From positions 1-64,000 of IMG/VR virus record IMGVR_UViG_3300017759_002599: a stretch of 64,000 bases of DNA. One strand, written 5' to 3'. The notes under the pieces were generated by a model. That model did no database searches. It was given only the letters and a program-made list of their open reading frames with translations, and was not told where the DNA came from. Origin of the DNA: a virus. Position 1 is the first letter of the stretch, and each line of letters begins with the position of its first letter. The position numbers and the translations under genes were made by a program. This document shows, piece by piece, positions 1-64,000 of this stretch.

Positions 1-608
1 AAGACATACTCCTTAACACCCTTTGGTGGGTACGTTGTAATCCATAGCGACACCATTGAAGGACACTCAATCTTGTTGCCCTTCATGTGTTTCACGAGCA
101 CGTTGTTTCCGCTACCCACAGGGTTACAGGCTGTCTGTAGATACAGAACAGTTTCTTGACTGTGCTTGTTTGGAGTAAGAAGAATAGAACCTTCATCAAA
201 GTTGATACCCTTGCGCCCTGCAAGAAGCCCTTCGACTGTTTCAACCTCACTTGTTGGCTTACCGTTCTCATCCATGACGACATTCGTTGAACCAATCAAA
301 CCTGCGTCTGTACCCGAAGCAAACAACTCGGTTGGTAAATCAACATTCTCCATGATGTCACCGATGAAGTTCCACGCAATCGACTTACCCGTTCTCGATG
401 GTTGAATCCAAAAGACGTGTACACGAGGGTCAAGGTGCGTGTCACCTGTCGGTATACGAATGTACGGTAGTGCCAATTGGCCTTGTATATAGAAAAAGGA
501 CAGTAACCCCGGTATCTCGTTGTTCATTGATGTTCTCGAAAAGTGATGCAAGTATGCATCAAGAATCGGGAACTTTTGTACTGCTTTGTATTTGCTTGCT
601 TCTGTCAT
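1..608 (-). CDS. P-loop ATPase, possible helicase (partial, C-terminus outside window)
   Basis: About 202 N-terminal residues are visible and the frame runs off the window at base 1. A Walker A motif PSRTGKS lies near residues 70-76 and a Walker B-like FDEG near 137-140. This supports a nucleotide-hydrolysing enzyme. Its place downstream of the replication operon suggests a replicative helicase or DNA-processing ATPase, but the family is not identified. The ATG at 606-608 is chosen because it lies 28 nt after the TATA box at 637-644 and follows a GAAGGTG stretch. It is the first gene of its own transcription unit. Confidence 0.7.
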   Translation of the reverse strand, partial: MTEASKYKAVQKFPILDAYLHHFSRTSMNNEIPGLLSFFYIQGQLALPYIRIPTGDTHLDPRVHVFWIQPSRTGKSIAWNFIGDIMENVDLPTELFASGTDAGLIGSTNVVMDENGKPTSEVETVEGLLAGRKGINFDEGSILLTPNKHSQETVLYLQTACNPVGSGNNVLVKHMKGNKIECPSMVSLWITTYPPKGVKEYV

Positions 609-636
609 AATTCCACACCTTCTTTCTCTTTGCCAG

Positions 637-644
637 TTTATAAA
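637..644 (-). promoter_or_regulatory. Early promoter TATA box for the P-loop ATPase gene
   Basis: Read on the minus strand, TTTATAAA is followed by GGCAAAGAGA and then GAAGGTG, with the ATG 28 nt downstream of the box. The same arrangement occurs about a dozen times in the minus-strand arm. Confidence 0.8.
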
Positions 645-1349
645 TCAACGACGGACTTTACGCTCTTGTCTTACTTCTTCTTCACTCGTTAATACTTTCA
701 TCAGTAATTTACGTCGTGCTTCGCCAAGTCCTTTCACCTGCTTCAATGATTCAGGGAAAGCCATCTCCTCGATACTACCGCACTTGTCAAGCAAGCGTTC
801 AGCAATCTCTCGTCCTACGGAGGGTATAGCCATCAGCACGTCCATGCGTATGTCGTTGGACGCTACACGACGTACTGCTTGAGCACCATGCTTACTCGCA
901 GGTTTGTGCAACTTGTCGTGTAGTTTAACGACAAACATAGCCGCTTCACTAACGTGTGGAGTGTAAAATACTTGGCAGTTGAAATCAGACATAATGCGTG
1001 CGATAGTGCCAATCAATTCGCTTTGAACTCGTGAGTATGTGACATTCTTACTCCCCTTGTTCTTCATTATGCTTACGTGTTTTTCTATAGAACCGTGTAC
1101 GAGAAGGAAGAACCTTTCGTAATTGGCATCCATGTTATCCAGTTGTCGCCATAGGTGACCGTTGTGTGATGACTGAAACAAGTCGCTGATGCTCTTGGCT
1201 TCAACACACGCCCCGCCTAATTGGTAGTCACCAACCACCAACACTTGACGTGCAACAGTCATACCTGCTTTCTCGGCACGTCGTTCTACGGACTCGCACA
1301 GTGTTCCTCGTTCATTGCTGTCAATAATTAAATCAGGTTTAGCCATCAT
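645..1349 (-). CDS. ERCC4/XPF-family nuclease with helix-hairpin-helix tail
   Basis: The N-terminal half carries the ERCC4 nuclease pattern: a conserved Asp in IIDSNERG, then GDY, then VEAKSISDL, matching the ERKxxxD-type active site (here E-A-K-x3-D). The C-terminal 60 residues form a helix-hairpin-helix region (AIPSVGREIAERLL and VKGLGEARRKLL). XPF/Mus81/Hef relatives cut branched or flapped DNA, so a role in viral recombination or repair is likely. The start at 1349 follows a GGAGGAAG ribosome site and overlaps the stop of the upstream gene (ATGA). It is the last gene of the replication operon. Confidence 0.85.
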   Translation of the reverse strand: MMAKPDLIIDSNERGTLCESVERRAEKAGMTVARQVLVVGDYQLGGACVEAKSISDLFQSSHNGHLWRQLDNMDANYERFFLLVHGSIEKHVSIMKNKGSKNVTYSRVQSELIGTIARIMSDFNCQVFYTPHVSEAAMFVVKLHDKLHKPASKHGAQAVRRVASNDIRMDVLMAIPSVGREIAERLLDKCGSIEEMAFPESLKQVKGLGEARRKLLMKVLTSEEEVRQERKVRR

Positions 1350-1582
1350 TCTTCCTCCATGAGTGTGTGATAATTGATGTGACTTTGACAAAAAATGCTG
1401 TGCTGTAAACGGAATTGTCTACATGGCTTTCCCTTAGCCGTTAAAGATTTACAATAGTATTCTTTCTGTACTTCGGGCTTACCTTTACACGATGAACATA
1501 TTCTTACATAGCCTTCAAAATATCGACTTGGTGGTACAGTACCCCTGTTACCACCACAAACACAGCAGGGTAAAGACGGCAT
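1346..1582 (-). CDS. Small zinc-ribbon protein
   Basis: 78 residues with two CxxC knuckles (CCVCGG near the N-terminus, CSSCKG in the middle) and a third Cys/His group (CKSL, CRQF, CQSH) toward the C-terminus. This suggests one or two zinc sites. The ATG at 1582 overlaps the primase stop (TGATG), and its own stop overlaps the ERCC4 start, so translation is probably coupled. No function can be assigned; DNA or nuclease partnering would fit the context. Confidence 0.7.
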   Translation of the reverse strand: MPSLPCCVCGGNRGTVPPSRYFEGYVRICSSCKGKPEVQKEYYCKSLTAKGKPCRQFRLQHSIFCQSHINYHTLMEEE

Positions 1583-2670
1583 CACAAACCGCCCGTCCCA
1601 TCATAGTAATTACACTTACCGACGCATAATCCTTCGTTGTATAGCGAAGCGCAGGTAGCATGAGTGTGACCCGCTTTGACGATATGCGACACACGCATTG
1701 TCGTATAATCACGGTCAAAGTCTACCCAATTTTGTTGTGAGCATATACTTACAATAGGCTCGACGTGCTTCATCCTATCCTCTTCTTTGACCTTCCACGC
1801 AGGGAAGAACATACGAAAGCGGTCGGCAAGATACGATACAAAGTGGTATCTTGCTCGGTCGGTAGGGTTGCCTCCACCCATAGCCGCCTGTGCCAAGCAA
1901 GGAAGAATGTGAATGTCGTCATAGGATATGGTTGGTAAATCAACAGGCTTGATGTCGTTCATTGTCATCAGTTGATTTTCAACTATCTTGAACTCCAATG
2001 GCGTACCACCCATACTGATGTAACCTTCGTGTGCATTCATTGCTTTGTCCTGTAAGTCATCATACGAGAGGGTCATCAGGTCTTCACTCGATAGTGGTAT
2101 CGACCAACAATCTCGTCTTGCATTATACGAGTTGGGAATGCGAATCATACCACTGGTATCAAATGCCACTGTTGGGTCATTGCACCGCAGTCCACCGATG
2201 TCTTTCTCCCACTGATTCAATAGCATTGCACCTGAATACTTTACCCTTGAAAGTTCAGAACCGCTTGTCGGATTTATTGATTCATCAAACGGAATCCATA
2301 CGTGAAAACCACCACCACTAAACCATACAAAGTGTTCAATGTTCTTACCTTTCAAGTATTGGTGAAGGCGACGTACCTCTTCTTGAGGCACTTCAAAGTG
2401 TACCTCCGCACCACGATTCTTGAAGTCTTTGCAATCGAAGTCCATCACGAAGTGATGTATCTTTGGAGTATTGTAATCGACTCGATGATGCTTCGGTGCT
2501 TGTGTTTCGCTGTAGCCGTACGCTGTGAAGTATACATTACCTGAACCGTTCTTCCCTTTCCAGTACTGTTGCAACTCATCAGCATTGCGTACGATACGTC
2601 GCCAACCCTTCATGCCGTTGGCAGGGAGTTCTAAGACCTCACGAGGGAAGTCTATCGGTACAAAGGGCAT
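1582..2670 (-). CDS. Archaeo-eukaryotic primase (AEP), catalytic subunit-like
   Basis: AEP primases make the RNA or DNA primers for replication. The metal-binding pair is seen as FVMDFDCKDF (Asp77, Asp79) and the nucleotide-binding S-x-H motif as WFSGGGFHVW (Ser118-His123). A Cys/His-rich tail (CSQQNW, CASLYNEGLCVGKC) may bind zinc. The start is placed at 2670, with GGTGA seven bases upstream, rather than the alternative at 2703 that overlaps the previous gene. About 362 residues, near the size of PriS. No large primase subunit was recognised in the window. Confidence 0.85.
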   Translation of the reverse strand: MPFVPIDFPREVLELPANGMKGWRRIVRNADELQQYWKGKNGSGNVYFTAYGYSETQAPKHHRVDYNTPKIHHFVMDFDCKDFKNRGAEVHFEVPQEEVRRLHQYLKGKNIEHFVWFSGGGFHVWIPFDESINPTSGSELSRVKYSGAMLLNQWEKDIGGLRCNDPTVAFDTSGMIRIPNSYNARRDCWSIPLSSEDLMTLSYDDLQDKAMNAHEGYISMGGTPLEFKIVENQLMTMNDIKPVDLPTISYDDIHILPCLAQAAMGGGNPTDRARYHFVSYLADRFRMFFPAWKVKEEDRMKHVEPIVSICSQQNWVDFDRDYTTMRVSHIVKAGHTHATCASLYNEGLCVGKCNYYDGTGGL

Positions 2671-2674
2671 ACAA

Positions 2675-2977
2675 TCACCGCTTGAGATACAGCAAACCTT
2701 CAAGGTGTTCAGCCAACATATTCATCGTGTCAATGATTTTTTCCGCTTGCATGAATCGAGCGTGAACAGTGAAGTGTACGTGATACGGACCAACATAATC
2801 AGGGTAGCCTGTTTCTTCATCCATGAATTTGTCAAGCGTTGTCTGTCTGTATACATTACATGTGAAAGGAACTCGTTTTGGTAAGTTGCCCGTCTTTTGT
2901 ACTACTATGTGTACAACATGTTCTTCATCCACTTTCTCCGATAGGTATTTTTCTATTGCTATTGCCGCTTCTTTCAT
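2675..2977 (-). CDS. Small protein with PCNA-binding (PIP-box-like) peptide
   Basis: 100 residues of unknown fold. An internal RQTTLDKFM resembles the archaeal PCNA-interacting peptide QxxLxxFF. A His-rich segment (YHVHFTVHARF) follows. It sits between the Cas4-like nuclease (ATGA overlap) and the primase, so a clamp-tethered accessory role in replication is inferred, not shown. Confidence 0.65.
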   Translation of the reverse strand: MKEAAIAIEKYLSEKVDEEHVVHIVVQKTGNLPKRVPFTCNVYRQTTLDKFMDEETGYPDYVGPYHVHFTVHARFMQAEKIIDTMNMLAEHLEGLLYLKR

Positions 2978-3999
2978 TGTTCGTCCTCCATTATCTTGTC
3001 TAAATATTCATCTGTTACTGACCAAAATTCACAGTGTTCCTTGTAGTCGCACCAGTTACACTTGAGTTTCTGTTCTTCAAGGGGTACATCTTTTTTGAGC
3101 CTACCCAAGTATGGGTCAGGTGGGAACTCCATAGCAATGTGCGCTCGCACCATCTTTTCCAGTGTACGCTCGACGCTCTTGACTGCATTGCTTCCTGTCT
3201 TGTTTGTTGCTGATTCGTAGTGAATAGCCGCACCAGTACCGCCCTCGATACCCCCACCCGGAAACTCCCATCCCCAATGGGTGATAGGAAGAAACTCATG
3301 GTGTGGACTGTGGTCAAGCATCATCTTGTAGAAAGCCATCTCCTTACGCATGTTCGTAGGTTTACTCTTGTTGTATTTACCACTCTTCAACTCCATAAGA
3401 GCATAGCCATCAGACTCACTTGGAAACAGTGTATCAATGAATCCTGATAAGTGTACTTTCACAGGTGTATCATCTACAACCACAAAGCGGTTGGCGTGTA
3501 CGTTTGCCTCAACACCCGCAGGTCGCCACTTCTTACCTTGTGTAATAATGAGTCGATTGTATTGCCAATCAACCCATTGTCGAATCTGTTCTTCCTCACC
3601 GTACTCATACGGTTCGGGAGGTTGTGGAATGTAACTGTGGAGTAGCGTACGCCCTGCTTCGATGTCTGATTCAGCGAGGTTCAAGACCGCTTGCTCTTGC
3701 TCCTTTGATATGTTCTCCCAAAACCATTCCATCATGTCGTGTATGTTCAATCCACGAGTGTGATAATATCGGCTCTCGCCTCGCAGTCCCTTGAACTTCT
3801 CAAGGTAGTATTGTTGGCGACACCAACTGAATGTACCCATGCTTGACTTCGTGACTCTCAAGATACTACCGTCTTGCAGGTTTGGATTCCAAGCGTATGT
3901 GCTGTTTTGATGCCACAGCATTTCTTCTCTATGGCCTGTTTCCGCACCGTACTCCTCAATGGATTGGCGTGAATCATCACCGTTTGGATTCCATCTCAT
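2974..3999 (-). CDS. Cas4/RecB-like PD-(D/E)xK nuclease with iron-sulfur cysteines
   Basis: 341 residues. The nuclease core is visible as HTRGLNIH (His80/87), GFIDTLF (Asp189) and MELKSGK (Glu203, Lys205). Four cysteines are arranged as in Cas4 and AddB: Cys60 in FSWCRQQY, and Cys314, Cys317, Cys323 near the C-terminus (CNWCDYKEHC). These typically hold a 4Fe-4S cluster. Such enzymes resect DNA ends and are common in archaeal viruses for recombination-dependent replication. No Cas genes or CRISPR array are nearby. GGTGA precedes the ATG, and the start overlaps the upstream gene by 23 nt. Confidence 0.87.
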   Translation of the reverse strand: MRWNPNGDDSRQSIEEYGAETGHREEMLWHQNSTYAWNPNLQDGSILRVTKSSMGTFSWCRQQYYLEKFKGLRGESRYYHTRGLNIHDMMEWFWENISKEQEQAVLNLAESDIEAGRTLLHSYIPQPPEPYEYGEEEQIRQWVDWQYNRLIITQGKKWRPAGVEANVHANRFVVVDDTPVKVHLSGFIDTLFPSESDGYALMELKSGKYNKSKPTNMRKEMAFYKMMLDHSPHHEFLPITHWGWEFPGGGIEGGTGAAIHYESATNKTGSNAVKSVERTLEKMVRAHIAMEFPPDPYLGRLKKDVPLEEQKLKCNWCDYKEHCEFWSVTDEYLDKIMEDEQ

Positions 4000-4180
4000 C
4001 GGTCACCTCTCCTATCAATTTTTCAACGTACACAGCCGCATCCATCAACTCTTCTTGAAGGTGGATGAGCCACTCACGTAGCGACAGAACTTCATCAGCC
4101 ATGCTCACGCCATACTTCTTCAAACCAACTTCGGCTCGACCTTGAATCTTCTCACATACTTTGTCTTCTATTGTACTCAT
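3977..4180 (-). CDS. MazG-like or phage pyrophosphohydrolase-like small protein
   Basis: 67 residues. The pattern KYG, then EWLIHLQEELMDAAVYVEKL, resembles short helical proteins common in phages that are related to MazG-type NTP pyrophosphohydrolases (an EExxD-like acidic helix). Nucleotide-pool sanitation is possible, but at this length only one helix pair can be compared. Starts with ATGA overlap to the upstream zinc protein. Confidence 0.5.
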   Translation of the reverse strand: MSTIEDKVCEKIQGRAEVGLKKYGVSMADEVLSLREWLIHLQEELMDAAVYVEKLIGEVTDEMESKR

Positions 4181-4293
4181 TCCTCTTCACCCTTTTTTCT
4201 CTTGTAAAGTTCAGAACATCTTGGACCTGCACAGAAGCGGAAGCCACGATGTGCAGGTAAGCCACAGCCACGCTTAGAGCAAGGGCGAGGCAT
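4177..4293 (-). CDS. 38-residue zinc-ribbon microprotein
   Basis: Reads MPRPCSKRGCGLPAHRG and continues with CAGPRCS and a basic tail. Four cysteines form two CxnC pairs, typical of a small zinc-binding treble-clef or ribbon. It overlaps both neighbours by start/stop fusion (TGATG upstream, ATGA downstream), which is why such a short frame is called real. Confidence 0.6.
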   Translation of the reverse strand: MPRPCSKRGCGLPAHRGFRFCAGPRCSELYKRKKGEEE

Positions 4294-4511
4294 CAAATCA
4301 TCCCCCTGTATCTACGTGGGGTGTTACCAAAGCCCACGCTTTCAGTCATCTCGTAATCCGTCAATCGCTTCTGTGATGGAGGAGTCATGTCAAAGAACTC
4401 ATCCAATGTAGTCTGTCGCATAATCTTACCACCGCAGTTACAGCAATACTTTACCTTTGATTGTACAGTTTCCGCTTCGGTCACTTTTTTCCAAAATTTC
4501 CATTTACTCAT
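4293..4511 (-). CDS. PIP-box protein downstream of DNA polymerase
   Basis: 72 residues. A CxxC pair (YCCNCGGKI) is followed directly by RQTTLDEFF, an almost canonical archaeal PCNA-interacting peptide. The rest is polar (TPPSQKR, NTPRRYRGM). The start at 4511 follows GGTGATAAC; an ATG at 4526 would overlap the polymerase stop. Lying just behind the polymerase gene, it may help recruit the polymerase or a nuclease to the clamp. That role is inference. Confidence 0.65.
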   Translation of the reverse strand: MSKWKFWKKVTEAETVQSKVKYCCNCGGKIMRQTTLDEFFDMTPPSQKRLTDYEMTESVGFGNTPRRYRGMI

Positions 4512-4515
4512 GTTA

Positions 4516-6918
4516 TCACCATCCATACCTCTTCGGTACTCGCAAGTCCGTTAGGGCATCCAAGTTCCAATAGAGAGTTTCGTATACTGATTTAATTTTC
4601 GACCGAATCCATTTCTCAACAGTGGTCGTCCAGTCGATGCTATAGCCCTCCAACTGATGAGGTTCTTCAAACGCTACGACGTTGCACATGGGTTGCCCTT
4701 CGGGAACACCGTCGATAAATACCCATCGTATGCTGTCGCCTTTGTTGAAGTCGGTTTGAAGGTGGAGGTTGGAGTAGCGTGCTGCTTTTGCAGTGTTGGG
4801 TACAACCTTGTCGTACTCATGTAGATGCTTGGAGATACGCCCACTTGAGGCAATCTCTTGCACATCACGCTCTCCTTTGTACAACTGCTTGATGAGAGGT
4901 CGTATCTGTGTGAACACTTCATCTTCATCGGCCCCAGTACCAATTAGCGTGAACGCTGTCGAAAGAATCTCCTTCGTAATTGCAGGTGCATTCGATGCCT
5001 TGATTGAATAACCAGTGACCTTCATCTTACCCTCGTCTTCGGGAGGGAAGGACTTGATACCGAAGTTGCGGTTCTTGGTGTTGGCTGTGAACCAATACGG
5101 GAAGAATGCCTCAAACTCAACATCAAGGTACGCTAAGTTCATATCGTCTTGTGCAATAGCAGTTAATTCATCGCATAGGTCATGCGCCTCATCGAATGGC
5201 ACTTGCACATACACCGAGTCTGTGTGACCCGCCAGTGCTTTGTGACCACGCTTCTCGCATTCATCAACAAGCATAGTGATGGACTTGCGACCAAGATAAG
5301 TGATGGACTGTGCAATCGCATAGTTACTCCATTGGCCTGAAATCTTGCGTGTACCTGTCATGCCGTACAGTGCATTGACTGCGACCTTGACGGCCATTTG
5401 TAGCATGTTGTACCCCAGTTTCTCATCAGGGTCAGTCGCATCTTTCATGCGAGTTTTGTACTCCTTACGTAGAGCAAGTAATTCTTTAACAACCTTCGGG
5501 AACAACCCTTCCTTCGATTGGTCAAAGTGGAATGTACCACCAGTGCCTTGAATGAACGTGCCATCCTTGTCACGCTTTGGTGGAATGTTGAGTGTGAGTA
5601 TACCCTCACCGCCCTCTTTCATCTGTGTCGTCCAACACAGGTTTGCGGAGAGAATAATGTTCGGGTACAGCGAAGCGAAGTCCATGAGAGCCACGTTCTC
5701 GTGACGACCCGCTACAGGTTGCATAACCCATGCCGCTTCAAGTTCGGGTCGTTCTTCAACGAATGAAGAAGGTGCTTTGAGTTCCGTACGTCGTCCTATC
5801 AGACCACGGAAGTAACGAGTCACCTTGTGTGTGCTTGCGAACTGCACACCACAGACCTTCTGTAGTGCAACGTGGAAGTCAGTGCAGTGCAACTTCTCAT
5901 CACAGTCACGCAAGAGCGTTGTGTCCACCAAACAGTAATCAACGAAATCATCGTAGTAATCTGTCCAACCGTTGAACACAGTCATGCCTTGAATCTCATT
6001 GGTTAGTTTACCTGCGAAACCAAGTTTCTTGGCGAACCAATCCAACTTCCTTGACTCGGCTTGACCGTTGCCCGACTTTTGCCATATGGCCTCAAAGCCT
6101 GTACCGTCCGTCCACTGTGCGGCTGTGTCATACACCAGTCGTCCTTTGATGGGTTGGCGTGTTGTCTTGTACCCCGACCCATCCTTTGGTGGTGCAATGA
6201 AGATGTTGAGTGGTGACATGCGCTCACGCTCGACACCGAGCCTCTTGTGTAGATGAGGCAGGTCAGCCCAGTGACCTGCGTGTGCAATCAGAATGTCAGG
6301 GTCACGTTCCTCAAGGAAGGATAAGAAGCCATCATGCATCTTGTGCTCGTTGGGGAACGTACGTAACTCGTAGCCGTCGTATCGGTCAATCCATTCAGTC
6401 TTGTACACATTGTTCAGCGCACTGTCCTCGCTCCATGCAAACACTACTGGATGGTCCATGTCGGTATCGACAACGGCCATCACTGTCGTGTAGTCGTTGT
6501 CACCGTTTGGATTCCATTCAAGGTCGTAGTACCACTTGCGAGGTTGGAAGTCGGGTATCTCATCAGGGTAGAGTTTCATCAACACTTGGTCTTGATACGA
6601 TACATCAGCCTCGTGTGTCCAACGGTCACATCGGTCTTTGAGTTGCCATAGTGTGTTAGGGTGCGATACTGATACCTTCCACAACTTGTTGCCGTACAAC
6701 CCTTGTGCTACTTCATCGTAGTGTATGGTGGCGTTGAGCCGTTGCATTCTACGCAGTACGTGCGTAGGTGCGGCTTGGTCTACCCAACAGAAAGGTCGCA
6801 CGTAATCTTCATCTTCCGCACGTATGTATCGCTCGTGCAGTACACCATCAGACCCACGAGTACGTAGGTACAGCACTGGTGCGTCGTACGCACTTTCAGA
6901 ATACCAGTCGATTATCAT
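4516..6918 (-). CDS. polB: Family B DNA polymerase with 3'-5' exonuclease
   Basis: 800 residues, the usual size for archaeal and viral PolB. Exonuclease motifs: ExoI YYDLEWN (Asp132, Glu134), a degenerate ExoII around AHAGHWADL (212-220), ExoIII YCLVD (Tyr328-Asp332). Polymerase motifs: A, MDFASLYPNII (Asp413); B, KVAVNALYG (511-519); C, AGHTDSVYV (565-568), where the usual DTDS reads HTDS but the metal-binding Asp567 is kept. The start overlaps the stop of the clamp gene (ATGA), so clamp and polymerase are co-transcribed and probably translationally coupled. No PIP box is obvious at its C-terminus; the next small gene has one. Confidence 0.95.
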   Translation of the reverse strand: MIIDWYSESAYDAPVLYLRTRGSDGVLHERYIRAEDEDYVRPFCWVDQAAPTHVLRRMQRLNATIHYDEVAQGLYGNKLWKVSVSHPNTLWQLKDRCDRWTHEADVSYQDQVLMKLYPDEIPDFQPRKWYYDLEWNPNGDNDYTTVMAVVDTDMDHPVVFAWSEDSALNNVYKTEWIDRYDGYELRTFPNEHKMHDGFLSFLEERDPDILIAHAGHWADLPHLHKRLGVERERMSPLNIFIAPPKDGSGYKTTRQPIKGRLVYDTAAQWTDGTGFEAIWQKSGNGQAESRKLDWFAKKLGFAGKLTNEIQGMTVFNGWTDYYDDFVDYCLVDTTLLRDCDEKLHCTDFHVALQKVCGVQFASTHKVTRYFRGLIGRRTELKAPSSFVEERPELEAAWVMQPVAGRHENVALMDFASLYPNIILSANLCWTTQMKEGGEGILTLNIPPKRDKDGTFIQGTGGTFHFDQSKEGLFPKVVKELLALRKEYKTRMKDATDPDEKLGYNMLQMAVKVAVNALYGMTGTRKISGQWSNYAIAQSITYLGRKSITMLVDECEKRGHKALAGHTDSVYVQVPFDEAHDLCDELTAIAQDDMNLAYLDVEFEAFFPYWFTANTKNRNFGIKSFPPEDEGKMKVTGYSIKASNAPAITKEILSTAFTLIGTGADEDEVFTQIRPLIKQLYKGERDVQEIASSGRISKHLHEYDKVVPNTAKAARYSNLHLQTDFNKGDSIRWVFIDGVPEGQPMCNVVAFEEPHQLEGYSIDWTTTVEKWIRSKIKSVYETLYWNLDALTDLRVPKRYGW

Positions 6919-7676
6919 TCATCTCCCTCATCTATTACAACCAGTAAAGTATTGGTTTGGTCGAAGATTATCGGAGTACCATCACCCATGTGGAATCGTG
7001 CAGTGCCTTCATCGAGATACATCAAACATACAGGCAACCACTCACCGAAGTTGGATTGGATGGTGGCCGAAGGTCCGTCTGTGTCCGTGATGGGTAGTGT
7101 GGTAAACAGACGACCACTTGCCGCCTTACCTGCAACGATACCGAACTCGTTCTCACCGCAGTGAGTACGCACCTTGAACTGTGCATTGTCAGCGATGACT
7201 TTACGCATACCTGCAAGTGAAATCAAATCCTTCGTATCAGATATACTTCCATGAGCACTCAATGGTGATTTGTAGAACACAGTGAAGTTGTTGTCGATAC
7301 ATGCGCTGATGACCCGACCCATTGCATTGACCTTCGCAAACGATTCAATATCATCTGTGCTTGGTATCTGTAGTCGGTTACCACCTGCGTCGATGTGCAG
7401 TGGTTTCACTGGTGCAGTCTGTCGCAGTGTGATGTTGGTTTGCTTGCTTGCCTTGATGAACTTCAAGAACTTGTCCATCAGTGCAATGTGGATGAAGCCC
7501 TCTTCCTCAATAGCCCCTGTTTCCACTGGAAACCTCTTGCGTAGGTAGTGGTTGGCATAGGCCACCTCAACCGTCAAGAACGCACCACTGCAAGCAATCC
7601 GCAGGTCGTCCAAGTCCTTTGCGAAGGACATGAGGAACGACTGAAAATCATTTCTGTTCACTGTTACTTTTACCAT
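6915..7676 (-). CDS. PCNA-like sliding clamp (divergent)
   Basis: 253 residues, the length of archaeal PCNA. Alternating strands, the central basic and hydrophobic pattern and the closing TPIIFDQTNTLLVVIDEGD, which resembles the C-terminal strand of PCNA, support a clamp fold, as does its place between polymerase and clamp loader. Sequence identity to known PCNA is low by eye, so a fold search would be needed for certainty. GGTGA lies before the ATG. A structured 134-bp gap precedes it. Confidence 0.7.
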   Translation of the reverse strand: MVKVTVNRNDFQSFLMSFAKDLDDLRIACSGAFLTVEVAYANHYLRKRFPVETGAIEEEGFIHIALMDKFLKFIKASKQTNITLRQTAPVKPLHIDAGGNRLQIPSTDDIESFAKVNAMGRVISACIDNNFTVFYKSPLSAHGSISDTKDLISLAGMRKVIADNAQFKVRTHCGENEFGIVAGKAASGRLFTTLPITDTDGPSATIQSNFGEWLPVCLMYLDEGTARFHMGDGTPIIFDQTNTLLVVIDEGDE

Positions 7677-7810
7677 AAAATCACCTTATCTGTATGTGAT
7701 GGGGAGGGGCAGGAGGGAAGTGGAGAACCCCCCCGACGAAGCGGGATGCCCAAGGAAGGTATACCCCAATTACTTGTCAGACCCATCACACAGTGCGTAT
7801 TGTGTGAATA
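7677..7810. other. Intergenic stretch with small hairpin
   Basis: Gap between the RadA-like and clamp genes, the longest within the replication operon. On the minus strand it contains CCCG-CTTCGT-CGGG followed by a G-run. This could be an RNA processing or attenuation structure. No TATA box of the standard early type is present and no credible reading frame was found. Confidence 0.4.
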
Positions 7811-8761
7811 TCAAAGTTCTCCTTGATACAATTCCGGAAGGCCATACCATTCAGGCTCGCCATCAGGTCTTGTAACGAATATCTTACGTCGTTGGTCTTG
7901 TAGGTTCGGGTTCGTCTTACACTTGTCGAACACTACGTAGTAGACCGTTTCAATCAATTCACCATCCGCATCAAAGACTTCTTCTTTCTCGGTCTTCAAG
8001 ATGGTAGGAAGGTAGTTGTTGGTCTTCTTCTCCCAGTCAGCGACGTATCGCTTGTTAGGTCCATAGAAGTCCCTTGTTGTGACGTGCGTTTCCCAAAAGA
8101 CACGTACGCCCATGCGAACAAGGTCACGAGAGAGCGAAGTCAATTGATGAAAACGAGTGTTGCGGATAGCCCATGTCGATTGCTTATCGACCTTCGCTGT
8201 ACCAGCGCCGTCAGCCGCTTGAATAGCATCGCTTGCCAATCCCAAGTCCACGATACGCATGTTGTTGGTACATATCTCAAGCCATGAATCAACACCACTG
8301 ATGATGACACCCCAAATCGGTACGCCTTGTTGCACTTGATTGTAGAAGTGCTTCATCAGGTTCATGACACGCTGATGTGTGTCAGGATAGTTGTAGGCTG
8401 TACGGTCGTTGTGACTCATCGCCCACGGATTCCATGAGATGATGTTCTCCTGTGGATGCAATGCCGATGAAAGCATACCCACACCCATGTCGAAATCAAT
8501 CGAGTGAAGGACTGAACCCTCCACCTTCTTCTTGTCGTTGCGGAACGCATCGAGAATGATACCACTCTTGCCCGTTCCGTCTTCACCCCATACACCGATG
8601 AACTGATACTTCTTCTGTTTCGCATTCACCAGTAGTGCTTGTTCTTTCTCGAAAGCCGCAAAGGGATTATCAGATGCAACAGGCTCTTGCACTGTTGCTT
8701 CTTTCTTCGCTTGTTTCACTTCTTCTTTGATGTCCTGTACTTGTTGTCCAAATCCTGCCAT
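7811..8761 (-). CDS. RadA/Sak4-like RecA-family ATPase
   Basis: 316 residues. Walker A GEDGTGKSG at 59-67; a Walker B-like VIISGVDSW follows in the next hundred residues. The single-domain RecA-like core with a charged helical N-terminus resembles phage Sak4 and viral RadA relatives, which promote strand annealing or exchange. Its position beside the RPA-like gene fits homologous recombination during replication. An exact subfamily cannot be fixed by eye. Confidence 0.75.
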   Translation of the reverse strand: MAGFGQQVQDIKEEVKQAKKEATVQEPVASDNPFAAFEKEQALLVNAKQKKYQFIGVWGEDGTGKSGIILDAFRNDKKKVEGSVLHSIDFDMGVGMLSSALHPQENIISWNPWAMSHNDRTAYNYPDTHQRVMNLMKHFYNQVQQGVPIWGVIISGVDSWLEICTNNMRIVDLGLASDAIQAADGAGTAKVDKQSTWAIRNTRFHQLTSLSRDLVRMGVRVFWETHVTTRDFYGPNKRYVADWEKKTNNYLPTILKTEKEEVFDADGELIETVYYVVFDKCKTNPNLQDQRRKIFVTRPDGEPEWYGLPELYQGEL

Positions 8762-8763
8762 AT

Positions 8764-9066
8764 TTATTCCTCCTTTTCCAAGTCGCTTTCATAGATGTAT
8801 GAGTATACTCCCCATATTGGATTAGCACCAGTTTCCACCCAACCAAAATCTACGTTTGGGTTATCCTTCATGTAATCATTTTGTTCACTTTCATCCCAGT
8901 GATTCAAACAATGCCTGTAAATGTAAAAACCTCCATCTTCATCAGGTTCTTCGATGACCAGTGAGCCTAACCCGTCATGTGCAGGTAAAAGAGTACGGTC
9001 AATCAAATTGACCAACCCCTGTGTTGCCACCAGTTGCACGTCGTCGGCTACGTCTTGGGTCAGCAT
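8764..9066 (-). CDS. Hypothetical acidic protein in replication operon
   Basis: About 100 residues, strongly acidic, with an aromatic middle (GGFYIYRHCLNHWDES) and end (GVYSYIYESD). The start is uncertain. The ATG at 9066 overlaps the preceding gene by 68 nt; a TTG near 9004 would give the stop/start overlap typical of this genome. Function unknown. Confidence 0.55.
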   Translation of the reverse strand: MLTQDVADDVQLVATQGLVNLIDRTLLPAHDGLGSLVIEEPDEDGGFYIYRHCLNHWDESEQNDYMKDNPNVDFGWVETGANPIWGVYSYIYESDLEKEE

Positions 9067-10336
9067 AGACACCAAAGACGCTCATCTTGGGTGATACAAC
9101 ACCGTTGTACTCTTTCATACCAAGACGGCCAAAGACGAGCACTGTGGAATTTTCTGCAATGTCAAACGCATCGTCGCCCCAACCTGCTTTGAACGGTGTT
9201 GTGAGTTTACCGACTGCACCTGAAATCCAACACGTCATGTCACCTGTAATGCTACTGGTGAGCGTCATGGAGTAATTGTGTCCTTCAGGGTCATACTCGC
9301 TCTCACGAGGTTCTGTGTTGAGTGTTGATACCATACCTCGTGTGAACACGAGTGGACCCCATGAACGCTTCTCGCCTCCAATCATGCCACTCTCCTTGCG
9401 GGTTTCAAATGCCTCCTCAAGTTCGTCAATGTGTACGTAGTAGTCATGACCCAAATCTTGTGATGTCCAAAACTTGGACGCATTGAGGAGAGGCTTCACG
9501 TTGTCAGCAACGAAGTCATCTGTGTATTCAATCTCAAAGGAACGGTATGTACCGAGTACATCCTTGAAGTTCTCACTCGCCTTCTCTCGTGGAGGTACGA
9601 CCTGTATCTTACACGGTCGCCCAATGTCTACTTCAAGGTTTGACAACTCGTTGTTCAAGTCGATACGCCACAGTGAAACTTCACCCTGCTTGACAAACTT
9701 CTCTTCTTCATTACCGAGGAAGTAGTAGTATCGACCCATCTTCTTGTATGGTGCAGGGTCATCGTTGTACGATGTAAGGCACACCCAATCTTGGTCTACC
9801 TTGACACCGAATGGTGGATTCTCATCAGACGATGCCTCAAGTTTCTTGACACCGTTTTTCGTGTGCAATGACCAGTTTGCACCAGTCTTCTCAAACACAC
9901 CAAGACGACCACTACCAATTGCTTCGTTGGGGTCTTCTTGATACAACTTGATGTTGCTTGCAAGAATGTTCGCAAGCCTATCTCGTGTACGGTCTTGTAC
10001 ACCTACGAACTCACCAACCCACGTTGATAGGTTCGCATTGCTTCCACCGCTTTGCTTGCGAGTTTCAGTGAACACTTGTTCAGCCCAATCAATGAGCAGG
10101 TCTTCATCTGTTTCTTCTGTGTAGTCATCCACACCGTAATGTTCCTTGATGTAATCAAGGTACATTTGTCGTGCTTCGTCAGGCTTCTTTCCTGTACGTT
10201 CAGCAAATGCATTCATACGAACAAGGACACCTTTCGGTAGGTCGTTGCTCGTGGATTCTTGCACTTGTCCAAACCCATTCGTTTCTTCATTCATGTTTTC
10301 CATCTCCATGTATTCGTCTTCTTCTTGCCAAGTCAT
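8999..10336 (-). CDS. RPA-like single-stranded DNA-binding protein (putative)
   Basis: 445 residues between the clamp loader and the RadA-like gene. An acidic N-terminus (about 130 residues) precedes several strand-rich segments (KIQVVPPREK, FEIEYTDDF, STVLVFGRLGMKEYNGVVSPKMSVFGVY) that look like OB folds. It ends with a basic tail (DPRRSRRRA). RPA or SSB identity is inferred from context and strand pattern, not from a diagnostic motif. ATGA overlap with the clamp-loader stop. Confidence 0.55.
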   Translation of the reverse strand: MTWQEEDEYMEMENMNEETNGFGQVQESTSNDLPKGVLVRMNAFAERTGKKPDEARQMYLDYIKEHYGVDDYTEETDEDLLIDWAEQVFTETRKQSGGSNANLSTWVGEFVGVQDRTRDRLANILASNIKLYQEDPNEAIGSGRLGVFEKTGANWSLHTKNGVKKLEASSDENPPFGVKVDQDWVCLTSYNDDPAPYKKMGRYYYFLGNEEEKFVKQGEVSLWRIDLNNELSNLEVDIGRPCKIQVVPPREKASENFKDVLGTYRSFEIEYTDDFVADNVKPLLNASKFWTSQDLGHDYYVHIDELEEAFETRKESGMIGGEKRSWGPLVFTRGMVSTLNTEPRESEYDPEGHNYSMTLTSSITGDMTCWISGAVGKLTTPFKAGWGDDAFDIAENSTVLVFGRLGMKEYNGVVSPKMSVFGVYADPRRSRRRATGGNTGVGQFD

Positions 10337-11259
10337 TGTTTCAACTCCTTCTTTAGTCGAGCAGTGAGTACGTCTACGTACGACTCATCACTACCCACAA
10401 ATTCATGTACAATCTGCATCATCTCACCCCAAACATATGTCACGGCAAACGCTGTTTCAGGCGTATTGTCGAACTGTTTGCTGATGTACTTGTGCAGTCC
10501 ATACATGAATTGGGTACGACTACCTGCATCTCTCAATCGTTGATGCAGGGTCTTGCGAATGTTGTCGAACTTGTTCTCATCAAGTTCAGCCCACCAGTTG
10601 TCTTCGCTCTCCTGTGTCACCACATGGTCAAGCGCATCAGGTGTGCGCTTGAGGGTGGACAGGTAATTGACACTCTTTCGTAGGTCACCATCCATTCGTT
10701 CAACGAGCGCAGGGTAATTCTTCACCCACTCACTCGGTAGGAAATCAAGTCGTGACAAATGCTTTGCACCCTCACTCGGAACAACACGGTCAAACACGTA
10801 GGTACGACATCGACTCTTGATTGCTTCGTGTATCTTCTCACCTTGATTTGCAGTGAGGATGAACACAATGCGATTGGCGTATTGCTCCATGATACCACGT
10901 AGGATTTGCTGTGCCTGTACAGTGAAACCATCAAACTCATCAAGCACGATGGGTTTCTTTTCTGTGCCTACACCACGCAAGCGACAGAACTGTTTGACCT
11001 CTTCACGGACAAAGGCGATGCCTCGTTCATCACTGGCATTTGTCCAAAGCATGTTGATTGCATTGTGTGCTTTACCGAGTATGGTACGACACATGACATT
11101 AGCCGCACTGGACTTACCTGTACCCGGTGGTCCGAGTAAGAGGACGGCTGATGGGTAATCACCACTCTCAACCCAGTGACGCATATCATCTGTGAACTCC
11201 TTGTTACCGACGATTTCATCAACGGTGACAGGGCGTAGTTGCTCATTCCAATTGTCCAT
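10333..11259 (-). CDS. Clamp loader, RFC small subunit-like AAA+ ATPase
   Basis: 308 residues. Walker A GPPGTGKS (43-50), Walker B VLDEFD (106-110, DEFD in place of the usual DEAD), and the RFC-type SRC arginine-finger motif in AIKSRC (149-151). This subunit opens PCNA rings onto primed DNA. No large RFC subunit was seen, so it may work as a homo-oligomer or with host RFC-L. The ATG at 11259 is 27 nt after the TATA box; a longer frame reading through the promoter is rejected. First gene of the replication operon. Confidence 0.92.
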   Translation of the reverse strand: MDNWNEQLRPVTVDEIVGNKEFTDDMRHWVESGDYPSAVLLLGPPGTGKSSAANVMCRTILGKAHNAINMLWTNASDERGIAFVREEVKQFCRLRGVGTEKKPIVLDEFDGFTVQAQQILRGIMEQYANRIVFILTANQGEKIHEAIKSRCRTYVFDRVVPSEGAKHLSRLDFLPSEWVKNYPALVERMDGDLRKSVNYLSTLKRTPDALDHVVTQESEDNWWAELDENKFDNIRKTLHQRLRDAGSRTQFMYGLHKYISKQFDNTPETAFAVTYVWGEMMQIVHEFVGSDESYVDVLTARLKKELKQ

Positions 11260-11286
11260 ATTTCTCACCTTCTTTCTCTTTGCCAA

Positions 11287-11294
11287 TTTATAAA
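11287..11294 (-). promoter_or_regulatory. Early promoter of the replisome operon
   Basis: TTTATAAA followed by TTGGCAAAGAGAAAG and AGGTGAG on the minus strand, 27 nt before the clamp-loader ATG. It drives genes down to the ERCC4 nuclease, about 10.6 kb. Confidence 0.82.
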
Positions 11295-11299
11295 GCAAA

Positions 11300-11581
11300 T
11301 CATTTCCTTCTCTCTTTTTTTGTTTTCTTACGAAGTTCTTCATTCATGTGTTTAGCCATCTCAATAAATGAGTCAATTGATTCTGTATGAAGAACAACAT
11401 ATAGTGAATTGAATTGTTCTTCCGTCAAGACATCCCATATTTTCATTTGCATAAAATTGTTGAGAGCCAAGTGTCTTGTTCTCGTATTTTTAAATTCCCT
11501 GACATCTTCAACAGGAAGCCCAAAGACGACTGTTAGCATTTCATCAAACATTGAATAGTTGCGTAAATATAAATTCATCAT
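11300..11581 (-). CDS. Hypothetical protein with basic tail
   Basis: 93 residues ending in a lysine/arginine-rich stretch (RKKTKKERRK). Mostly helical by composition, with no recognised motif. It is the last gene of its operon; its stop lies 5 bp from the next promoter's TATA box. ATGATG overlap with the gene upstream. Confidence 0.65.
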   Translation of the reverse strand: MMNLYLRNYSMFDEMLTVVFGLPVEDVREFKNTRTRHLALNNFMQMKIWDVLTEEQFNSLYVVLHTESIDSFIEMAKHMNEELRKKTKKERRK

Positions 11582-11955
11582 TCATCCCTCACTCGGTCAA
11601 ACTCCTCCGCCCAGTCAATGAAGTCATCATAGGATGTACTGGGTACAGGATTGTTGAATGTGTATACCATTGTGTCGTAGTACCGTTGCTTAGTTAGCAG
11701 GTGAGCGTACGGCTCTATTGCGTCCAACCACTCGGTCACATCAGCGTTAGCGGTTGCAGGTAGCGGAGGTAGGCCACTCTCTTCAATCCACATCTGTACA
11801 GGCAACTCTTGGTCGCTGTCGTAGGTGATGTCGATTTTACGTTTGAGTCTGTACCCCACCCCAGTGTGTACCTTCTCGGTTGTGGTAGAGAAGCGTAGTT
11901 TCGACAGTAAAATACCAAGTCCTACGTTGGTTAGCCAGTCCTTTGTCTTACCCAT
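11578..11955 (-). CDS. Hypothetical protein
   Basis: 125 residues starting MGKTKDWLTNVG. The start ATG at 11955 follows AGGTGA; a GTG at 11964 is the alternative. The C-terminal half is acidic and aromatic. Overlaps the 3' end of the 409-residue gene by 8 nt. No family recognised. Confidence 0.6.
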   Translation of the reverse strand: MGKTKDWLTNVGLGILLSKLRFSTTTEKVHTGVGYRLKRKIDITYDSDQELPVQMWIEESGLPPLPATANADVTEWLDAIEPYAHLLTKQRYYDTMVYTFNNPVPSTSYDDFIDWAEEFDRVRDE

Positions 11956-13177
11956 GATTTTCACCTACCAATGTAATGTAATCGACAATTTCATCCACGT
12001 CGGACAAGCCGTATGAAGTGAAAAGTCCAGTGTATATGAAGTGCCAATTGCGTCGTGGACTCCAAGTATACTCTACTTTCACTGTTAAATTATCAGAAAG
12101 CGGTTCGGAAACCTGCCTTGCTGTGACGTTGATGTGTTGCTTACGCAATTGCTGTTCAATCTCAAACGGCAGTTCTGTCATAGCAATGATGTCAGGTACA
12201 TCAACAACATCAAGCCCATCACGGAAACCGAGTGTGAACTCTATGTTGTCACCGACTCGCTTGTAATACATGAGTTGGCCTGTTAGTGATACTGTGCCAC
12301 TGGTCATCAAGAAGTATTCACCATGCTCTTTGATGAGGAAACCACCCTTCGGGTAATTGTGTAAGAGTTGCAAAGACTCTTCCCACGATGTAGGAAGCGG
12401 TTCTTTGTATTTAGAAAACGGAAGTTCTATACTTTCGCTGTGAATGTAATTTGTTTGGAGTGGATTCAGCCAACACCATGTAAGCGGTACATCTGTCGGT
12501 ATGTCCATCATTAGGTCCACCATGAGTTCTTTGGCTCTATTGCGTACAGCACCTCGATGTGCCTGTATGAGTGTACTACAATCAGTGACAAACCAATACT
12601 CACTTGATGTCTCAACAATCCCAAGTTTGTTCTTTGTATAGGGACGCAGTGGTACGAACATCTCCTCCGCCAATTTGTCCCTGCCGATACCTGTAAACAC
12701 CATCTGTATCAGCATTTCAGGATTGTAGTTGCTGATGTCCGACATGTCGAGCCTCATCTTCAACCACTTGACCATACGGTAACGCACCGAAGACCAACGG
12801 TACTCCAATGCCCAACGCCAAAACATCTCGGCTTCGATTAAGGACATTGAACGACACAGGTCAAGCACCCAGTCCTCATCAGGTATGTTGTGTACCAACG
12901 CCATCAGTTCATCAACGTTCAAGCCTTTGCTTTGGTCGTTGGATTCCCATGTCAAGATTTTCGATATGTGTGCATTGTCACCGACTGCATCAAGTTGTTC
13001 AACAAAGCAACCACACTCGTTTGCAAGTTGTATCTTGACACGTCGTGCTGTCATGGGCAACCTTTCTTTGGCATCCAAGAAACGCCACACTGTAAGGGCT
13101 TCTTCCATTGACAAATCATTCGTCGTGAGATGACGTGGCATCTTTGAAACCAATGCACATAGACGCTGGAAATTCAT
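11948..13177 (-). CDS. Hypothetical protein, possible degenerate nucleotidyltransferase
   Basis: 409 residues. No clear catalytic motif. The layout faintly recalls ATP-dependent ligases: a helical N-terminal 170 residues, then VPLRPYTKNKLG, a segment ending LIQAHRG where motif I would sit, and GGFLIKEHGEYFL resembling motif IV (EGxxxK...Y). The catalytic lysine motif KxDGxR is absent, so if related it would be inactive. This is a weak inference; a fold search is needed. Confidence 0.6.
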   Translation of the reverse strand: MNFQRLCALVSKMPRHLTTNDLSMEEALTVWRFLDAKERLPMTARRVKIQLANECGCFVEQLDAVGDNAHISKILTWESNDQSKGLNVDELMALVHNIPDEDWVLDLCRSMSLIEAEMFWRWALEYRWSSVRYRMVKWLKMRLDMSDISNYNPEMLIQMVFTGIGRDKLAEEMFVPLRPYTKNKLGIVETSSEYWFVTDCSTLIQAHRGAVRNRAKELMVDLMMDIPTDVPLTWCWLNPLQTNYIHSESIELPFSKYKEPLPTSWEESLQLLHNYPKGGFLIKEHGEYFLMTSGTVSLTGQLMYYKRVGDNIEFTLGFRDGLDVVDVPDIIAMTELPFEIEQQLRKQHINVTARQVSEPLSDNLTVKVEYTWSPRRNWHFIYTGLFTSYGLSDVDEIVDYITLVGENHG

Positions 13178-13503
13178 ACGTGTACCCCCAAGTATACCCT
13201 ATCACTATCATCAACGATGAGGTTCTCAATCCACCCCGCACCATGCTCATCATGCTTGTATAACGCACCCGTCTTATCAGAACGGACTTTCAAGAATGGT
13301 ATAGTTTCAGGGTGAAAGTTTTTGCTCACTATGAGATGACATCCTTTGTGCAACGCACTTCGTGCAATCAATGCGCTTTGACTACGCAATAGACTGTGTA
13401 CTACATCGGTGAGCGTAAAGGAAAGGCTCTCACCTGCGAGTGGTCCATCGACAAATTCCCATGTCCTATTCCGTTGTTTCCAACGGAGAAGGTATGCCTT
13501 CAT
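13174..13503 (-). CDS. Hypothetical protein
   Basis: 109 residues starting MKAYLLRWKQRNRTWEF, preceded by GAGGGAAGA. The start at 13503 overlaps the 3' end of the PC4-like gene by 38 nt; a longer frame to 13641 would overlap it by about 175 nt and is less likely. A small helix-strand protein without recognised motifs. Confidence 0.55.
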   Translation of the reverse strand: MKAYLLRWKQRNRTWEFVDGPLAGESLSFTLTDVVHSLLRSQSALIARSALHKGCHLIVSKNFHPETIPFLKVRSDKTGALYKHDEHGAGWIENLIVDDSDRVYLGVHV

Positions 13504-13783
13504 CTTCTTCCCTCGCAATCCTTCGTTCTTCTTCTTCACTATGGGAGTCGATGTGGTCAAGTATCTCAACCAAGACTGGGAGGAGTTCTCGGATTTGATT
13601 CGGTGTGAATCGTACTCCCTCTCTTGTATGTTCATAACCATCGTCCTTCCGCTTTAGCATACGAATGTCAATCCAGTTTCGTCCTTTGAACTTAATCCAT
13701 GCAGTGCGAACCTTTCCCTTTCCCGCACCCCACTTTTGGGTCTTCCCATCTTGGAGAAGATAGTCCCGTTCAAAACTGCTCAT
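13466..13783 (-). CDS. PC4/Sub1-like single-stranded DNA-binding protein (putative)
   Basis: 105 residues. The central pattern WIDIRMLKRKDDGYEHTREGVRFT, followed by QIRELLPVL, matches the PC4 layout: a strand pair, a G-x-P/T-x-x-G turn, then a helix beginning with T-P-x-Q. PC4-like proteins bind single-stranded DNA and act in transcription or genome maintenance in archaea, eukaryotes and some phages. The tail is acidic. Starts with ATGA overlap to the gene upstream. Confidence 0.6.
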   Translation of the reverse strand: MSSFERDYLLQDGKTQKWGAGKGKVRTAWIKFKGRNWIDIRMLKRKDDGYEHTREGVRFTPNQIRELLPVLVEILDHIDSHSEEEERRIAREEDEGIPSPLETTE

Positions 13784-14526
13784 TCTTCTTCCTCGTCCTT
13801 CTTGCGTGTTGTACGTTCAACCAACAAGCCCCACATCCACGGAGGTACTTTGCCCTCGTCGTGGTCGCTTCCTAAGACGTGATACATGTCATACACTGTG
13901 TTACCATTCAAACTCTCTTCTGTGAAGTACCCCTTGTCGGCTCGCTCTTTCAACTCGATGCGAGTCAATGCCTTGTAGGTGTGGTTGTCTGTGTGCCATG
14001 TCATGTACAACTCGTCACCCGCAAGCAGGTGGTAGTCTTGTGGCTCCATTGCAATATCAGCACTACATGCAGGGCATGTGATGTGTGTACGCCATAGTTC
14101 AACTGGTGCAGTGTTCCCACTATCGAGTTGAGCATCAATAGTTTCAACGTACTCATCAGACTTTCTTTCAAGGTTAAAGTTTGCAAGTGGTTCGCCACAG
14201 TCGCACGCCCAACCTGATGCAATCGCTTGTCGTTGTTGGAACTCTTGCTCCGCAACTTGTGTCGGGTCAAGTGGTGGTACAACCATTTCAAAACCATCAG
14301 GTGTTTGAACAGTGACACCCAGTTCATTGAACAAGTCCATCACGCTATTGTGGAATGCGTGTGTTTCGGGATGGTCGTACATGGACATCAATGCCCATGT
14401 GGTTTCGTCTTGCTTATGGTACTGAACACCTGCACCCTGTGGTGACCATGTGCCACCAATGGGTATGCTGTCAATGTGTTCTCTCGCCCATACAATCAAT
14501 TCTTCGTTTACTTCAAATGCTGTCAT
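13780..14526 (-). CDS. Hypothetical zinc-binding protein
   Basis: 248 residues with CDCGEP near the middle and CPACSA about 45 residues later, a zinc-ribbon arrangement within an otherwise unrecognised protein. Start at 14526 (MTAFEVNEEL) after GGTGA. Acidic C-terminus. Function unknown. Confidence 0.65.
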   Translation of the reverse strand: MTAFEVNEELIVWAREHIDSIPIGGTWSPQGAGVQYHKQDETTWALMSMYDHPETHAFHNSVMDLFNELGVTVQTPDGFEMVVPPLDPTQVAEQEFQQRQAIASGWACDCGEPLANFNLERKSDEYVETIDAQLDSGNTAPVELWRTHITCPACSADIAMEPQDYHLLAGDELYMTWHTDNHTYKALTRIELKERADKGYFTEESLNGNTVYDMYHVLGSDHDEGKVPPWMWGLLVERTTRKKDEEEE

Positions 14527-14527
14527 T

Positions 14528-14755
14528 TCATTCACCTCTCTTTACTTTGCACACCGTGAATATCTCACAATGCTCACATGCAGTCAAAACCAAGTCGTCC
14601 CTGTCAAGCACATACACGTTAGCATTCGGTGCGTCACATACAGGGCATTCGGTTTCGTTCTTTAGTGTAACGGCCACATCGTACTTCTTACCGAAGACTT
14701 TGATGGTTGCCGTTTCAAGACAATCGTGATTGTCCATCCGTACCTGTATACTCAT
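14528..14755 (-). CDS. Zinc-ribbon protein
   Basis: 75 residues starting MSIQVRMDNHD. CPVCDA and CEHCEI are about 20 residues apart and form a classical four-Cys ribbon after an N-terminal strand region. The start overlaps the DUF932 stop (ATGA). Function unknown. Confidence 0.65.
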   Translation of the reverse strand: MSIQVRMDNHDCLETATIKVFGKKYDVAVTLKNETECPVCDAPNANVYVLDRDDLVLTACEHCEIFTVCKVKRGE

Positions 14756-15765
14756 TGAATCACTTCCATTGCTAACTCCCAAGCAATTTTCTTCCTGCGA
14801 GCGTAAGGACCGAAGATGGCCGACTCAATACCCTTGCGACTCTTCTCACCATTGCGGAGCGTTGTAGCATGATGGTCGATGAACTCGGTGACAGCATTGT
14901 ATGCCGACCACCATGTACCACCCATGTCACCCACATTGTTCTGTGGGCTTGAGAGCAACTGCATCAACTTATTCATCTTGAGTTTTGTTTTGGTGTTCTC
15001 GGCCATCTCACCCGTTTCAGGGTCACGCTTGAGGCCAAGCACATCAATGAAGTACTCCTTGACATCATCAATCTCGTACTGAACAGTAGCCAGTTCGCTT
15101 GCTTGTACACCCCATTCGATGAACTGCTTGTTCATGACACCCAGTGCTTGGCGTACATCATCAACACGCTCACCCATTTTAGATGTGTGACGCACGTTGT
15201 AGGTGGATGCCTTACCCTGTCCAATTGCACCACTCAATGTGTTTTGACAAACGACACGGATTGGTGTAGGAAGGAACTTCACTGCACCTGTACCGTCGTG
15301 CTTGTTCGTGATAAGGAAGTATTGCTCAACTGGGTCTTGTCCATTGATGATGATGGTATCAGGCAACTTCGCCAAAATCCATACGGTTTCCCCGTTACCC
15401 AATGCACCTGCAACTTCGATAGCCGCTTCGTGCGATTGTAGAATCTCATCCATGAATCCAAATGCATCCACGTTCTGTAGTGGTTTCCATACTCGACCTA
15501 CGGCTTTGCCCCCACGAGTGAGTGGGACAAGTCCCTCCTCGCTCTCACGGAAGACACCGTATGTATCGGGTACAATTTCGATTTCATCTATTTCATTGTG
15601 GAACTTTAACGGTAACTTTACAACTTCCCAATCAAGGTGTGCTTTCTGTAATGCTTCCGTCGTGGTCATCAGACCCTCGACAGATGTTCCCAGTCCATGC
15701 CACGGTGTACTACCCGCCCATGCTGTCATGTATTCTCCGCTTGCTGTTTGTGCTAAATCGTGTGC
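14752..15765 (-). CDS. DUF932 phage/plasmid-like protein
   Basis: 337 residues starting MAHDLAQTASG, behind AGGAGGAATAG. The N-terminal TPWHGLG, the segment RVVCQNTL, and the C-terminal WWSAYNAVTEFIDHH are hallmarks of the DUF932 (TIGR03299) family, found widely in phages and plasmids. Its molecular role is not established; members often accompany replication or anti-restriction genes. Confidence 0.8.
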   Translation of the reverse strand, partial: AHDLAQTASGEYMTAWAGSTPWHGLGTSVEGLMTTTEALQKAHLDWEVVKLPLKFHNEIDEIEIVPDTYGVFRESEEGLVPLTRGGKAVGRVWKPLQNVDAFGFMDEILQSHEAAIEVAGALGNGETVWILAKLPDTIIINGQDPVEQYFLITNKHDGTGAVKFLPTPIRVVCQNTLSGAIGQGKASTYNVRHTSKMGERVDDVRQALGVMNKQFIEWGVQASELATVQYEIDDVKEYFIDVLGLKRDPETGEMAENTKTKLKMNKLMQLLSSPQNNVGDMGGTWWSAYNAVTEFIDHHATTLRNGEKSRKGIESAIFGPYARRKKIAWELAMEVIQ

Positions 15766-15770
15766 CATAT

Positions 15771-15977
15771 CTATTCCTCCTGTTCTGCTAATTCTGCAAT
15801 CCATTCTCGCTGTTGAGCGCAACCGACACCATACGTAATCTCGTATCGTTCGTAGAAGTCATCAGCCGCTTCCCAACCACAGGTTTCGACCATCATCTCT
15901 ACGTCGCTTCTCTCCCATTCATCCATACCTGCTTGTGCTACAAAGCACGCAAGTTGTGTCATGTTCCTGTACCCCAT
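15771..15977 (-). CDS. Hypothetical small acidic protein
   Basis: 68 residues, acidic, ending EQEE. AGGAGGACTAAAC precedes the ATG, a clear ribosome site. No motif recognised. Confidence 0.6.
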   Translation of the reverse strand: MGYRNMTQLACFVAQAGMDEWERSDVEMMVETCGWEAADDFYERYEITYGVGCAQQREWIAELAEQEE

Positions 15978-15979
15978 GT

Positions 15980-16141
15980 TTAGTCCTCCTGTAGTATCTC
16001 GTAATCCACTGCGTCAAACAATGCATCATCGAATGGTTTGCCGAACAACTTGTGTACGACCCACAACTTCTCCTCAAGTTCTTCTTCGCTGTCAGCAAGT
16101 ATCTCGCCTTCGTACGTTACTTTGACCATGAATGTTTTCAT
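15980..16141 (-). CDS. Hypothetical small acidic protein
   Basis: 53 residues starting MKTFMVKVTYEGEI; a strand followed by an acidic helix (DSEEELEEKLW). The start at 16141 is preferred because GAGGTG precedes it and the preceding stop lies next to it. Confidence 0.55.
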   Translation of the reverse strand: MKTFMVKVTYEGEILADSEEELEEKLWVVHKLFGKPFDDALFDAVDYEILQED

Positions 16142-16142
16142 C

Positions 16143-16658
16143 TCAAGCACCTCGTCCATATCGCAATACCATTTCATACAGTGCGGGATGTGTTTTACGT
16201 AGAGTTATGAGTGGTGTGTGATAAATCAAATCATCAAACACACTCATCAAGTCATCTCGTTGTACACCCATGATGAGTAGTACTTCCCCAACAGGTACTT
16301 CTTCAACCTCACCCACACGGTGTTCAGGCTTGACCGCCTCAATAACGTCGTTCACTTTGTTGTGGTCTTGCGAATATGCTTGTGCATTAACATGCGATTG
16401 ATTCCATTGCTTTGCACCTGAAATGATACGACTGTACACCATGCGTTTGCGTGATGGACACTTACGCTTAGTTGCGTAACCTTCCCCTGCCATGCTCGAT
16501 AATTGTTCGGACAAGTTCTTGAATGATACATCGGAACGCTTGGAGATGAACGGGAAGAGTTCCTCTCGTGAACACTCCGTATCTCCAAACTCTTCATGCA
16601 ATACTCGCCAAACATAGTTGCGCTTCGTTTCTTTTGGTTGTCTTTTGTAAACTGCCAT
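16143..16658 (-). CDS. Hypothetical basic protein, possible winged helix
   Basis: 171 residues starting MAVYKRQPKETKRNY. A helix-rich N-terminal segment (LFPFISKRSDVSFKNLSEQL) reads like a winged-helix DNA-binding region. The start is fixed by the promoter 27 nt upstream; a frame extended through the TATA box is an artefact. First gene of a unit running to 11300. Confidence 0.55.
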   Translation of the reverse strand: MAVYKRQPKETKRNYVWRVLHEEFGDTECSREELFPFISKRSDVSFKNLSEQLSSMAGEGYATKRKCPSRKRMVYSRIISGAKQWNQSHVNAQAYSQDHNKVNDVIEAVKPEHRVGEVEEVPVGEVLLIMGVQRDDLMSVFDDLIYHTPLITLRKTHPALYEMVLRYGRGA

Positions 16659-16685
16659 TTTTCTCACCTTCTTTCTCTTTGCCGA

Positions 16686-16693
16686 TTTATAAA
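16686..16693 (-). promoter_or_regulatory. Early promoter TATA box
   Basis: TTTATAAA followed by TCGGCAAAGAGAAAG and AGGTGAG, 27 nt before the ATG at 16658. The surrounding CCGATTT and AAATCGG arms make an inverted repeat across the box. Confidence 0.82.
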
Positions 16694-16702
16694 GGAAATC
16701 GG

Positions 16703-17116
16703 TCATTCCTCCTCATAAGCAATGCGCTCATTGTTGTACACCAAACCGAAATCGTCCTGTGTAGTGTACTCATCCGTTGGTCGATGTGGTATGCCCCATT
16801 GGTACATCGTGTACCATACGTCGCTCAATGCACGAGCATACGTTGGGTCAGGGACGCTTGCTTTGAAATTGTCATAGTCAATGCAGTTAATCTGCGTGTC
16901 CGTGTATCTCTTGAACTCTTCTCTCGTGACATACATTCGATACGGATAATCCGCATCAAGGTCTATGAAGATACGGTCATCTTCAAGCGATGGATGTTCC
17001 TGTAGATACAACAAGACACAGATTAGATGCTCCTCTTTGCGAGCACGCACCAGTAGTTCATCTGTACCACGTCGCTTGACGACGCTTACCCATCCTTCAT
17101 TCGTTGCTATCCACAC
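16703..17116 (-). CDS. Conserved phage-type hypothetical protein
   Basis: 137 residues starting with GTG (MWIATNEGWVSVV). The segments LLVRARKEEHL, DADYPYRMYVTREEF and IDYDNFKASV match a family of short phage and bacterial proteins of unknown function that I recognise by pattern only. No ATG is available in frame. Ends ten bases before the next TATA box. Confidence 0.6.
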   Translation of the reverse strand: MWIATNEGWVSVVKRRGTDELLVRARKEEHLICVLLYLQEHPSLEDDRIFIDLDADYPYRMYVTREEFKRYTDTQINCIDYDNFKASVPDPTYARALSDVWYTMYQWGIPHRPTDEYTTQDDFGLVYNNERIAYEEE

Positions 17117-17348
17117 GGTTATCCTCTCCCATAATCATTTCAATTCCTTTGAACTGCCATACTTCAAACCACATTGATTTGCAATCAGCACAGGCCACGT
17201 CGATTGACCCACTCATGAAATCGCTACGGTATCGTAACTGGTCACTTCCGCAAGAGGGACAGTGTACAATCTCCTCTTGCTCTTGTTGTGAAAGTATCAA
17301 CTCACACAATTCTTTCTTCGTCTTTCTCATCAATTTTTTCTCGTCCAT
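17097..17348 (-). CDS. Zinc-ribbon protein
   Basis: 83 residues. A basic helical N-terminus (EKKLMRKTKKELCELIL) leads to HCPSCGS and, 24 residues on, CADCKS. The four-Cys ribbon resembles Trm112/TFIIS-type ribbons. Start at 17348 after the 27-residue gene. Confidence 0.65.
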   Translation of the reverse strand: MDEKKLMRKTKKELCELILSQQEQEEIVHCPSCGSDQLRYRSDFMSGSIDVACADCKSMWFEVWQFKGIEMIMGEDNRVDSNE

Positions 17349-17352
17349 ATTA

Positions 17353-17436
17353 TCACGCCTCAAAGTATTCAATGTAGATGAATTCATCTTCTTCGATTTT
17401 GATTTTGATGTTGTGCTCGTTCATGTCTTTACTCAT
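17353..17436 (-). CDS. 27-residue acidic microprotein
   Basis: Reads MSKDMNEHNIKIKIEEDEF and continues seven more residues. The start overlaps the phosphatase stop by 8 nt, and the stop lies just before the next gene's ATG. Called for its tight fit in the operon; it could be a chance frame. Confidence 0.4.
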   Translation of the reverse strand: MSKDMNEHNIKIKIEEDEFIYIEYFEA

Positions 17437-17896
17437 TGTCATCTCTCCCTCTTTCCAGTTCACGAATTACACTTTCATACAACAGAATTTTTCTTGATAT
17501 TTTGTCAGTGAAAATATCGAGTCCAATCTTTGGTCGCATTGCACCCATGGTTTCCAATGTGTTACCGTGGTTCTTGTACGGAAGCAAGTGGGAAAGCACA
17601 ATGAAACCTACACCACCAGTGCGGTCACGTCCATGTACACAGTGTAGCAATACGTGCTTACCCTCGGCAATTAAGTCGAGCACCAACTCCGAAGCGTGTT
17701 GCCAAATGAACGGGTCGTTGTTGTGTGCTCGGAAGTAGTAGTGATGTCGCTCTTGCTTGTCACTGTCAATGAATCGTGGTGGGAATCGGCACAAGGTCAC
17801 AACCGTGTGTATCGGCTTGAGTGTATCTCGAAAATCCTCAAGGTCACACATGGTTAGTGACGAGCCATTCGCAAATGTGATTGGTGTATTCTTCAT
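17429..17896 (-). CDS. Dual-specificity/tyrosine phosphatase-like protein
   Basis: 155 residues. HCVHGRDRTGG (Cys86 to Arg92) is the C-x5-R P-loop of protein tyrosine phosphatases, followed by a helix; the upstream TVVTLCRFPP strand fits the fold. All catalytic residues are present, with a candidate general-acid Asp in the middle region. Substrates could be proteins, RNA 5' ends or inositol phosphates. A second, unrelated-looking PTP is at 25857-27101. Confidence 0.82.
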   Translation of the reverse strand: MKNTPITFANGSSLTMCDLEDFRDTLKPIHTVVTLCRFPPRFIDSDKQERHHYYFRAHNNDPFIWQHASELVLDLIAEGKHVLLHCVHGRDRTGGVGFIVLSHLLPYKNHGNTLETMGAMRPKIGLDIFTDKISRKILLYESVIRELERGRDDNE

Positions 17897-18264
17897 GCTT
17901 TCACCTCAAATCCTTGTTGTATCTCTTTGGCAGTCATGTCGTGATGCCACAGTTCTTGCATGTCAATTTGACCTTCCATCTCTATACCGCAATCTTTGCA
18001 CCTCCACACCATGTCAATCGTACCATAACCATAGTGGTCGTTCATGGACACGATTTCAATGCAGGGGTGAATACATTCAATGCGCTCACTCGCTGTATTA
18101 AGACAGGCTTCCATGCTTTTAATCGTGTACTCGAAATCTTTTGTTAATTCACTATCGGTTAAGACCTCGCTCTTTTTCAAATCAATTGCTGTATCGTACA
18201 AGACTCGCAATTGCGTACGCATCGTTTCTATTTTCTTTCGTTGTTCTTCTGTATTCATATTCAT
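17893..18264 (-). CDS. Helical protein with C-terminal zinc knuckle
   Basis: About 123 residues. The N-terminal half is a coiled-coil-like helix (EEQRKKIETMRTQLRVLYD); CIHPC and CKDCG in the C-terminal half could bind zinc. ATG at 18264 or 18258; GGAGG lies just upstream. Its stop overlaps the phosphatase start. Confidence 0.6.
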   Translation of the reverse strand: MNMNTEEQRKKIETMRTQLRVLYDTAIDLKKSEVLTDSELTKDFEYTIKSMEACLNTASERIECIHPCIEIVSMNDHYGYGTIDMVWRCKDCGIEMEGQIDMQELWHHDMTAKEIQQGFEVKA

Positions 18265-18425
18265 TCCTCCTCTCGTAGTGCAAAGCAATGTGAGCAAGCC
18301 ATCGTGCCGTCCACATCATACTCCTCAACGCTATCGACAATCTTGCCACACACGTCGCATTCGTACGATGCATTCGCTCGGTCTTCCCACAACTGTGCGT
18401 CCATTCTTTCATACCAGTCGTGCAT
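18261..18425 (-). CDS. 54-residue zinc-ribbon protein
   Basis: Begins MHDWYERMDAQLWED, then CDVCGK and CSHCFA 20 residues apart. Ends with REEE-stop overlapping the next ATG. The short four-Cys ribbon is one of many in this arm. Confidence 0.6.
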   Translation of the reverse strand: MHDWYERMDAQLWEDRANASYECDVCGKIVDSVEEYDVDGTMACSHCFALREEE

Positions 18426-18427
18426 GT

Positions 18428-18730
18428 TCATTCCTCCTCCCGTAGTACATCGAATGGGTCTTCAATCTCGGTTTCGGAAAGTGTGAATACAGTCCTACGC
18501 ATTACACCACAATTCACACAGATTTCCAAGTCTTTCACAATCTCATGACCATCGTACCGAAGACCTACATGACCGTCTTCCCACGGTATGTACGCCCAGT
18601 CATGATTACCTGCTTCACAAATACGTGTATTGTAGCCTTGCTTCTCAAACTCTTCAAGCAGTGCCAGTCGTCGTTGCAGTGCTTGCATCTCTTGCCTTAA
18701 CTTGAATTTTGCATTGTCTATTGCTTTCAT
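18428..18730 (-). CDS. Hypothetical protein with coiled-coil start
   Basis: 100 residues. The N-terminal 35 residues form a coiled-coil-like helix (LRQEMQALQRRLALLEEFEK); then CEAGNHDWAYIPW and CVNCGVMRR, a probable zinc site. Promoter TATA box 26 nt upstream, so the ATG at 18730 is firm. Confidence 0.65.
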   Translation of the reverse strand: MKAIDNAKFKLRQEMQALQRRLALLEEFEKQGYNTRICEAGNHDWAYIPWEDGHVGLRYDGHEIVKDLEICVNCGVMRRTVFTLSETEIEDPFDVLREEE

Positions 18731-18756
18731 TTTATCACCCTCTTTCTCTTTGCCAG

Positions 18757-18764
18757 TTTATAAA
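18757..18764 (-). promoter_or_regulatory. Early promoter TATA box
   Basis: TTTATAAA, then CTGGCAAAGAGAAAG and GGGTGAT, 26 nt before the ATG at 18730. It serves the unit down to 16703. Confidence 0.8.
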
Positions 18765-18782
18765 TCAACAGTGAAAGTATGC

Positions 18783-18992
18783 TCACTCCTTCGCCTCCCA
18801 CAATGTTTCATATTCTCGGTCATAAGTCGAGCATTCGTCATACTCTGTTCTCACTCTTTCAATTAAGGTAACTTTGTCACCATCAAATGAATAGTCAATG
18901 TAGTCTTTCCATTGTCGCCAATCCTTTCCTTCAAGTATATGTAAGTCTGAACTTTCAAAATGAATCCAGTATTCAGTAGCCCACTTAGTCAC
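18783..18992 (-). CDS. Hypothetical protein
   Basis: 69 residues, GTG start at 18992 five bases after AGGAGGTGA and overlapping the stop upstream. Aromatic and acidic (EYWIHFESSD, WRQWKDYIDYSF). No family recognised. Confidence 0.6.
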   Translation of the reverse strand: MTKWATEYWIHFESSDLHILEGKDWRQWKDYIDYSFDGDKVTLIERVRTEYDECSTYDREYETLWEAKE

Positions 18993-19174
18993 GCCGTCAC
19001 CTCCTCGCATTCACACATGTGTAAATCCTCTTCGCAATCGAAACAAATACCACGCTCCCATGCACATTCATCATCGCAAAAGTCATCAGGGTCGTCACTA
19101 CGAATACCATGATTAGTGTGGAACACCGTGTGGTCTAACGGCTTGGAGCAATGAGGACAGCAATCAGATGTCAC
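18989..19174 (-). CDS. Cys-rich multi-zinc protein
   Basis: 61 residues, GTG start after GGAGGTGACA. CCPHCSK, CDDEC, CFDCEE and CECE give nine cysteines, enough for two zinc sites. Start and stop both overlap neighbours with the same GCGTGAC junction sequence. Confidence 0.65.
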   Translation of the reverse strand: MTSDCCPHCSKPLDHTVFHTNHGIRSDDPDDFCDDECAWERGICFDCEEDLHMCECEEVTA

Positions 19175-19716
19175 GCTGTCACCTCCACGCCTCGCCACCA
19201 ATCGGGAGCAGGTGTACCCTTCTCCCACTTAGCGAACTGCTTGCTGTGGTAGTAGCGACGGTATGCTTCGATAGCAAACTTGGGATAAGCATGGTATACA
19301 ATCTCACCATCGACAGGTTCAGGTCTGTACTCATCGGGCATAGCCAATGCAAACTGTGTTAGCCCGTCATCAGGGATGACATGTTGAAGTTCCATCATCC
19401 GTAGGATGGGTTGATTGCAAGCGTGTTCTTTACCGAAGCGTTGACTGTACTCGTTACACAATGTAACAGCATGTACTCCGAGCCACAAGAAGTTGGTACG
19501 AGTTTCACCTGCCCATACTGTACATGGATGGTGAGCGTAGCCACCCTTGTAGGGTGTACCCTTCTTAGTGAGTGGCATTTGTTCATCAGTCGCACCATGC
19601 CTACGCAGGGCTGATGCCATCATCTGTGCCGCTTCCACGCACATCTTTGGTACGTGTTTGTCGCAGTGCATTTCAGCCGCAGTGATTGGGTTTGTGTCTA
19701 ATACGAATATGTTCAT
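19171..19716 (-). CDS. Conserved phage protein with CDKH motif
   Basis: 181 residues. MNIFVLDTNPITAAEMHCDK, then HVPKMCVEAAQM, is the signature of a family common in marine and T4-like phages. A His/Asp-rich core (HPCTVWAGET, NFLWLG) follows. Function not established; a link to DNA glycosylase folds has been suggested for such proteins but is not evident here. Confidence 0.7.
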   Translation of the reverse strand: MNIFVLDTNPITAAEMHCDKHVPKMCVEAAQMMASALRRHGATDEQMPLTKKGTPYKGGYAHHPCTVWAGETRTNFLWLGVHAVTLCNEYSQRFGKEHACNQPILRMMELQHVIPDDGLTQFALAMPDEYRPEPVDGEIVYHAYPKFAIEAYRRYYHSKQFAKWEKGTPAPDWWRGVEVTA

Positions 19717-19719
19717 TCT

Positions 19720-20052
19720 TCATTCCTCCTCTTGTGTAAATTCAGGAAAGTGATGTGCGATGATGTCCTTTGCGACAGCCACCATATTTTTGTCGGGGGT
19801 GAAAGATGCGTACAGGTATTCGGAATCCCACGCATTCAATCGAGCACACAACTGAAGTATGTTTTTGACTTCCGTTTTGCTGTTGAGTACATCCCACTCA
19901 TCTGCTTCAAAACATTCACGCTTCATCCATGCCGTAAGGTTGCGAGCACAGTCATCGAGTGACCACACAATAATGGGCATAGGTACTTTCATCATGATTG
20001 TACCGTTTGTTCGTTCGCAAGGTTTCCATTGACTACCGTAACTTGTACCCAT
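19720..20052 (-). CDS. Hypothetical protein
   Basis: 110 residues with an N-terminal GTSYGSQWKPCERTNG and an acidic tail (TQEEE). GAGGAGGAATGA at its end supplies the ribosome site for the next gene. No motif recognised. Confidence 0.6.
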   Translation of the reverse strand: MGTSYGSQWKPCERTNGTIMMKVPMPIIVWSLDDCARNLTAWMKRECFEADEWDVLNSKTEVKNILQLCARLNAWDSEYLYASFTPDKNMVAVAKDIIAHHFPEFTQEEE

Positions 20053-20054
20053 GA

Positions 20055-20534
20055 TTAGTCCACCCTGTAAATGAAGTACGTGACATTCTTGCCTTCTTCG
20101 TTTGAGAAGGACACATAGTTTTCTTCGTGGTCGTATTGTGCGAGGAAGTGTCCTCGACCATCACATCGTATAGCGTCTTCAACAAACCAGTCGAAGTCCT
20201 TAATCATCGCAGTAAGTAATTCGTTAGGAGAATCAAGTTGGGTATTTTGAATTTGTTTGATTGTGTTACTGTCCACACCAGTGTGTGCTTGGAGGAAGGA
20301 TGGGGTGAACGCCCACACCGTTTCCTCGATGTACTCACGCACTGCATCATCCGCTTCCTCATCGGTGTAGACAAGATAACCGTTGTCGATGTAACCGTCC
20401 ACATCTTCAAAGTCAAAGTTGTAGTCACTAAGATGCATTGCTAGTGCAATAACACGCTCACGGTCATTACCTACGTCTTCAAATGCCTTCTCCCATAATT
20501 CGTTCTTCATTCCTTCAATTGTTTTTGCTTTCAT
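20055..20534 (-). CDS. Hypothetical phage-type protein
   Basis: 159 residues, mixed helix/strand, ending with a strand-rich segment (HFLAQYDHEENYVSFSNEEG). The layout resembles short conserved phage proteins of unknown role. ATGA overlap with the Cys-rich gene upstream. Confidence 0.6.
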   Translation of the reverse strand: MKAKTIEGMKNELWEKAFEDVGNDRERVIALAMHLSDYNFDFEDVDGYIDNGYLVYTDEEADDAVREYIEETVWAFTPSFLQAHTGVDSNTIKQIQNTQLDSPNELLTAMIKDFDWFVEDAIRCDGRGHFLAQYDHEENYVSFSNEEGKNVTYFIYRVD

Positions 20535-20689
20535 TTTTGTTCACCTCTTGTGTATTGTGAACCCGCAGTGTTACACGGATAACCACATGGAGAGTATGTA
20601 TATTCAGCATCCAAGAATCCTTTGCTACATTGATGCTTGCACTTAGGGCATTCGTATGTCGTGCTTTTTGGTTCGTCTGTGTCAATCAT
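20531..20689 (-). CDS. 52-residue Cys-rich protein
   Basis: Begins MIDTDEPKSTTYECPKCKHQ, then further cysteines (CS, PCGYPCN). The first five residues, MIDTD, recur at the start of the genes ending at 22617 and 23027. GGTGAATGA precedes the ATG. A probable zinc ribbon. Confidence 0.6.
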   Translation of the reverse strand: MIDTDEPKSTTYECPKCKHQCSKGFLDAEYTYSPCGYPCNTAGSQYTRGEQK

Positions 20690-20892
20690 TCATTCACCTC
20701 ATTCATTAACAGGTTCAACCATTCGTTCACAATACCCATGCCCTTGAGTAACTCTTGCTTACAGGCCGACAACCAAAGATGGTCATCCAATTCGTGTATG
20801 TTGTAGAAGGACAGGATGTTGTCGGTTAGACGATTAGCCTGTGCCTTGAGGTCGATTGCTCCCACTCGTATTTCTTCTATGCTTTCGCTCAT
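20686..20892 (-). CDS. Hypothetical helical protein
   Basis: 68 residues, almost entirely helical by composition. The ATG lies 41 nt downstream of the TATA box with an extra GGAAGTGA before it, the long-leader promoter class also seen at 21496 and 29500. Confidence 0.6.
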   Translation of the reverse strand: MSESIEEIRVGAIDLKAQANRLTDNILSFYNIHELDDHLWLSACKQELLKGMGIVNEWLNLLMNEVNE

Positions 20893-20933
20893 ACTTTCAC
20901 TTCCAATGTTTTCACCTTCTTTCTCTTTGCCGA

Positions 20934-20941
20934 TTTATAAA
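20934..20941 (-). promoter_or_regulatory. Early promoter TATA box, 41-nt class
   Basis: TTTATAAA within the palindrome GATTTATAAATC, then GGCAAAGAGAAAG. The ATG is 41 nt after the box and a second Shine-Dalgarno-like GGAAGTGA sits before it. Drives the unit to 18783. Confidence 0.8.
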
Positions 20942-21496
20942 TCAGGAATTGAGATTCTCGGACAACGACTGTGCTAAGTTGTCACAACTGTTAGAGAGTT
21001 CCCAAAGACTCGTTTTGATAATGTTCATCATTGAACGAATCTCTTGTTCTTCACCCCACAATTCAGGCTCATCTGTAAAGGATTCATCCATCTGTGATAC
21101 GGAGTCACGATAAGTTGTAACGTCTGTGAGTATTTTCGCAAGTGTTTGAATTTGTGATGTAAGAGATACTTCCGTGAACATTACAGCATCAATAACTTCG
21201 TCGTCGTTACGCAACGAGTAAATCACAAGGCCACCATCTTTACTCTTACGAAGATGGTGTGAAGCATGGTGTACCCATCTTTGTGTTGTGGATAAAGAAG
21301 TACTGTACATGGATTGAACGTTGCTAACCAAATCTCGTCGGTATATCCATTGTACACCATCACTGTCGGTAAATACATCATCATATTGACCGTTCACAAT
21401 TGCGTTTTTTACTTTCTCAATTACACTCGCTTTCGATTTAGATATGTTTTCTTTCCAAGTAGGGCGTAACAGATTTACATATTTATTGTCATACAT
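20942..21496 (-). CDS. Hypothetical protein
   Basis: 184 residues, basic N-terminus (RPTWKENISKSKASV) and a long helical, acidic C-terminus. Its stop abuts the next TATA box directly. Monocistronic between two early promoters. No family recognised. Confidence 0.65.
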   Translation of the reverse strand: MYDNKYVNLLRPTWKENISKSKASVIEKVKNAIVNGQYDDVFTDSDGVQWIYRRDLVSNVQSMYSTSLSTTQRWVHHASHHLRKSKDGGLVIYSLRNDDEVIDAVMFTEVSLTSQIQTLAKILTDVTTYRDSVSQMDESFTDEPELWGEEQEIRSMMNIIKTSLWELSNSCDNLAQSLSENLNS

Positions 21497-21537
21497 ACTT
21501 TCACTTCCAATGTTTCCACCTTCTTTCTCTTTGCCGA

Positions 21538-21545
21538 TTTATAAA
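21538..21545 (-). promoter_or_regulatory. Early promoter TATA box, 41-nt class
   Basis: TTTATAAA then TCGGCAAAGAGAAAG, ATG 41 nt downstream at 21496. The leader is nearly identical to that of the 20892 gene. Confidence 0.8.
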
Positions 21546-21560
21546 GCAAAGATTACTGAA

Positions 21561-22184
21561 TCAAGCCACTCGTCGTGCAAGGTCTTGCACTCGTTGTTGC
21601 ATGATGTTGCGAGTCTGTGCATCACGGAGGTACTGCAATGCTTGTTCCATTGGTTCGATACCTCCATGTGCATCGAGTGAACGTCCAATGTCTTGTTCAC
21701 CCATCCCCTGAAACACAGGGTTACGTTCTCGAAGCGAGTCGAGTTCACCTACATTCGTGGTGAATCTATCTCCCTTCGGTGCGCCCATTGCTCGGAACGC
21801 ACCCGCCCCTCCTACATCGACGTAGGAGAGAGAGCCGTCAGGTTGGCGTAGTACATTGTCACCAGTCATACCAAGCACATCCCAGTTGGCTGTTAATGCG
21901 TGGGGTACGAAGTCACGCTGTAGTTGTCGTACGTCTTCTTGAGTTGGTCTTGTACCAACCTCTTGTGAATCGGATATGAAGTCGGCAAGCATGGTCGGCC
22001 TTCCCCTGTGTGTAATCATCTCGGCTTGAGGTACATTCACACCTAAAGCATTCAAGTATCGGTTCATGTCGAACTCGTTCTGAATGTGTGCAGGGTGCGC
22101 TCCTTGCTTGCCTACTCGTGGCCCTTGCTCGGTGTCGTACAAGGTTGCACCAGTCGAGCCTCCTAAGAATCGGACTGGTCGCAT
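21561..22184 (-). CDS. HipA/protein-kinase-fold-like protein
   Basis: 207 residues. LGGSTGATLYD recalls a nucleotide-binding glycine loop, NEFDMNRYLNALGVNVPQ a helix with the alpha-C glutamate, ALTANWDVLGMTGDNVL the catalytic-loop pattern N-W-D...DN, and YVDVGGAGAFRAMG the metal-binding D-x-GG. This order matches HipA-type and related phage kinases, sometimes found as modules in phage polyvalent proteins. Whether it phosphorylates a host target is unknown. Upstream there is no standard promoter but a direct-repeat region. Confidence 0.65.
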   Translation of the reverse strand: MRPVRFLGGSTGATLYDTEQGPRVGKQGAHPAHIQNEFDMNRYLNALGVNVPQAEMITHRGRPTMLADFISDSQEVGTRPTQEDVRQLQRDFVPHALTANWDVLGMTGDNVLRQPDGSLSYVDVGGAGAFRAMGAPKGDRFTTNVGELDSLRERNPVFQGMGEQDIGRSLDAHGGIEPMEQALQYLRDAQTRNIMQQRVQDLARRVA

Positions 22185-22229
22185 GATTAATCCATGTATT
22201 CATCGTACATAAATTCAGATGGGGAAGGG

Positions 22230-22390
22230 CTTCATTGTGAAAACACAACAACTATCTCCGAGGTCAAACCTTTTGCCCTTATTATTGGATAAACCCATGT
22301 GAATGTGATGAGGAAACTGCTTCATGGTGTTACAAGCCACTATCTCCGTGAGCAAATTTTGCAGTTATTACTGGATAAACCTCGTGAATC
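22230..22390. repeat. Two imperfect direct repeats, about 70 bp, period 90
   Basis: Copy 1 (22230-22305) and copy 2 (22320-22390) share CTTCAT, ACTATCTCCG, a CAAA-TTTTGC block, TTATTA and TGGATAAACC, then GTGAAT. The region is gene-free and lies just upstream of the HipA-like gene (ATG at 22184), where other units have the standard TATA promoter. GGTTTATCC on the minus strand may be a variant TATA element; the repeats could be operator sites. Confidence 0.65.
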
Positions 22391-22620
22391 TATTCAAGTG
22401 GATGCTGTACGTTTAAGTCGCCCAGTACCCATCGCAATGCCTTGACCACGCCTTCCAGTGCCTTGTAGTTTCTCATGTGATACATGCGCTCATCCTTTGG
22501 GCATGATTGCATGGCTGTGATGTGACTGTTCTGTTTGCGCTCGGCTTTATCGAGCATCTCTTCAATCTCCACCCACGTTCTTTCATAGGTAAAGTGTTCA
22601 CTGTCTTGATGGTCGTTCAT
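22390..22620 (-). CDS. Conserved phage-type hypothetical protein
   Basis: 76 residues; YERTWVEIEEMLDKAERK, CPKDERMYHMRNYKALEG and LRWVLGD form a helical pattern I associate with short marine phage proteins. ATGA overlap with the upstream gene. Function unknown. Confidence 0.6.
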   Translation of the reverse strand: MNDHQDSEHFTYERTWVEIEEMLDKAERKQNSHITAMQSCPKDERMYHMRNYKALEGVVKALRWVLGDLNVQHPLE

Positions 22621-23030
22621 TCAATCAACTCCTTGAGTGCTTTCCTCAAATCACCCAGTTTAACGAGAGGGTGAATAATCGGCTTCGTGTCTGTTGGAAT
22701 CAATGCATTCACGATACCTTGACGCAACCGCTTGACTTCTGTGAGCAGTTGTGCTATCTTTCTGTAAAAAATATCGGGGTGTCCATCGTTCTCTTCAATG
22801 AGTCCAGCATCTTGAACTACCTTCTTTGCATCTTCGTATTTTGGTATCTCGTATTCTTCATCTCCTTCGGGCAACAAACCTAATTCGCACTCTTCGCACA
22901 AACCGTATTTGTTCATATCAATCAACGGGTAAGCGTGGGAACACCCTAAGCAATAGCCCATGAGTATTCCTTTCTTTACTCCCTCGATGTAGTCTTCGTG
23001 GTGTCCTTCGTATTTGTCTGTGTCAATCAT
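22617..23030 (-). CDS. Zinc-binding protein, repeat-family member
   Basis: 137 residues. Starts MIDTDKYEGHHEDY, nearly the same start as the next gene upstream. Contains CLGCSH and CEECEL (zinc ribbon) and LLTEVKRLRQG near the end. The ten-residue N-terminus and the EVKRLR segment are shared with neighbours, indicating local duplication. Confidence 0.65.
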   Translation of the reverse strand: MIDTDKYEGHHEDYIEGVKKGILMGYCLGCSHAYPLIDMNKYGLCEECELGLLPEGDEEYEIPKYEDAKKVVQDAGLIEENDGHPDIFYRKIAQLLTEVKRLRQGIVNALIPTDTKPIIHPLVKLGDLRKALKELIE

Positions 23031-23475
23031 TCACTCGCCTCCCATTCATTTACGATTTCATCATAGTGTTCAATCATCCACTGCATGAAAGCAACATGCC
23101 TTCCACGCAACCGCTTGACTTCCTCAAGGAGAAGTGGTGCGTCTGCGATGAGTTGTGCGTCAGCCTCAGACAATGTGTTCTTGCGTACACCGACTATACA
23201 TTTATCGAGGCGTGTAACATTGATGGATTGAGACTTGTGCTTGTGTGTAGGAAGAAGAACCTCCCATCCAAAACCGTGTGTGTCTGTCCCATCGAATGCG
23301 TACCATTCGCCTTCTGTGTGTCCTTCGTATTTGTCTGTGTCAATCATCCATTCATCTCCAAAAAATTATCCAAATCTGTTGCATGAAGCCCTTCGCCTCT
23401 ATCCCTTATCAAATCAGCAGTAAACTGTATTTGTCGCTTACAATCCTCAAGTTGCTTACGCAACCGCTTGACTTC
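22722..23475. repeat. Three identical 18-bp repeats in consecutive genes
   Basis: ACGCAACCGCTTGACTTC occurs at 22722-22739, 23105-23122 and 23458-23475, each encoding EVKRLR. In addition a 30-bp block is identical at 23001-23030 and 23318-23347, covering the first codons of two genes. Neighbouring gene segments appear duplicated. Confidence 0.85.
23027..23347 (-). CDS. Ead/Ea22-like protein, repeat-family member
   Basis: 106 residues, starting MIDTDKYEGHTEGEWYAFDG. The segment SEADAQLIADAPLLLEEVKR matches the C-terminal signature of Ead/Ea22-like phage early proteins. Function unknown. Shares a 30-bp identical start region with the gene downstream. Confidence 0.65.
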   Translation of the reverse strand: MIDTDKYEGHTEGEWYAFDGTDTHGFGWEVLLPTHKHKSQSINVTRLDKCIVGVRKNTLSEADAQLIADAPLLLEEVKRLRGRHVAFMQWMIEHYDEIVNEWEASE

Positions 23476-23565
23476 TGTTTCCATGTCAAACTCTTTCTCC
23501 AATAGTTCAACATAATCAATTCGCAGTTGATTGTATTTTTCCGATAGTGTGTCACAACAAATCAT
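23344..23565 (-). CDS. Coiled-coil protein, repeat-family member
   Basis: 73 residues forming a coiled coil (EKYNQLRIDYVELLEKEF, then TEVKRLRKQLEDCKRQIQF). Carries the third copy of the EVKRLR-coding repeat. GGTGA precedes the ATG; a 12-codon frame (MKAKCVKGEVNE) just upstream is too short to call. Confidence 0.6.
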   Translation of the reverse strand: MICCDTLSEKYNQLRIDYVELLEKEFDMETEVKRLRKQLEDCKRQIQFTADLIRDRGEGLHATDLDNFLEMNG

Positions 23566-23602
23566 TCGTTCACCTCACCCTTTACGCATTTTGCTTTCAT
23601 GT

Positions 23603-24205
23603 TTATTCCTCGCTCGTTTCAACGCCTTGTGTTGGTCGCTTACCTTCACACTGAATGTACGCATTGTTTTGTTCAACGAAGTCAATCAATTCGTTGCACA
23701 ATTGGAAATGCATGTTGAGTCGCCATTGATTTGTGAAGTTGAACTTGAAGATGTTGTCAATACCCTCAATCATGTCAGCATCGTTTGAACCTAGGATGAC
23801 GAGTTGATAACCGTCATCGTATTTCTCAACCGTCACGTTGCGTACGTAGGCCACCGAATCTGTGGCAAAGGATTGGAACTTGGGCTTGAGTGAAGCAAGG
23901 TACATCCCTACGTCGTGTGGCATTTGATACTTGGCCGCAAATCCGTAGTCACGGTTGATGGTGACTTCACCATAGCCTTGAAGGTGCATTTTACCTGTAC
24001 CTCCATCGCACATGGTACGAATCTGTAAGGTCGGTCCGTCCACTTTTTTGTTCTTCTTGTATTCTTCGTCAATTATTTGCTTTGGTTGTTCGTTCATGTT
24101 TTTCACTTCCATGTTCATTGGTGCAAATAGTTTCGCAATGAAATCTATTGCATCGTCGTTCAATTCTTCTTCTGTTTTATCCTCATTGTTTTCGGTCATG
24201 TTCAT
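23603..24205 (-). CDS. Hypothetical protein
   Basis: 200 residues. An acidic N-terminus (about 60 residues) precedes a strand-rich domain (TLQIRTMCDG, GYGEVTINRDYGFAAKY, YQLVILGSND). The fold could be beta-sandwich-like. Two ATGs close together follow GGAGGAATGA; the first at 24205 is used. Unrecognised. Confidence 0.6.
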   Translation of the reverse strand: MNMTENNEDKTEEELNDDAIDFIAKLFAPMNMEVKNMNEQPKQIIDEEYKKNKKVDGPTLQIRTMCDGGTGKMHLQGYGEVTINRDYGFAAKYQMPHDVGMYLASLKPKFQSFATDSVAYVRNVTVEKYDDGYQLVILGSNDADMIEGIDNIFKFNFTNQWRLNMHFQLCNELIDFVEQNNAYIQCEGKRPTQGVETSEE

Positions 24206-24453
24206 TCCTCCTCGTTCATGTAATCAGGTGTGTTCAACGGTATCAGTGTTGCTCGATTGGGTACGACATACGACGGTCCTGAATCCGATAGGTCGTTGAA
24301 TAACTCCCATCCACGAGTCGTCTTGCGTGCCATGTAGCCCACGTATCGCTCGTCACCGTTCTCAACGAAGGTCACTTGATACCAATGTGGGTTCACTCGT
24401 TGCATCTCATACCAATGCGTTGTGCTCAATACCAGTCTGTAATAATCATCCAT
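24202..24453 (-). CDS. Hypothetical protein
   Basis: 83 residues starting MDDYYRLVLSTTHWYEM, strand-rich (YQVTFVENGDERYVGYMARK). Start set by the promoter 27 nt upstream; a longer frame through the TATA box is rejected. First gene of a unit reaching 22390. Confidence 0.6.
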   Translation of the reverse strand: MDDYYRLVLSTTHWYEMQRVNPHWYQVTFVENGDERYVGYMARKTTRGWELFNDLSDSGPSYVVPNRATLIPLNTPDYMNEEE

Positions 24454-24480
24454 AGTTCTCATCTCCATTCTCTTTGCCGA

Positions 24481-24488
24481 TTTATAAA
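24481..24488 (-). promoter_or_regulatory. Early promoter TATA box
   Basis: TTTATAAA then TCGGCAAAGAGA, 27 nt before the ATG at 24453. Unlike most others, the AAGAAGGTGA block is replaced by ATGGAGATGAG. Confidence 0.75.
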
Positions 24489-24514
24489 GCAGTGATTGAT
24501 GATAGTCATCAGAC

Positions 24515-25822
24515 TCACGCATCAGCCTCCGCCTCTTCCTTCTCCACCTGCACGATGTTCACTGGAATCTTTGGTAGTTGGTCGAACATACCCATGTAGT
24601 TTGACTTAGCCGTAGGTGACTTGAGGAACTCAAGCAGTATCTCCTTTGGTGTGGGTAAGTCTTCAACAAACACTTCGGGCTTGAGCCACAAGTCGTAAGC
24701 GACTGGTACTGCAATTGCCGACAAGGACTTGTCGGTTGCATTGAAGTCCTCATCAACCTCACGCCATACTGGATAGCATGTGGAGGGTGGAGTCATTTGC
24801 TCGGAGAGTATTGATGCATAGTCTTCCGCTTCTGCTTCTGTACCAAAGACATACGGTGTGTCTTGGAACAGGTCCTTGTATATCTTCGGGTACTCCCACC
24901 CTACACCTGATGTGTAATGACCACTACCTCTTCCCACCACACCGCTTGCGATACGCACCTTGAAGTAATGCAGTAATTCCTTCGGCTTCCAGTGGTACGT
25001 ATTGACTTTGCATCCCCACCAGTCCTTCGTGTTCTTGATGCTGTACACCCAGTCGTTGATGGTGTCACCAATCTTACGGTTGAACGAGTCGCTCACAAGA
25101 ACCTCTTGGCGTACTTGTTCCAACCATTGCCATTGCGTCCACATGAATGTACGACCACGACCCGATGATGTTTGTACACATCGTCCGTTCTTGACCATGC
25201 GATTGAAACCTTTGTTGATGCAACGTAGTAATTCTTTCTCACCATCCTTGTCCATGAGCACACGATTCATACCACGCTCCATGTGGTCCTCAAGTGGAGT
25301 GAGGTGGGAAGTGTTCTCCCAATTCTTGAAATGTAAATTGTTGCCTGACCATGAAGAAACAATCTTCGCACGATAGAGAGGTCGCAGTGAATGTGCATCA
25401 CTCTCTTTCAATTCTTTCCATGTAGCACCGCTTTCAATCTCATCCCACAAGGTCTTCCTGATGTTCCATTCAGTGGAAGTCACCTTTGGGAATTCGCCAT
25501 GCTCTTGAAAGTATTCAGTGTTGGTCTTGTCGGGTCGTGTGGTCTTGGCCTGTGCGAGCAGTCGTGTGTCGTACCAAAAGGCACGTCGTGTCTGTTCATT
25601 GATGCACTCCTTCGCTGACACCTCACGGTCAGGACCGAAGGACATCAGTGTGTACGTCAGTGCCATGTCCATCGCACATGAGGATTCGCACATGTGTTTG
25701 GATTTACCAATACCCAGTGTCGATACAACCTCATCATCCGTGAACTTGAGGCTCTTACCTACGAGTCCTTGTTGCTCCCATTCGTTTGCGCTTCTGTATG
25801 TGTTGTGGTTTGTTCTTGCCAT
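24515..25822 (-). CDS. Hypothetical 435-residue protein
   Basis: No family recognised. Features: HMCESSCAMDMALTYTLMSF near residue 45, many tryptophans, a Gly-rich RIASGVVGRGSGHYTSG near residue 290, and an acidic end. Alone behind its own promoter, between a six-gene unit and the phosphatase/PEP-synthase-like pair. The size suggests an enzyme or structural host-takeover protein, but nothing visible decides this. Confidence 0.65.
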   Translation of the reverse strand: MARTNHNTYRSANEWEQQGLVGKSLKFTDDEVVSTLGIGKSKHMCESSCAMDMALTYTLMSFGPDREVSAKECINEQTRRAFWYDTRLLAQAKTTRPDKTNTEYFQEHGEFPKVTSTEWNIRKTLWDEIESGATWKELKESDAHSLRPLYRAKIVSSWSGNNLHFKNWENTSHLTPLEDHMERGMNRVLMDKDGEKELLRCINKGFNRMVKNGRCVQTSSGRGRTFMWTQWQWLEQVRQEVLVSDSFNRKIGDTINDWVYSIKNTKDWWGCKVNTYHWKPKELLHYFKVRIASGVVGRGSGHYTSGVGWEYPKIYKDLFQDTPYVFGTEAEAEDYASILSEQMTPPSTCYPVWREVDEDFNATDKSLSAIAVPVAYDLWLKPEVFVEDLPTPKEILLEFLKSPTAKSNYMGMFDQLPKIPVNIVQVEKEEAEADA

Positions 25823-25848
25823 ATTATCATCTCCTTTCTCTTTGCCAA

Positions 25849-25856
25849 TTTATAAA
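25849..25856 (-). promoter_or_regulatory. Early promoter TATA box
   Basis: TTTATAAA then TTGGCAAAGAGAAAG and GAGATGAT, ATG 26 nt downstream at 25822. The stop codon of the upstream gene abuts the box with no gap. Confidence 0.8.
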
Positions 25857-27101
25857 TCAGTTCTTACTTTTACATTCAAAGCAAGTGACTGTGGAATTGT
25901 CTGTACCAATCATGTAGATGTGGCGTACAGGTTTGTGCTTGCGACATACTGTACACTGCACAGTAGCCTCGTTGTCTTTCTTCGGTGGTGTGAATACCGA
26001 TGGCTTCAGACTCGTGCGCTCAACAAGACAGGATGCACAGGAGGTATCAGTCTCCTCAACATACATCTCACGTACGCTGAACTCACGGTCGCAGTCGTAG
26101 CAAATCTTCTTCTCTTTGGACTCACCCTCACGAGAGGTGTCGTAGTCACAGTCCATACAAATGCCATTGTCATCAATGTGCTTACCAAGACAAGCAGGGC
26201 AAGCATCCAGTTTCACATCTTCATGACCGCCAATAGTGTGACCACACACGCCACAATCACCATACTCGTAATCGGCTTGAATGAGTTTTGAGCCACAGCC
26301 TTCACAGATGTCCTGTGAACCTGTGGCCGAATCAAAATCTCCTTCGTCAGTGTCACCCCATTTACCACCCATCGTGTAGTCTTTGTAGACATTCGTGTAT
26401 TGACTGAACGTGTAGGTCGGCTTCTCAATCATGGCCTTACCAACAGGCAGGTCACACACATCAGCGATGTACTGCTGTTGCCCACTGGTTTCGACAGCGT
26501 GGTGGCAGTGTGCATCACGCACCCACTCGATAAGGTCAGCCGCACTTGTGTAGGAAGCACGCTCCTCTTGTGTAGCAGTGAGGTAGCGGAAGATACACAA
26601 CTGTACACCAGTGCGACCATGACCACCTGCACACTGTACAGATACACGAGTAAGTTGATGCTCACGAATGTCATCGACCAGTGCATACCAAAACAATGCA
26701 GGTGATGCAGGGATGCCGAAGTCGGGAAAGTCCAAGTGGATGAACAAAGGTTCAGGCTCGGACGAACCAATGTACTCGGCACACGAGAACCCATCGGGTA
26801 CAGTAGTGTCGTCTTTGGATGCAACACTACCATGCATGGTTTCGCTTGGACCCATCGCAAGGTCAGGTAGTGGTGACATCTTGTGCCACCCTCCTGCACG
26901 ATTCTTACCACCACCATAGAAGGTGATGCCATCGGCTGATGTGAAGATAGCCTCCTGTCCTGTGTGGCAGTTGTGCTTGCTCCATTTGTTCGTCGTTGTT
27001 GTTGTCTTGTCTGTCATCGGTTTCATATTTTTTCCCCCAGTATTTTTCTTGTTCTTTCGTTGTTGCTTTCGAGTCTTACGTTTGTTTCGTTTTCCCATCA
27101 T
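25857..27101 (-). CDS. PTP-like phosphatase fused to multiple zinc ribbons
   Basis: 414 residues. The first 20 are Lys/Arg-rich. Residues about 50-250 hold a phosphatase domain with QCAGGHGRTG (Cys157 to Arg163, C-x5-R loop). From about 265 to the end there are at least five CxxC-type pairs (CEGCG, CGVCG, CPACL, CMDCD, CYDCD, CASC, CTVC, CFEC), a tandem ribbon array. The start overlaps the stop of the PEP-synthase-like gene, so both are co-expressed. A zinc-array phosphatase is unusual; binding of nucleic acid or a protein substrate by the array is inferred. Confidence 0.72.
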   Translation of the reverse strand: MMGKRNKRKTRKQQRKNKKNTGGKNMKPMTDKTTTTTNKWSKHNCHTGQEAIFTSADGITFYGGGKNRAGGWHKMSPLPDLAMGPSETMHGSVASKDDTTVPDGFSCAEYIGSSEPEPLFIHLDFPDFGIPASPALFWYALVDDIREHQLTRVSVQCAGGHGRTGVQLCIFRYLTATQEERASYTSAADLIEWVRDAHCHHAVETSGQQQYIADVCDLPVGKAMIEKPTYTFSQYTNVYKDYTMGGKWGDTDEGDFDSATGSQDICEGCGSKLIQADYEYGDCGVCGHTIGGHEDVKLDACPACLGKHIDDNGICMDCDYDTSREGESKEKKICYDCDREFSVREMYVEETDTSCASCLVERTSLKPSVFTPPKKDNEATVQCTVCRKHKPVRHIYMIGTDNSTVTCFECKSKN

Positions 27102-29500
27102 TCTTCCTCCTGTATGAGCATGTCAATTGCCTCAATGAATTCAATTGTATGCAAGGTGAGTGAATAGAAATTGGCGAAGGTTTGCTGTGCCTTGACCTTG
27201 TGGTAGTCGGTCATCTTGTTGTAGTCCTTCTCAATGGCATCACCCATCTTGAGTGTCTCACAGATGAAGTCCGTTGACGGAGTGAAGCCTTTGCTTCGTA
27301 TCATTTGCTTGAGTATGACCACACCAGCATACATGATGTTAGAATGTGCTTCATCAACTGTGTTCTCTTCAGGGTAGGAGAGAGCCTGTGTACCATTGGT
27401 CACACTTGCTATCTTGTAAAGTGGTAGTAGTCGCTTGAACTGTGCAAGTTGAAGGTCTTTGCATTTGGTACAGTGGGCTGAACCACACGGAATGAATTTC
27501 GGATTGTCATCGAGATACCCGTATACACCTTGACCATGGAATCGGTTATACCCAACAATGGACTCTTCAAGGTCACGCATCTCTTGAGGCAAGTCAGTGC
27601 GTAGGAAGATAGGTTTGGATAGCAGTGAATCGTTTGTAATGTTCTGTACATACTTGAAGATGTGCGTGACATCCTCCGACTCATGGACAGCATCACGGTG
27701 TTGGTATGCGTCGTATGCTGCATAGTACACACGGAAGAAGTCATGTGGATTGAGTTCGATGCATCCCGCATTCGTACCCCAATCGAGCGCAGTCTTTGAC
27801 AGGAACTTGTTGAAGAAGAACCCAGTGTTGTGTATGTTGTTCTCACACATGTTTGCTTCACCAATGACATCGAGCATGAGTTGCTCGGTAGGCTTCTTGA
27901 GGTAACGCTTGATTGCTTGTGCAAGTTTGAGTGTGTTGTCCACCGACTTCTTGTACTTCGCACCACCGTAGCCACCCGACCACCCACCGTAGTACTGCTT
28001 GCTCGTCCACTTGAGGAGAGCAATGATGGAGTCGAGTGTGATGGGCTTGTCCTCGATAGCCATGTAGTAGTGCTTACGATTATCGCTCATACTAACGCTG
28101 TGATTCTCCTCCAAGCGGTCACCATAGATGGATGATACAACCAGTGGTGTCATGTATGTGTGCTTCTCATTACGCATACCTGCGGAGTGTCGCAACTCAC
28201 CAACAGATACGGACAGCCCTGCATTGACAAGCCATCCGACAAACACACCACCGAAGAAGGCAGTGTTGGATGGGTCAAGCAATGGAGCACTGATGAACTG
28301 ATGGAAGTGATTGGAGAGCCAACCATGTTGGCGAGCAAAGCGATGCAAGCCGACCTGCAATCCTGATTGGAATGCGTCATTGAAGTGGAATGGATTGTAT
28401 GGCTTGGGTTCCATAGTCGTATCAGTTGTCACCCAACCTGCAACAACTTCCAACCATTCTTGACCAACCTCAACGGATTCATTCTCATTGACGATGTAAG
28501 GAACTCCATACTTACGGCACTGCCCCGAATGGTGGGACAGAAGAGAACCCGTAGGATGAGATACAACTGTACCTTCAGGTGGGTTGCTACGTAGCAACTC
28601 TTCAAGGCGAGCCAACTCTTCGTCACCTGCATTGTGAATGATGTGTACATCCGTGACCTTGACCTTACCTTGTGGAATCGAACCGTTGGTGTACACATCA
28701 GCAGGTGGTGTTGTGAGAGGTGCGTGACCTGTCGAGCCACGCAACTGCACGAGGTACGACTCATGACTGATGGCTGATGAGCCACGATTGTGATGAGTCA
28801 CTCGCTCGTTCATGTCATCACCCATACCTTTGATGCGTGAGATGAACTCCAGTTCAATGAGTGCAGGGTCGATGTTGAGTGTGCTCAAGTTGTTTGTTGT
28901 GCTCCAATCTGATTTGTGAGGGAGAGCAAGTTTGAGTGTCGCACTCCCCGCTGTGACTCCATCGTGAGTGTCACCCATGATGATGTATGAGTTCGGTGCG
29001 ACAACGGCTGATGCGTCAGCCTCAACGAATCGCTGTACGATGATGCAACCGAATGGGTCAATGAGTCCATGCTCGTAGGCTGTGGTGTCAGCAGTATCAA
29101 CGGACAACATCTTGTCAGCGATGCGAGTCAAAGTGTCACGCAACTCATCGACTGTGAATGCAGGTGAAGATTCGAGTACACCCGGACGTGGTGTGAGTGG
29201 ACAGGCACGTACGAAGAGTGGTCGTGTAAATACACCAGTCTCCTTTATCGCCAAAGTGATGTGTGAGTTCGAGATGTCGGTGACGAAATCCTCAATCCTT
29301 TCGGTGCTCATGAGTTGGCGCTTGAGATAGCCACTCAACTTGTCCTTCGACTCGATGTTTGACATGGTGACAAACAACTCGCTCTCTTGGGTGAGTAAGT
29401 TGAATCGCATGGTGGATAGTGGTTTCCAATACCCACTCATCATTCCTGTTTCATGTGCCTTCGTGTACTTCGCTAGTGCTTCTGCCTTCTGTGATGTCAT
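27098..29500 (-). CDS. PEP-synthase/PPDK-like phosphotransferase (putative)
   Basis: 800 residues. Residues about 92-258 follow the PEP-synthase ATP-grasp order: a VRAC...ESSPAF segment (RSS region), CIIVQRFVEADASAVV (VQxMV..sGV), and LVQLRGST (the VQaRP end motif). Residues about 308-356 match the phosphohistidine swivel domain, TGSLLSHHSGQCRKYGVPY, with His323/324 in the catalytic position. The C-terminal 440 residues are unrecognised and carry CTKCK. The enzyme could transfer ATP phosphate to a small molecule, as rifampin phosphotransferase does, or to PEP-type substrates. ATG 41 nt after its promoter, behind TTGGAGG. Confidence 0.6.
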   Translation of the reverse strand: MTSQKAEALAKYTKAHETGMMSGYWKPLSTMRFNLLTQESELFVTMSNIESKDKLSGYLKRQLMSTERIEDFVTDISNSHITLAIKETGVFTRPLFVRACPLTPRPGVLESSPAFTVDELRDTLTRIADKMLSVDTADTTAYEHGLIDPFGCIIVQRFVEADASAVVAPNSYIIMGDTHDGVTAGSATLKLALPHKSDWSTTNNLSTLNIDPALIELEFISRIKGMGDDMNERVTHHNRGSSAISHESYLVQLRGSTGHAPLTTPPADVYTNGSIPQGKVKVTDVHIIHNAGDEELARLEELLRSNPPEGTVVSHPTGSLLSHHSGQCRKYGVPYIVNENESVEVGQEWLEVVAGWVTTDTTMEPKPYNPFHFNDAFQSGLQVGLHRFARQHGWLSNHFHQFISAPLLDPSNTAFFGGVFVGWLVNAGLSVSVGELRHSAGMRNEKHTYMTPLVVSSIYGDRLEENHSVSMSDNRKHYYMAIEDKPITLDSIIALLKWTSKQYYGGWSGGYGGAKYKKSVDNTLKLAQAIKRYLKKPTEQLMLDVIGEANMCENNIHNTGFFFNKFLSKTALDWGTNAGCIELNPHDFFRVYYAAYDAYQHRDAVHESEDVTHIFKYVQNITNDSLLSKPIFLRTDLPQEMRDLEESIVGYNRFHGQGVYGYLDDNPKFIPCGSAHCTKCKDLQLAQFKRLLPLYKIASVTNGTQALSYPEENTVDEAHSNIMYAGVVILKQMIRSKGFTPSTDFICETLKMGDAIEKDYNKMTDYHKVKAQQTFANFYSLTLHTIEFIEAIDMLIQEEE

Positions 29501-29541
29501 ACTTTAACCTCCAATGTTTTCATCCTCTCTCTCTTTGCCGA

Positions 29542-29549
29542 TTTATAAA
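29542..29549 (-). promoter_or_regulatory. Early promoter TATA box, 41-nt class
   Basis: TTTATAAA within GATTTATAAATC, then GGCAAAGAGAGAG; ATG 41 nt downstream at 29500 with TTGGAGG before it. Confidence 0.8.
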
Positions 29550-32132
29550 TCAAACCGATTCAGTCCTCCGTTTCTTAGAGAGGAAGTCTGATGGTATGTC
29601 GCCGTCTTCAATCATCTTGGCGATGAGCATGTTGGATATGCCCTCACGTTCTTCGACAGTACCACCGTCGAGAACTGCTTGCACGACCTTGCGCTTCTGT
29701 TCGATAACGTAATTGAATTTCTCGTCAATGGTATTCTCGACGGACAGGTACACTGCACTTACGGATTGACTCTCTTGACCGATGCGATTCACACGGTCTT
29801 CGGCTTGTTCCTCGTATGCGGGAACCCACTCACGTTCAACGAACAAGGTGGTGTCGGATGCTGTGAGCGTGATGCCCTCCTTCGCCGCTATGGTCGAGCA
29901 CACGAGTACCATGAGGTCACCACGTTGGAATGCTTCGACTTGCTGTTGTCGCTTCTGTGCTGGCATGTCACCTGCGATAGCACCGACCTTACCACGTAGG
30001 CTGTCGTCCTCACGTAATGTGGTGAAGATGCTTTGGAGAATGTCACGGTGATGTGCGAAGACAACGATGGGCTTACCGCTAATCTCCACGTAGTCCTTGA
30101 CGTACTGAATAGCGTGCTCGACTTTCATGCGACCACACTCATGGCGAAGGTCAGTCAACATGTTGAGAATGAATCCTTTGGGTAGTGTACCGTAGTGTCG
30201 GTGTGCATCGTACTCGTCAAGCCACTTGCGAAGCAGGGCATTGTAGTCCTTGGTCTGTTGCGACGTTGGATTGATGTAGTGAAGCGAGCGTACTTTCGCA
30301 GGTAATTCAGTAAGCACTTCGCTCTTGAGCCTACGAATACAGAAGTCACGAGTACGATTGTGCAACTCTTCTGTGTTGGATGAACCGTTGAAGTCCCACG
30401 CATACTTGCCACGACCAATCGGTTTCTGATGTCCGTCGCAGTATCGCTTGCCATACTCAAAGAAGTTGCTGAACTCATTCGGGCGTAGGAGATTGAGTGT
30501 GGTATAGAATTCGTTTGGTCTGTTGGTGATGGCCGTACCCGAAAGACAGATGACCGACTCGGATTGCTTGGCAATCTCAAGCACTGCTTGAGTGCGTTGA
30601 GCCTTGCTGTTCTTGAGGTAGTGCGACTCATCACATACAACAATGTTGAAACCATAGTCAAGCAGTTGCTCACGTCGTCGTGAGATGAGGTCGTAGTTTG
30701 CAATGACTACATTGCAGTGGCGAGGGATGTCACCCTTCCATCCGCTAAGGACTTCGACCTTCCATTCAGGTAGCCATGCCTTGAGTTCCTTCTCCCAGTT
30801 GTACTTGACCGATGCTGGACACACAACCAGTGCAGGTGTGTTGTGCATGTTCAATGCAATGTGAGCGATGGCTTGGATGGTCTTACCGATTCCCATGTCG
30901 TCACCAATCAAGGCACGACCATGTGCGAGTTGAGCAAACTTGACTCCGACATACTGGAAGGGGTACAACTCACGGTCTTCGGGAAACGATTCGATGAGTA
31001 TGTCCTTGATGTCTTGAATGGCTTCGTCGTCATCGAGTACGGATGCACTGCTGATGGCGATGCGTTCAGCACGCTCTCGCATGTAGGATGCGACTTCGGG
31101 TATGGCTTCGATGGCATCAGCAATCTCGTTGATGTATGGCATCTTGGAGTTCGCTTTGCGAATCCTATCAACCAACGGTGATGCTTCGGACAATGCAATA
31201 CTCCATGTCTTATCATCAGGATTGAACTTGCGACCCTGTGTTTCTTTGATGTACTCCAGTGTCAAGCCACGCTTTACTGGGTCTTGAATGAACGGCCATT
31301 GTAGGATGATGCTTGAGCCTTGTAAGCGTGCGCTTACTTGCGTGACCGAAGGGGCTTCGGGCTTGGCTTGATTGAACTCGGCTGTGAGTTGGTCAGCGTT
31401 GATGTACACGCCTTCTTCTTTGAAGCGTTGGCGTACGAGGTCAAGTGTTTCTTGTGTGTTCTCGATGGTCCACTTCTTGAGGTCGCCATTGAACTTGACC
31501 TTCGGGAATGGTGCAACGGACTTGAGTACGACGTTCCAATGTTCGTTGAATGGATAGGACAAACCAATGCGTATGCTTGTGAATTCCTTGCCGTATCGGT
31601 TCTTCCATACGTCATTGACATGGAAGGCTGTGATGGTTGGCACGCTTGTACTCTCCAGTAAATCCATAGCGTACTGCTCACCGATTGATACCTTACCTGA
31701 TGAGTGTTCCCTGTACATGTGTTGTACAGATGGGATGAGAGGCTTCTGTCCTGTGTCAAGCATGTGCTTACGGATGTATTCTCTTACCGCTTTGTCGAAT
31801 GGTCGCATGGCTTCTCGCTTGGCACGAAGTGCTTCTTGCTCACGCTCGTACTTCTCTTTGGCAACTTCGCCACGCTTGCGTAGGTCGTCAAGGAATGCAT
31901 CGACTGAACCTTCGATACCAGCGTCACGTAGGATGGAAGGCATTTGTGTGTTGCGGTACTTGTGGAATCGTTCCGATGCTTCGATGAGGTTACGCTCATC
32001 AAGTTGCTCTTGATGTGCAAGGCGTGAGAAGAACGGCCAGTCAGGTTTGTTCGGACCGACATCATCCTTGTGGTCGGGTGCGCCATAGCCCACGAAGGTT
32101 CGTATCATTTGATGTATGGTATCAGCGTTCAT
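29550..32132 (-). CDS. SNF2-family helicase, SMARCAL1/HARP-like
   Basis: 860 residues. Walker A DDMGIGKT (411-418), DESH box at 501-504, SGTAI (motif III), and the SF2 motif VI EDRVNRIGQ near residue 785. Before the motor, two segments (KVKFNGDLKKWTI, GRKFNPDDKTWSI) look like HARP annealing-helicase repeats. Family members remodel forks and anneal RPA-coated strands. Often seen in phages and archaeal viruses. Its stop abuts the next promoter. Confidence 0.93.
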   Translation of the reverse strand: MNADTIHQMIRTFVGYGAPDHKDDVGPNKPDWPFFSRLAHQEQLDERNLIEASERFHKYRNTQMPSILRDAGIEGSVDAFLDDLRKRGEVAKEKYEREQEALRAKREAMRPFDKAVREYIRKHMLDTGQKPLIPSVQHMYREHSSGKVSIGEQYAMDLLESTSVPTITAFHVNDVWKNRYGKEFTSIRIGLSYPFNEHWNVVLKSVAPFPKVKFNGDLKKWTIENTQETLDLVRQRFKEEGVYINADQLTAEFNQAKPEAPSVTQVSARLQGSSIILQWPFIQDPVKRGLTLEYIKETQGRKFNPDDKTWSIALSEASPLVDRIRKANSKMPYINEIADAIEAIPEVASYMRERAERIAISSASVLDDDEAIQDIKDILIESFPEDRELYPFQYVGVKFAQLAHGRALIGDDMGIGKTIQAIAHIALNMHNTPALVVCPASVKYNWEKELKAWLPEWKVEVLSGWKGDIPRHCNVVIANYDLISRRREQLLDYGFNIVVCDESHYLKNSKAQRTQAVLEIAKQSESVICLSGTAITNRPNEFYTTLNLLRPNEFSNFFEYGKRYCDGHQKPIGRGKYAWDFNGSSNTEELHNRTRDFCIRRLKSEVLTELPAKVRSLHYINPTSQQTKDYNALLRKWLDEYDAHRHYGTLPKGFILNMLTDLRHECGRMKVEHAIQYVKDYVEISGKPIVVFAHHRDILQSIFTTLREDDSLRGKVGAIAGDMPAQKRQQQVEAFQRGDLMVLVCSTIAAKEGITLTASDTTLFVEREWVPAYEEQAEDRVNRIGQESQSVSAVYLSVENTIDEKFNYVIEQKRKVVQAVLDGGTVEEREGISNMLIAKMIEDGDIPSDFLSKKRRTESV

Positions 32133-32284
32133 TGGTCAGCCTCCTTGCATTCATTTGTACAATACGGAAAGGTAGTCCCATACTTTTTGTTGAGATGCCA
32201 TGTCATGTGTTCGCTCTTGTCGAAGCCTTTGCATCCCATGCATTGAATCAGTCCGTTTGATGTTGCCCAAGTATTGATGTTCAT
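32129..32284 (-). CDS. 51-residue treble-clef-like zinc protein
   Basis: Starts MNINTWATSNGLIQ, then CMGCKGFDKSEH and a later CTNECKE: C-x2-C...C-x3-C, a treble-clef or McrA-like layout. Start and stop overlap both neighbours, including the SNF2 start. A role with the helicase is possible. Confidence 0.65.
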   Translation of the reverse strand: MNINTWATSNGLIQCMGCKGFDKSEHMTWHLNKKYGTTFPYCTNECKEADQ

Positions 32285-32493
32285 TGTATCAACTCCTCAA
32301 GTTTGAGCCTAAGTTGTTTGAGTATAGCGAGTGCTTCGTCATCCTTTCTATCTCTCTCATCCTCGTCTTCTTCTTCATCTCTAAACCCGAAGCCGAGGTG
32401 TGACCAAAGACCCCATGGGTCATGTATTCCATTGTGGTATTCGGAATCAGCACAGTACAGCAATAGTTTCAGTTCTTGTTCAGTGAATGTCAT
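32281..32493 (-). CDS. Hypothetical acidic protein
   Basis: 70 residues; a very acidic middle (DEEEDEDERDRKDDE) between two helices. First gene after its promoter (26 nt). The helix-acid-helix layout is like DNA mimics or chaperones, which is speculation. Confidence 0.6.
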   Translation of the reverse strand: MTFTEQELKLLLYCADSEYHNGIHDPWGLWSHLGFGFRDEEEDEDERDRKDDEALAILKQLRLKLEELIQ

Positions 32494-32597
32494 TGTATCA
32501 ACTCCTCTCTCTTTGCCGAGTTATAAAGCAACTTGAATGCGATGGTAATGTACACTGCTCCGACGAACAGAAGGGGAAACACTTCGACCATGTTCAT
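32490..32597 (-). CDS. 35-residue single-pass membrane microprotein
   Basis: Residues about 5-25 (EVFPLLFVGAVYITIAFKLL) are hydrophobic enough for one membrane span, followed by YNSAKREE. GGTGAC precedes the ATG. Its C-terminal codons are the promoter of the next gene, so either the promoter evolved within the gene or the frame is a by-product; the hydrophobic span and ribosome site favour a gene. Confidence 0.5.
   Translation of the reverse strand: MNMVEVFPLLFVGAVYITIAFKLLYNSAKREELIQ
32520..32527 (-). promoter_or_regulatory. Early promoter TATA box inside a coding region
   Basis: TTTATAAC then TCGGCAAAGAGAGAG, 26 nt before the ATG at 32493. The box lies within the reading frame of the 35-residue membrane protein. 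Confidence 0.7.
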
Positions 32598-32887
32598 GCT
32601 GTCACCTCAATCCAGTTGCCGTTCCATGCGTGACCGTTGAGATACCACTGGAAGTTACGTTGGTAAATACTTACATGAGGTATAGCGTTGAGTCGTTCTT
32701 TGGTTGTGACCGTAGGCCAGCCCGCATTGCTGATGAGGATTCGCCCATCGGGATAGTGTTCAGCGATGAGGTTGTTGTGTAGGTACAGTTCAGCAACGCC
32801 TTTCCATGTGGAAACGGTCGTGTTGCCTCGCCTGAAGTCCTTGTGTTTCATGAATGCATTTACTGCGTCTTGTGTTACCTTTCTCAT
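32594..32887 (-). CDS. Conserved phage-type hypothetical protein
   Basis: 97 residues. RKVTQDAVNAFMKH, GNTTVS, LYLHNNLIAEH and GWPTVTTKERLNAI form a signature seen in many short phage proteins of unknown role. Overlaps neighbours by ATGA-type junctions. Confidence 0.7.
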   Translation of the reverse strand: MRKVTQDAVNAFMKHKDFRRGNTTVSTWKGVAELYLHNNLIAEHYPDGRILISNAGWPTVTTKERLNAIPHVSIYQRNFQWYLNGHAWNGNWIEVTA

Positions 32888-33243
32888 TCGCTCACCTCAC
32901 GTATGTCTGTGTGTGTTTCGTCCAAGGCTCTCGCCTCATCTTCATCGGGTAATGGGTAACCGTCAGTGTCAAGACCAATCTCATCCAAGACTTCGGTAGG
33001 CCACTCCTTCGGCTGGAACTGCGAGCCATCAGTATCACAGTGCTTGCACACCTTGAATGTTTGAGCGTCATCAACGAAGCCAACGTGTGTATCATCATCA
33101 CACAAGTCGCAGGTTGGTTCGCTCTCAAAGAAGAAGCGTACTACGATTGAATCTTTACTGTCGTCGTTCACGAACTCCCACCTCTTGTGTCCAAGCATTT
33201 GTTCGCAAGCGTCATCTATTTCATCTGTCAAGTCTTTACTCAT
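32884..33243 (-). CDS. Zinc-ribbon protein, acidic
   Basis: 119 residues starting MSKDLTDEIDDACEQM. CDLCDD and CKHCDT about 20 residues apart form a ribbon; the C-terminus is acidic (DEDEARALDETHTD). Start at 33243 overlaps the preceding stop. Confidence 0.65.
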   Translation of the reverse strand: MSKDLTDEIDDACEQMLGHKRWEFVNDDSKDSIVVRFFFESEPTCDLCDDDTHVGFVDDAQTFKVCKHCDTDGSQFQPKEWPTEVLDEIGLDTDGYPLPDEDEARALDETHTDIREVSE

Positions 33244-33533
33244 TCGCTCACCTCGATTGGGAATGGATTGACACGCACCCATTCATGAGTCCACCAGTTT
33301 TCGTAGCCAGTCCAGTAGCGTACCTCGAAACCCTTTCGTCTTGCGAAGGCCAAAGCCTGTGAGATTTGTCGTGGTGTTGCTCGTAGGTCGGTGAGTATCT
33401 GTCCACCTCCGAACTGCGGTGTCTTGTTCTGTGAGTAGACAGCATAGAGATGCCTCCCATTATTGGTGCGTTTAACATGTATGTACCTTCTGTTGGAAGG
33501 GCTGAATATCCGTTTTATCGAAGCCGAAATCAT
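33240..33533 (-). CDS. Hypothetical basic protein
   Basis: 97 residues, basic N-terminus, ATG 21 nt from the TATA box, the shortest promoter spacing here. First gene of the rightmost early unit. Strand/helix mixture (RYIHVKRTNNGRHLYAVYS). Unrecognised. Confidence 0.6.
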   Translation of the reverse strand: MISASIKRIFSPSNRRYIHVKRTNNGRHLYAVYSQNKTPQFGGGQILTDLRATPRQISQALAFARRKGFEVRYWTGYENWWTHEWVRVNPFPIEVSE

Positions 33534-33554
33534 CGACCACTATCTCTTTGCCGA

Positions 33555-33562
33555 TTTATAAA
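33555..33562 (-). promoter_or_regulatory. Early promoter TATA box
   Basis: TTTATAAA then TCGGCAAAGAGATAG, ATG 21 nt downstream at 33533. The ACTATCTC next to it also occurs in the 22.2-22.4 kb repeats. Confidence 0.75.
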
Positions 33563-33614
33563 GTAAAGGCTTTCAGTCCTTCGATTTTTTGCTGGGTGTC
33601 ATTGTGGTCATGTA

Positions 33615-33780
33615 GTCACTTTGTTCACGGCTATGTTCATGTCGATGACTACAACAGGTATAGTCAAGTTATCATACTCCTATGTATATATTATATTGAG
33701 AGTAGTACCCTATGAGTATTGACTATTCGTTATGGTCAAACGGGTGAATAGAGGTGTGAATAAAGTGAACATAGTGACGT
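33615..33780. promoter_or_regulatory. Control element A: AT-rich core with inverted arms
   Basis: GTCACTTTGTTCAC at 33615-33628 is the reverse complement, with one change, of GTGAATAAAGTGA at 33756-33768. Inside, ACAGGTATAGTCA (33653-33665) and TGACTATTCG (33720-33729) face outward around a core with TATGTATATATTATATT (33681-33697). A close relative of the right half lies at 41946-42070. Fits a bidirectional regulatory region or an origin. No gene is present from 33563 to 34178. Confidence 0.65.
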
Positions 33781-33821
33781 GCTTTGCTTTCACGTTGAAA
33801 CCATAGACTTGCATCTGTATA

Positions 33822-33869
33822 GGGTGGTGAATCAACACCCCGTATATGCAGGGTGGTGCGACGACACCC
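33822..33869. other. Tandem small hairpins
   Basis: GGGTG-9 nt-CACCC occurs at 33822-33840 and again at 33851-33869, with period 29. Each forms a five-pair stem. They lie in the gene-free stretch right of element A and could be part of a non-coding RNA transcribed rightward. Confidence 0.5.
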
Positions 33870-34080
33870 CAGCCGTCAACCTCGTGCTTATAGCATGGAG
33901 TCCTGCTGTCGTGCGCCTCTCCTACCAAAGAGAAAATCTCACGTACAGATACGAGAGCCGTGAAGAGTCCAACCCATATGGGTGCGAGTCAATTGATGAA
34001 CAAGGTCGAGCGTGTGGCGAGGGCGTAGTGAAGACTCCAGCACCCCGCACGCTACGTGCTATGAGGAATTTTGCGATAAA

Positions 34081-34146
34081 AAAAGCCCCCCGCATGGCCA
34101 GAACCATGCGAGGGGCGGATGCCCACACGCCCTCATGGGTGTGGGC
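34081..34146 (-). terminator. Strong double-hairpin terminator
   Basis: On the minus strand, GCCCACAC/GTGTGGGC forms one hairpin (34121-34146), followed by CCCCTCGCATGG/CCATGCGGGG (about 34086-34114) and then TTTTTT. It directly follows the stop of the gene at 34179. It is the only strong terminator seen in the window and insulates the early units from the control-region gene. Confidence 0.75.
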
Positions 34147-34178
34147 TTACGACCAGAAACGGGTCACTGCGAGCCTAC

Positions 34179-35126
34179 TCAAAGGGACGCATCGGACTGG
34201 GCGACCTTGACTGGGTTGTCACCAATCCATGTGAGGGAACGGTTGAATGCACCCTTACCCTTGAACACGGATTCAGGCGCACCTGCCTTCTTAGCGAGGC
34301 TAATGACCGTGACCTTCGGCATCGACTTGAGTACGTCGAGTGTGTAAGGGGTCGATGCTGATTGAGCCACATGCTTAGGTGTGGTGTCGGTCTTCTTGAC
34401 GACCTCGACCTTGTGTCCCTGCTTGTACACGGATGCGGTCTTGAGGAGTTCGGCTCGCTCGGTCTTGTCCAAGCCAACGTACCAATCGTCACCAAAGCCA
34501 CCACTTACACGCTCGCTTGGGTCAGTGGTTTTCTTGCCTTCCTTGTCGAGCATAGGCTGGCGAATGAACGCCTTGCGAGCCTTGTTCTCGGACACATACA
34601 CACGAGGGTTGCCCTGCTTATCGACAACGCCTTCCGCAAACCACGCATCTCCGTCCTTGACGATAGTTGCCTTGAGGTTGGCTTGTGCCACACGCTTGAG
34701 TTGACCACGAGCCGTTCCCATCGCATGAGCCCAAAGGCCACGAGTCTGTCCTGCGTTCGGACCCTTGCTCACGACATACGGGAGGTCGAGCATATAGATG
34801 ATGTCCTTGTTGGTGTTGGTGTGCATGGGGACTTTGTTCTTGAAATCAGCGTTCCCATACTGGTGTCCGAGTTCAACCGAAGCGACGAGAATCTCACGCA
34901 ACTGCTTGCGAGTGTAGGTACGAAGGTGTGATGGTTCGGTTGGAACCGAGCCGTTGAAAGTGAATGCAGGTACACCATGCACGTCGAAGACGACTGGGAT
35001 GGTGAGTTTGGTGCGCTTGCTGTCGAAGAAGTCAAGCATCACCTCCGCAAGCGGACCTATTTGTGACCCAAAGGCAAGGGTTCGGTTGATGGCTGGCAAC
35101 GGGTTCTGTGTACTGTTTTGTGACAT
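34179..35126 (-). CDS. Hypothetical control-region protein, monocistronic
   Basis: 315 residues, basic overall, unrecognised. It has its own promoter 32 nt upstream, a strong terminator directly downstream, and is flanked on both sides by the palindrome ACCCATATGGGT and copies of CATAGCAC. A solitary, insulated, probably strongly expressed gene between iteron-like repeats suggests a DNA-binding initiator or regulator, or an abundant early protein; this rests on position only. Segments KARKAFIRQP and TVISLAKKAGAPESVF are typical helices. Confidence 0.7.
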   Translation of the reverse strand: MSQNSTQNPLPAINRTLAFGSQIGPLAEVMLDFFDSKRTKLTIPVVFDVHGVPAFTFNGSVPTEPSHLRTYTRKQLREILVASVELGHQYGNADFKNKVPMHTNTNKDIIYMLDLPYVVSKGPNAGQTRGLWAHAMGTARGQLKRVAQANLKATIVKDGDAWFAEGVVDKQGNPRVYVSENKARKAFIRQPMLDKEGKKTTDPSERVSGGFGDDWYVGLDKTERAELLKTASVYKQGHKVEVVKKTDTTPKHVAQSASTPYTLDVLKSMPKVTVISLAKKAGAPESVFKGKGAFNRSLTWIGDNPVKVAQSDASL

Positions 35127-35158
35127 GTTTTAACCTCAACCCTTTCTCTCTTTGCCGA

Positions 35159-35166
35159 CTTATAAA
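35159..35166 (-). promoter_or_regulatory. Early promoter TATA box of the control-region gene
   Basis: TTTATAAG then TCGGCAAAGAGAGAAAGG, ATG 32 nt downstream at 35126. Confidence 0.75.
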
Positions 35167-35217
35167 GCAAACAGCCCAATGTAGCGTTTTTCCTCGGATG
35201 TGCGCCTTGCGTATGAG

Positions 35218-35592
35218 CATAGCACAAAGGCATAGCGTGGACGTAGGAAGGCAGGGTTTCGTATGCAACACCCATATGGGTTGGGTTCAAGGGACGCTAT
35301 TCATGGGGGCTTGCGTATAACGAGGTGTTATGCTATAGGCGTGGGTAATGAGTCGCCGTCATAGCACGTATGCGTGCTATGCGTAGGCGAGGGGCGAGAG
35401 CCGTACGCTATGCCCCCACCTCCGCCCACGCAAGTACCCCGTTCTATAGACCGTGGCACTGCGCCATAGCACAGACCCATAGCACGACCCATAGCACACC
35501 CCTTAGGCGGAGGCATAGCATAGCATAAACCCATAGCACTTCTTTTAGTCACGCACACCTTTCCGAGAAAAAAAATTTCAAACAAAATTTTT
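35218..35592. other. Iteron-like CATAGCAC array, candidate replication origin or early/late switch
   Basis: CATAGCAC occurs at 35218, 35360, 35465, 35478, 35490 and 35532, inverted at 35374. Near copies lie at 35231, 35406 (inverted) and 35514. Copies at 35465-35497 are spaced 13 and 12 bp. CATAGCACG-4 nt-CGTGCTATG (35360-35381) is a perfect inverted repeat. An A/T-rich tract (35568-35592) closes the region before the first late gene. Iterons plus an AT-rich stretch at the point where early and late arms diverge fit an origin; operator use is the alternative. No gene lies between 35127 and 35592. Confidence 0.65.
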
Positions 35593-35895
35593 ATGGTGAA
35601 ACTACCTCCCAATACCATGAGCCAGTCATTTGACATAGCATGGTCTATGTTGAAACAAGACTTCCGTGAGGCAATGGAGTCGCAAGTAGACCCACAGGGT
35701 CAATTGGCGCAAGCATTGGCTATGGCTCGACAGCAGGAACCGGCTCCACCTATCCAGTTTGCACCAAGACTACCGCAACCTCAAACAATGCCTCAAGACC
35801 CACGTCAAACAACCCTACCGCCTGAATTTATTGGTGATGCAACTGTAGGTCGTGACTTCAGTCAAGCCTTGCAAAACATCAAACCAAAGCGGTGA
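35593..35895 (+). CDS. Late protein with AW-LLK motif and PIP-like peptide
   Basis: 100 residues. SFDIAWSMLKQD near the N-terminus belongs to a motif repeated through the late arm. RQTTLPPEF near residue 72 resembles a PCNA-binding peptide. The middle is Gln/Pro-rich. The start may be 35593 or MSQSFDIAW at 35617. First gene of the late arm, directly after the AT-rich tract. Confidence 0.6.
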   Translation: MVKLPPNTMSQSFDIAWSMLKQDFREAMESQVDPQGQLAQALAMARQQEPAPPIQFAPRLPQPQTMPQDPRQTTLPPEFIGDATVGRDFSQALQNIKPKR

Positions 35896-35899
35896 ACGA

Positions 35900-36658
35900 A
35901 TGAACGCCTTTGACATTGCTTGGTCTTTGCTCAAAGAAGACGACACAATGGAATACGGTGAACAAGCAGTAAGTCGGCAAAGAGTGTTACCAAGAGGTGG
36001 CTCGTCTTTTATGCCTGTGCTTGCTGATTCAGCAGAAATCATAGACAGGGAATTTGCGGAAGGTTTAGCACAACGAATGGACACAAGCCCACCTAAAACA
36101 CCAACAAGAGTTGTACGTGGTCGTGAAGGTAATTGGGGTGATGAATACACTCTTGAAGATGATGAAAGAAAAGAATACTCAAGACTAAGCGGGATGATAA
36201 GAAATCCCGAAGAAATGAATGAGCGTCGAAGAGTATCAACTGCAAATCCAACATTATCAAGCCTAATGGCTGAAACACAAAGTAATGAACGACGCAAAGG
36301 GCATTATGAAAAACTGTTAAACACAATATTGCAAAACAACATGAACATTCATTCAACTTCAAGAAACTATGCATCTAAACCATTTCATCAAAAATTTCAA
36401 CGTCGTTTAGCACCAAATATTGAAATGCATACACGGTACAATAGTGTTGGGCGACCGGAATTTGTTTACATGAAAGACCCGATAAAAGACTCAAAACAAC
36501 AATCAGTACGTAACGTACAAGGTTGGGGTGACTTACAACCCGACTACAATACGTTACCAATGGTCGATTTTCAAGATACAATCAAGCCACGATTAAGTAA
36601 TTCGTTTAAACAACAGTATGATACAAGGCAAACAAGGCTTGACGACTTCGGTCAATAG
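35900..36658 (+). CDS. Late protein with N-terminal AW-LLK motif and C-terminal PIP-like peptide
   Basis: 252 residues. Starts MNAFDIAWSLLKED, with GGTGAACGA before the ATG. Basic and Asn/Gln-rich body. The last residues, DTRQTRLDDFGQ, end like an archaeal PIP box at a protein C-terminus. Converges with, and overlaps by 7 nt, the minus-strand gene that follows. Unrecognised otherwise. Confidence 0.65.
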   Translation: MNAFDIAWSLLKEDDTMEYGEQAVSRQRVLPRGGSSFMPVLADSAEIIDREFAEGLAQRMDTSPPKTPTRVVRGREGNWGDEYTLEDDERKEYSRLSGMIRNPEEMNERRRVSTANPTLSSLMAETQSNERRKGHYEKLLNTILQNNMNIHSTSRNYASKPFHQKFQRRLAPNIEMHTRYNSVGRPEFVYMKDPIKDSKQQSVRNVQGWGDLQPDYNTLPMVDFQDTIKPRLSNSFKQQYDTRQTRLDDFGQ

Positions 36659-37251
36659 AACAATTGCTGTGGTTGAAACAACGGTTCTTCCGTTTTCTCG
36701 TCTTCCGTTTCCGATAAACGGCGAATAATGTCTTCTGTAAACGGTGTTGTGTTGTGAACAAGCGTTTCGTCTTTGTTATCAACAATAACGTGGTCATTAT
36801 CAAGCGTTTTGATGGTGTCACGCAACTCTTCACTTAGTGCAGTTGGTAGTTGCAGTGTACCTTTGAGAAGTCGAAGGTCGTCAAGTACGCCTCGCAACTG
36901 CTTTTGCATGGTTTCTGACCCTTGTTTTGCTTTTTCAGCCATTTGCATAGAGCGATTTTGTTGGTCTGATTTTTGTTGTTGGCGCATTTGGTCTTGATGC
37001 TGACTTCTTTGTTGTGATAAAGCGGCTAAAGATAAACCTGTTTTGGTTTTGTCTTCAACCATTTTAGCCCCTACTTTTTTTGCACCTTCTTTAAGAGCAC
37101 CAGCACCAGCACGAGCAACGTTTGCAGCACCAGTAGCAAGTGCTCTTGCACCTGTGGCAGTTGCTACTTTACCTGCTATTCCAACTAAAGGTGCTAACAA
37201 TGGTAACGCTTTGACCACCAATACCTTGTCGCCCATGCCAGTCGTAGACAT
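36652..37251 (-). CDS. Minus-strand gene in late arm; Ala/Gly-rich N-terminus and coiled coil
   Basis: 199 residues. Residues about 10-60 are hydrophobic Ala/Gly/Val-rich (LPLLAPLVGIAGKVATATGA), then a Gln-rich coiled coil (QQRSQHQDQMRQQQKSDQQN). The N-terminal part resembles that of the late protein at 50902 (LPRLGALAGLAGKTAAAGAT). Its reversed orientation is notable. A membrane-active or assembly role is possible; no family assigned. Confidence 0.6.
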   Translation of the reverse strand: MSTTGMGDKVLVVKALPLLAPLVGIAGKVATATGARALATGAANVARAGAGALKEGAKKVGAKMVEDKTKTGLSLAALSQQRSQHQDQMRQQQKSDQQNRSMQMAEKAKQGSETMQKQLRGVLDDLRLLKGTLQLPTALSEELRDTIKTLDNDHVIVDNKDETLVHNTTPFTEDIIRRLSETEDEKTEEPLFQPQQLFY

Positions 37252-37287
37252 CGGTATTTCTAAATTGTATCGTTACCTCGCACGAGT

Positions 37288-38958
37288 ATGGTCGGAGCGA
37301 AGCCTGTACTTGTTCGCAAGCAACAGGCTCGTCTTAGTGACTTTTATCCAGTCACATTGCCTGAAGTACAAACAGCAACACAACAAATGCAAAACATACC
37401 TGCAACAACTCAAACCAAAGCAAGCAGTTGGCATCAGCATAACGAAGATTTAGAAAATAACGATGGAAACATCACAAATGTAAATCAAATTTATTATGAA
37501 CCAAGAGAAGGATATTTTCCTGAAGTTTCTCCACTGTCGGCTGAACAGCAATTAAACATGCATCTTGACGAGTTGCGAGCAAAAACCGAAAACCCTGAAG
37601 ATATTGTACAACAATTCATTGAAGACATGCGTAATGAAAAAAATGTTCACAATGTTCCTCGTAAATTGAGAGAACGTACAGAAAATGAACTATTGCGTAA
37701 TTTACGTCCGTTACCTGTAAGCGAAGTAAACGAAAAATTTGGTCGTATACGATTTCCAAGTAAAGAGTTTGCTAATGAAAACATACCTGAAAATATGGTT
37801 GATAGTTTGCGTCGTACTAAGCAATTCCGTGATTACTTTGGCCGTCAAACTACGTTGCCTGAACATTTTCCCTCATATCATACCGAAGATTGGCTTGACC
37901 CTGAAACCGGATTGGTGCGTGAAGGCGCAATAGCCCCTGTAACGGCTGTGCGTCGTGCAAATAGTCGTGACATTATGGGTGGTATGGCGCAAACGGGTGG
38001 TGGATTGATACCGCTTCCAAACAGTAGCAATGAAAGTTTTGAAAATCGAAATTCGGGTCGTCGCCCTATGCTTATGCAATCACAAAACCCACCCCTTGAA
38101 CACTTCCAAAGTGGGTACTTTTTGACTACACCATATGTTGCTGATTTAGACAGGTCTGTTACAGTCCACGATACAGATGCACTTATTGGGGTTCGTGGAT
38201 TTGGAGCACCGAGTGGTGATGTATTCCAAGCACGTCCAGCAGGTGAGGCAAAAGAGGGCGCAACGGAAGCCGTTGTACACAGTCGTATAGCCCCTGAACG
38301 GCTTGTACCTCTTCGATACAATGATTCGTATCAAAATTTGATAAGAGGAGATGAAAATAGTAAACCAAGTTTTCTTACGCTTAATGACATAAGAAATTTC
38401 TTTCGACCAAAAACATCACAGGATTTTCGTCAAGCCATAGGTCGAGAAAAAGATGATACAATATCACGTAATCAAAAATTTGACTACATTCGTGACCATT
38501 TACCGTTTATGCAGTTTGCTCCCCCTGAATTTAATGAAATGGTCGATAGGCATGGAATGCCGGCTGCGCTTACAGACGATGAAAAAAATCGTTTTTTAGA
38601 AGCAATGGAAGAAGAAGATAACAATTATCATAGAGATATGACAAATAAAAAACGTAAATTAGGAAATAAACTTGCCCTGATACGAAACTTGGGAGCAACT
38701 GATTGGTGGGACAGACCAGATAAGGGAGATGTGCTTACACTACGTGACCTAACCTTACCTTCAATATGGGGTGACCCAATGGCGGCATTGGCAAACGCAC
38801 CACCACACACTAAGGATGCACTTATTGAATTGTTCAACCACAGATTTAATACCAATTACCCAACCAACAAAAAATTGAAAGAAATGGAAGAATCAATAAT
38901 GCCTACCATTCCAAAAAAGAAGACACAATTTGAAGAACTAAATGAATTATTTGGATGA
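37288..38958 (+). CDS. Late hypothetical protein with two PIP-like peptides
   Basis: 556 residues starting MVGAKPVLVRK. QQARLSDFYP at the N-terminus and FGRQTTLPEHF near residue 185 both resemble PCNA-binding peptides. The rest is unrecognised: helical, with repeated Gly/Pro linkers. Start 36 bp from the divergent minus gene. Stop overlaps the next start (ATGA). Probably a virion-internal or assembly protein, by position. Confidence 0.65.
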   Translation: MVGAKPVLVRKQQARLSDFYPVTLPEVQTATQQMQNIPATTQTKASSWHQHNEDLENNDGNITNVNQIYYEPREGYFPEVSPLSAEQQLNMHLDELRAKTENPEDIVQQFIEDMRNEKNVHNVPRKLRERTENELLRNLRPLPVSEVNEKFGRIRFPSKEFANENIPENMVDSLRRTKQFRDYFGRQTTLPEHFPSYHTEDWLDPETGLVREGAIAPVTAVRRANSRDIMGGMAQTGGGLIPLPNSSNESFENRNSGRRPMLMQSQNPPLEHFQSGYFLTTPYVADLDRSVTVHDTDALIGVRGFGAPSGDVFQARPAGEAKEGATEAVVHSRIAPERLVPLRYNDSYQNLIRGDENSKPSFLTLNDIRNFFRPKTSQDFRQAIGREKDDTISRNQKFDYIRDHLPFMQFAPPEFNEMVDRHGMPAALTDDEKNRFLEAMEEEDNNYHRDMTNKKRKLGNKLALIRNLGATDWWDRPDKGDVLTLRDLTLPSIWGDPMAALANAPPHTKDALIELFNHRFNTNYPTNKKLKEMEESIMPTIPKKKTQFEELNELFG

Positions 38959-41285
38959 GTGATACAATGTTTACAAATTGGAATCGTAAAGCAAACAAAG
39001 AAACTCGTTTGAATCCGTTATCTATAGATGACATTGATGCTCTTACCATAGCCACATTGCATGGTATGGGTACAACGCCTGAACAATTTCGAGATAATGT
39101 AAAGCAAGACGTGACTGAAGATGCGATGAAGCAAGGCGAAGCGATTATGCGTAGAAATCCAAAAGTGCAAATGCCTGATTCGCATTTTAAATTGCAAGGT
39201 GCTCAAGAGCAACAAATGATGGACGATTTAGAACTTCAAATTCCTGAATTTAAATTTAATGAACAACAAGCCAAAACAGCAGGTGGATTGCGAGAAATGG
39301 AACGTAATCAAGCAGTAGAACGAGCACGTAACGCATACAAAAAAACATACAAAGACCACGTTATGCAAGCCTTTGACAAGCACAAAGCCTTCATGCAAAG
39401 TCTTGGTAACCAACCAATGAGTGCTCAAGAGTTTATGCAACATCCAAAAGTGCCTTCCTTTACTGATTATTACAAGCAAGTACAAGAAGGCACAGCACCC
39501 GGTTCGGAATACGCCGACGAACATCCGTTTGCATTGACGCACCCTGATGAGTTTACGGAGCAACTAAACCAATCAAGAGAGAACAATCCCTATGGACAAT
39601 TTTTTGCTGATTACGATGAAATGCGTCACATGACACCATTCATCCCCGTCATCACAGGCGAGCCAATGGACTTGGCAATGGACACCTTGCTTAAGTTCCA
39701 AAGTGCCGCACAGCGTCGTATTTACAATCAAATACCATTTGCCGAAGAAGTGGGAAGTATAGATGATGTTGTTGCAATGCGAAATATACCAGTGCGTCGT
39801 TTGGAAAGTGGTGGTATGCCGTCATTTAACATGCCAGTGCCACTTCGTGGTAATCGACCCGGTGACCCATTACAATTTGAACGTGACATTCATGCAAAAG
39901 GCGGTGCAACTATACCCGGTTTTACACCCGATTATGAAATACCTGATGACCCTCGTAAAGAAATTCAAGGGACATTTGTATATCCATTAGATGTTTCATC
40001 ATTAGCACCTGAACGATTCACATCAAGTGGTAATCCTGATTTTTTATCAACAGGTTATCCTGATATGAATAGAGGTATAGGTGATACTGTTACATTGGGC
40101 ATACTTGAAAAACCTGAATGGCGTGCAGGTCAAGCACATGGAAGAAGCCAACCTGAAGGGTATCAACCATTTGGTTTTGACAAAGATGCATTTGTGCGTT
40201 TAGATGGTGGCTTAGGTGTAAGCGCAGTTGGTCCTCGTGAAGAGTGGAGCGCATTAGCCCGACGACTTTCACCTGCATTTGCAGAACCAAAAATTGGTGA
40301 TGAAGCACTCCATCTGTATGACTACCCCGCACTTTACAGAACATTATCAAAACTTCCTGTTACCACAACTGCAAGTAATCGTAACCCTTTGACTGGATAT
40401 AAACCTACAAACATAGATTTTCTTCTTGACCGCATGGGCGGTGCAAGGGTGGTGACTGGTGAACCAATGGACTTGGCAATAGATGCGTTGCTTAAGCGTG
40501 ACAAGATATATGACCCCAATGCTGAAAACAAAGGTCAAGAAGGAGTTGACTGGCATCCCGGTGAAGAAGGAGTTGATTGGGATTCAGCAGTTTCATCATC
40601 ACTTCATCCGAGTCATGATTTAACACAAAGGCATCCTTTTGACTATGATATGCACGAGTACGACCATCATGCTCAAAAATTACTCAACCTTATGCGAAAC
40701 CGTGATGTTGCACACCTTCAAAATAATGAAAATCCAATGACCGAAGATGAGCAATTTGATTTAATGGATGCACAACAAAAATTACAGGCTTCTATTCCTA
40801 AAAATACACATTTTCCAAGTATTCAAAATGCCGTTGGATATGATAAAGACGGAAACAAGATAAGCACATTTGGTGACGGAAGACCAAAGTTTAACGAAGG
40901 TTCTCCACGCTATCAAGAACTAATTGGTGATAGACCAACAGTTCCTATTCACACAGAAGGTTCTTTTTACGGAGTTCCATTCAATGAGAAAACAGGCTTT
41001 ACCCGTAGCGAACCAATGGCATTAGCAATAGACGCATTGCTCAAAGACCTGTCACCTGAAGCCAAGCGTCACAAGTTGGAGTACGACAAGAAGTACGAGT
41101 CCAGTCCTGAACGAGTCAAGTATCGAGAGGAGTTGAACCGTGAGCGACGGCGACGTGGTATCTACGGCAGTGGCGACCACATGGACGTGTCGCATACAGA
41201 AGGTGGCAAACTAACACTGGAATCTGAACACGACAATCGAGCAAGGCATTTTAAGGACAAAGGGACACTACGACCCAGTGATTGA
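38955..41285 (+). CDS. Modular late protein with three EPMxLA-LLK motifs and HNH-like tail
   Basis: 776 residues. GEPMDLAMDTLLK (39658), GEPMDLAIDALLK (40459) and SEPMALAIDALLK (41008) divide the protein into modules. The last about 80 residues (KYREELNRERRRRGIYG, GDHMDVSH, DNRARHF) are basic and reminiscent of HNH-type or phage GDGxDxSH domains. Similar module layouts occur in uncultured marine phages. The motif may mark former N-termini of fused proteins or processing sites. Confidence 0.68.
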   Translation: MSDTMFTNWNRKANKETRLNPLSIDDIDALTIATLHGMGTTPEQFRDNVKQDVTEDAMKQGEAIMRRNPKVQMPDSHFKLQGAQEQQMMDDLELQIPEFKFNEQQAKTAGGLREMERNQAVERARNAYKKTYKDHVMQAFDKHKAFMQSLGNQPMSAQEFMQHPKVPSFTDYYKQVQEGTAPGSEYADEHPFALTHPDEFTEQLNQSRENNPYGQFFADYDEMRHMTPFIPVITGEPMDLAMDTLLKFQSAAQRRIYNQIPFAEEVGSIDDVVAMRNIPVRRLESGGMPSFNMPVPLRGNRPGDPLQFERDIHAKGGATIPGFTPDYEIPDDPRKEIQGTFVYPLDVSSLAPERFTSSGNPDFLSTGYPDMNRGIGDTVTLGILEKPEWRAGQAHGRSQPEGYQPFGFDKDAFVRLDGGLGVSAVGPREEWSALARRLSPAFAEPKIGDEALHLYDYPALYRTLSKLPVTTTASNRNPLTGYKPTNIDFLLDRMGGARVVTGEPMDLAIDALLKRDKIYDPNAENKGQEGVDWHPGEEGVDWDSAVSSSLHPSHDLTQRHPFDYDMHEYDHHAQKLLNLMRNRDVAHLQNNENPMTEDEQFDLMDAQQKLQASIPKNTHFPSIQNAVGYDKDGNKISTFGDGRPKFNEGSPRYQELIGDRPTVPIHTEGSFYGVPFNEKTGFTRSEPMALAIDALLKDLSPEAKRHKLEYDKKYESSPERVKYREELNRERRRRGIYGSGDHMDVSHTEGGKLTLESEHDNRARHFKDKGTLRPSD

Positions 41286-41286
41286 T

Positions 41287-41784
41287 ATGACACCAATGCA
41301 AGAGGCTTGGTTGTTGTTGAAGATGCCTATTGTTGATAATTCTATACAACAAACAAGTGATAATCGTTTTGAAGCACAATTTCGTGACCCAAAAACAAAC
41401 AAAATTTATCCTATGATTGCAGAAGAAAACCCAAAATACGGAGTAATGAATGTAGGTATTTATCCATCACAGCCGACAATTTTAGGCACTCCTACGGCTC
41501 TTGATGCAATGGATTTAACAGATGATGACATAAATGATGATGTAATAGATTCACTCGGTCTTGGATTATCCAATGCTGAATTAAGTGTAGCCGACCGTTA
41601 TGGCGATGGGCATGATTCAGACAACTATTGGGAATCAAATATGACGTGGACGCATCCTCTACACAGAAGACGTGGATATGCTACAGCGTTGTATGATTTA
41701 ATAAATCAAATCAGTCCTCATCAAATAAGACCAAGTGATAATCAATCTGATGAAGGAAAATTGTTTTGGTCTAAAAAGAGGTGA
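41287..41784 (+). CDS. GNAT acetyltransferase-like protein with AW-LLK N-terminus
   Basis: 165 residues. N-terminal MTPMQEAWLLLKM is the late-arm motif. The C-terminal half has HPLHRRRGYATALYDLI, matching the acetyl-CoA loop R-x-x-G-x-A of GNAT enzymes, and the typical terminal FW (KLFWSKK). Start ATG 41287; an upstream GTG is possible. A virion-packaged acetyltransferase is a reasonable idea but unproven. Confidence 0.65.
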   Translation: MTPMQEAWLLLKMPIVDNSIQQTSDNRFEAQFRDPKTNKIYPMIAEENPKYGVMNVGIYPSQPTILGTPTALDAMDLTDDDINDDVIDSLGLGLSNAELSVADRYGDGHDSDNYWESNMTWTHPLHRRRGYATALYDLINQISPHQIRPSDNQSDEGKLFWSKKR

Positions 41785-41789
41785 AAACA

Positions 41790-41945
41790 ATGACACGATG
41801 TAAGATGCTTGACGAATGGTTTGACGACGAATCAAAGCGTATTGATTCTATAGAAGCGAAGACTGGGATTGAATTTGTAACTGGAAAGCCAAAGTCAAAA
41901 AAGTCACTTTGGTCACGTTGGTCAAAGTTATGGTCATTCAAATGA
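41790..41945 (+). CDS. 51-residue Trp-rich basic protein
   Basis: Starts MTRCKMLDEWFDDESK and ends SLWSRWSKLWSFK, a Trp/Ser/Lys amphipathic tail that could bind membrane or nucleic acid. MLDEWF is PIP-like only loosely. GGTGAAAACA precedes the ATG. Its 3' end runs into control element B. Confidence 0.55.
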   Translation: MTRCKMLDEWFDDESKRIDSIEAKTGIEFVTGKPKSKKSLWSRWSKLWSFK

Positions 41946-42070
41946 GTACTACTCTTAATTATTATATAATTGTAGTACCTATGAATAAATGACTATTGTA
42001 TTGGTCAATTTAATGACTATACCTGTGAATAAAGTGAATAAAGCGGTAAAGTGACCATAGCGAAACGTTT
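41946..42070 (+). promoter_or_regulatory. Control element B: TATA-like core and repeats shared with element A
   Basis: GTACTAC-18 nt-GTAGTAC brackets TTATATAAT (41962-41970). Then TATGAATAAATGACTATTG, TTGGTCAA, TGACTATACCTGTGAATAAA and GTGAATAAAGCGG follow, all with close matches at 33653-33780. It lies in the 159-bp gap before the GTPase cluster and probably holds its promoter. Confidence 0.65.
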
Positions 42071-42104
42071 ATGTTGCCCATTAATTTGACCAACAGTGAG
42101 AACG

Positions 42105-42632
42105 ATGCAGGGCAGTACTGAAAATTCGGACGCTGAAATACGACTGATGGGACTTATTTTGTCGCAATCCGCACTGGTTGGATTAGCAATTGGTATCTTT
42201 GACAAGGACATTTGGCTTAACCACGACGACCCAATGGTAAACGGTTTTACCTACGCAATGGCTGCATTTTTTGTACAAGGTATTGCATATTATTTCTTCA
42301 AGATGTTCTTTGAACAGAACATGCAAGAGCGTGTACGTATACAACAATCCGAGCGACAACGCCAAACTCGATACCGTTCATTGCAAACCAACTTCGATAA
42401 CCGTCGTGCCGACATGGAGTTGCGTATGCAAGAAGCGCAACTTGAACGTGAACTGCGATGGATGGAAGAAAACCCCGGTAAGATGCCTCCATCATGGGGC
42501 GTACAAGGTGGCTCCCCTTCATTGGTAAGCCAGTACGATGAAAATCAACTCAATGTATATCCTCCAAAACACGAGGCTATTGTAGATAAACCAATTAACT
42601 TGGGTATCAAAGAGGAAGAAAAGAAAGAGTGA
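42105..42632 (+). CDS. Two-span membrane protein with coiled coil
   Basis: 175 residues. Hydrophobic stretches LMGLILSQSALVGLAIGIF and TYAMAAFFVQGIAYYFFKMF form two membrane spans. Then a long charged coiled coil (RVRIQQSERQRQTRYRSLQ onward) extends about 70 residues. First gene after control element B, with two more membrane-related genes and a GTPase downstream. Confidence 0.75.
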   Translation: MQGSTENSDAEIRLMGLILSQSALVGLAIGIFDKDIWLNHDDPMVNGFTYAMAAFFVQGIAYYFFKMFFEQNMQERVRIQQSERQRQTRYRSLQTNFDNRRADMELRMQEAQLERELRWMEENPGKMPPSWGVQGGSPSLVSQYDENQLNVYPPKHEAIVDKPINLGIKEEEKKE

Positions 42633-42643
42633 GGTGAACCCGC

Positions 42644-42898
42644 ATGGGTCGCATATTCAAAACGCCAAGTGATGACAGCACCGAAGCCACACTTCGTGCC
42701 ATGCATACGCAAAACACACTTGACAATTATTACGAAAAAGGTTGGGGATGGCTTCGTACCTTACTGTTTACTTTATTTGCTATTTTAGCAACAAGCCTGT
42801 GGGAAAAACAAACAGATGCATCGGTATGGGACAACACCGTAAACTGGTTTGTAGGTAAAGTTGAAGACTTTGGTAACTGGGTTTTGGGGCTGTTCTAA
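42644..42898 (+). CDS. Single-span membrane protein
   Basis: 84 residues. LRTLLFTLFAILATSLW is a membrane span; the C-terminus VWDNTVNWFVGKVEDFGNWV is amphipathic. GAGGTGAACCCGC precedes the ATG. Its stop overlaps the GTPase start (TAATGG), so the two are coupled. Confidence 0.72.
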   Translation: MGRIFKTPSDDSTEATLRAMHTQNTLDNYYEKGWGWLRTLLFTLFAILATSLWEKQTDASVWDNTVNWFVGKVEDFGNWVLGLF

Positions 42899-43614
42899 TG
42901 GTAGACCCCGCAGGTTCAGCATTGGTCGGTGTCATGGTATGGGGTCAAGCCCTATACAACTCATGGCGACCACGACGTGTTGGAATCTATGGTGCTGGTA
43001 TGGTTGGAAAGACAACGCTTGACCGTTTTATGACAACGCCCGGCGAAATGGAAGACATATCTGAAGAAGAACGAACTATGCATCGTAAAATGCTTGGTAA
43101 GTACAAAATGCCAAAACCAACACGTAAGCGTGTAAGTTGGAAAGGACACAAGCGGGTTGTGTACTCTTCCGATGTAGGTGGACAGGAGCGTTTTTGGAAT
43201 CTTTGGATTGATGATATGGTTAATCGACAAGTTGAAGCGGTAGTTTACATGTTTGATGACCGAGCATTCAAAGGTGGTAATGACGCATTGCAACAAATTG
43301 CAGGTTTCAAATTCCTTGTTGATGCCATTCTTAATCGACAATACCGTTATCGTAACTGGAAAGCCCGACGTAAAGGTAAGAAGTACATGCCTAAACTGAT
43401 TATGTTGGTTGCAAACAAGGCTGACCGCTTTTTCGATGACACTGCCGCAATGTTATGGCAACAAGACCGTATAGGTGAACACAAGATATTCGACCCATTT
43501 CGAGATGATTTAATACGACTGCAACGTGGAGGTATACCTACACGACGGTCGTTTATGGCTACAAGAATAGGGTGGAACGTTGAAAACACAATGGTCGATT
43601 TATTGACAGCATAG
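42898..43614 (+). CDS. Ras/Arf-like small GTPase
   Basis: 238 residues. G1 GAGMVGKT (32-39), G3 DVGGQE (92-97), G4 NKAD (173-176) and a G5-like MATRIGWNVEN (220-230) are in the order and spacing of small GTPases. DxGGQE is closest to Arf/SRbeta types. The N-terminus (GSALVGVMVWGQAL) is hydrophobic and may anchor it to the membrane. The insertion between G1 and G3 is long and basic. It lies between membrane-protein genes and an AbrB-like regulator, so a membrane-remodelling, assembly or positioning role is inferred. No such GTPase is part of the standard tailed-virus set known to me. Confidence 0.85.
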   Translation: MVDPAGSALVGVMVWGQALYNSWRPRRVGIYGAGMVGKTTLDRFMTTPGEMEDISEEERTMHRKMLGKYKMPKPTRKRVSWKGHKRVVYSSDVGGQERFWNLWIDDMVNRQVEAVVYMFDDRAFKGGNDALQQIAGFKFLVDAILNRQYRYRNWKARRKGKKYMPKLIMLVANKADRFFDDTAAMLWQQDRIGEHKIFDPFRDDLIRLQRGGIPTRRSFMATRIGWNVENTMVDLLTA

Positions 43615-43622
43615 GTGAGAGC

Positions 43623-43787
43623 ATGACAAAAACAAACATTACGTCTGTAGGAAACAAAACACAAAGTCTACGTACGGTTATTCCGTTGTGGATTGTAAAA
43701 GTCTTGAAACTGTCAAAGGGTGACAAGATTGAATGGGATGTTGATGTACACAACAGTACGATTGAAATTAAGAAGGTGAAAGAATGA
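43623..43787 (+). CDS. AbrB/SpoVT-like DNA-binding protein
   Basis: 54 residues. SLRTVIPLWIVKVLKLSKGD and then IEWDVDVHNSTIEIKKV match the swapped-hairpin AbrB fold (R-x-x-IPx-x-xx...L-x-xGD). Archaeal genomes use such proteins as regulators or antitoxins. No toxin gene is adjacent, so a viral transcription regulator, perhaps for elements A and B, is favoured. Overlaps the next start. Confidence 0.8.
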   Translation: MTKTNITSVGNKTQSLRTVIPLWIVKVLKLSKGDKIEWDVDVHNSTIEIKKVKE

Positions 43788-44725
43788 GAATGGTGTTCGA
43801 TAACAACACAGGAATGCAACGATTGGGTAGTTCAAATGAAGCACACTTGTATGCACTTAGCCAACAGGGTAATGAATCGTTGAATTATGCTACACTTATG
43901 GAGCAAGCCACTGCACAATCGGCTATGCAACAAATTGCATCGGAGCAAAACCTTGAAGTTCCAAAAGTCAATTTTTATCCATCACGTCATCCTGACCCAC
44001 ACAAAGCACGACGCAAAGATATTCGTCAAGCACGTAAGTTACTTTCACCAGCAAAACGTGCATGGTTCAATCCTATGCGATGGTTGTTTGGACAAAAGTA
44101 CCGATACGACCGTCAAGCCAGTATGTGTGTTGTTGATGGATGCGACTGTGCGAAACTGATTCAACACGACAATTTGTACGCAAAAATTACTGATGAAGAA
44201 ACAGGATATTCATTATGGCAATTGTATTGGCAAAATCCTGTTACAAAAGAAGCCGAAGCGTTTGTTGCAAAAGAAAAAGTCATGAATGGACGTAAAATGA
44301 AAGGTACATACTGTCCTGAACATTTGCATTTGTATCATCTTCTCAACAGATGGGAAGCCGAAGAAGACAAGTTACGTGAAGCAAATCCACGTCGTCTACG
44401 TGACCGTGTAAAGAAAGGCGTGTCGATGGTGACTGTACCTGTTGCTACCATTAAGAAAAAAGACCCAACGCCTGAATTTTTGCAAAAGTACGAAGAGTTT
44501 TTTGCTATGCTTGAAAAAGACAGCAAAAGCACAAAAGGTATTTCAATTCTTAATTATGAAAATCCCGTTACTGGAATGAATGATGTAACAATGATTGTGT
44601 TTGACTTGCGAATTTTTCAACAAGAGTTGGCTATGATGAACCAACCAACCCCTGCTTTTCAAACAATTCTGAATCAACAGGTGCAACAAAACACTCTTGA
44701 AGAAGTACAACTTGGGGGAGAGTGA
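43784..44725 (+). CDS. Late hypothetical protein with zinc-binding residues
   Basis: 313 residues. A Cys/His group (CVVDGCDC and, about 75 residues on, CPEHLHLYH) may bind zinc. N-terminal Gln/Ala-rich region, central basic segment (RRLRDRVKKG). It belongs to the GTPase cluster; possibly a structural or assembly protein. GAAGGTGAAAGA precedes the ATG. Confidence 0.65.
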   Translation: MRMVFDNNTGMQRLGSSNEAHLYALSQQGNESLNYATLMEQATAQSAMQQIASEQNLEVPKVNFYPSRHPDPHKARRKDIRQARKLLSPAKRAWFNPMRWLFGQKYRYDRQASMCVVDGCDCAKLIQHDNLYAKITDEETGYSLWQLYWQNPVTKEAEAFVAKEKVMNGRKMKGTYCPEHLHLYHLLNRWEAEEDKLREANPRRLRDRVKKGVSMVTVPVATIKKKDPTPEFLQKYEEFFAMLEKDSKSTKGISILNYENPVTGMNDVTMIVFDLRIFQQELAMMNQPTPAFQTILNQQVQQNTLEEVQLGGE

Positions 44726-44730
44726 GTCTG

Positions 44731-45348
44731 ATGTTAAATCTTAATCAAAACACCAATGCCAACGGTGCGCTTAATCTTGGTGTAAACAGTGCTCAACCCG
44801 CTATGCAGACACAAAATCCATTTCTAAATCAGCAAGCACAAATGGGAGCACAGGGTGCGTTTATGACAGGTATGTTAGGCGACAATGCACAATACATGAA
44901 TCAACCTGTTATGCCTCCATCGGAAATTGAAATTCAAATTATGTTGTTGCGTGGTATTGTACCTGTAGACCGATTTGTAGCAAGTGAATCTATGGCAACA
45001 ATGGTACAAATGTTCAACGACCTTATGACGTTTAGTGTGCTTGAAGTATTCAAAAATGCAACCTTTATTCCTGATGATGATGGTAATCTCAAAATGGACA
45101 TTACATCATTGCCTTCTCATTTGCAAACTATGAGTTCAGATAACATTGCATCCAAGTTTACGGCTCTCCAAAGTACGGCCAATCAAAACATACAGACTGC
45201 TGAACAACAGCAAATGCAGTTGAATCAAATGGCACAACAATCTATGATGGGTGGAGCATTAAATGCGGCATTGCAAAATGAAGGCATGATGCAAAAAGTA
45301 GGTGGCGGTGTAGGTACATTCGCTCGTACACTCTTTACAGGACGATGA
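44731..45348 (+). CDS. Late Gln/Met-rich hypothetical protein
   Basis: 205 residues, start ATG 44731 or an overlapping GTG at 44722. An Asn/Gln-rich N-terminus, a helical middle (RFVASESMATMVQMFNDL) and a Gln/Met-rich tail. Composition is like phage assembly or scaffold proteins. No family. Confidence 0.62.
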   Translation: MLNLNQNTNANGALNLGVNSAQPAMQTQNPFLNQQAQMGAQGAFMTGMLGDNAQYMNQPVMPPSEIEIQIMLLRGIVPVDRFVASESMATMVQMFNDLMTFSVLEVFKNATFIPDDDGNLKMDITSLPSHLQTMSSDNIASKFTALQSTANQNIQTAEQQQMQLNQMAQQSMMGGALNAALQNEGMMQKVGGGVGTFARTLFTGR

Positions 45349-45352
45349 TACT

Positions 45353-45595
45353 ATGCAAGATAAGAATTACTTACCATACGGATTTTCAACCTCTTCGCTT
45401 AATGTCATGAACCCACCACGCAGTGTTATTATTGACATGATTATGGTGCAGTTCATTTCAATCATTTTAACAATGATTGCTATTATGCTGTTTAAGGGTA
45501 ATGAGTTGTCATCTACAACGTTGTCATACTTCCTTGTTGCTCTTTTCGGTAGTGTCTTGATGGTCACTGGAATCTATTCGAGAATCACTCGATAG
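45353..45595 (+). CDS. Two-span membrane protein
   Basis: 80 residues. VQFISIILTMIAIMLF and LSYFLVALFGSVLMVTGIY are two spans with a short loop. The C-terminal coding end overlaps a minus-strand gene by 72 nt. The last membrane protein of the cluster; holin-like architecture is possible but unproven. Confidence 0.68.
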   Translation: MQDKNYLPYGFSTSSLNVMNPPRSVIIDMIMVQFISIILTMIAIMLFKGNELSSTTLSYFLVALFGSVLMVTGIYSRITR

Positions 45596-45832
45596 TGTCC
45601 ACTTACGCAAAGGGCATGTAGAATTTTTCAATTTTAATTTTGTCTTAAGATAGCAACCACAGGCTGTGCATCGAGTACCAAAGTGTGGGCAAGGGCGACA
45701 TATGCGAAGTCGATGCAGTATTGTATCATCATCAGCGTAGTCTTTTCTTGATATGTCCTTCATGGCTTGCTTGATGCTTCTAAACGAATCGGTTGAGATT
45801 GGAACTCCAGCGATTCGTTTGTTCTTCCACAT
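45524..45832 (-). CDS. Minus-strand zinc-ribbon protein
   Basis: 102 residues starting MWKNKRIAGVPISTDSF behind GGAGAGGACT. CRPCPHFGTRCTACGCYLKT, then CPLRKW, matches a widespread phage ribbon family (C-x2-C...C-x2-C-G-C...CPxxKW). It converges on and overlaps the preceding plus-strand gene. Expression from the minus strand inside the late arm is unusual. Confidence 0.62.
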   Translation of the reverse strand: MWKNKRIAGVPISTDSFRSIKQAMKDISRKDYADDDTILHRLRICRPCPHFGTRCTACGCYLKTKLKLKNSTCPLRKWTLSSDSRIDSSDHQDTTEKSNKEV

Positions 45833-45892
45833 AGTCCTCTCCAAAGATACAATCACCATAATTGTTTTCAAAGGGTATGCCTTAAGACAGTC

Positions 45893-46573
45893 ATGGCGGA
45901 TGAGCGTGTTGTTAAACGTTCATGCGCTTTTTGCATGGATGAAGACCGTGAAGAGTTGGAAGAACAACTGCTTCAAGGCTACATTTCACCGAAGCAATTG
46001 GATAAGGATAAAGGGTGGAGGTCGAACACATCCGACCGTCATTATCGCAACCACATGGGTGAATATCACATAGCCGCAAATGCATCTTGTGCTGTATGTA
46101 CATCACCCCATCGAGCCGACTACGAAAGTATTTATTTTGCTGACGGCTCACAAAGTGAAGTTATTGCACAAGAATTGGGAATCAGTGAGAACTTAGTTTA
46201 CCAACACATGAAACATCATTTCCAACCACTGGTGCAAAAAACTGCGGCTCTTGAAATAGCGTCGTTTGCTGTCGGTAATGAATTGAACCTACTACGTAGC
46301 AATGCTGAACATTTGAATTTAAAACTAACAGAACTGTTGAACGAAGGCACTGTTCACGAAGATGGATTTGTTCGTGATGCGGTTTCTTTGCATAAGGAAG
46401 TAAGAGAAACTGTCAAAGACTTGATGCGTTTCCAAGACCAATGGGGTCCACAAGGTGAAACACAGCAAGTCAATCAAACATTCAATATTTTGCAGGTTGA
46501 ATTAAACAAGGAAAGTCCTGAAACGTGGGCAAGAATCAAAGCACAATTGCAAGAAAACATGGGGGTTGAATAA
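45893..46573 (+). CDS. HTH/zinc protein, candidate small terminase subunit
   Basis: 226 residues. Two short zinc knuckles (CAFCMDEDREELE and CAVCTSPHRADYE), then a helix-turn-helix SEVIAQELGISENLVYQHM, then a long helix with LHKEVRETVKDLM. The HTH plus oligomerising coiled coil resembles small terminase subunits, but the large subunit lies 5.3 kb away. A late transcription regulator is the alternative. Confidence 0.55.
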   Translation: MADERVVKRSCAFCMDEDREELEEQLLQGYISPKQLDKDKGWRSNTSDRHYRNHMGEYHIAANASCAVCTSPHRADYESIYFADGSQSEVIAQELGISENLVYQHMKHHFQPLVQKTAALEIASFAVGNELNLLRSNAEHLNLKLTELLNEGTVHEDGFVRDAVSLHKEVRETVKDLMRFQDQWGPQGETQQVNQTFNILQVELNKESPETWARIKAQLQENMGVE

Positions 46574-48732
46574 TGCCAATGATGGGAAGAGGTTCTGATA
46601 CCCGAATGTATGCACCACGTAGTGAATCGGAAACGATGTATTCTTCGGCCAATGAAGACGGTGGAAAATACAGTGGTAACACCGCCGAAGAAAAAGAAAA
46701 GAAAGAAGAAAACCGCAAGTTGCGAGCCGAAGAACGCAAGCAACGACGTGATAAAATAAAACACATTAAGATTCGTTCAACTCAAGGATTGAAGGGTGAA
46801 GAGTCACCTGTTCCTGAAGATGATAGCAACAAGCAAGATGACGAGCGTGAGATTAGCCTACAAGGTGGTCCTGCTGGAAGTCGTGGTAATCTTCTCGACC
46901 TTGCAACAGGTGCAAAGTCTGGTACAGGTTCAGCAATGACTGGACCGTTGCCAATTGCAATGAGTGAGCCAATGGATGGTGCTTGGAGTAGTTTGTTGAA
47001 ATATAATGAGAAATATAATGATGACCCTTCTTTACCTCATAATCAACCACCATATCCTGTTTCAATGAACACAGTCAAAAGACCTTGCGACAAATGTGGT
47101 AATTTAGCAAATATCACTTATTATGGGAATAATCCTGATTACTTTGAATCTTACTGTCATTTTTGCAGAACGGGAAAAACGCCTCCAACACAAGAAGATT
47201 TTGACAGATTAAAAGAAAATATACAGGCAAGTGAGCCGATGAAGGGTGCTTGGAGTTCGCTACTCAAGGCTGTGCTTGGTGACCAAAGAGGCGCTGTGTT
47301 TAACCCTCGATTTAGAACAAGTGAATCACCAAGTCAAAAAAACATAGCGGAAGGTCAAGCACATGGAATGGTTGGCACACGACGTGCGGCTGGAGAACCA
47401 GCAGAACGTCGTAGAAAACAATTAGCAATGGGTCAAAAAAGATTGGACGCAGGTATTGATAAAAGATTGATGTACAGTAACCCTGACTATTACGACTACT
47501 TAGTGGCTCGTACTCAACTCCCTCCTTCACAACAGCAAGAATTACCTTACCCTGCTGTGGAAAGAAGAAATATTGAACGATTAGGAGGAGGAAATTTCGG
47601 TGGTGGGCGACGTAATTCAATTGCACAACGTGCAGGGTTTGATACAAGTCCCGCACAACTGCATAATTTGCAACGTCTTTCTACAACAATGATACCTCAA
47701 AAGTTTATGATGCGAGATGACGCAGTTGATTATTCAGGTTTAACCCCATCACCAATTCCAAACATGGTTTATGATTCAAATATGAACCTTATTCCTGACC
47801 CTCGTCTTGAACAAAAATCCAGTGACTTTGTATTGGTGTCTGATATTCTTAAGCGTGATACACCGAATAAAATTCAATCACGTCGTCGCCGTGAAAAGCG
47901 ACAACAGTTCCGTCCATCTACAGGTCAATTCAAGCGACCACCCGGTGGTATGAACCCTGTCGGTGCAACCATGCGTCGATTCCGAGCACGTATGCGTGGT
48001 ATCAAGGGGGGTAAGAAAACAGGATTGATGAAGCCACACTTGTCTGTTGAGATGAGCCACCGTGGTATCGCTACTAAGCAACCCATGTCAAAAGACCCAC
48101 AGAAGTATCGACAATACATGGGTCAATCCGAGGCTCGTAAAATACTTGGTAATGTACGTTCAACATTTTCACCGCACGCTCGATACGGTGAACGTTCCGT
48201 TACAGCAGGTCCAACAGGTGCAGGTCGTCTTGGTGGATTGATGCCCGGACAATCAGGACAAATGCGACGACCTTCGCTCAAACAAATCGGAGTGCGTCGT
48301 CCACGACTACGACGACCCCGTAATCCTGTCATGGCTCCCGCACCACCAATGGGTGTACCAAGTCCACCTATGCAAGCACCATCAAGTATCTCATCGCTAC
48401 CCCAAGCATCGACTCCAATGATGATGAGTGAGGAGCGTGCAGAAAGTGATTTACTTAAAGGGCGTAATAAAAATCTTCGTTATCACAAAATCAACCTTCT
48501 TCGTCGTTTGATAGCAGCACAAGAACGTGCTGGAAAACTCGGTAAGTCAATGCAAGGCACACGTTCAGCAATGGAAAATGGACACGTACCAAGTCACCCT
48601 GCGGGTGTACACCAGCATGAAGATGAAGATGAGAAAAATGATGGACCTACGCAGAATCTTGAAACAAATTCAAGTCGTTTAGGTCTTGACCCTGCTGGAT
48701 ATTTGACTTCAAAGCGGGGGCATATGGGATGA
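46573..48732 (+). CDS. Modular basic late protein with two SEPM-AWSSLLK motifs
   Basis: 719 residues. SEPMDGAWSSLLK (46963) and SEPMKGAWSSLLK (47230) bracket a small module with a zinc ribbon (CDKCGN, CHFC). The last third is very basic (RRRREKRQQFRPSTG, RMRGIKGGKKTG, RRPRLRRPR) and could bind DNA. Ends overlapping the next ATG. A packaged or core-associated protein is a reasonable inference. Confidence 0.65.
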   Translation: MPMMGRGSDTRMYAPRSESETMYSSANEDGGKYSGNTAEEKEKKEENRKLRAEERKQRRDKIKHIKIRSTQGLKGEESPVPEDDSNKQDDEREISLQGGPAGSRGNLLDLATGAKSGTGSAMTGPLPIAMSEPMDGAWSSLLKYNEKYNDDPSLPHNQPPYPVSMNTVKRPCDKCGNLANITYYGNNPDYFESYCHFCRTGKTPPTQEDFDRLKENIQASEPMKGAWSSLLKAVLGDQRGAVFNPRFRTSESPSQKNIAEGQAHGMVGTRRAAGEPAERRRKQLAMGQKRLDAGIDKRLMYSNPDYYDYLVARTQLPPSQQQELPYPAVERRNIERLGGGNFGGGRRNSIAQRAGFDTSPAQLHNLQRLSTTMIPQKFMMRDDAVDYSGLTPSPIPNMVYDSNMNLIPDPRLEQKSSDFVLVSDILKRDTPNKIQSRRRREKRQQFRPSTGQFKRPPGGMNPVGATMRRFRARMRGIKGGKKTGLMKPHLSVEMSHRGIATKQPMSKDPQKYRQYMGQSEARKILGNVRSTFSPHARYGERSVTAGPTGAGRLGGLMPGQSGQMRRPSLKQIGVRRPRLRRPRNPVMAPAPPMGVPSPPMQAPSSISSLPQASTPMMMSEERAESDLLKGRNKNLRYHKINLLRRLIAAQERAGKLGKSMQGTRSAMENGHVPSHPAGVHQHEDEDEKNDGPTQNLETNSSRLGLDPAGYLTSKRGHMG

Positions 48733-50897
48733 TTCGTATTCAGCCTCCACGTTTGCTCAAAGCATGGAGTATGATGCTTCACCCACCCGAAGGACCAGTC
48801 AATGTTCGCAATCCACCTGCCCCAACATTTCGTCCACCGCATGAGCCTGATATTCCCGCTTTTGCACACAACGGTCGTGGAGATGTTATTGAAGGTGAGT
48901 TTGATTCAAGTTCAGGCCCGTTAGCGTATAAAACACAACACGGTAATTTTTATCATGGAATTGACGCTTTAGCAATGCAACTCGCTGATTTTTTGAATAA
49001 GACAGGTAAAGGTGACATAGACCCTATTGCGGTGATTAACAAGGCTATTGATAATTTTAATCGCTCTCACACACATGGACATCACCATGAATTACCACCG
49101 TTTGACAACTTAGCATGGCGAAAGATACGAGCAAATCAACTACCTGCTGGTACAACATCAAAAGACGAGGAAGGAAAAGAAATTACTGACCGTCAAAGTC
49201 GTACACACAACAATACGCTGATTACAACACTTACCAACAAAAATCCAGACCAAACACCACATGGTCGATTTATTGAATCGTATTACATTCCATTTCATCA
49301 AAATCTATTTCATTTACTACAGGACATGGGTTATGAAGACCGTCAAATCAAAGGTTCTCTCAAATCAGGTGTAACCTATCCTTATGTTTATGCAAGACAT
49401 ACTGCACCGCAGGGTTGGGCGTATTCAAGCAAAGGAGAGCACCCTGATACGTACACCAGTGAAATGATGGCAAATGCCCCTGAAGGGTATTTTCCTGAAC
49501 AGCAAAGTGTACACACATGGGAAACAGTGCATCACTTACCTGACATTTTCTTTTATCCATCAAAAAAGAATGAACATAAAGATATTATGAGTGGGGGTGA
49601 AGCACCGACAAAACTTGTATCGGCGGCTCACGCTATGATTGACCAAGCATTAGAGCAGGGTGGTATCGAGTCCATTCCTGATGTACCAGTTACACTCAAC
49701 ACAGGTACACTTGGCTCTCCAAACATGATTCAACGAGGACTCCGTGAAATTCTTGGTAACAACGACCTCAAAGAAGCACTTGTCAAAGACATGGCACATG
49801 TACCTGCTATGATGTATTTGTTTGGACGCAGTTTTCAAGGTAGTTTCAAAAAATTGTATAACTACATGATGGAAAAATATGGTGCGCCCGAAGACGTACT
49901 TTCAGCCGAAGAACATGGCAAGTACTTCAGGGCAGGGGAAAAGGGCGGTCAAGGTTTGCACAAAAATGCAAAACGTGTCATGTCGGTTGCACGTTCTTCG
50001 GGTCAAGGAGAAAATGAAAATCGTAGTAAGTTTGGTGAACATCAAATTACATCCGATGAAATTGAAGTTATGGGGCTACCGTACAGCGAACAGCGACTTG
50101 GACAAGTAGACCGATTCCGTAATGTTATCGAAGCATTAGCCAACCACCAAGCCGAATCACGAGGCCACACTGTGCAAATGGGTATCGGTGAAATTCCAAC
50201 AGACCCAATGCGAATGCAAAACATACACGGTTATCCTATTCGTGACCCTGAAACTGGTGAGTTTCCTGCACCGATATTGGATGAACACATGGAAGCGTAT
50301 TTTCACACTATTGATGATTTTGCGCCAAACAAAGAAGGAATGTCCCAGCCGGAAGGTGTACCTCCCGTTGAACAGGCAAGAACACCTCCGCCTGTTCCAA
50401 CACCACAGCAAATTCGTCCTGATGTTCAACCGGCTGGGACACCTACTCCTGAATTTCAGCAATTACGACCCGGTATTGCTGACTTCACACCAGCGCAATT
50501 CCGTGAAATGTTGCAAATAGCAGGGGCGACCCGACCGCAACCAATTAGCGATGCTCCTTTGACCGAATTAGAGGCAAGGTCACAGCAAGCCTTATCAGAC
50601 CCACGCCAACGTCTGCTAACTGATTATATGAAGGCCGAAGACATGCACCTTCCACTTATGGATAGACTCATGAAGGCTCTTGAACGAATGCAATACAAAG
50701 AAGCAAGCCTTGATGGTGACGTTTCTACACACATTACCCCCTCACTACAATCACCTGTAAATCTTGCAAAATACACAGGATTGACCAGTAGTGAAGTTAC
50801 GGCCATACAACACACAATGGGCGACTGGCATAACATTGCAAAGTCATACAATGTCAAGCCTCAAGTTGTAAAAATCATAAAGATGAATTTAAGGTGA
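48729..50897 (+). CDS. Large late protein with AW motif start and HTH-like end
   Basis: 722 residues. N-terminus RLLKAWSMMLHPPEGP is a variant of the late motif. A His-rich segment (THGHHHELPPFD) is near residue 115. A Pro-rich linker lies near 550-590. The last about 35 residues (LTSSEVTAIQHTMGDW, IAKSYNVKPQVVKI) read as a helix-turn-helix. The body is unrecognised. The stretch GPVNVR recurs in the next gene. Confidence 0.62.
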   Translation: MIRIQPPRLLKAWSMMLHPPEGPVNVRNPPAPTFRPPHEPDIPAFAHNGRGDVIEGEFDSSSGPLAYKTQHGNFYHGIDALAMQLADFLNKTGKGDIDPIAVINKAIDNFNRSHTHGHHHELPPFDNLAWRKIRANQLPAGTTSKDEEGKEITDRQSRTHNNTLITTLTNKNPDQTPHGRFIESYYIPFHQNLFHLLQDMGYEDRQIKGSLKSGVTYPYVYARHTAPQGWAYSSKGEHPDTYTSEMMANAPEGYFPEQQSVHTWETVHHLPDIFFYPSKKNEHKDIMSGGEAPTKLVSAAHAMIDQALEQGGIESIPDVPVTLNTGTLGSPNMIQRGLREILGNNDLKEALVKDMAHVPAMMYLFGRSFQGSFKKLYNYMMEKYGAPEDVLSAEEHGKYFRAGEKGGQGLHKNAKRVMSVARSSGQGENENRSKFGEHQITSDEIEVMGLPYSEQRLGQVDRFRNVIEALANHQAESRGHTVQMGIGEIPTDPMRMQNIHGYPIRDPETGEFPAPILDEHMEAYFHTIDDFAPNKEGMSQPEGVPPVEQARTPPPVPTPQQIRPDVQPAGTPTPEFQQLRPGIADFTPAQFREMLQIAGATRPQPISDAPLTELEARSQQALSDPRQRLLTDYMKAEDMHLPLMDRLMKALERMQYKEASLDGDVSTHITPSLQSPVNLAKYTGLTSSEVTAIQHTMGDWHNIAKSYNVKPQVVKIIKMNLR

Positions 50898-50901
50898 AAG
50901 T

Positions 50902-51828
50902 ATGTCAAATAAACCAATTTTAGTGCTGAAACAAGGTACTGGTGCGACGTTGTTTCAGCAAATAGGAGAAGGTAAAACTCCTTCGGTAAAGGATTTATTT
51001 GGGGTTTTAGGCTCAAGAAAAAAAATAGGTGTGCTTCCAAGACTTGGTGCTCTTGCTGGATTAGCAGGTAAAACTGCCGCCGCAGGTGCTACTGCTTTAC
51101 AAACGGCTCATCAATTACAAAGTGGTAATCTTGCCGCCCCATTGGGAATGGGATATACGTACGCAGGGTATGACCCTACGAGTGCTTTATCAGGAATAAC
51201 TGATATGGCAAATAGAAATGTAAAGAGAAATGAAGGACAACAGGCACGTCCAAGTGGACCTGTTAATGTAAGACACGTTCCAAAAGCACACCAACCCCAA
51301 GCACCTTCATTTGTAACAGGGCAACAACCTGCACAGCAACCTGCACAGCAACCTGCACAGCAACCTGCACAACAGCAAACAACACCATTTAACCCCGATA
51401 TACTGACACAACCACAATTTAATGTTCCCGGTCAAGCCACACAACAGGCTGGTCATAGCCCAGAAACCGTTGGAAATGCATTTAAACAACAAATAGGAAC
51501 TCAAAACGTAGGACAGACTGGACCGTATGCAGCACCAATGCCATCTACTGTTCCTCCTACGAATGTTCAACAAGCGGGAAATGCATTTGCTAATCAAATA
51601 CAGTCACAAACAACACAGCAAACACTACCAATGCAACAGCAACCAATGCAACAGCCAATGCAACAAAGTCAATTTAATCCACAACAACCGCTTGACGCAA
51701 CTATGTTTCAATCATCCAACGATTTTATACACGATTTGTTTGACACAATGGGTTCATACTTGTACAAGATGACACCTCATGAAGTAGGTACTTTTGCAGT
51801 TGATGCCTATTTTAAATTGCGAGAGTGA
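50902..51828 (+). CDS. Late protein, Gln/Pro-rich with hydrophobic N-terminal region
   Basis: 308 residues. LPRLGALAGLAGKTAAAGAT (about 45-64) is Ala/Gly-rich and resembles the minus-strand protein at 36652. The middle contains QPAQ repeats and Gln-rich linkers; the C-terminal about 40 residues (SNDFIHDLFDTMGSYLYKM) form a compact helical end. Disordered scaffold-like composition. GGTGAAAGT precedes the ATG. Confidence 0.62.
   Translation: MSNKPILVLKQGTGATLFQQIGEGKTPSVKDLFGVLGSRKKIGVLPRLGALAGLAGKTAAAGATALQTAHQLQSGNLAAPLGMGYTYAGYDPTSALSGITDMANRNVKRNEGQQARPSGPVNVRHVPKAHQPQAPSFVTGQQPAQQPAQQPAQQPAQQQTTPFNPDILTQPQFNVPGQATQQAGHSPETVGNAFKQQIGTQNVGQTGPYAAPMPSTVPPTNVQQAGNAFANQIQSQTTQQTLPMQQQPMQQPMQQSQFNPQQPLDATMFQSSNDFIHDLFDTMGSYLYKMTPHEVGTFAVDAYFKLRE
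51325..51372 (+). repeat. Four 12-bp tandem repeats encoding QPAQ
   Basis: CAACCTGCACAG is repeated four times without gaps (the last copy ends CAA). It lies in frame in the Gln/Pro-rich protein, so copy number can vary without a frameshift. Confidence 0.9.
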
Positions 51829-51832
51829 GTAA

Positions 51833-53314
51833 ATGAGCGAAGACATTCAAGCCTTCATTGATGAAATGGATGCGAAGATGTCGGCAAAGTCATTTCAATA
51901 CTTTTTTGAAAACATACTCGGATTTGATTACTCACATCATCACGAATGTTGGGATAAGGGATTGGAAGAAAACCGATACTACTGTGTCAAAGCAAGTCGT
52001 GACCACGGTAAGTCTGTTTTCTTTATGTCGTACGCTCTATGGATAGCGGCATTTCGACCCGGAACGCACATTATGATTTTTTCACACTCACTTGAACAGA
52101 CACTTGAGCACATGCGATTTATTCGCAACAACATTGAGTCAACATCTATTCTACGTGGTTTAATTCCACAAGGCCGACCATGGAGAAAGACATACTTTGA
52201 GTTTTCAAATGGAAGCCGTATGATGGCAAAGTCGGTCGGTGGAGGTACTCGTGGTTTCCACCCCGATGTGGTTGTATGTGACGATATTCTATGGGGTACT
52301 ACGGGTACTGAATTGCAACGTGCGGCTGATTGGTTTTACGGTGTTTTGCTTCCTGTACTGCACCACACTGGGCGCATGATGATTGTCGGTACGCCGTTTT
52401 CGTACAATGACTTGTATGCTGAACTTGAAGAAAGAGATGCTTTCACTGTTGAAACATACCCTGCTATCAATAACGAAGGAGTAGCATTGTGGCCTGAACG
52501 ATGGAATCTTGAGGCACTTGAACACAGAAGACTTTCTATGCCGGCTATTCAGTTTTCTCGTGAGTATCTTTGTGAACCAATTCACGATGTTGCGAGTATG
52601 TTTCCTAACGACATATTGGAGAAGGCTCGTGACAAAGACTTGGTTCTGCTCGACAGGGCTGAAACTGATTACAATGAAGAAGGTGAGCCTGTGGGAATCT
52701 TTGGACAACACTTCATCGGATGGGACACAGCAATTGCATCGGACAAGAACGCTGACTTTACAGCAATGATGGTGCTTCGTACACCTCCTAATGAGAATGT
52801 TAAGCAAATCGTAGGCATTGTACACGAGAAGGGATTGGGTGGTGCGGCTCAAAAGAAACATATTCTGTTGCTCAACAATCGCTTCAAGCCTGATTTGATT
52901 GAACTTGAAGGTAACAACTTTCAGCGTATGTTTGCGGCTGAACTCAAGGACATGCGTGACGACATTCCTATCAAGACATTTATGACAACTCGACAGCGCA
53001 AAGAAAGCATGTTCATGTCGTTGTTGATGGCATTTGAACAAGGACAAATTCGCACACCGTATGGTGATGAGCGCAGTCGTACTTTCACACATAAACTTGA
53101 ACAAGAACTCAATCGCTTCGGTATGCAAAAGAACGGTAAGTTGGAATCTGTTGGTACGCACGATGACTTGGCTATGGCATTAGCATTAGCCAACTGGGGT
53201 ACGAAAGAGTTCCGTGGCACAGTTGTCTTACTTGACGACTGGATGCCCGGATTTGGCGACTGGCTTGACAACACTGTGGGTGGTAAAAACACAGGTGGGT
53301 GGATGATACCATGA
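51833..53314 (+). CDS. terL: Large terminase subunit
   Basis: 493 residues. The ATPase part has a Walker A-like KASRDHGKS (53-61), Walker B VVVCDD (146-151) and a motif III-like IVGTPFSYND. The nuclease part has GWDTAIASDKNADFT (Asp298) and a late HDDLAMALALANWG. This is the motor that pumps DNA into the prohead and cuts concatemers. Full length. Starts four bases after the previous stop; its stop overlaps the next start. Confidence 0.95.
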   Translation: MSEDIQAFIDEMDAKMSAKSFQYFFENILGFDYSHHHECWDKGLEENRYYCVKASRDHGKSVFFMSYALWIAAFRPGTHIMIFSHSLEQTLEHMRFIRNNIESTSILRGLIPQGRPWRKTYFEFSNGSRMMAKSVGGGTRGFHPDVVVCDDILWGTTGTELQRAADWFYGVLLPVLHHTGRMMIVGTPFSYNDLYAELEERDAFTVETYPAINNEGVALWPERWNLEALEHRRLSMPAIQFSREYLCEPIHDVASMFPNDILEKARDKDLVLLDRAETDYNEEGEPVGIFGQHFIGWDTAIASDKNADFTAMMVLRTPPNENVKQIVGIVHEKGLGGAAQKKHILLLNNRFKPDLIELEGNNFQRMFAAELKDMRDDIPIKTFMTTRQRKESMFMSLLMAFEQGQIRTPYGDERSRTFTHKLEQELNRFGMQKNGKLESVGTHDDLAMALALANWGTKEFRGTVVLLDDWMPGFGDWLDNTVGGKNTGGWMIP

Positions 53315-53478
53315 GCGTTAAAATTGGAAGTCATCATTTTATTTTTTGCGGTGTATGCTACCTTGAAGGAAAAAGACCGTATGGATTTTGCGAATCATGT
53401 TGGATAAAAAATGAAAAACCTTTAGGGATGAATGGAGAAAAATGGCAAACAGTAGGTGGTGCATTAAATGAGTTGTAA
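53311..53478 (+). CDS. 55-residue zinc-ribbon protein
   Basis: MSVKIGSHHFIF then CGVCYL and CESCWI: a compact four-Cys ribbon. The start overlaps the terminase stop and the end overlaps the following gene by 11 nt. Function unknown. Confidence 0.62.
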   Translation: MSVKIGSHHFIFCGVCYLEGKRPYGFCESCWIKNEKPLGMNGEKWQTVGGALNEL

Positions 53479-53656
53479 TTGTGAGCACTGTATAGGAATG
53501 ACATCAGCATGGGACATGCTTGAAAAAAAATTGTGTCCTGAAGGAAAAGCGGCAGCGAAACGTAAATTCAAAGTTTATCCATCAGCGTATGCTAATGGGT
53601 GGGCTGTGCAGTACTGCCGTGGTAAGTTCCGTAAGAAAAAGGGGAAGAAAAAATGA
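53468..53656 (+). CDS. DUF5872-like basic protein with AW motif
   Basis: 62 residues. CNCEHC, then SAWDMLEKKL (a variant of the late motif), then AAAKRKFKVYPSAYANGWAV and a Lys-rich tail. The KVYPSAYAN signature matches small basic phage proteins (DUF5872-type). Possibly a DNA-condensing or head protein. Confidence 0.65.
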   Translation: MSCNCEHCIGMTSAWDMLEKKLCPEGKAAAKRKFKVYPSAYANGWAVQYCRGKFRKKKGKKK

Positions 53657-53814
53657 AACTCAAAAAGGATAAATGTTGTTGCGGTGGCACAAAAGAAACT
53701 CCTTGCGTTTGTATGATTGAGGGTAACCAATGTTCCGCTACATCGCCAAAATGTCCATGTTACGCATTGCTTGACAAGCAACGTAGTATCAAAAAAATGG
53801 TTGCAGTGTGGTGA
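53653..53814 (+). CDS. 53-residue Cys-rich protein
   Basis: CCCGG, CVC, then KCPCYALLDKQ: eight cysteines in 53 residues, probably two zinc sites. The start overlaps the preceding stop. The frame of the next gene begins just after. Unknown role. Confidence 0.58.
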   Translation: MKLKKDKCCCGGTKETPCVCMIEGNQCSATSPKCPCYALLDKQRSIKKMVAVW

Positions 53815-53818
53815 TTCA

Positions 53819-54649
53819 TTGGGTGACCGTTGTACTTGTTACGATACTCTTGTTATCAAGAACTTGAACCGTTGGTTCAAGGAAAAGTGGGTAGACGTTT
53901 CACGTAAGAAAAAAGATGGTACACATCCTCCATGTGGTCGTAGTAAAGCCAATAAATCGAGCAAAGGTTATCCAAAGTGTCGCCCAAGCGTCAAAGTATC
54001 GAGTAAAACTCCAAAGACCAGTGGTTCAATGAGTGAAGGTCAAAAGCGTTCGGCTACAAAACGCAAGCGAGCCAAAAAGCAGGGTGTTGGTGGTAAACCA
54101 ACAATTGTCAAAATGCCAATTGTTGATACTAATGTACCCGGTCTTCGTATGGCGTACAACTTTGACAACAGTGAACCAGTTATTGGTAATCAACCATATG
54201 CTTGGGGTAAGGATGATAAAATCACTCAAATGACACCAAATGAGTATTTCGATATTTTACAGCGAGAAGCCGATGAGTTTGATTTACCGCCTGTACTAAG
54301 CAATGATGCTAAGTTTCGATGGGACGGTAGGCAATTTAACGAGCATGGTGGAAGTCGTGAAAATACTGCTCGTATTATTCAAGGAATTAAAGCGGGTATG
54401 CCAATTGGTATGCCTGAACTTGGATTTGAAAACGATAAATTTAGCGGATTTCAAGAGGGTGGACATCGAATGGAAGCCCTTCGACAAATAGGACACGGTG
54501 ATACATCTGTACCCGTATTTAGGCACAATAAAATGGTGAAAGCAATGAAAGATGAAAAGAAAGACATGAAAGGTAAGAAAGGCATGGTAATGGTAATTGC
54601 CATTGGTGCTAAACCAAAGAAAGTCGGTGTAAAGAAGAAAAAGGACTAA
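53819..54649 (+). CDS. DUF5872 domain fused to ParB-like domain
   Basis: 276 residues; TTG start at 53819 behind GGTGA is proposed because no ATG fits. Residues about 10-90 (NLNRWFKEKWVDVSRKKKDG, PCGRSKANK) match the DUF5872 signature. The C-terminal half, with MTPNEYFDILQREAD and FQEGGHRMEALRQIGHGD, resembles the ParB/sulfiredoxin fold (G-x-HR-x-x-AL). ParB-like phage proteins can be nucleases or CTPases. The tail is Lys-rich. Confidence 0.62.
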   Translation: MGDRCTCYDTLVIKNLNRWFKEKWVDVSRKKKDGTHPPCGRSKANKSSKGYPKCRPSVKVSSKTPKTSGSMSEGQKRSATKRKRAKKQGVGGKPTIVKMPIVDTNVPGLRMAYNFDNSEPVIGNQPYAWGKDDKITQMTPNEYFDILQREADEFDLPPVLSNDAKFRWDGRQFNEHGGSRENTARIIQGIKAGMPIGMPELGFENDKFSGFQEGGHRMEALRQIGHGDTSVPVFRHNKMVKAMKDEKKDMKGKKGMVMVIAIGAKPKKVGVKKKKD

Positions 54650-54674
54650 ATGATTGGTCAATGGAGAGGTCAAT

Positions 54675-55973
54675 ATGTGGGGTAGTGCATTTGTGGGCGA
54701 TACCTATGATGTGCCTATTCATTTTTCTGATGAGTTCTCCAACATGGTCGTCAAAGCCTTATCTCAACACCCACATTTTTCATATGAAAATTTACCAGTC
54801 GAAGTTTCTTCTACTTTAATGATTAAAGAAGATTTAAAGAAATACTCGTTTGCAAAAAACGGTGATGGGTGGCTTGAATCGACATGGGGTAAAAGTGCAA
54901 ACGATATTATTCGTGAGTGCCGTAAAGCCCGTCGTAACGATAAAGCCAACAAGCACCTGTATGATTCGATTATCACCGACGTGCGTATGCTCAAAGCAAT
55001 GGAAGTTGAAGCAACCATCAAACAATTGACTTGGGCTGACGGACTTGATGAAGTTATCAAAAGTTTAGGACTTAATGATAAGTTGCTAAAATCACTGCGA
55101 AAGTTTGGCGAAAGTCGTTCTGTGAGCCTACAAAAAGCGTGCCAACAATTTTTGAAAGCCAATACAGTTTTGAATTTACTTAATGATAAAGTGGACTGGA
55201 CACCCGAAGACCAAGAAGAATGGGTCAATGCTCACCAGTTGCAAAAAGATGCAAAGAAAATGTGGCGTAACGTACTCAAGCAAACAGATAATTTACCACA
55301 CGTTGATGTTCAAGCACTTGAGTTTGCATCCGATGTTTTGGAAAAAGAAGGTCCATTATCGAGTCGTGAACTTGTACGGCGAGGTGTAGGTCATCTTGAA
55401 AAAAACATGACCGTCAATAAAATGGCATCTTTGCTTAAATTATATGGTGAAGAATACGATGTTTACAAAGCCACGTCACGAAGTACGTACCTCAAGTTTG
55501 GTTCTCATGGATTGATTATCAAGGATATATGGGGCTACATGGCAGGTTCTCTTGATTCTGATGGTAGCATCTTTATTTCAGAACGTGGTGACCCTCGTGT
55601 AACATTTGTTGCCAGTGGAAACATGGGTAAGCAATTGTGTGAAGATTTGCAAAAGGCTGTTGGGTGTGGTCGATTAGTAACTGACCAAAAAGTTGCAAAG
55701 AACACACAAAAATCAATTCATCGGCTTATTTTTTCAGCCAAAGATGACATTCGGCACGTACTAAAACACTCTATGCCTCACATGCGTTTGAAAGACTTGC
55801 AAGCCAAAGCAATGCTCGCATACGTTGATGAAAAGGATAAACTGCGTAAGAATGAGTTGTATCAATTGGTGACATTTACCAATTGGAAAGACCATCAAAC
55901 CAAATCCGAATCGTTATTAAACAAATGGGGAGTAGACGCTGATACCATAGGTGGCTATGCGGAGGGATTGTGA
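54675..55973 (+). CDS. LAGLIDADG-domain protein
   Basis: 432 residues. The C-terminal about 150 carry IWGYMAGSLDSDGSIFIS (285-302), a single LAGLIDADG motif with both acidic residues. Residues 215-260 look like a winged helix (LEKEGPLSSRELVRRG). The N-terminal 200 are unrecognised. With one motif, an active nuclease would have to dimerise. It may be a domesticated homing endonuclease used in packaging, as it sits between terminase-linked genes and the portal, or a selfish element. GGAGAGGTCAAT precedes the ATG. Confidence 0.72.
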   Translation: MWGSAFVGDTYDVPIHFSDEFSNMVVKALSQHPHFSYENLPVEVSSTLMIKEDLKKYSFAKNGDGWLESTWGKSANDIIRECRKARRNDKANKHLYDSIITDVRMLKAMEVEATIKQLTWADGLDEVIKSLGLNDKLLKSLRKFGESRSVSLQKACQQFLKANTVLNLLNDKVDWTPEDQEEWVNAHQLQKDAKKMWRNVLKQTDNLPHVDVQALEFASDVLEKEGPLSSRELVRRGVGHLEKNMTVNKMASLLKLYGEEYDVYKATSRSTYLKFGSHGLIIKDIWGYMAGSLDSDGSIFISERGDPRVTFVASGNMGKQLCEDLQKAVGCGRLVTDQKVAKNTQKSIHRLIFSAKDDIRHVLKHSMPHMRLKDLQAKAMLAYVDEKDKLRKNELYQLVTFTNWKDHQTKSESLLNKWGVDADTIGGYAEGL

Positions 55974-57778
55974 TGGCGGAAGAACAAGGACGAATCTCAC
56001 GATTCCTATCGGCTATCGGAAGTCCATTCCGTCGTCGTGAGAGTCCCACACCAACTATGCCGCTTTGGTCAAGCGGTATTCAAGAACCTGTCATGGCGCA
56101 GGGTATTACGCTCCCTGCACTGTTTGCAGTAAGTAATGAATCACTTATTCTCCGTACTGTACTTTCAAAACTACGTCAAGAAATGTTTCGACGTGGGTAC
56201 TACTGGGAGAAGCGTTTTACTGTTAAATGCACAACGTGTGATGAAGAATATCAACAAGAGATGGAAACATGCAAAGAATGTGGCGGTGCTGTACGCAAAC
56301 CTGACATTGATGAATTAACATATCCGAAGTGGTTGTTTAAGCAAGAAAACAGCATGGAACAATCCTTCCACCATCTTCTTCACGAAGTCGAAAATGACCT
56401 CAACATTATTGATGATGCATTTTTGATTTTAGTAAAAGAGTATTTTATTGACCCTGAAACCAAAGAAGTACAATTTTATCGAGTCAAAGAAATGGTACGT
56501 GGTGACCCTATTTTCATGCGTATTGTTGCTGATAAGCGTGGTGTACGTGGTGGACGATACAAAACCTGTTTGATACACCGTGACCAAGTTAAAACCCATG
56601 CTGAAAATGATACGTGTGAGATATGTGGTTCCGACTTACATGATGTCCATTACGTCAATATGGCGGGTAGCGGTAAGACCCAGTACTTTGTTGAAGGAGA
56701 AGTACTGCATGTTTCAAAATACAATCCATCAAAATTGTACGGTCGCTCTCCTGTCAATACAATGTGGCGACAAGCCATGACATTGACGGCAATGGACAAC
56801 TACATTTACACGGCATATCAAAAACGCCGTATTCCAAAGGGTGTCATATCTGTTACAACAGACAACCTTGAATCTATGAAGGCGTTTTGGAAGGCCACTG
56901 ATGAGAAATTGGAACGTGACCCACACTACATTCCTCGTGTTGGTATCGAGTCACAATCAGGTCGTGGTGGTGTTAATTGGATTAAATTCATGGACACGCT
57001 TGAAGAAATGCAGTATATCGCTGTACGTGACGAAATACGTAATCGTATAGCGGCTTTCTATGGTGTATCATCAATCTTTATGGTTGATAACGGTAAGTCG
57101 GGTGGTCTAAACAACGAAGGTTTGCAAATTCTTGTCACTAATCGTGCTGTTGAGTTTGGTCAAAAAGTGTACACAGAAGTATTGTTCCCACGTCTACTTC
57201 GTCAAATGAACATTCATGATTGGAAACTCACACTTTATCCAAACGAAGAAGAAGATGAAATTACACGTCTACGACGAGATGAACAAGAACTCAACGTCGC
57301 ACAACGCATGGCACAACTTGGATTCCAACCTGAACTTTTGGAAGACCCATCAAACCGTGATGTACGATTTGTGTATCGTAAACCACCTCCACCTCCAGCA
57401 CCCGGCGGTGCGCCTCCACCCGGCGGTGCGCCTCCACCCGGTGGAGGTATGCCACCACAGATGATGGGTGGTCGAGGTATGCCACCAATGCCACCCGGTG
57501 GAGGTATGCCACCACAGATGATGGGTGGAATGCCACCGCAAATGATGGGCGGAATGCCACCACAATCACGACAACTCCCACCCGGTATTGCACCGCCACT
57601 TCAACCCGGTAGTGAAGGAAGAGGTATACGTAACCGTGGTCCAGTAGCACCACAACGACGTGGTACAATGGGAAGCGGTTCACCAATTTCAAGCGTTCAA
57701 CAACGTGGTCCCGAACCTTCTATGATGCAAAATGTTTCAAACGCATTATTGAATGCTCGTAGACCAAGAGGGCGGTAA
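55973..57778 (+). CDS. Portal protein with two zinc-ribbon insertions
   Basis: 601 residues. VEGEVLHVSKYNPSKLYGRS, RRIPKGVISVTTDN and FYGVSSIFMVDNGKSGGLNN are typical portal segments, and the gene lies in the packaging cluster. Two insertions carry CTTCDE...CKECGG (Cys86-103) and CLIH...CEICGS (about 203-221). The C-terminal about 110 residues are PPGGGMPPQMMGG repeats, probably disordered. It forms the twelve-fold DNA entry ring. The start overlaps the preceding stop (TGATG). Confidence 0.85.
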   Translation: MAEEQGRISRFLSAIGSPFRRRESPTPTMPLWSSGIQEPVMAQGITLPALFAVSNESLILRTVLSKLRQEMFRRGYYWEKRFTVKCTTCDEEYQQEMETCKECGGAVRKPDIDELTYPKWLFKQENSMEQSFHHLLHEVENDLNIIDDAFLILVKEYFIDPETKEVQFYRVKEMVRGDPIFMRIVADKRGVRGGRYKTCLIHRDQVKTHAENDTCEICGSDLHDVHYVNMAGSGKTQYFVEGEVLHVSKYNPSKLYGRSPVNTMWRQAMTLTAMDNYIYTAYQKRRIPKGVISVTTDNLESMKAFWKATDEKLERDPHYIPRVGIESQSGRGGVNWIKFMDTLEEMQYIAVRDEIRNRIAAFYGVSSIFMVDNGKSGGLNNEGLQILVTNRAVEFGQKVYTEVLFPRLLRQMNIHDWKLTLYPNEEEDEITRLRRDEQELNVAQRMAQLGFQPELLEDPSNRDVRFVYRKPPPPPAPGGAPPPGGAPPPGGGMPPQMMGGRGMPPMPPGGGMPPQMMGGMPPQMMGGMPPQSRQLPPGIAPPLQPGSEGRGIRNRGPVAPQRRGTMGSGSPISSVQQRGPEPSMMQNVSNALLNARRPRGR

Positions 57779-57823
57779 AACTCTTTAAACAAGTATACAA
57801 TGACACTAACAAGAGGGGTTCTT

Positions 57824-58177
57824 ATGGATTTATTAAAAATGCACCCAATGGCACGAAAAATGGAACAAGCGCAAAAAGCATTTGCAACTGCTTTAGAACA
57901 AGGTGATGGAAACCTTGCAAAACAACATTTGACAGAAGTACAAAAACTATCTGACTTTTTACTTGAAGACCTACAAACTGAAATCTTCAAGGCTGAAAAT
58001 GCGGCTACAAAAACAGGTGCTCTCGACATCTATGTAAATGGAGTAGCCCCGTACACATTCCAAAAAGAAGACAACTACGTACCACTTATTGGTAACCGTC
58101 TTTCAGGAACAGTGCAAAGCCGAGTATCTCGTAGTAACTTCCGACCTGCAAGCGGAACATTTGGACGACGAGGTTGA
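57824..58177 (+). CDS. Late hypothetical protein downstream of portal
   Basis: 117 residues starting MDLLKMHPMARKM, preceded by AGAGGGG. An N-terminal helix pair (QAQKAFATALEQGDGNLA) and a Gly/Ser/Arg-rich end (VSRSNFRPASGTFGRRG). Could be a head-completion or scaffold protein by position only. Confidence 0.58.
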   Translation: MDLLKMHPMARKMEQAQKAFATALEQGDGNLAKQHLTEVQKLSDFLLEDLQTEIFKAENAATKTGALDIYVNGVAPYTFQKEDNYVPLIGNRLSGTVQSRVSRSNFRPASGTFGRRG

Positions 58178-58182
58178 GTTTT

Positions 58183-58521
58183 ATGGCTGACAGCGATGCA
58201 CAACAATTGATGAGTGTTCTTATTACAAAAATGGAAAACATGGATTCTGATTTGGCATTGCTTAAGCAAGAAAACGAGCGTCTTCGTGCAACCATTAACA
58301 ATCCAAAAATGCTACTACGCAAGATGGGTTTAGTTTCTTCTTCTACTCCATTGTCAATGGATTTGGGTATTGACCCGCTTCGTGCTGATATGGAAAACGA
58401 TTCAATTCTTAAGGGTGACCCAGTTTCATCTGTACCTCAATCTAATGAAGAGTTCCATAACATGTCATGGGAAGAAATTCATGAAATGGCACAAACAGCG
58501 AAAGAACAGGAGATGAACTAA
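58183..58521 (+). CDS. Short coiled-coil late protein
   Basis: 112 residues starting MADSDAQQLM. MENMDSDLALLKQENERLRA is a clear coiled coil; the C-terminus has an acidic helix (SWEEIHEMAQTAKEQE). Scaffold-like size and composition between portal and the giant gene. ATGA-type overlap with the next gene. Confidence 0.58.
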   Translation: MADSDAQQLMSVLITKMENMDSDLALLKQENERLRATINNPKMLLRKMGLVSSSTPLSMDLGIDPLRADMENDSILKGDPVSSVPQSNEEFHNMSWEEIHEMAQTAKEQEMN

Positions 58522-59123
58522 TGAAGCCCCGTCCAAGTGAAGCACCTTTACTTACAAAAGCAAGAGAAATTGAGCATCGTCTAAGTCAATTGGAAATTAT
58601 CAAAGGGAAGTGCGATTGCCCCAAAGGAAAATGCGACTGTAAAGACTGCCCAAGTTGTGGTTCTAAGATGAACAAAGCGGGTGGTTGTATGAAGATGGAT
58701 TGCGGTGGCAAAATGGCAAAAGCCGAACCCGGTTTTAAGGCTGAAAAAATCACAGACGTAAACCCTGCTTTCATGGCTGAATCGGGTGGACAAACCAAGA
58801 GTGGTTATTTTACCACCAACGGTAGAACCATCGAAACAGAAGACGCACCAAAGAAAAAGAAGGGTAAGGATGCAACTAACATGGAGCAACTTTCAACTCG
58901 TATGAATCCACATGCAGGTGGCGGTGTGGATAGGGAAGATGCAATGGGGGAGTCAAAGAAACTCAAAAAGGCATCAAGTAAGGCTCTTATGCGTGAAGCA
59001 AGCGAGCAAAGCCCAGTGCCAACAATTTGTCGTACATGCGGCGCAACACAACAAAGCGGTTGCAAAATGCCTGAATTGATGGGTGCTGACCTCCATGCAT
59101 GTCCAGCATTCCAGCCGCTATGA
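58521..59123 (+). CDS. Cys-rich late protein
   Basis: 200 residues. After an N-terminal helix come CDCPKGKCDCKDCPSCGSKM and CMKMDCGG, then a Lys-rich linker, then CRTCGATQQSGC and CPAF at the end: two zinc-binding regions. Resembles multi-zinc head-associated proteins of marine phages. Function unknown. Confidence 0.62.
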   Translation: MKPRPSEAPLLTKAREIEHRLSQLEIIKGKCDCPKGKCDCKDCPSCGSKMNKAGGCMKMDCGGKMAKAEPGFKAEKITDVNPAFMAESGGQTKSGYFTTNGRTIETEDAPKKKKGKDATNMEQLSTRMNPHAGGGVDREDAMGESKKLKKASSKALMREASEQSPVPTICRTCGATQQSGCKMPELMGADLHACPAFQPL

Positions 59124-59136
59124 TGGCGGTGAAAGT

Positions 59137-62100
59137 ATGTCGTATGACCAACTTGACATTGCAAGTGCCGATTTGCTAAAGTCGTTGGACGACAAACTTG
59201 ACCTTGAGCGTAATGCGGCTGAATACATTATTGCATGGCAATCCATGCAAAAAGCACCAAGTGAAATTATCTATACATCGCTGTTTTCAATCGCTGATGC
59301 GATTATCAAAGAAAAAAAAGAAGAGGGAGAAGATAAGTTTGAGTATGAATACGATACTGGAACAGACACAGGTGCGGGGTTGCTTCTCAATACACAAGAC
59401 ACACAGGATGATTTGACAAACCACATTTGGGTCGATGGTTTACAACGTGGTAAGAAAAACGCTGACCACCACTCCGTGTGGCCTGTGTACCGCCCAACAG
59501 CAGGTCATCCATACAAAGAGTATCACTTTCCGTTCCACCCTGCCAATCACCCGCTTCTTCGTATGCATTCTGTAACAGGTATGCCGCACTATGTTGAAAT
59601 GCTCCGAGCGCATACACTTGGTGGCTACATGGATGAAGAAAAAGAAATGGAAAAGGATTACTTAAGCGAACTTTCTAAAGAAAAACACCCGTTAATGTTT
59701 GGATTTCAGCCCGAAGGAACAGATAAAACATTCAAACTACTTGGAAGTATTTTGCAAAACGGCTCAATGCTTTCACATCAAAAAGACCTCTACCAACGTG
59801 ATTTTCAACGATGGAAAAAACAAAACACAGAACGAGAAGATGAATATCTTGCGATGGGTATGACTCCAAAGGATGTTTTTCAAAAACTGCGTGAAGACCA
59901 TTTTGAAGACCGAGCAAGGCAATGGGTAAGTGAAGATACAGTACTTGATGATAATTACAAAATTCATCCAACTGCATTAGGACATCACGGTTACATGCTT
60001 GGACTTGAGTGGTTGTCACCTGAAGAACGTACTGCGGTTATGAAAGGTATGCGTGAAGGTGTAGACGACAATCACTTGATTGAATTACCAAACGGTCAAA
60101 AAGTTCCATCGGCTCGTTTTACGCATAATGCGATTATGCGAAAAACACCTGAAATGAATTGGGCTGTACGAAGTCCGAGAATGTTAGGACGCAATGCTTC
60201 ACTTCGATTAGAAGACAACGATACCGATTATGAAGCAAGCGAATCGGGTCGTTTCTTACAGTCGGGTGTGGCAAAAGGGGCGCATCTTCCATACGGTTCA
60301 AACGATGAGTCCATTGCTGACATTATCCTTAACGAAATCAATGAATTGTACGACGGAATGCGAGAAGATGGTGAAGATAATTACAAAACTCCAATGAAAT
60401 TTTTACCACGACTCAATCTTCACAAAACGGGTGAACTTCCTGAATTGGAATGGGAACAGTTGAAAGATGCTGAACGAGCACAGTTTGGTAAAAAAACTAT
60501 GGAAGTAGACCATGCGAGATTACCTATTGAAGACGTTCTGTATATGGCGGGTTTTCATCCTAAAACAAGAGAACTACTATCCATGCATCCTGTTTATGGA
60601 AAAATGGACGGACCGCTTGTACCGCTTGACTGGATTGAAAATATCGAAGAAGATGCTTCTTCGTCTATGAATTTGCATCAACAAGAAAAAAATATTCGTA
60701 AGCACTTATCGTTTTTGAAAGCCGTTCACGGTCCAGCACCGAGTGAAGACAAGCCTTCCTATTGGCGCACAAGTGAAGACGGAAGGCACACTTACGGTCT
60801 TGGTTCTTTTTGGTCAAAACCGTTTCAAGGAATAGGTGGTGCAGGTATGACATTACCTACGTACAACGAAATTATTCATGCTACTACTTCAGACGATGAC
60901 AGTGTATCGTTGCTTGGTGAAATGCATGATTTTGGTAAAAGTGGTGAAAAAACCGTTATCGTACCAAATCAAAACAATGTTTCTTTGGGTGCTCACTTTA
61001 TGCCTGAACATTCTCAACAACACGGTCACTACGATAAAAATGTTGAAAAATATATTTACCATAATGCGCCTAAACTCATTCAAAATGTTCTTTCACCATC
61101 AAATGTTTCACGACCATCACCAAGTGCTTCATCAAAATCAGGGTACAAAGAAGGCAAAACGACGAAGAACAATTTTACTGAACACAAATCATCGCTTTCA
61201 GCCCCGTATGAATATGCAATACGGCATATGACTGATGGTGAACGAAAAGATTTGTTTGAAAATCAACCTCACCTCAAAGCGTTCAACAGTGTACTTACAA
61301 GAAATCCATTCATACATCACGGCTCATACCGCAATTATGCGCCATATGGAAGCGATAAGCATATTGTCAATAATGCACAAGATATTCACAAACTCATTAT
61401 GCAATTAGGTCGATTTAATCACTTAAACAACCCTACAGAAAAATCAGTTATATCGTTCAACGATTTCATACGAGATGCTCAACCAGTAAGTGGTGGTGAA
61501 ACCACCGAAGATATGCTTGCGTATTTAGGGTGGGGTGTTCCATCACCATCGTTTGGAAAAGTCAAAGACTACTTGCAAAGTAGCGCACAACGTGAAGGGT
61601 TGCGTTTCTTAACTGAAATATCAAAAACTATTCAATCAACAAATCCGAAGGCTATCATGGAATACTTGGAAAAAGAAGATTTTGAAGATTTGTATCAACG
61701 ATTGGGTTTTGCAAAAAATACAGATGCTCCTGTTAAACAACTTGTTGATAACTTCTTAGATGATGTGCTGTTTAACCTATCAAACCGTAGTCGCTCGTTT
61801 AAGCACAAGAAACCAACACTTCTTGATGCTGTTACAAGTGGTTTGAGTTTTGGTGGAGCACTCCCTGCATTTGAGCAAGAAGAAAAATTGCAAGCAGAAG
61901 TTGATGATTTGAATCAGCGTATGGTTGAGGCAGATGATATTGACAAGCCACTTATCCAACAACAACTTTCTCAAAAGGTTGCTGAATTAACCTCGCTTCA
62001 ACAACAAGCCATTGAAAGCACTCAAGGTAAAATGACATCGCATTGGAAAATCGACCAACGACGTGAAGAAGACCTCAAGAAAGCACATCGTATGTTGGTA

Positions 62101-64000
62101 GCACAAGTTGCACCGATGATTAAAGAAAAAATGCTTGAGGCTGACCCTACCGCTTTTGACCCAAACGACCCGCAAAAATTCATTGACAACAATGCACGCA
62201 TGTTCCGTGATGCACAACGATACATTACGCATGTACCGCACGATGTACACGGATTGCAAACACTTGGTTATGGTCTTTCATTTGATGATATAACGTACGA
62301 CAAACCCCCTGCAAACGGTAACTTCCATCAAAACGTAGCATCGCATTTACAAGAGCATGGATTCCAAGTAGACGGTAACATGAGCGTGGAAGAAGTGCTT
62401 GAAGCACTGGCGTTACCAAAGACTCCCGAAATGAAAGAACATGCTCGTTCAATTATCGACAGGTCAAATGAAATGAACACACCATTGTTTGCTTCTACAG
62501 TCAATCAACTATTGATGCATGGTAACATAACGGATTTGCACAACAGTGACATTACACACCTTCACGATGAAAGTATACTTGGACAAGATGACAAAGACTT
62601 GAACGATGCAATGCGTTTCTCAAAGTTGGCTCAAGAAAATGGGTATCATGGTGCGCTCGATACCATTTATTCGGAAGTCAAGAAACCAAGTGCCTTCAAA
62701 TCGTTCCCTCAACTACACTCATTGCCACGTCGTGTAAAGCAACTTATGGGTGGTTCATTCACAGCACTGGCTGATGCAAACGGATTAGAGATGGTTGAAA
62801 ATGATGTACATGGTGCTCAACAATACAAGCGTGGTTCATCAGGAAAAGGTCTTCCTCAAATCGCCGCTACGACACGAAACAATTTGGACACGATATTGCA
62901 TTACAATCCAATGGTTGAACAGGAAGGACGAATGGAACAACCCACAACTTCCATCAGTGCAAGACCCGGCATGACACAAGTGCCTGTTGGTGCGCCTAAT
63001 CCTAACAATTACAGTATCTTTGATACGTTTGATGCAGGTGGACATCACGGTGGATGGCTCGCTGCGCCATCGGTTGGTGTTGATTTTACAGCCGATGGTC
63101 AAATGGTAGCAGGTACAAACGTCGAAGAGGGGCTGTATCATTCTGTACCACACGAACTTACCGATATGGTACATGGTAAAGATATCCGAGAACAGGTATG
63201 GGATAATGCCCCACCACCAAGAGAGAGCAATCTACCTATCTTTGGTCTTGACCCTGAAACGTTCCTACCAATTGGACAAGACCCAAACAAATTGGCTCTT
63301 AATGAAATGACGGAGTTTATTCAAGGTATGCTTAATCCTGATGAGTTGTTGATGAAAGAAGAAGACCCACAGTGGACTCCTTTGATTCGACCAATGCATC
63401 GCATCTTTGAGATGAGCGACTTAGAACACCTACGTGGGTTTAGTGGTTCATGGGTTGTATCAAAATGGTACGACGGCAAACGTGTCATGCTCATCAAGAA
63501 CGGTGATGAAGTCACTGCCTTGAATGAGAAGGGTAAGAAGGTCGGTCTTCGCAAGAACCACCGTGAAGCACTGGTGAAGGTAAGCGACAAAAACTACGCT
63601 ATTGACGGAATTATGGGAGATGAAGACCTCAATATCATTGATATTATCAATTACGACAACAATGACATCAGCGACATGTTGTTGTTTGAGCGTGTCAAAA
63701 TTCTTCGCTCACAGTTTGAAAGCCACGAGAATGTCATTGTACCCGGACCACACGATACGAAAATGACAGACAATGAGGGCTTGAAAGAATCTGTCAAGCG
63801 AATGCAAGATGACCATGATAACATCTTGTTGTGTGATTCTAAATCGACATACATGAAAGGTGAGTATCGACACCCAAAGTGGATATTGTATCGACCGACT
63901 CGTGACTACAACTTCATTGTACTTGACCGACGAGGTAATGGACCGTACACATACCAATTGGGTGCAGGTCCACTGCTTGATGATGAAGGACTGCAAAACC
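59137..64000 (+). CDS. Giant late protein with C-terminal degenerate DNA-ligase-like domain (partial)
   Basis: At least 1,621 residues; no stop before the window end. GGTGAAAGT precedes the ATG. The start MSYDQLDIASADLLKSLD is a variant of the late AW-LLK motif. The first about 1,400 residues are unrecognised, with a coiled coil near 910-960. From about 1,425 the order of ATP-dependent ligases appears: KWYDGKRVML (1443-1452; motif I but K-x-x-DG-x-R, one residue too many), YAIDGIMGDE (motif III without the Glu), SKSTYMKGEYRHPKWILYRP (motifs IV/V without the EGxxxK). The adenylation site is therefore probably lost. It may be a structural or polyvalent virion protein that reuses a ligase fold. 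Confidence 0.72.
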   Translation, partial: MSYDQLDIASADLLKSLDDKLDLERNAAEYIIAWQSMQKAPSEIIYTSLFSIADAIIKEKKEEGEDKFEYEYDTGTDTGAGLLLNTQDTQDDLTNHIWVDGLQRGKKNADHHSVWPVYRPTAGHPYKEYHFPFHPANHPLLRMHSVTGMPHYVEMLRAHTLGGYMDEEKEMEKDYLSELSKEKHPLMFGFQPEGTDKTFKLLGSILQNGSMLSHQKDLYQRDFQRWKKQNTEREDEYLAMGMTPKDVFQKLREDHFEDRARQWVSEDTVLDDNYKIHPTALGHHGYMLGLEWLSPEERTAVMKGMREGVDDNHLIELPNGQKVPSARFTHNAIMRKTPEMNWAVRSPRMLGRNASLRLEDNDTDYEASESGRFLQSGVAKGAHLPYGSNDESIADIILNEINELYDGMREDGEDNYKTPMKFLPRLNLHKTGELPELEWEQLKDAERAQFGKKTMEVDHARLPIEDVLYMAGFHPKTRELLSMHPVYGKMDGPLVPLDWIENIEEDASSSMNLHQQEKNIRKHLSFLKAVHGPAPSEDKPSYWRTSEDGRHTYGLGSFWSKPFQGIGGAGMTLPTYNEIIHATTSDDDSVSLLGEMHDFGKSGEKTVIVPNQNNVSLGAHFMPEHSQQHGHYDKNVEKYIYHNAPKLIQNVLSPSNVSRPSPSASSKSGYKEGKTTKNNFTEHKSSLSAPYEYAIRHMTDGERKDLFENQPHLKAFNSVLTRNPFIHHGSYRNYAPYGSDKHIVNNAQDIHKLIMQLGRFNHLNNPTEKSVISFNDFIRDAQPVSGGETTEDMLAYLGWGVPSPSFGKVKDYLQSSAQREGLRFLTEISKTIQSTNPKAIMEYLEKEDFEDLYQRLGFAKNTDAPVKQLVDNFLDDVLFNLSNRSRSFKHKKPTLLDAVTSGLSFGGALPAFEQEEKLQAEVDDLNQRMVEADDIDKPLIQQQLSQKVAELTSLQQQAIESTQGKMTSHWKIDQRREEDLKKAHRMLVAQVAPMIKEKMLEADPTAFDPNDPQKFIDNNARMFRDAQRYITHVPHDVHGLQTLGYGLSFDDITYDKPPANGNFHQNVASHLQEHGFQVDGNMSVEEVLEALALPKTPEMKEHARSIIDRSNEMNTPLFASTVNQLLMHGNITDLHNSDITHLHDESILGQDDKDLNDAMRFSKLAQENGYHGALDTIYSEVKKPSAFKSFPQLHSLPRRVKQLMGGSFTALADANGLEMVENDVHGAQQYKRGSSGKGLPQIAATTRNNLDTILHYNPMVEQEGRMEQPTTSISARPGMTQVPVGAPNPNNYSIFDTFDAGGHHGGWLAAPSVGVDFTADGQMVAGTNVEEGLYHSVPHELTDMVHGKDIREQVWDNAPPPRESNLPIFGLDPETFLPIGQDPNKLALNEMTEFIQGMLNPDELLMKEEDPQWTPLIRPMHRIFEMSDLEHLRGFSGSWVVSKWYDGKRVMLIKNGDEVTALNEKGKKVGLRKNHREALVKVSDKNYAIDGIMGDEDLNIIDIINYDNNDISDMLLFERVKILRSQFESHENVIVPGPHDTKMTDNEGLKESVKRMQDDHDNILLCDSKSTYMKGEYRHPKWILYRPTRDYNFIVLDRRGNGPYTYQLGAGPLLDDEGLQN

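Follow-up and report, generated by a model that had tools for sequence, protein, structure and literature searches.

The DNA analysed here, a 64 kb stretch of a viral genome that we call the window, contains a small operon in which a real, divergent member of the Ras superfamily, confirmed by sequence comparison and by its modelled fold, is encoded together with three membrane proteins. We propose that this operon is a virus-specific, membrane-docked GTP switch of the virion-making phase, with egress as its favoured job, and we give this reading a probability of roughly 40%. The role is inferred from the motifs and predicted fold of the GTPase, the structure of the operon, and its conservation in a lineage of tailed archaeal viruses.

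The GTPase and its place in the Ras superfamily

The GTPase gene (42898..43614, on the plus strand as are all the features below) encodes 238 residues and is recognised by motifs, conservation and predicted fold. As the original prediction had it, G1 (GAGMVGKT, residues 32-39), G3 (DVGGQ, 92-96) and G4 (NKAD, 173-176) occur in order and are followed by a G5-like MAT at residues 220-222. An ordered G1, G3 and G4 arose by chance in 19 of 200,000 shuffles of the sequence, and conservation across relatives is better evidence for the motifs than this test. In 112 distinct relatives G37, K38, T39, T40, T60, D92 and G95 never vary, and the same is true of N173, K174, A175, D176, M220, A221 and T222. 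The predicted DxGGQE form of G3 does not hold throughout, as the family has DxGG or DxAG and position 96, which corresponds to the catalytic Gln of Ras, is Q in 53 relatives, E in 43, D in 15 and H in 1. This position has changed at least 11 times, leaving E or D in about half of the family, and since the Gln is not fixed, GTP hydrolysis may be weak or may use another catalytic mechanism. Long inserts occur in the vicinity of switch I and also between beta4 and beta5. The predicted N-terminal helix (residues 4-23) is hydrophobic and mildly amphipathic, with a moment of 0.23 compared to 0.16 +/- 0.08 for shuffled sequences.

One could ask whether this is a GTPase at all, or instead another P-loop NTPase or a protein with chance motifs. 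In Pfam the single sequence matches Roc (E=0.0024) with 18.5 bits, which is below the cut-off of 27, and the AF2 model (pLDDT 73, pTM 0.74) has low confidence in the P-loop region (37-52). We nevertheless consider this explanation very improbable, given that NKAD and DxxG are invariant in the 112 sequences, that the top 50 matches of the model in a PDB fold search are all Ras-superfamily proteins (best Rab33, E=1.7e-7, probability 1.00), and that over G1-G4 the GTPase profile matches Ras-like proteins of archaea at 97%. The TM-scores against the PDB matches are moderate (about 0.4-0.6), no non-GTPase P-loop family is among these 50, and Roc is also matched by 38 of 50 relatives. The profile of the viral GTPase compares to that of Ras with an E-value of about 1e-11, against about 1e-30 between Ras and Arf. 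On these profiles the protein lies outside the Ras, Arf and Rag families while being closest to them, so that of the predicted Ras/Arf-like label the Ras-type assignment stands and a specific likeness to Arf does not.

A tblastn search of the GTPase against 50,697 phage records gave no match. We found no such GTPase described in the literature for magroviruses, archaeal viruses or phages, although a supplementary table might list one. As far as these searches reach, a Ras-type switch is apparently undescribed in tailed viruses and lies outside the known head-tail toolkit, in agreement with the original prediction. It is also a candidate core marker that goes unmentioned in the magrovirus descriptions we examined.

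Operon structure, partner proteins and distribution

The window genome has PolB, divergent replication and virion arms, an HK97-fold MCP, a protease, TerL and a portal, and it is related to Druskaviridae. The prediction of a tailed archaeal virus is supported. The large terminase (51833..53314, phrog_38, E=4e-63) and the portal (55970..57778), whose closest annotated relatives are in Druskaviridae (HCTV-5, about 30% identity), belong to a TerS/TerL/portal/protease/MCP arm downstream of the GTPase operon. The genome is magrovirus-like in gene content and layout, on which its assignment to Magrovirales is based. In the sea, magroviruses rank with the most abundant viruses (PMC10160649).

Six core genes follow each other in the same order and on the same strand in about 129 contigs, encoding a two-TM coiled-coil-like protein, a one-TM protein, the GTPase, a Zn-site-like protein, a Gln/Met-rich protein and another two-TM protein. 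The gaps at four core junctions are below 20 nt at 130/132, 133/134, 134/134 and 134/134 loci, and the gene ahead of the GTPase overlaps it by one base, ending on the first position of the GTPase start codon. A promoter-like region (42030..42095) with the BRE/TATA-like sequence GCGAAACGTTTATGTTG lies immediately 5' of the first gene, which likely has a near-leaderless start. The control element expected there is also supported by the relatives, as 69 of 112 have a TATA-like box 20-70 nt upstream compared to 24 +/- 3.4 in shuffles, and the motif G[CA]GAAA..TTA occurs only once in the window, in this region. The operon appears to be transcribed as a unit of its own from this promoter-like site. 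The Cys-rich HTH-like gene that comes after it (45893..46573), a possible small terminase with weak HTH and TerS matches, is outside the operon and belongs to the next unit, the median gap being 258 nt.

The three membrane proteins predicted beside the GTPase were found to have two, one and two hydrophobic segments, called by family-average hydropathy. The first (42096..42632, 178 aa, starting at GTG 42096 or ATG 42105, present at 133/135 loci) has segments at 19-35 and 56-72 and behind them a conserved charged, coiled-coil-like tail, RRxxMExRMQEAQLExELRW. The second (42644..42898, 84 aa, present at 134/134 loci with room) has a conserved N-terminal IFKTPxDDSxExTLRAMH, a single segment at 37-53 and a Trp-rich, amphipathic-looking C-terminus. 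The third (45353..45595, 80 aa) has two strong TM segments at 30-46 and 58-74, with family averages of 2.71 and 1.92, and a basic C-terminus; both segments are found in 105 of the 109 members of its family. In size and predicted topology it is like a class-II holin. It has no holin match in Pfam or PHROG, and no known family of holins or membrane-remodelling proteins is matched by any of the three.

The remaining core genes encode the Zn-site-like protein (43784..44725, 313 aa, 135/135 loci), with invariant C115, C177, H180, H182 and H185 and nearly invariant C120, and a fast evolving Gln/Met/Asn-rich protein (44722..45348, 208 aa). The model of the Zn-site-like protein is too poor (pTM 0.43) for its fold to be assigned, and no significant fold match was found. 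The predicted AbrB-like regulator (43623..43787, 54 aa), an AbrB/MazE-like small DNA-binding protein, is plausible but weak, its match to Pfam MazE_antitoxin (E=4.2e-4, 20.6 bits) falling under the cut-off of 24.7. It is an optional seventh gene, restricted to one clade, that adjoins 78 of 112 GTPases and requires one change on the GTPase tree.

Every TerL locus whose upstream sequence is long enough (39 in all) carries the GTPase, and the gene-neighbourhood comparison always places it beside the membrane genes. One locus (L218) apparently without it was rejected as an exception, since the gene lies just past the 10 kb cut. The gene is under purifying selection (dN/dS 0.165), and among eight genes its amino-acid distance is the second-smallest after TerL only, making it the slowest in the operon. 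Distances in the operon correlate with those of TerL at 0.83, as is expected if they are inherited together. A recent origin from a host gene is unsupported, with only 2 GTPase relatives among 84,980 genomes of bacteria and archaea, and both of these are on 8-9 kb contigs with the whole viral block, which points to mis-binned virus.

Possible roles of the operon

If the operon is a membrane-docked switch, it would be expressed late and the GTPase would cycle between GDP and GTP, hydrolysing the latter. The hydrophobic N-terminal helix could bring it to the cytoplasmic membrane, where it would also dock on the conserved cytosolic parts of the first two membrane proteins, the first being a likely coiled-coil effector or receptor and the second an anchor. 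The Zn-site-like protein may regulate the GTPase. The most likely job of the switch would be to time or drive a remodelling or opening of the host membrane that lets virions out, and the third membrane protein, which is of holin size, is a possible membrane-opening part. We favour egress on the basis of the GTPase fold and invariant nucleotide site, the tight operon with three membrane proteins in conserved order, the presence of the GTPase at each of those 39 TerL loci, its low dN/dS and hydrophobic helix, and the holin-sized protein. There is also a precedent in ArvA, a small GTPase that drives membrane budding in Euryarchaeota (PMC10927574). We count against egress the variable position 96, the weak amphipathicity of the helix and the lack of matches to holin or remodelling families.

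The evidence can be read in other ways, and would fit entry or use in the virion as well as egress. The GTPase and membrane proteins could be in or on the particle, aiding genome delivery through the host membrane or tethering the assembly of capsid or tail to it, as the operon lies ahead of TerL, portal, protease and MCP and is co-inherited with TerL, and membrane-active virion proteins serve ejection in tailed phages. We think this rather unlikely, because the operon looks like a unit of its own, because we know of no GTPase in a virion, and because Druskaviridae make tailed virions without it, HCTV-5 having no homologue of any gene of the operon and no ORF with the G1-G3-G4 spacing. The slow evolution of the GTPase, almost that of TerL, and its position one unit ahead of the packaging genes would also suit a cytosolic protein that serves head assembly or packaging as a checkpoint or chaperone, in which case the membrane genes would form a lysis set that shares the operon but is unrelated to the GTPase. 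This seems improbable for a protein with a hydrophobic N-terminal helix whose gene always comes directly after two membrane genes, a few bases apart.

An unlikely possibility is that the virus subverts its host, with the GTPase mimicking or titrating a small GTPase of the host, or the proteins that regulate it, so as to block host vesiculation, division, polarity or superinfection. This would fit the Ras-type fold, the resemblance of the motif set to those of cellular GTPases, and the use of ArvA for vesicles by Euryarchaeota. However, the GTPase is very conserved and strictly associated with membrane genes that are specific to the virus, which is not typical of accessory genes for host interaction, and it has no close kinship to ArvA, the match being confined to the P-loop region.

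To our knowledge the route by which most archaeal viruses exit the host is unknown, and this operon may be a means of acting on the host membrane, for instance to leave the cell. No mechanism of complete membrane disruption in archaeal viruses had been proposed according to a 2015 review (PMC4456609). It is somewhat doubtful that this marine tailed archaeal virus lineage depends on its own Ras-type GTPase and TM partners for release by remodelling or opening the host membrane, which would be the first egress driven by a GTP switch in prokaryotic viruses. Being conserved, small and lineage-wide, the operon offers a defined set of six genes for testing.

Comparison with known systems

The system is like ArvA/ArvB/ArvC (OapABC) in having a small GTPase whose N-terminal helix is presumed to contact the membrane, a conserved operon and one Zn-type partner. 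ArvB and ArvC are DUF2073 and DUF2072 proteins (PMC10927574), and neither domain was matched by Pfam among the viral operon neighbours. The G3 of ArvA is DxPG, whose D, P and G do not vary among 14 homologues, whereas the viral one is DxGG or DxAG, and the two profiles align only locally, over residues 24-61 in the P-loop region (91-92%). We therefore rejected membership of the viral GTPase in ArvA, as G3, neighbours and profile match all differ, while by analogy it may function in an ArvA-like manner.

The GTPases of Ras, Arf and Rag type in Asgard archaea share the G1, DxxG-type G3 and NKxD layout, with a profile match of 96-97% probability, but the viral protein is far outside each family and has long inserts, a G5-like MAT and a Gln that is not fixed. 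MglA/MglB and the Rup family are likewise prokaryotic Ras-superfamily switches, and Group 1 Rup proteins, which we compared by description only, also lack the G3 Gln (PMC4316618). MglA has TVPGQ or GTPGQ at G3 (PMC4316618), in contrast to the invariant Asp of the viral GTPase, and no MglB/Roadblock partner was matched by Pfam among the operon neighbours.

With Druskaviridae (HCTV-5) the window genome shares divergent arms, PolB and the TerL-portal layout. Virus-encoded Ras/Rab-like GTPases are otherwise known from giant eukaryotic viruses, which provide the best viral fold matches (all 26 in BFVD at E<=0.001). Those proteins are named Rab, Ran or Ras and are of eukaryotic type, while here the GTPase is a core gene of the lineage beside membrane proteins, and it adds to the Ras superfamily a virus-only branch outside eukaryotes and their viruses.

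Genome and late-arm setting

We treat the genome (an IMG/VR virus record of 71.3 kb, with 64 kb in the window) as that of a magrovirus-like virus of marine archaea, placed via its relatives and the ICTV description. We do so because the gene content and the Druskaviridae relatives fit ICTV's Magrovirales: Druskaviridae are the nearest annotated relatives of the portal and are among those of the family B DNA polymerase (PolB), a kinship with which that description is consistent. PolB and an SNF2-type helicase lie on the minus strand of the left arm, while the plus strand of the right arm encodes TerL (51833-53314), the portal (55970-57778) and, past the window end, an S78 prohead protease and an SU10-type major capsid protein. 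The replication arm also encodes a protein-tyrosine-phosphatase-like protein (25857-27101, minus; Pfam Y_phosphatase, 21.0 bits).

Among other late-arm features, a peptide EPMxxAxxxLLK (for example SEPMDGAWSSLLK and GEPMDLAIDALLK) is repeated across different plus-strand proteins (39660, 40461, 41010, 46966 and 47233). It has 87 plus-strand and 0 minus-strand matches in related loci, and resembles a signal for docking, targeting or processing. Part of the protein at 37288-38958 (plus) resembles by eye an ADP-ribosyltransferase-type motif, EAVVHSRIAPERLVPL; in HCTV-5, a member of the Druskaviridae, an annotated ADP-ribosyltransferase is located after the portal. The late ORF at 59083-64884 (plus, 1933 aa, ending past the window) had no match in Pfam and by eye carries a DNA-ligase-like stretch, KWYDGKR...YAIDGIMG, close to its C-terminus.

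A GTPase set apart within the Ras superfamily

The 238 aa protein encoded at 42898-43614 (plus) is a real GTPase. The G1, G3, G4 and G5-like motifs of the original prediction are present in order, the last as MAT, and all top 50 PDB matches of its AF2 model (pLDDT 73, pTM 0.74, P-loop region weak) belong to the Ras superfamily (best E=1.7e-7), with moderate TM-scores that are expected because the protein has inserts and a weak loop. Pfam gave a Roc match below threshold; Roc likewise matched 38 of 50 relatives, more than the Rag, MMR_HSR1, Ras or Arf models did. Across 112 distinct sequences the key residues of the nucleotide site never vary, apart from position 96, where Ras has its catalytic Gln (here Q in 53, E in 43, D in 15, H in 1) and which changed at least 11 times on the tree. 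With Gln missing in half of the family, catalysis may rely on another residue or an in-trans partner, as proposed for group 1 of the prokaryotic Rup GTPases (PMC4316618).

A search of 84,980 species, which detects close similarity and would let distant relatives escape, gave just two cellular matches. Both are viral contigs in the wrong bin: the public MAG contigs NZMJ01000140.1 (labelled Maricaulis) and JABLTJ010000060.1 (labelled Asgard) are magrovirus-like sequences. In local profile comparisons with sets from the phylum of the Asgard-labelled MAG, the viral family scored 97.3% against Ras-like, 96.4% against Arf and 96.0% against Rag proteins, whereas ArvA, the archaeal vesiculating GTPase, reached 91.8% restricted to 38 columns round the P-loop. 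The cellular families are far more similar to one another than the viral family is to any of them. The Ras/Arf-like label holds for superfamily membership; judged by profile, the viral GTPase is a separate branch and does not closely copy any known family.

Conservation and origin of the operon

The core operon comprises six genes a few bases apart (starting at 42096 and 42644, the GTPase, then 43784, 44722 and 45353). As had been predicted, hydropathy marks three of the products as membrane proteins, and the control element upstream is TATA-like and far commoner than in shuffles. About 129 distinct contigs carry the operon with unchanged gene order and strand (133-135 of 135 loci). In an independent survey that started from TerL, 39 loci had 9.5 kb or more of upstream sequence; 38 of them contain the GTPase, and in the other it lies immediately beyond the retrieved stretch. 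Both surveys cover relatives at roughly 60% identity or more. The AbrB-like gene 3' of the GTPase occurs in one clade (78/112; one change on the tree). A median gap of 258 nt separates the operon from the next unit, which opens with a possible TerS; the gap holds a minus-strand ORF (45524-45871) with relatives in 82 loci.

Median dN/dS, rough because of high dS (about 1.2), came to 0.165 (GTPase), 0.17 (43784), 0.24-0.46 (membrane proteins and 44722) and 0.09 (TerS-like gene); TerL has the smallest mean amino-acid distance (0.315) and the GTPase the next smallest (0.398). Such constancy makes it improbable that the gene is a dispensable accessory. A tblastn search of 50,697 phage records gave no relatives, and by fold the GTPase's best matches among viral proteins come from giant eukaryotic viruses and are Rab, Ran or Ras proteins. 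The entire operon is missing from HCTV-5, and for this reason it was probably gained in the magrovirus line, the alternative being its loss in Druskaviridae.

A possible role in virion release

We give a probability of roughly 0.4 to the operon being a membrane-docked GTP switch during virion production, most likely in release, and we infer every functional step. The GTPase N-terminal helix (residues 4-23), which is hydrophobic, conserved and mildly amphipathic, would be a candidate membrane contact. The 42096 product, a membrane hairpin with a conserved charged tail, would be a candidate partner, and such proteins are a common partner type for GTPases. Protein 43784 has an invariant Cys/His set, and 45353 has two TM segments and the size of a holin.

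The accessible magrovirus literature makes no mention of a GTPase, and a general literature search on small GTPases of phages or archaeal viruses returned nothing relevant. As far as these searches reach, core-operon status in tailed archaeal viruses is new, for a machine type familiar from cells. According to a 2015 review, no one had yet proposed a molecular mechanism by which archaeal viruses disrupt the membrane completely, and most of them must exit by an as yet unknown route (PMC4456609). In Euryarchaeota, membrane budding can be driven by a small GTPase, as ArvA shows (PMC10927574).
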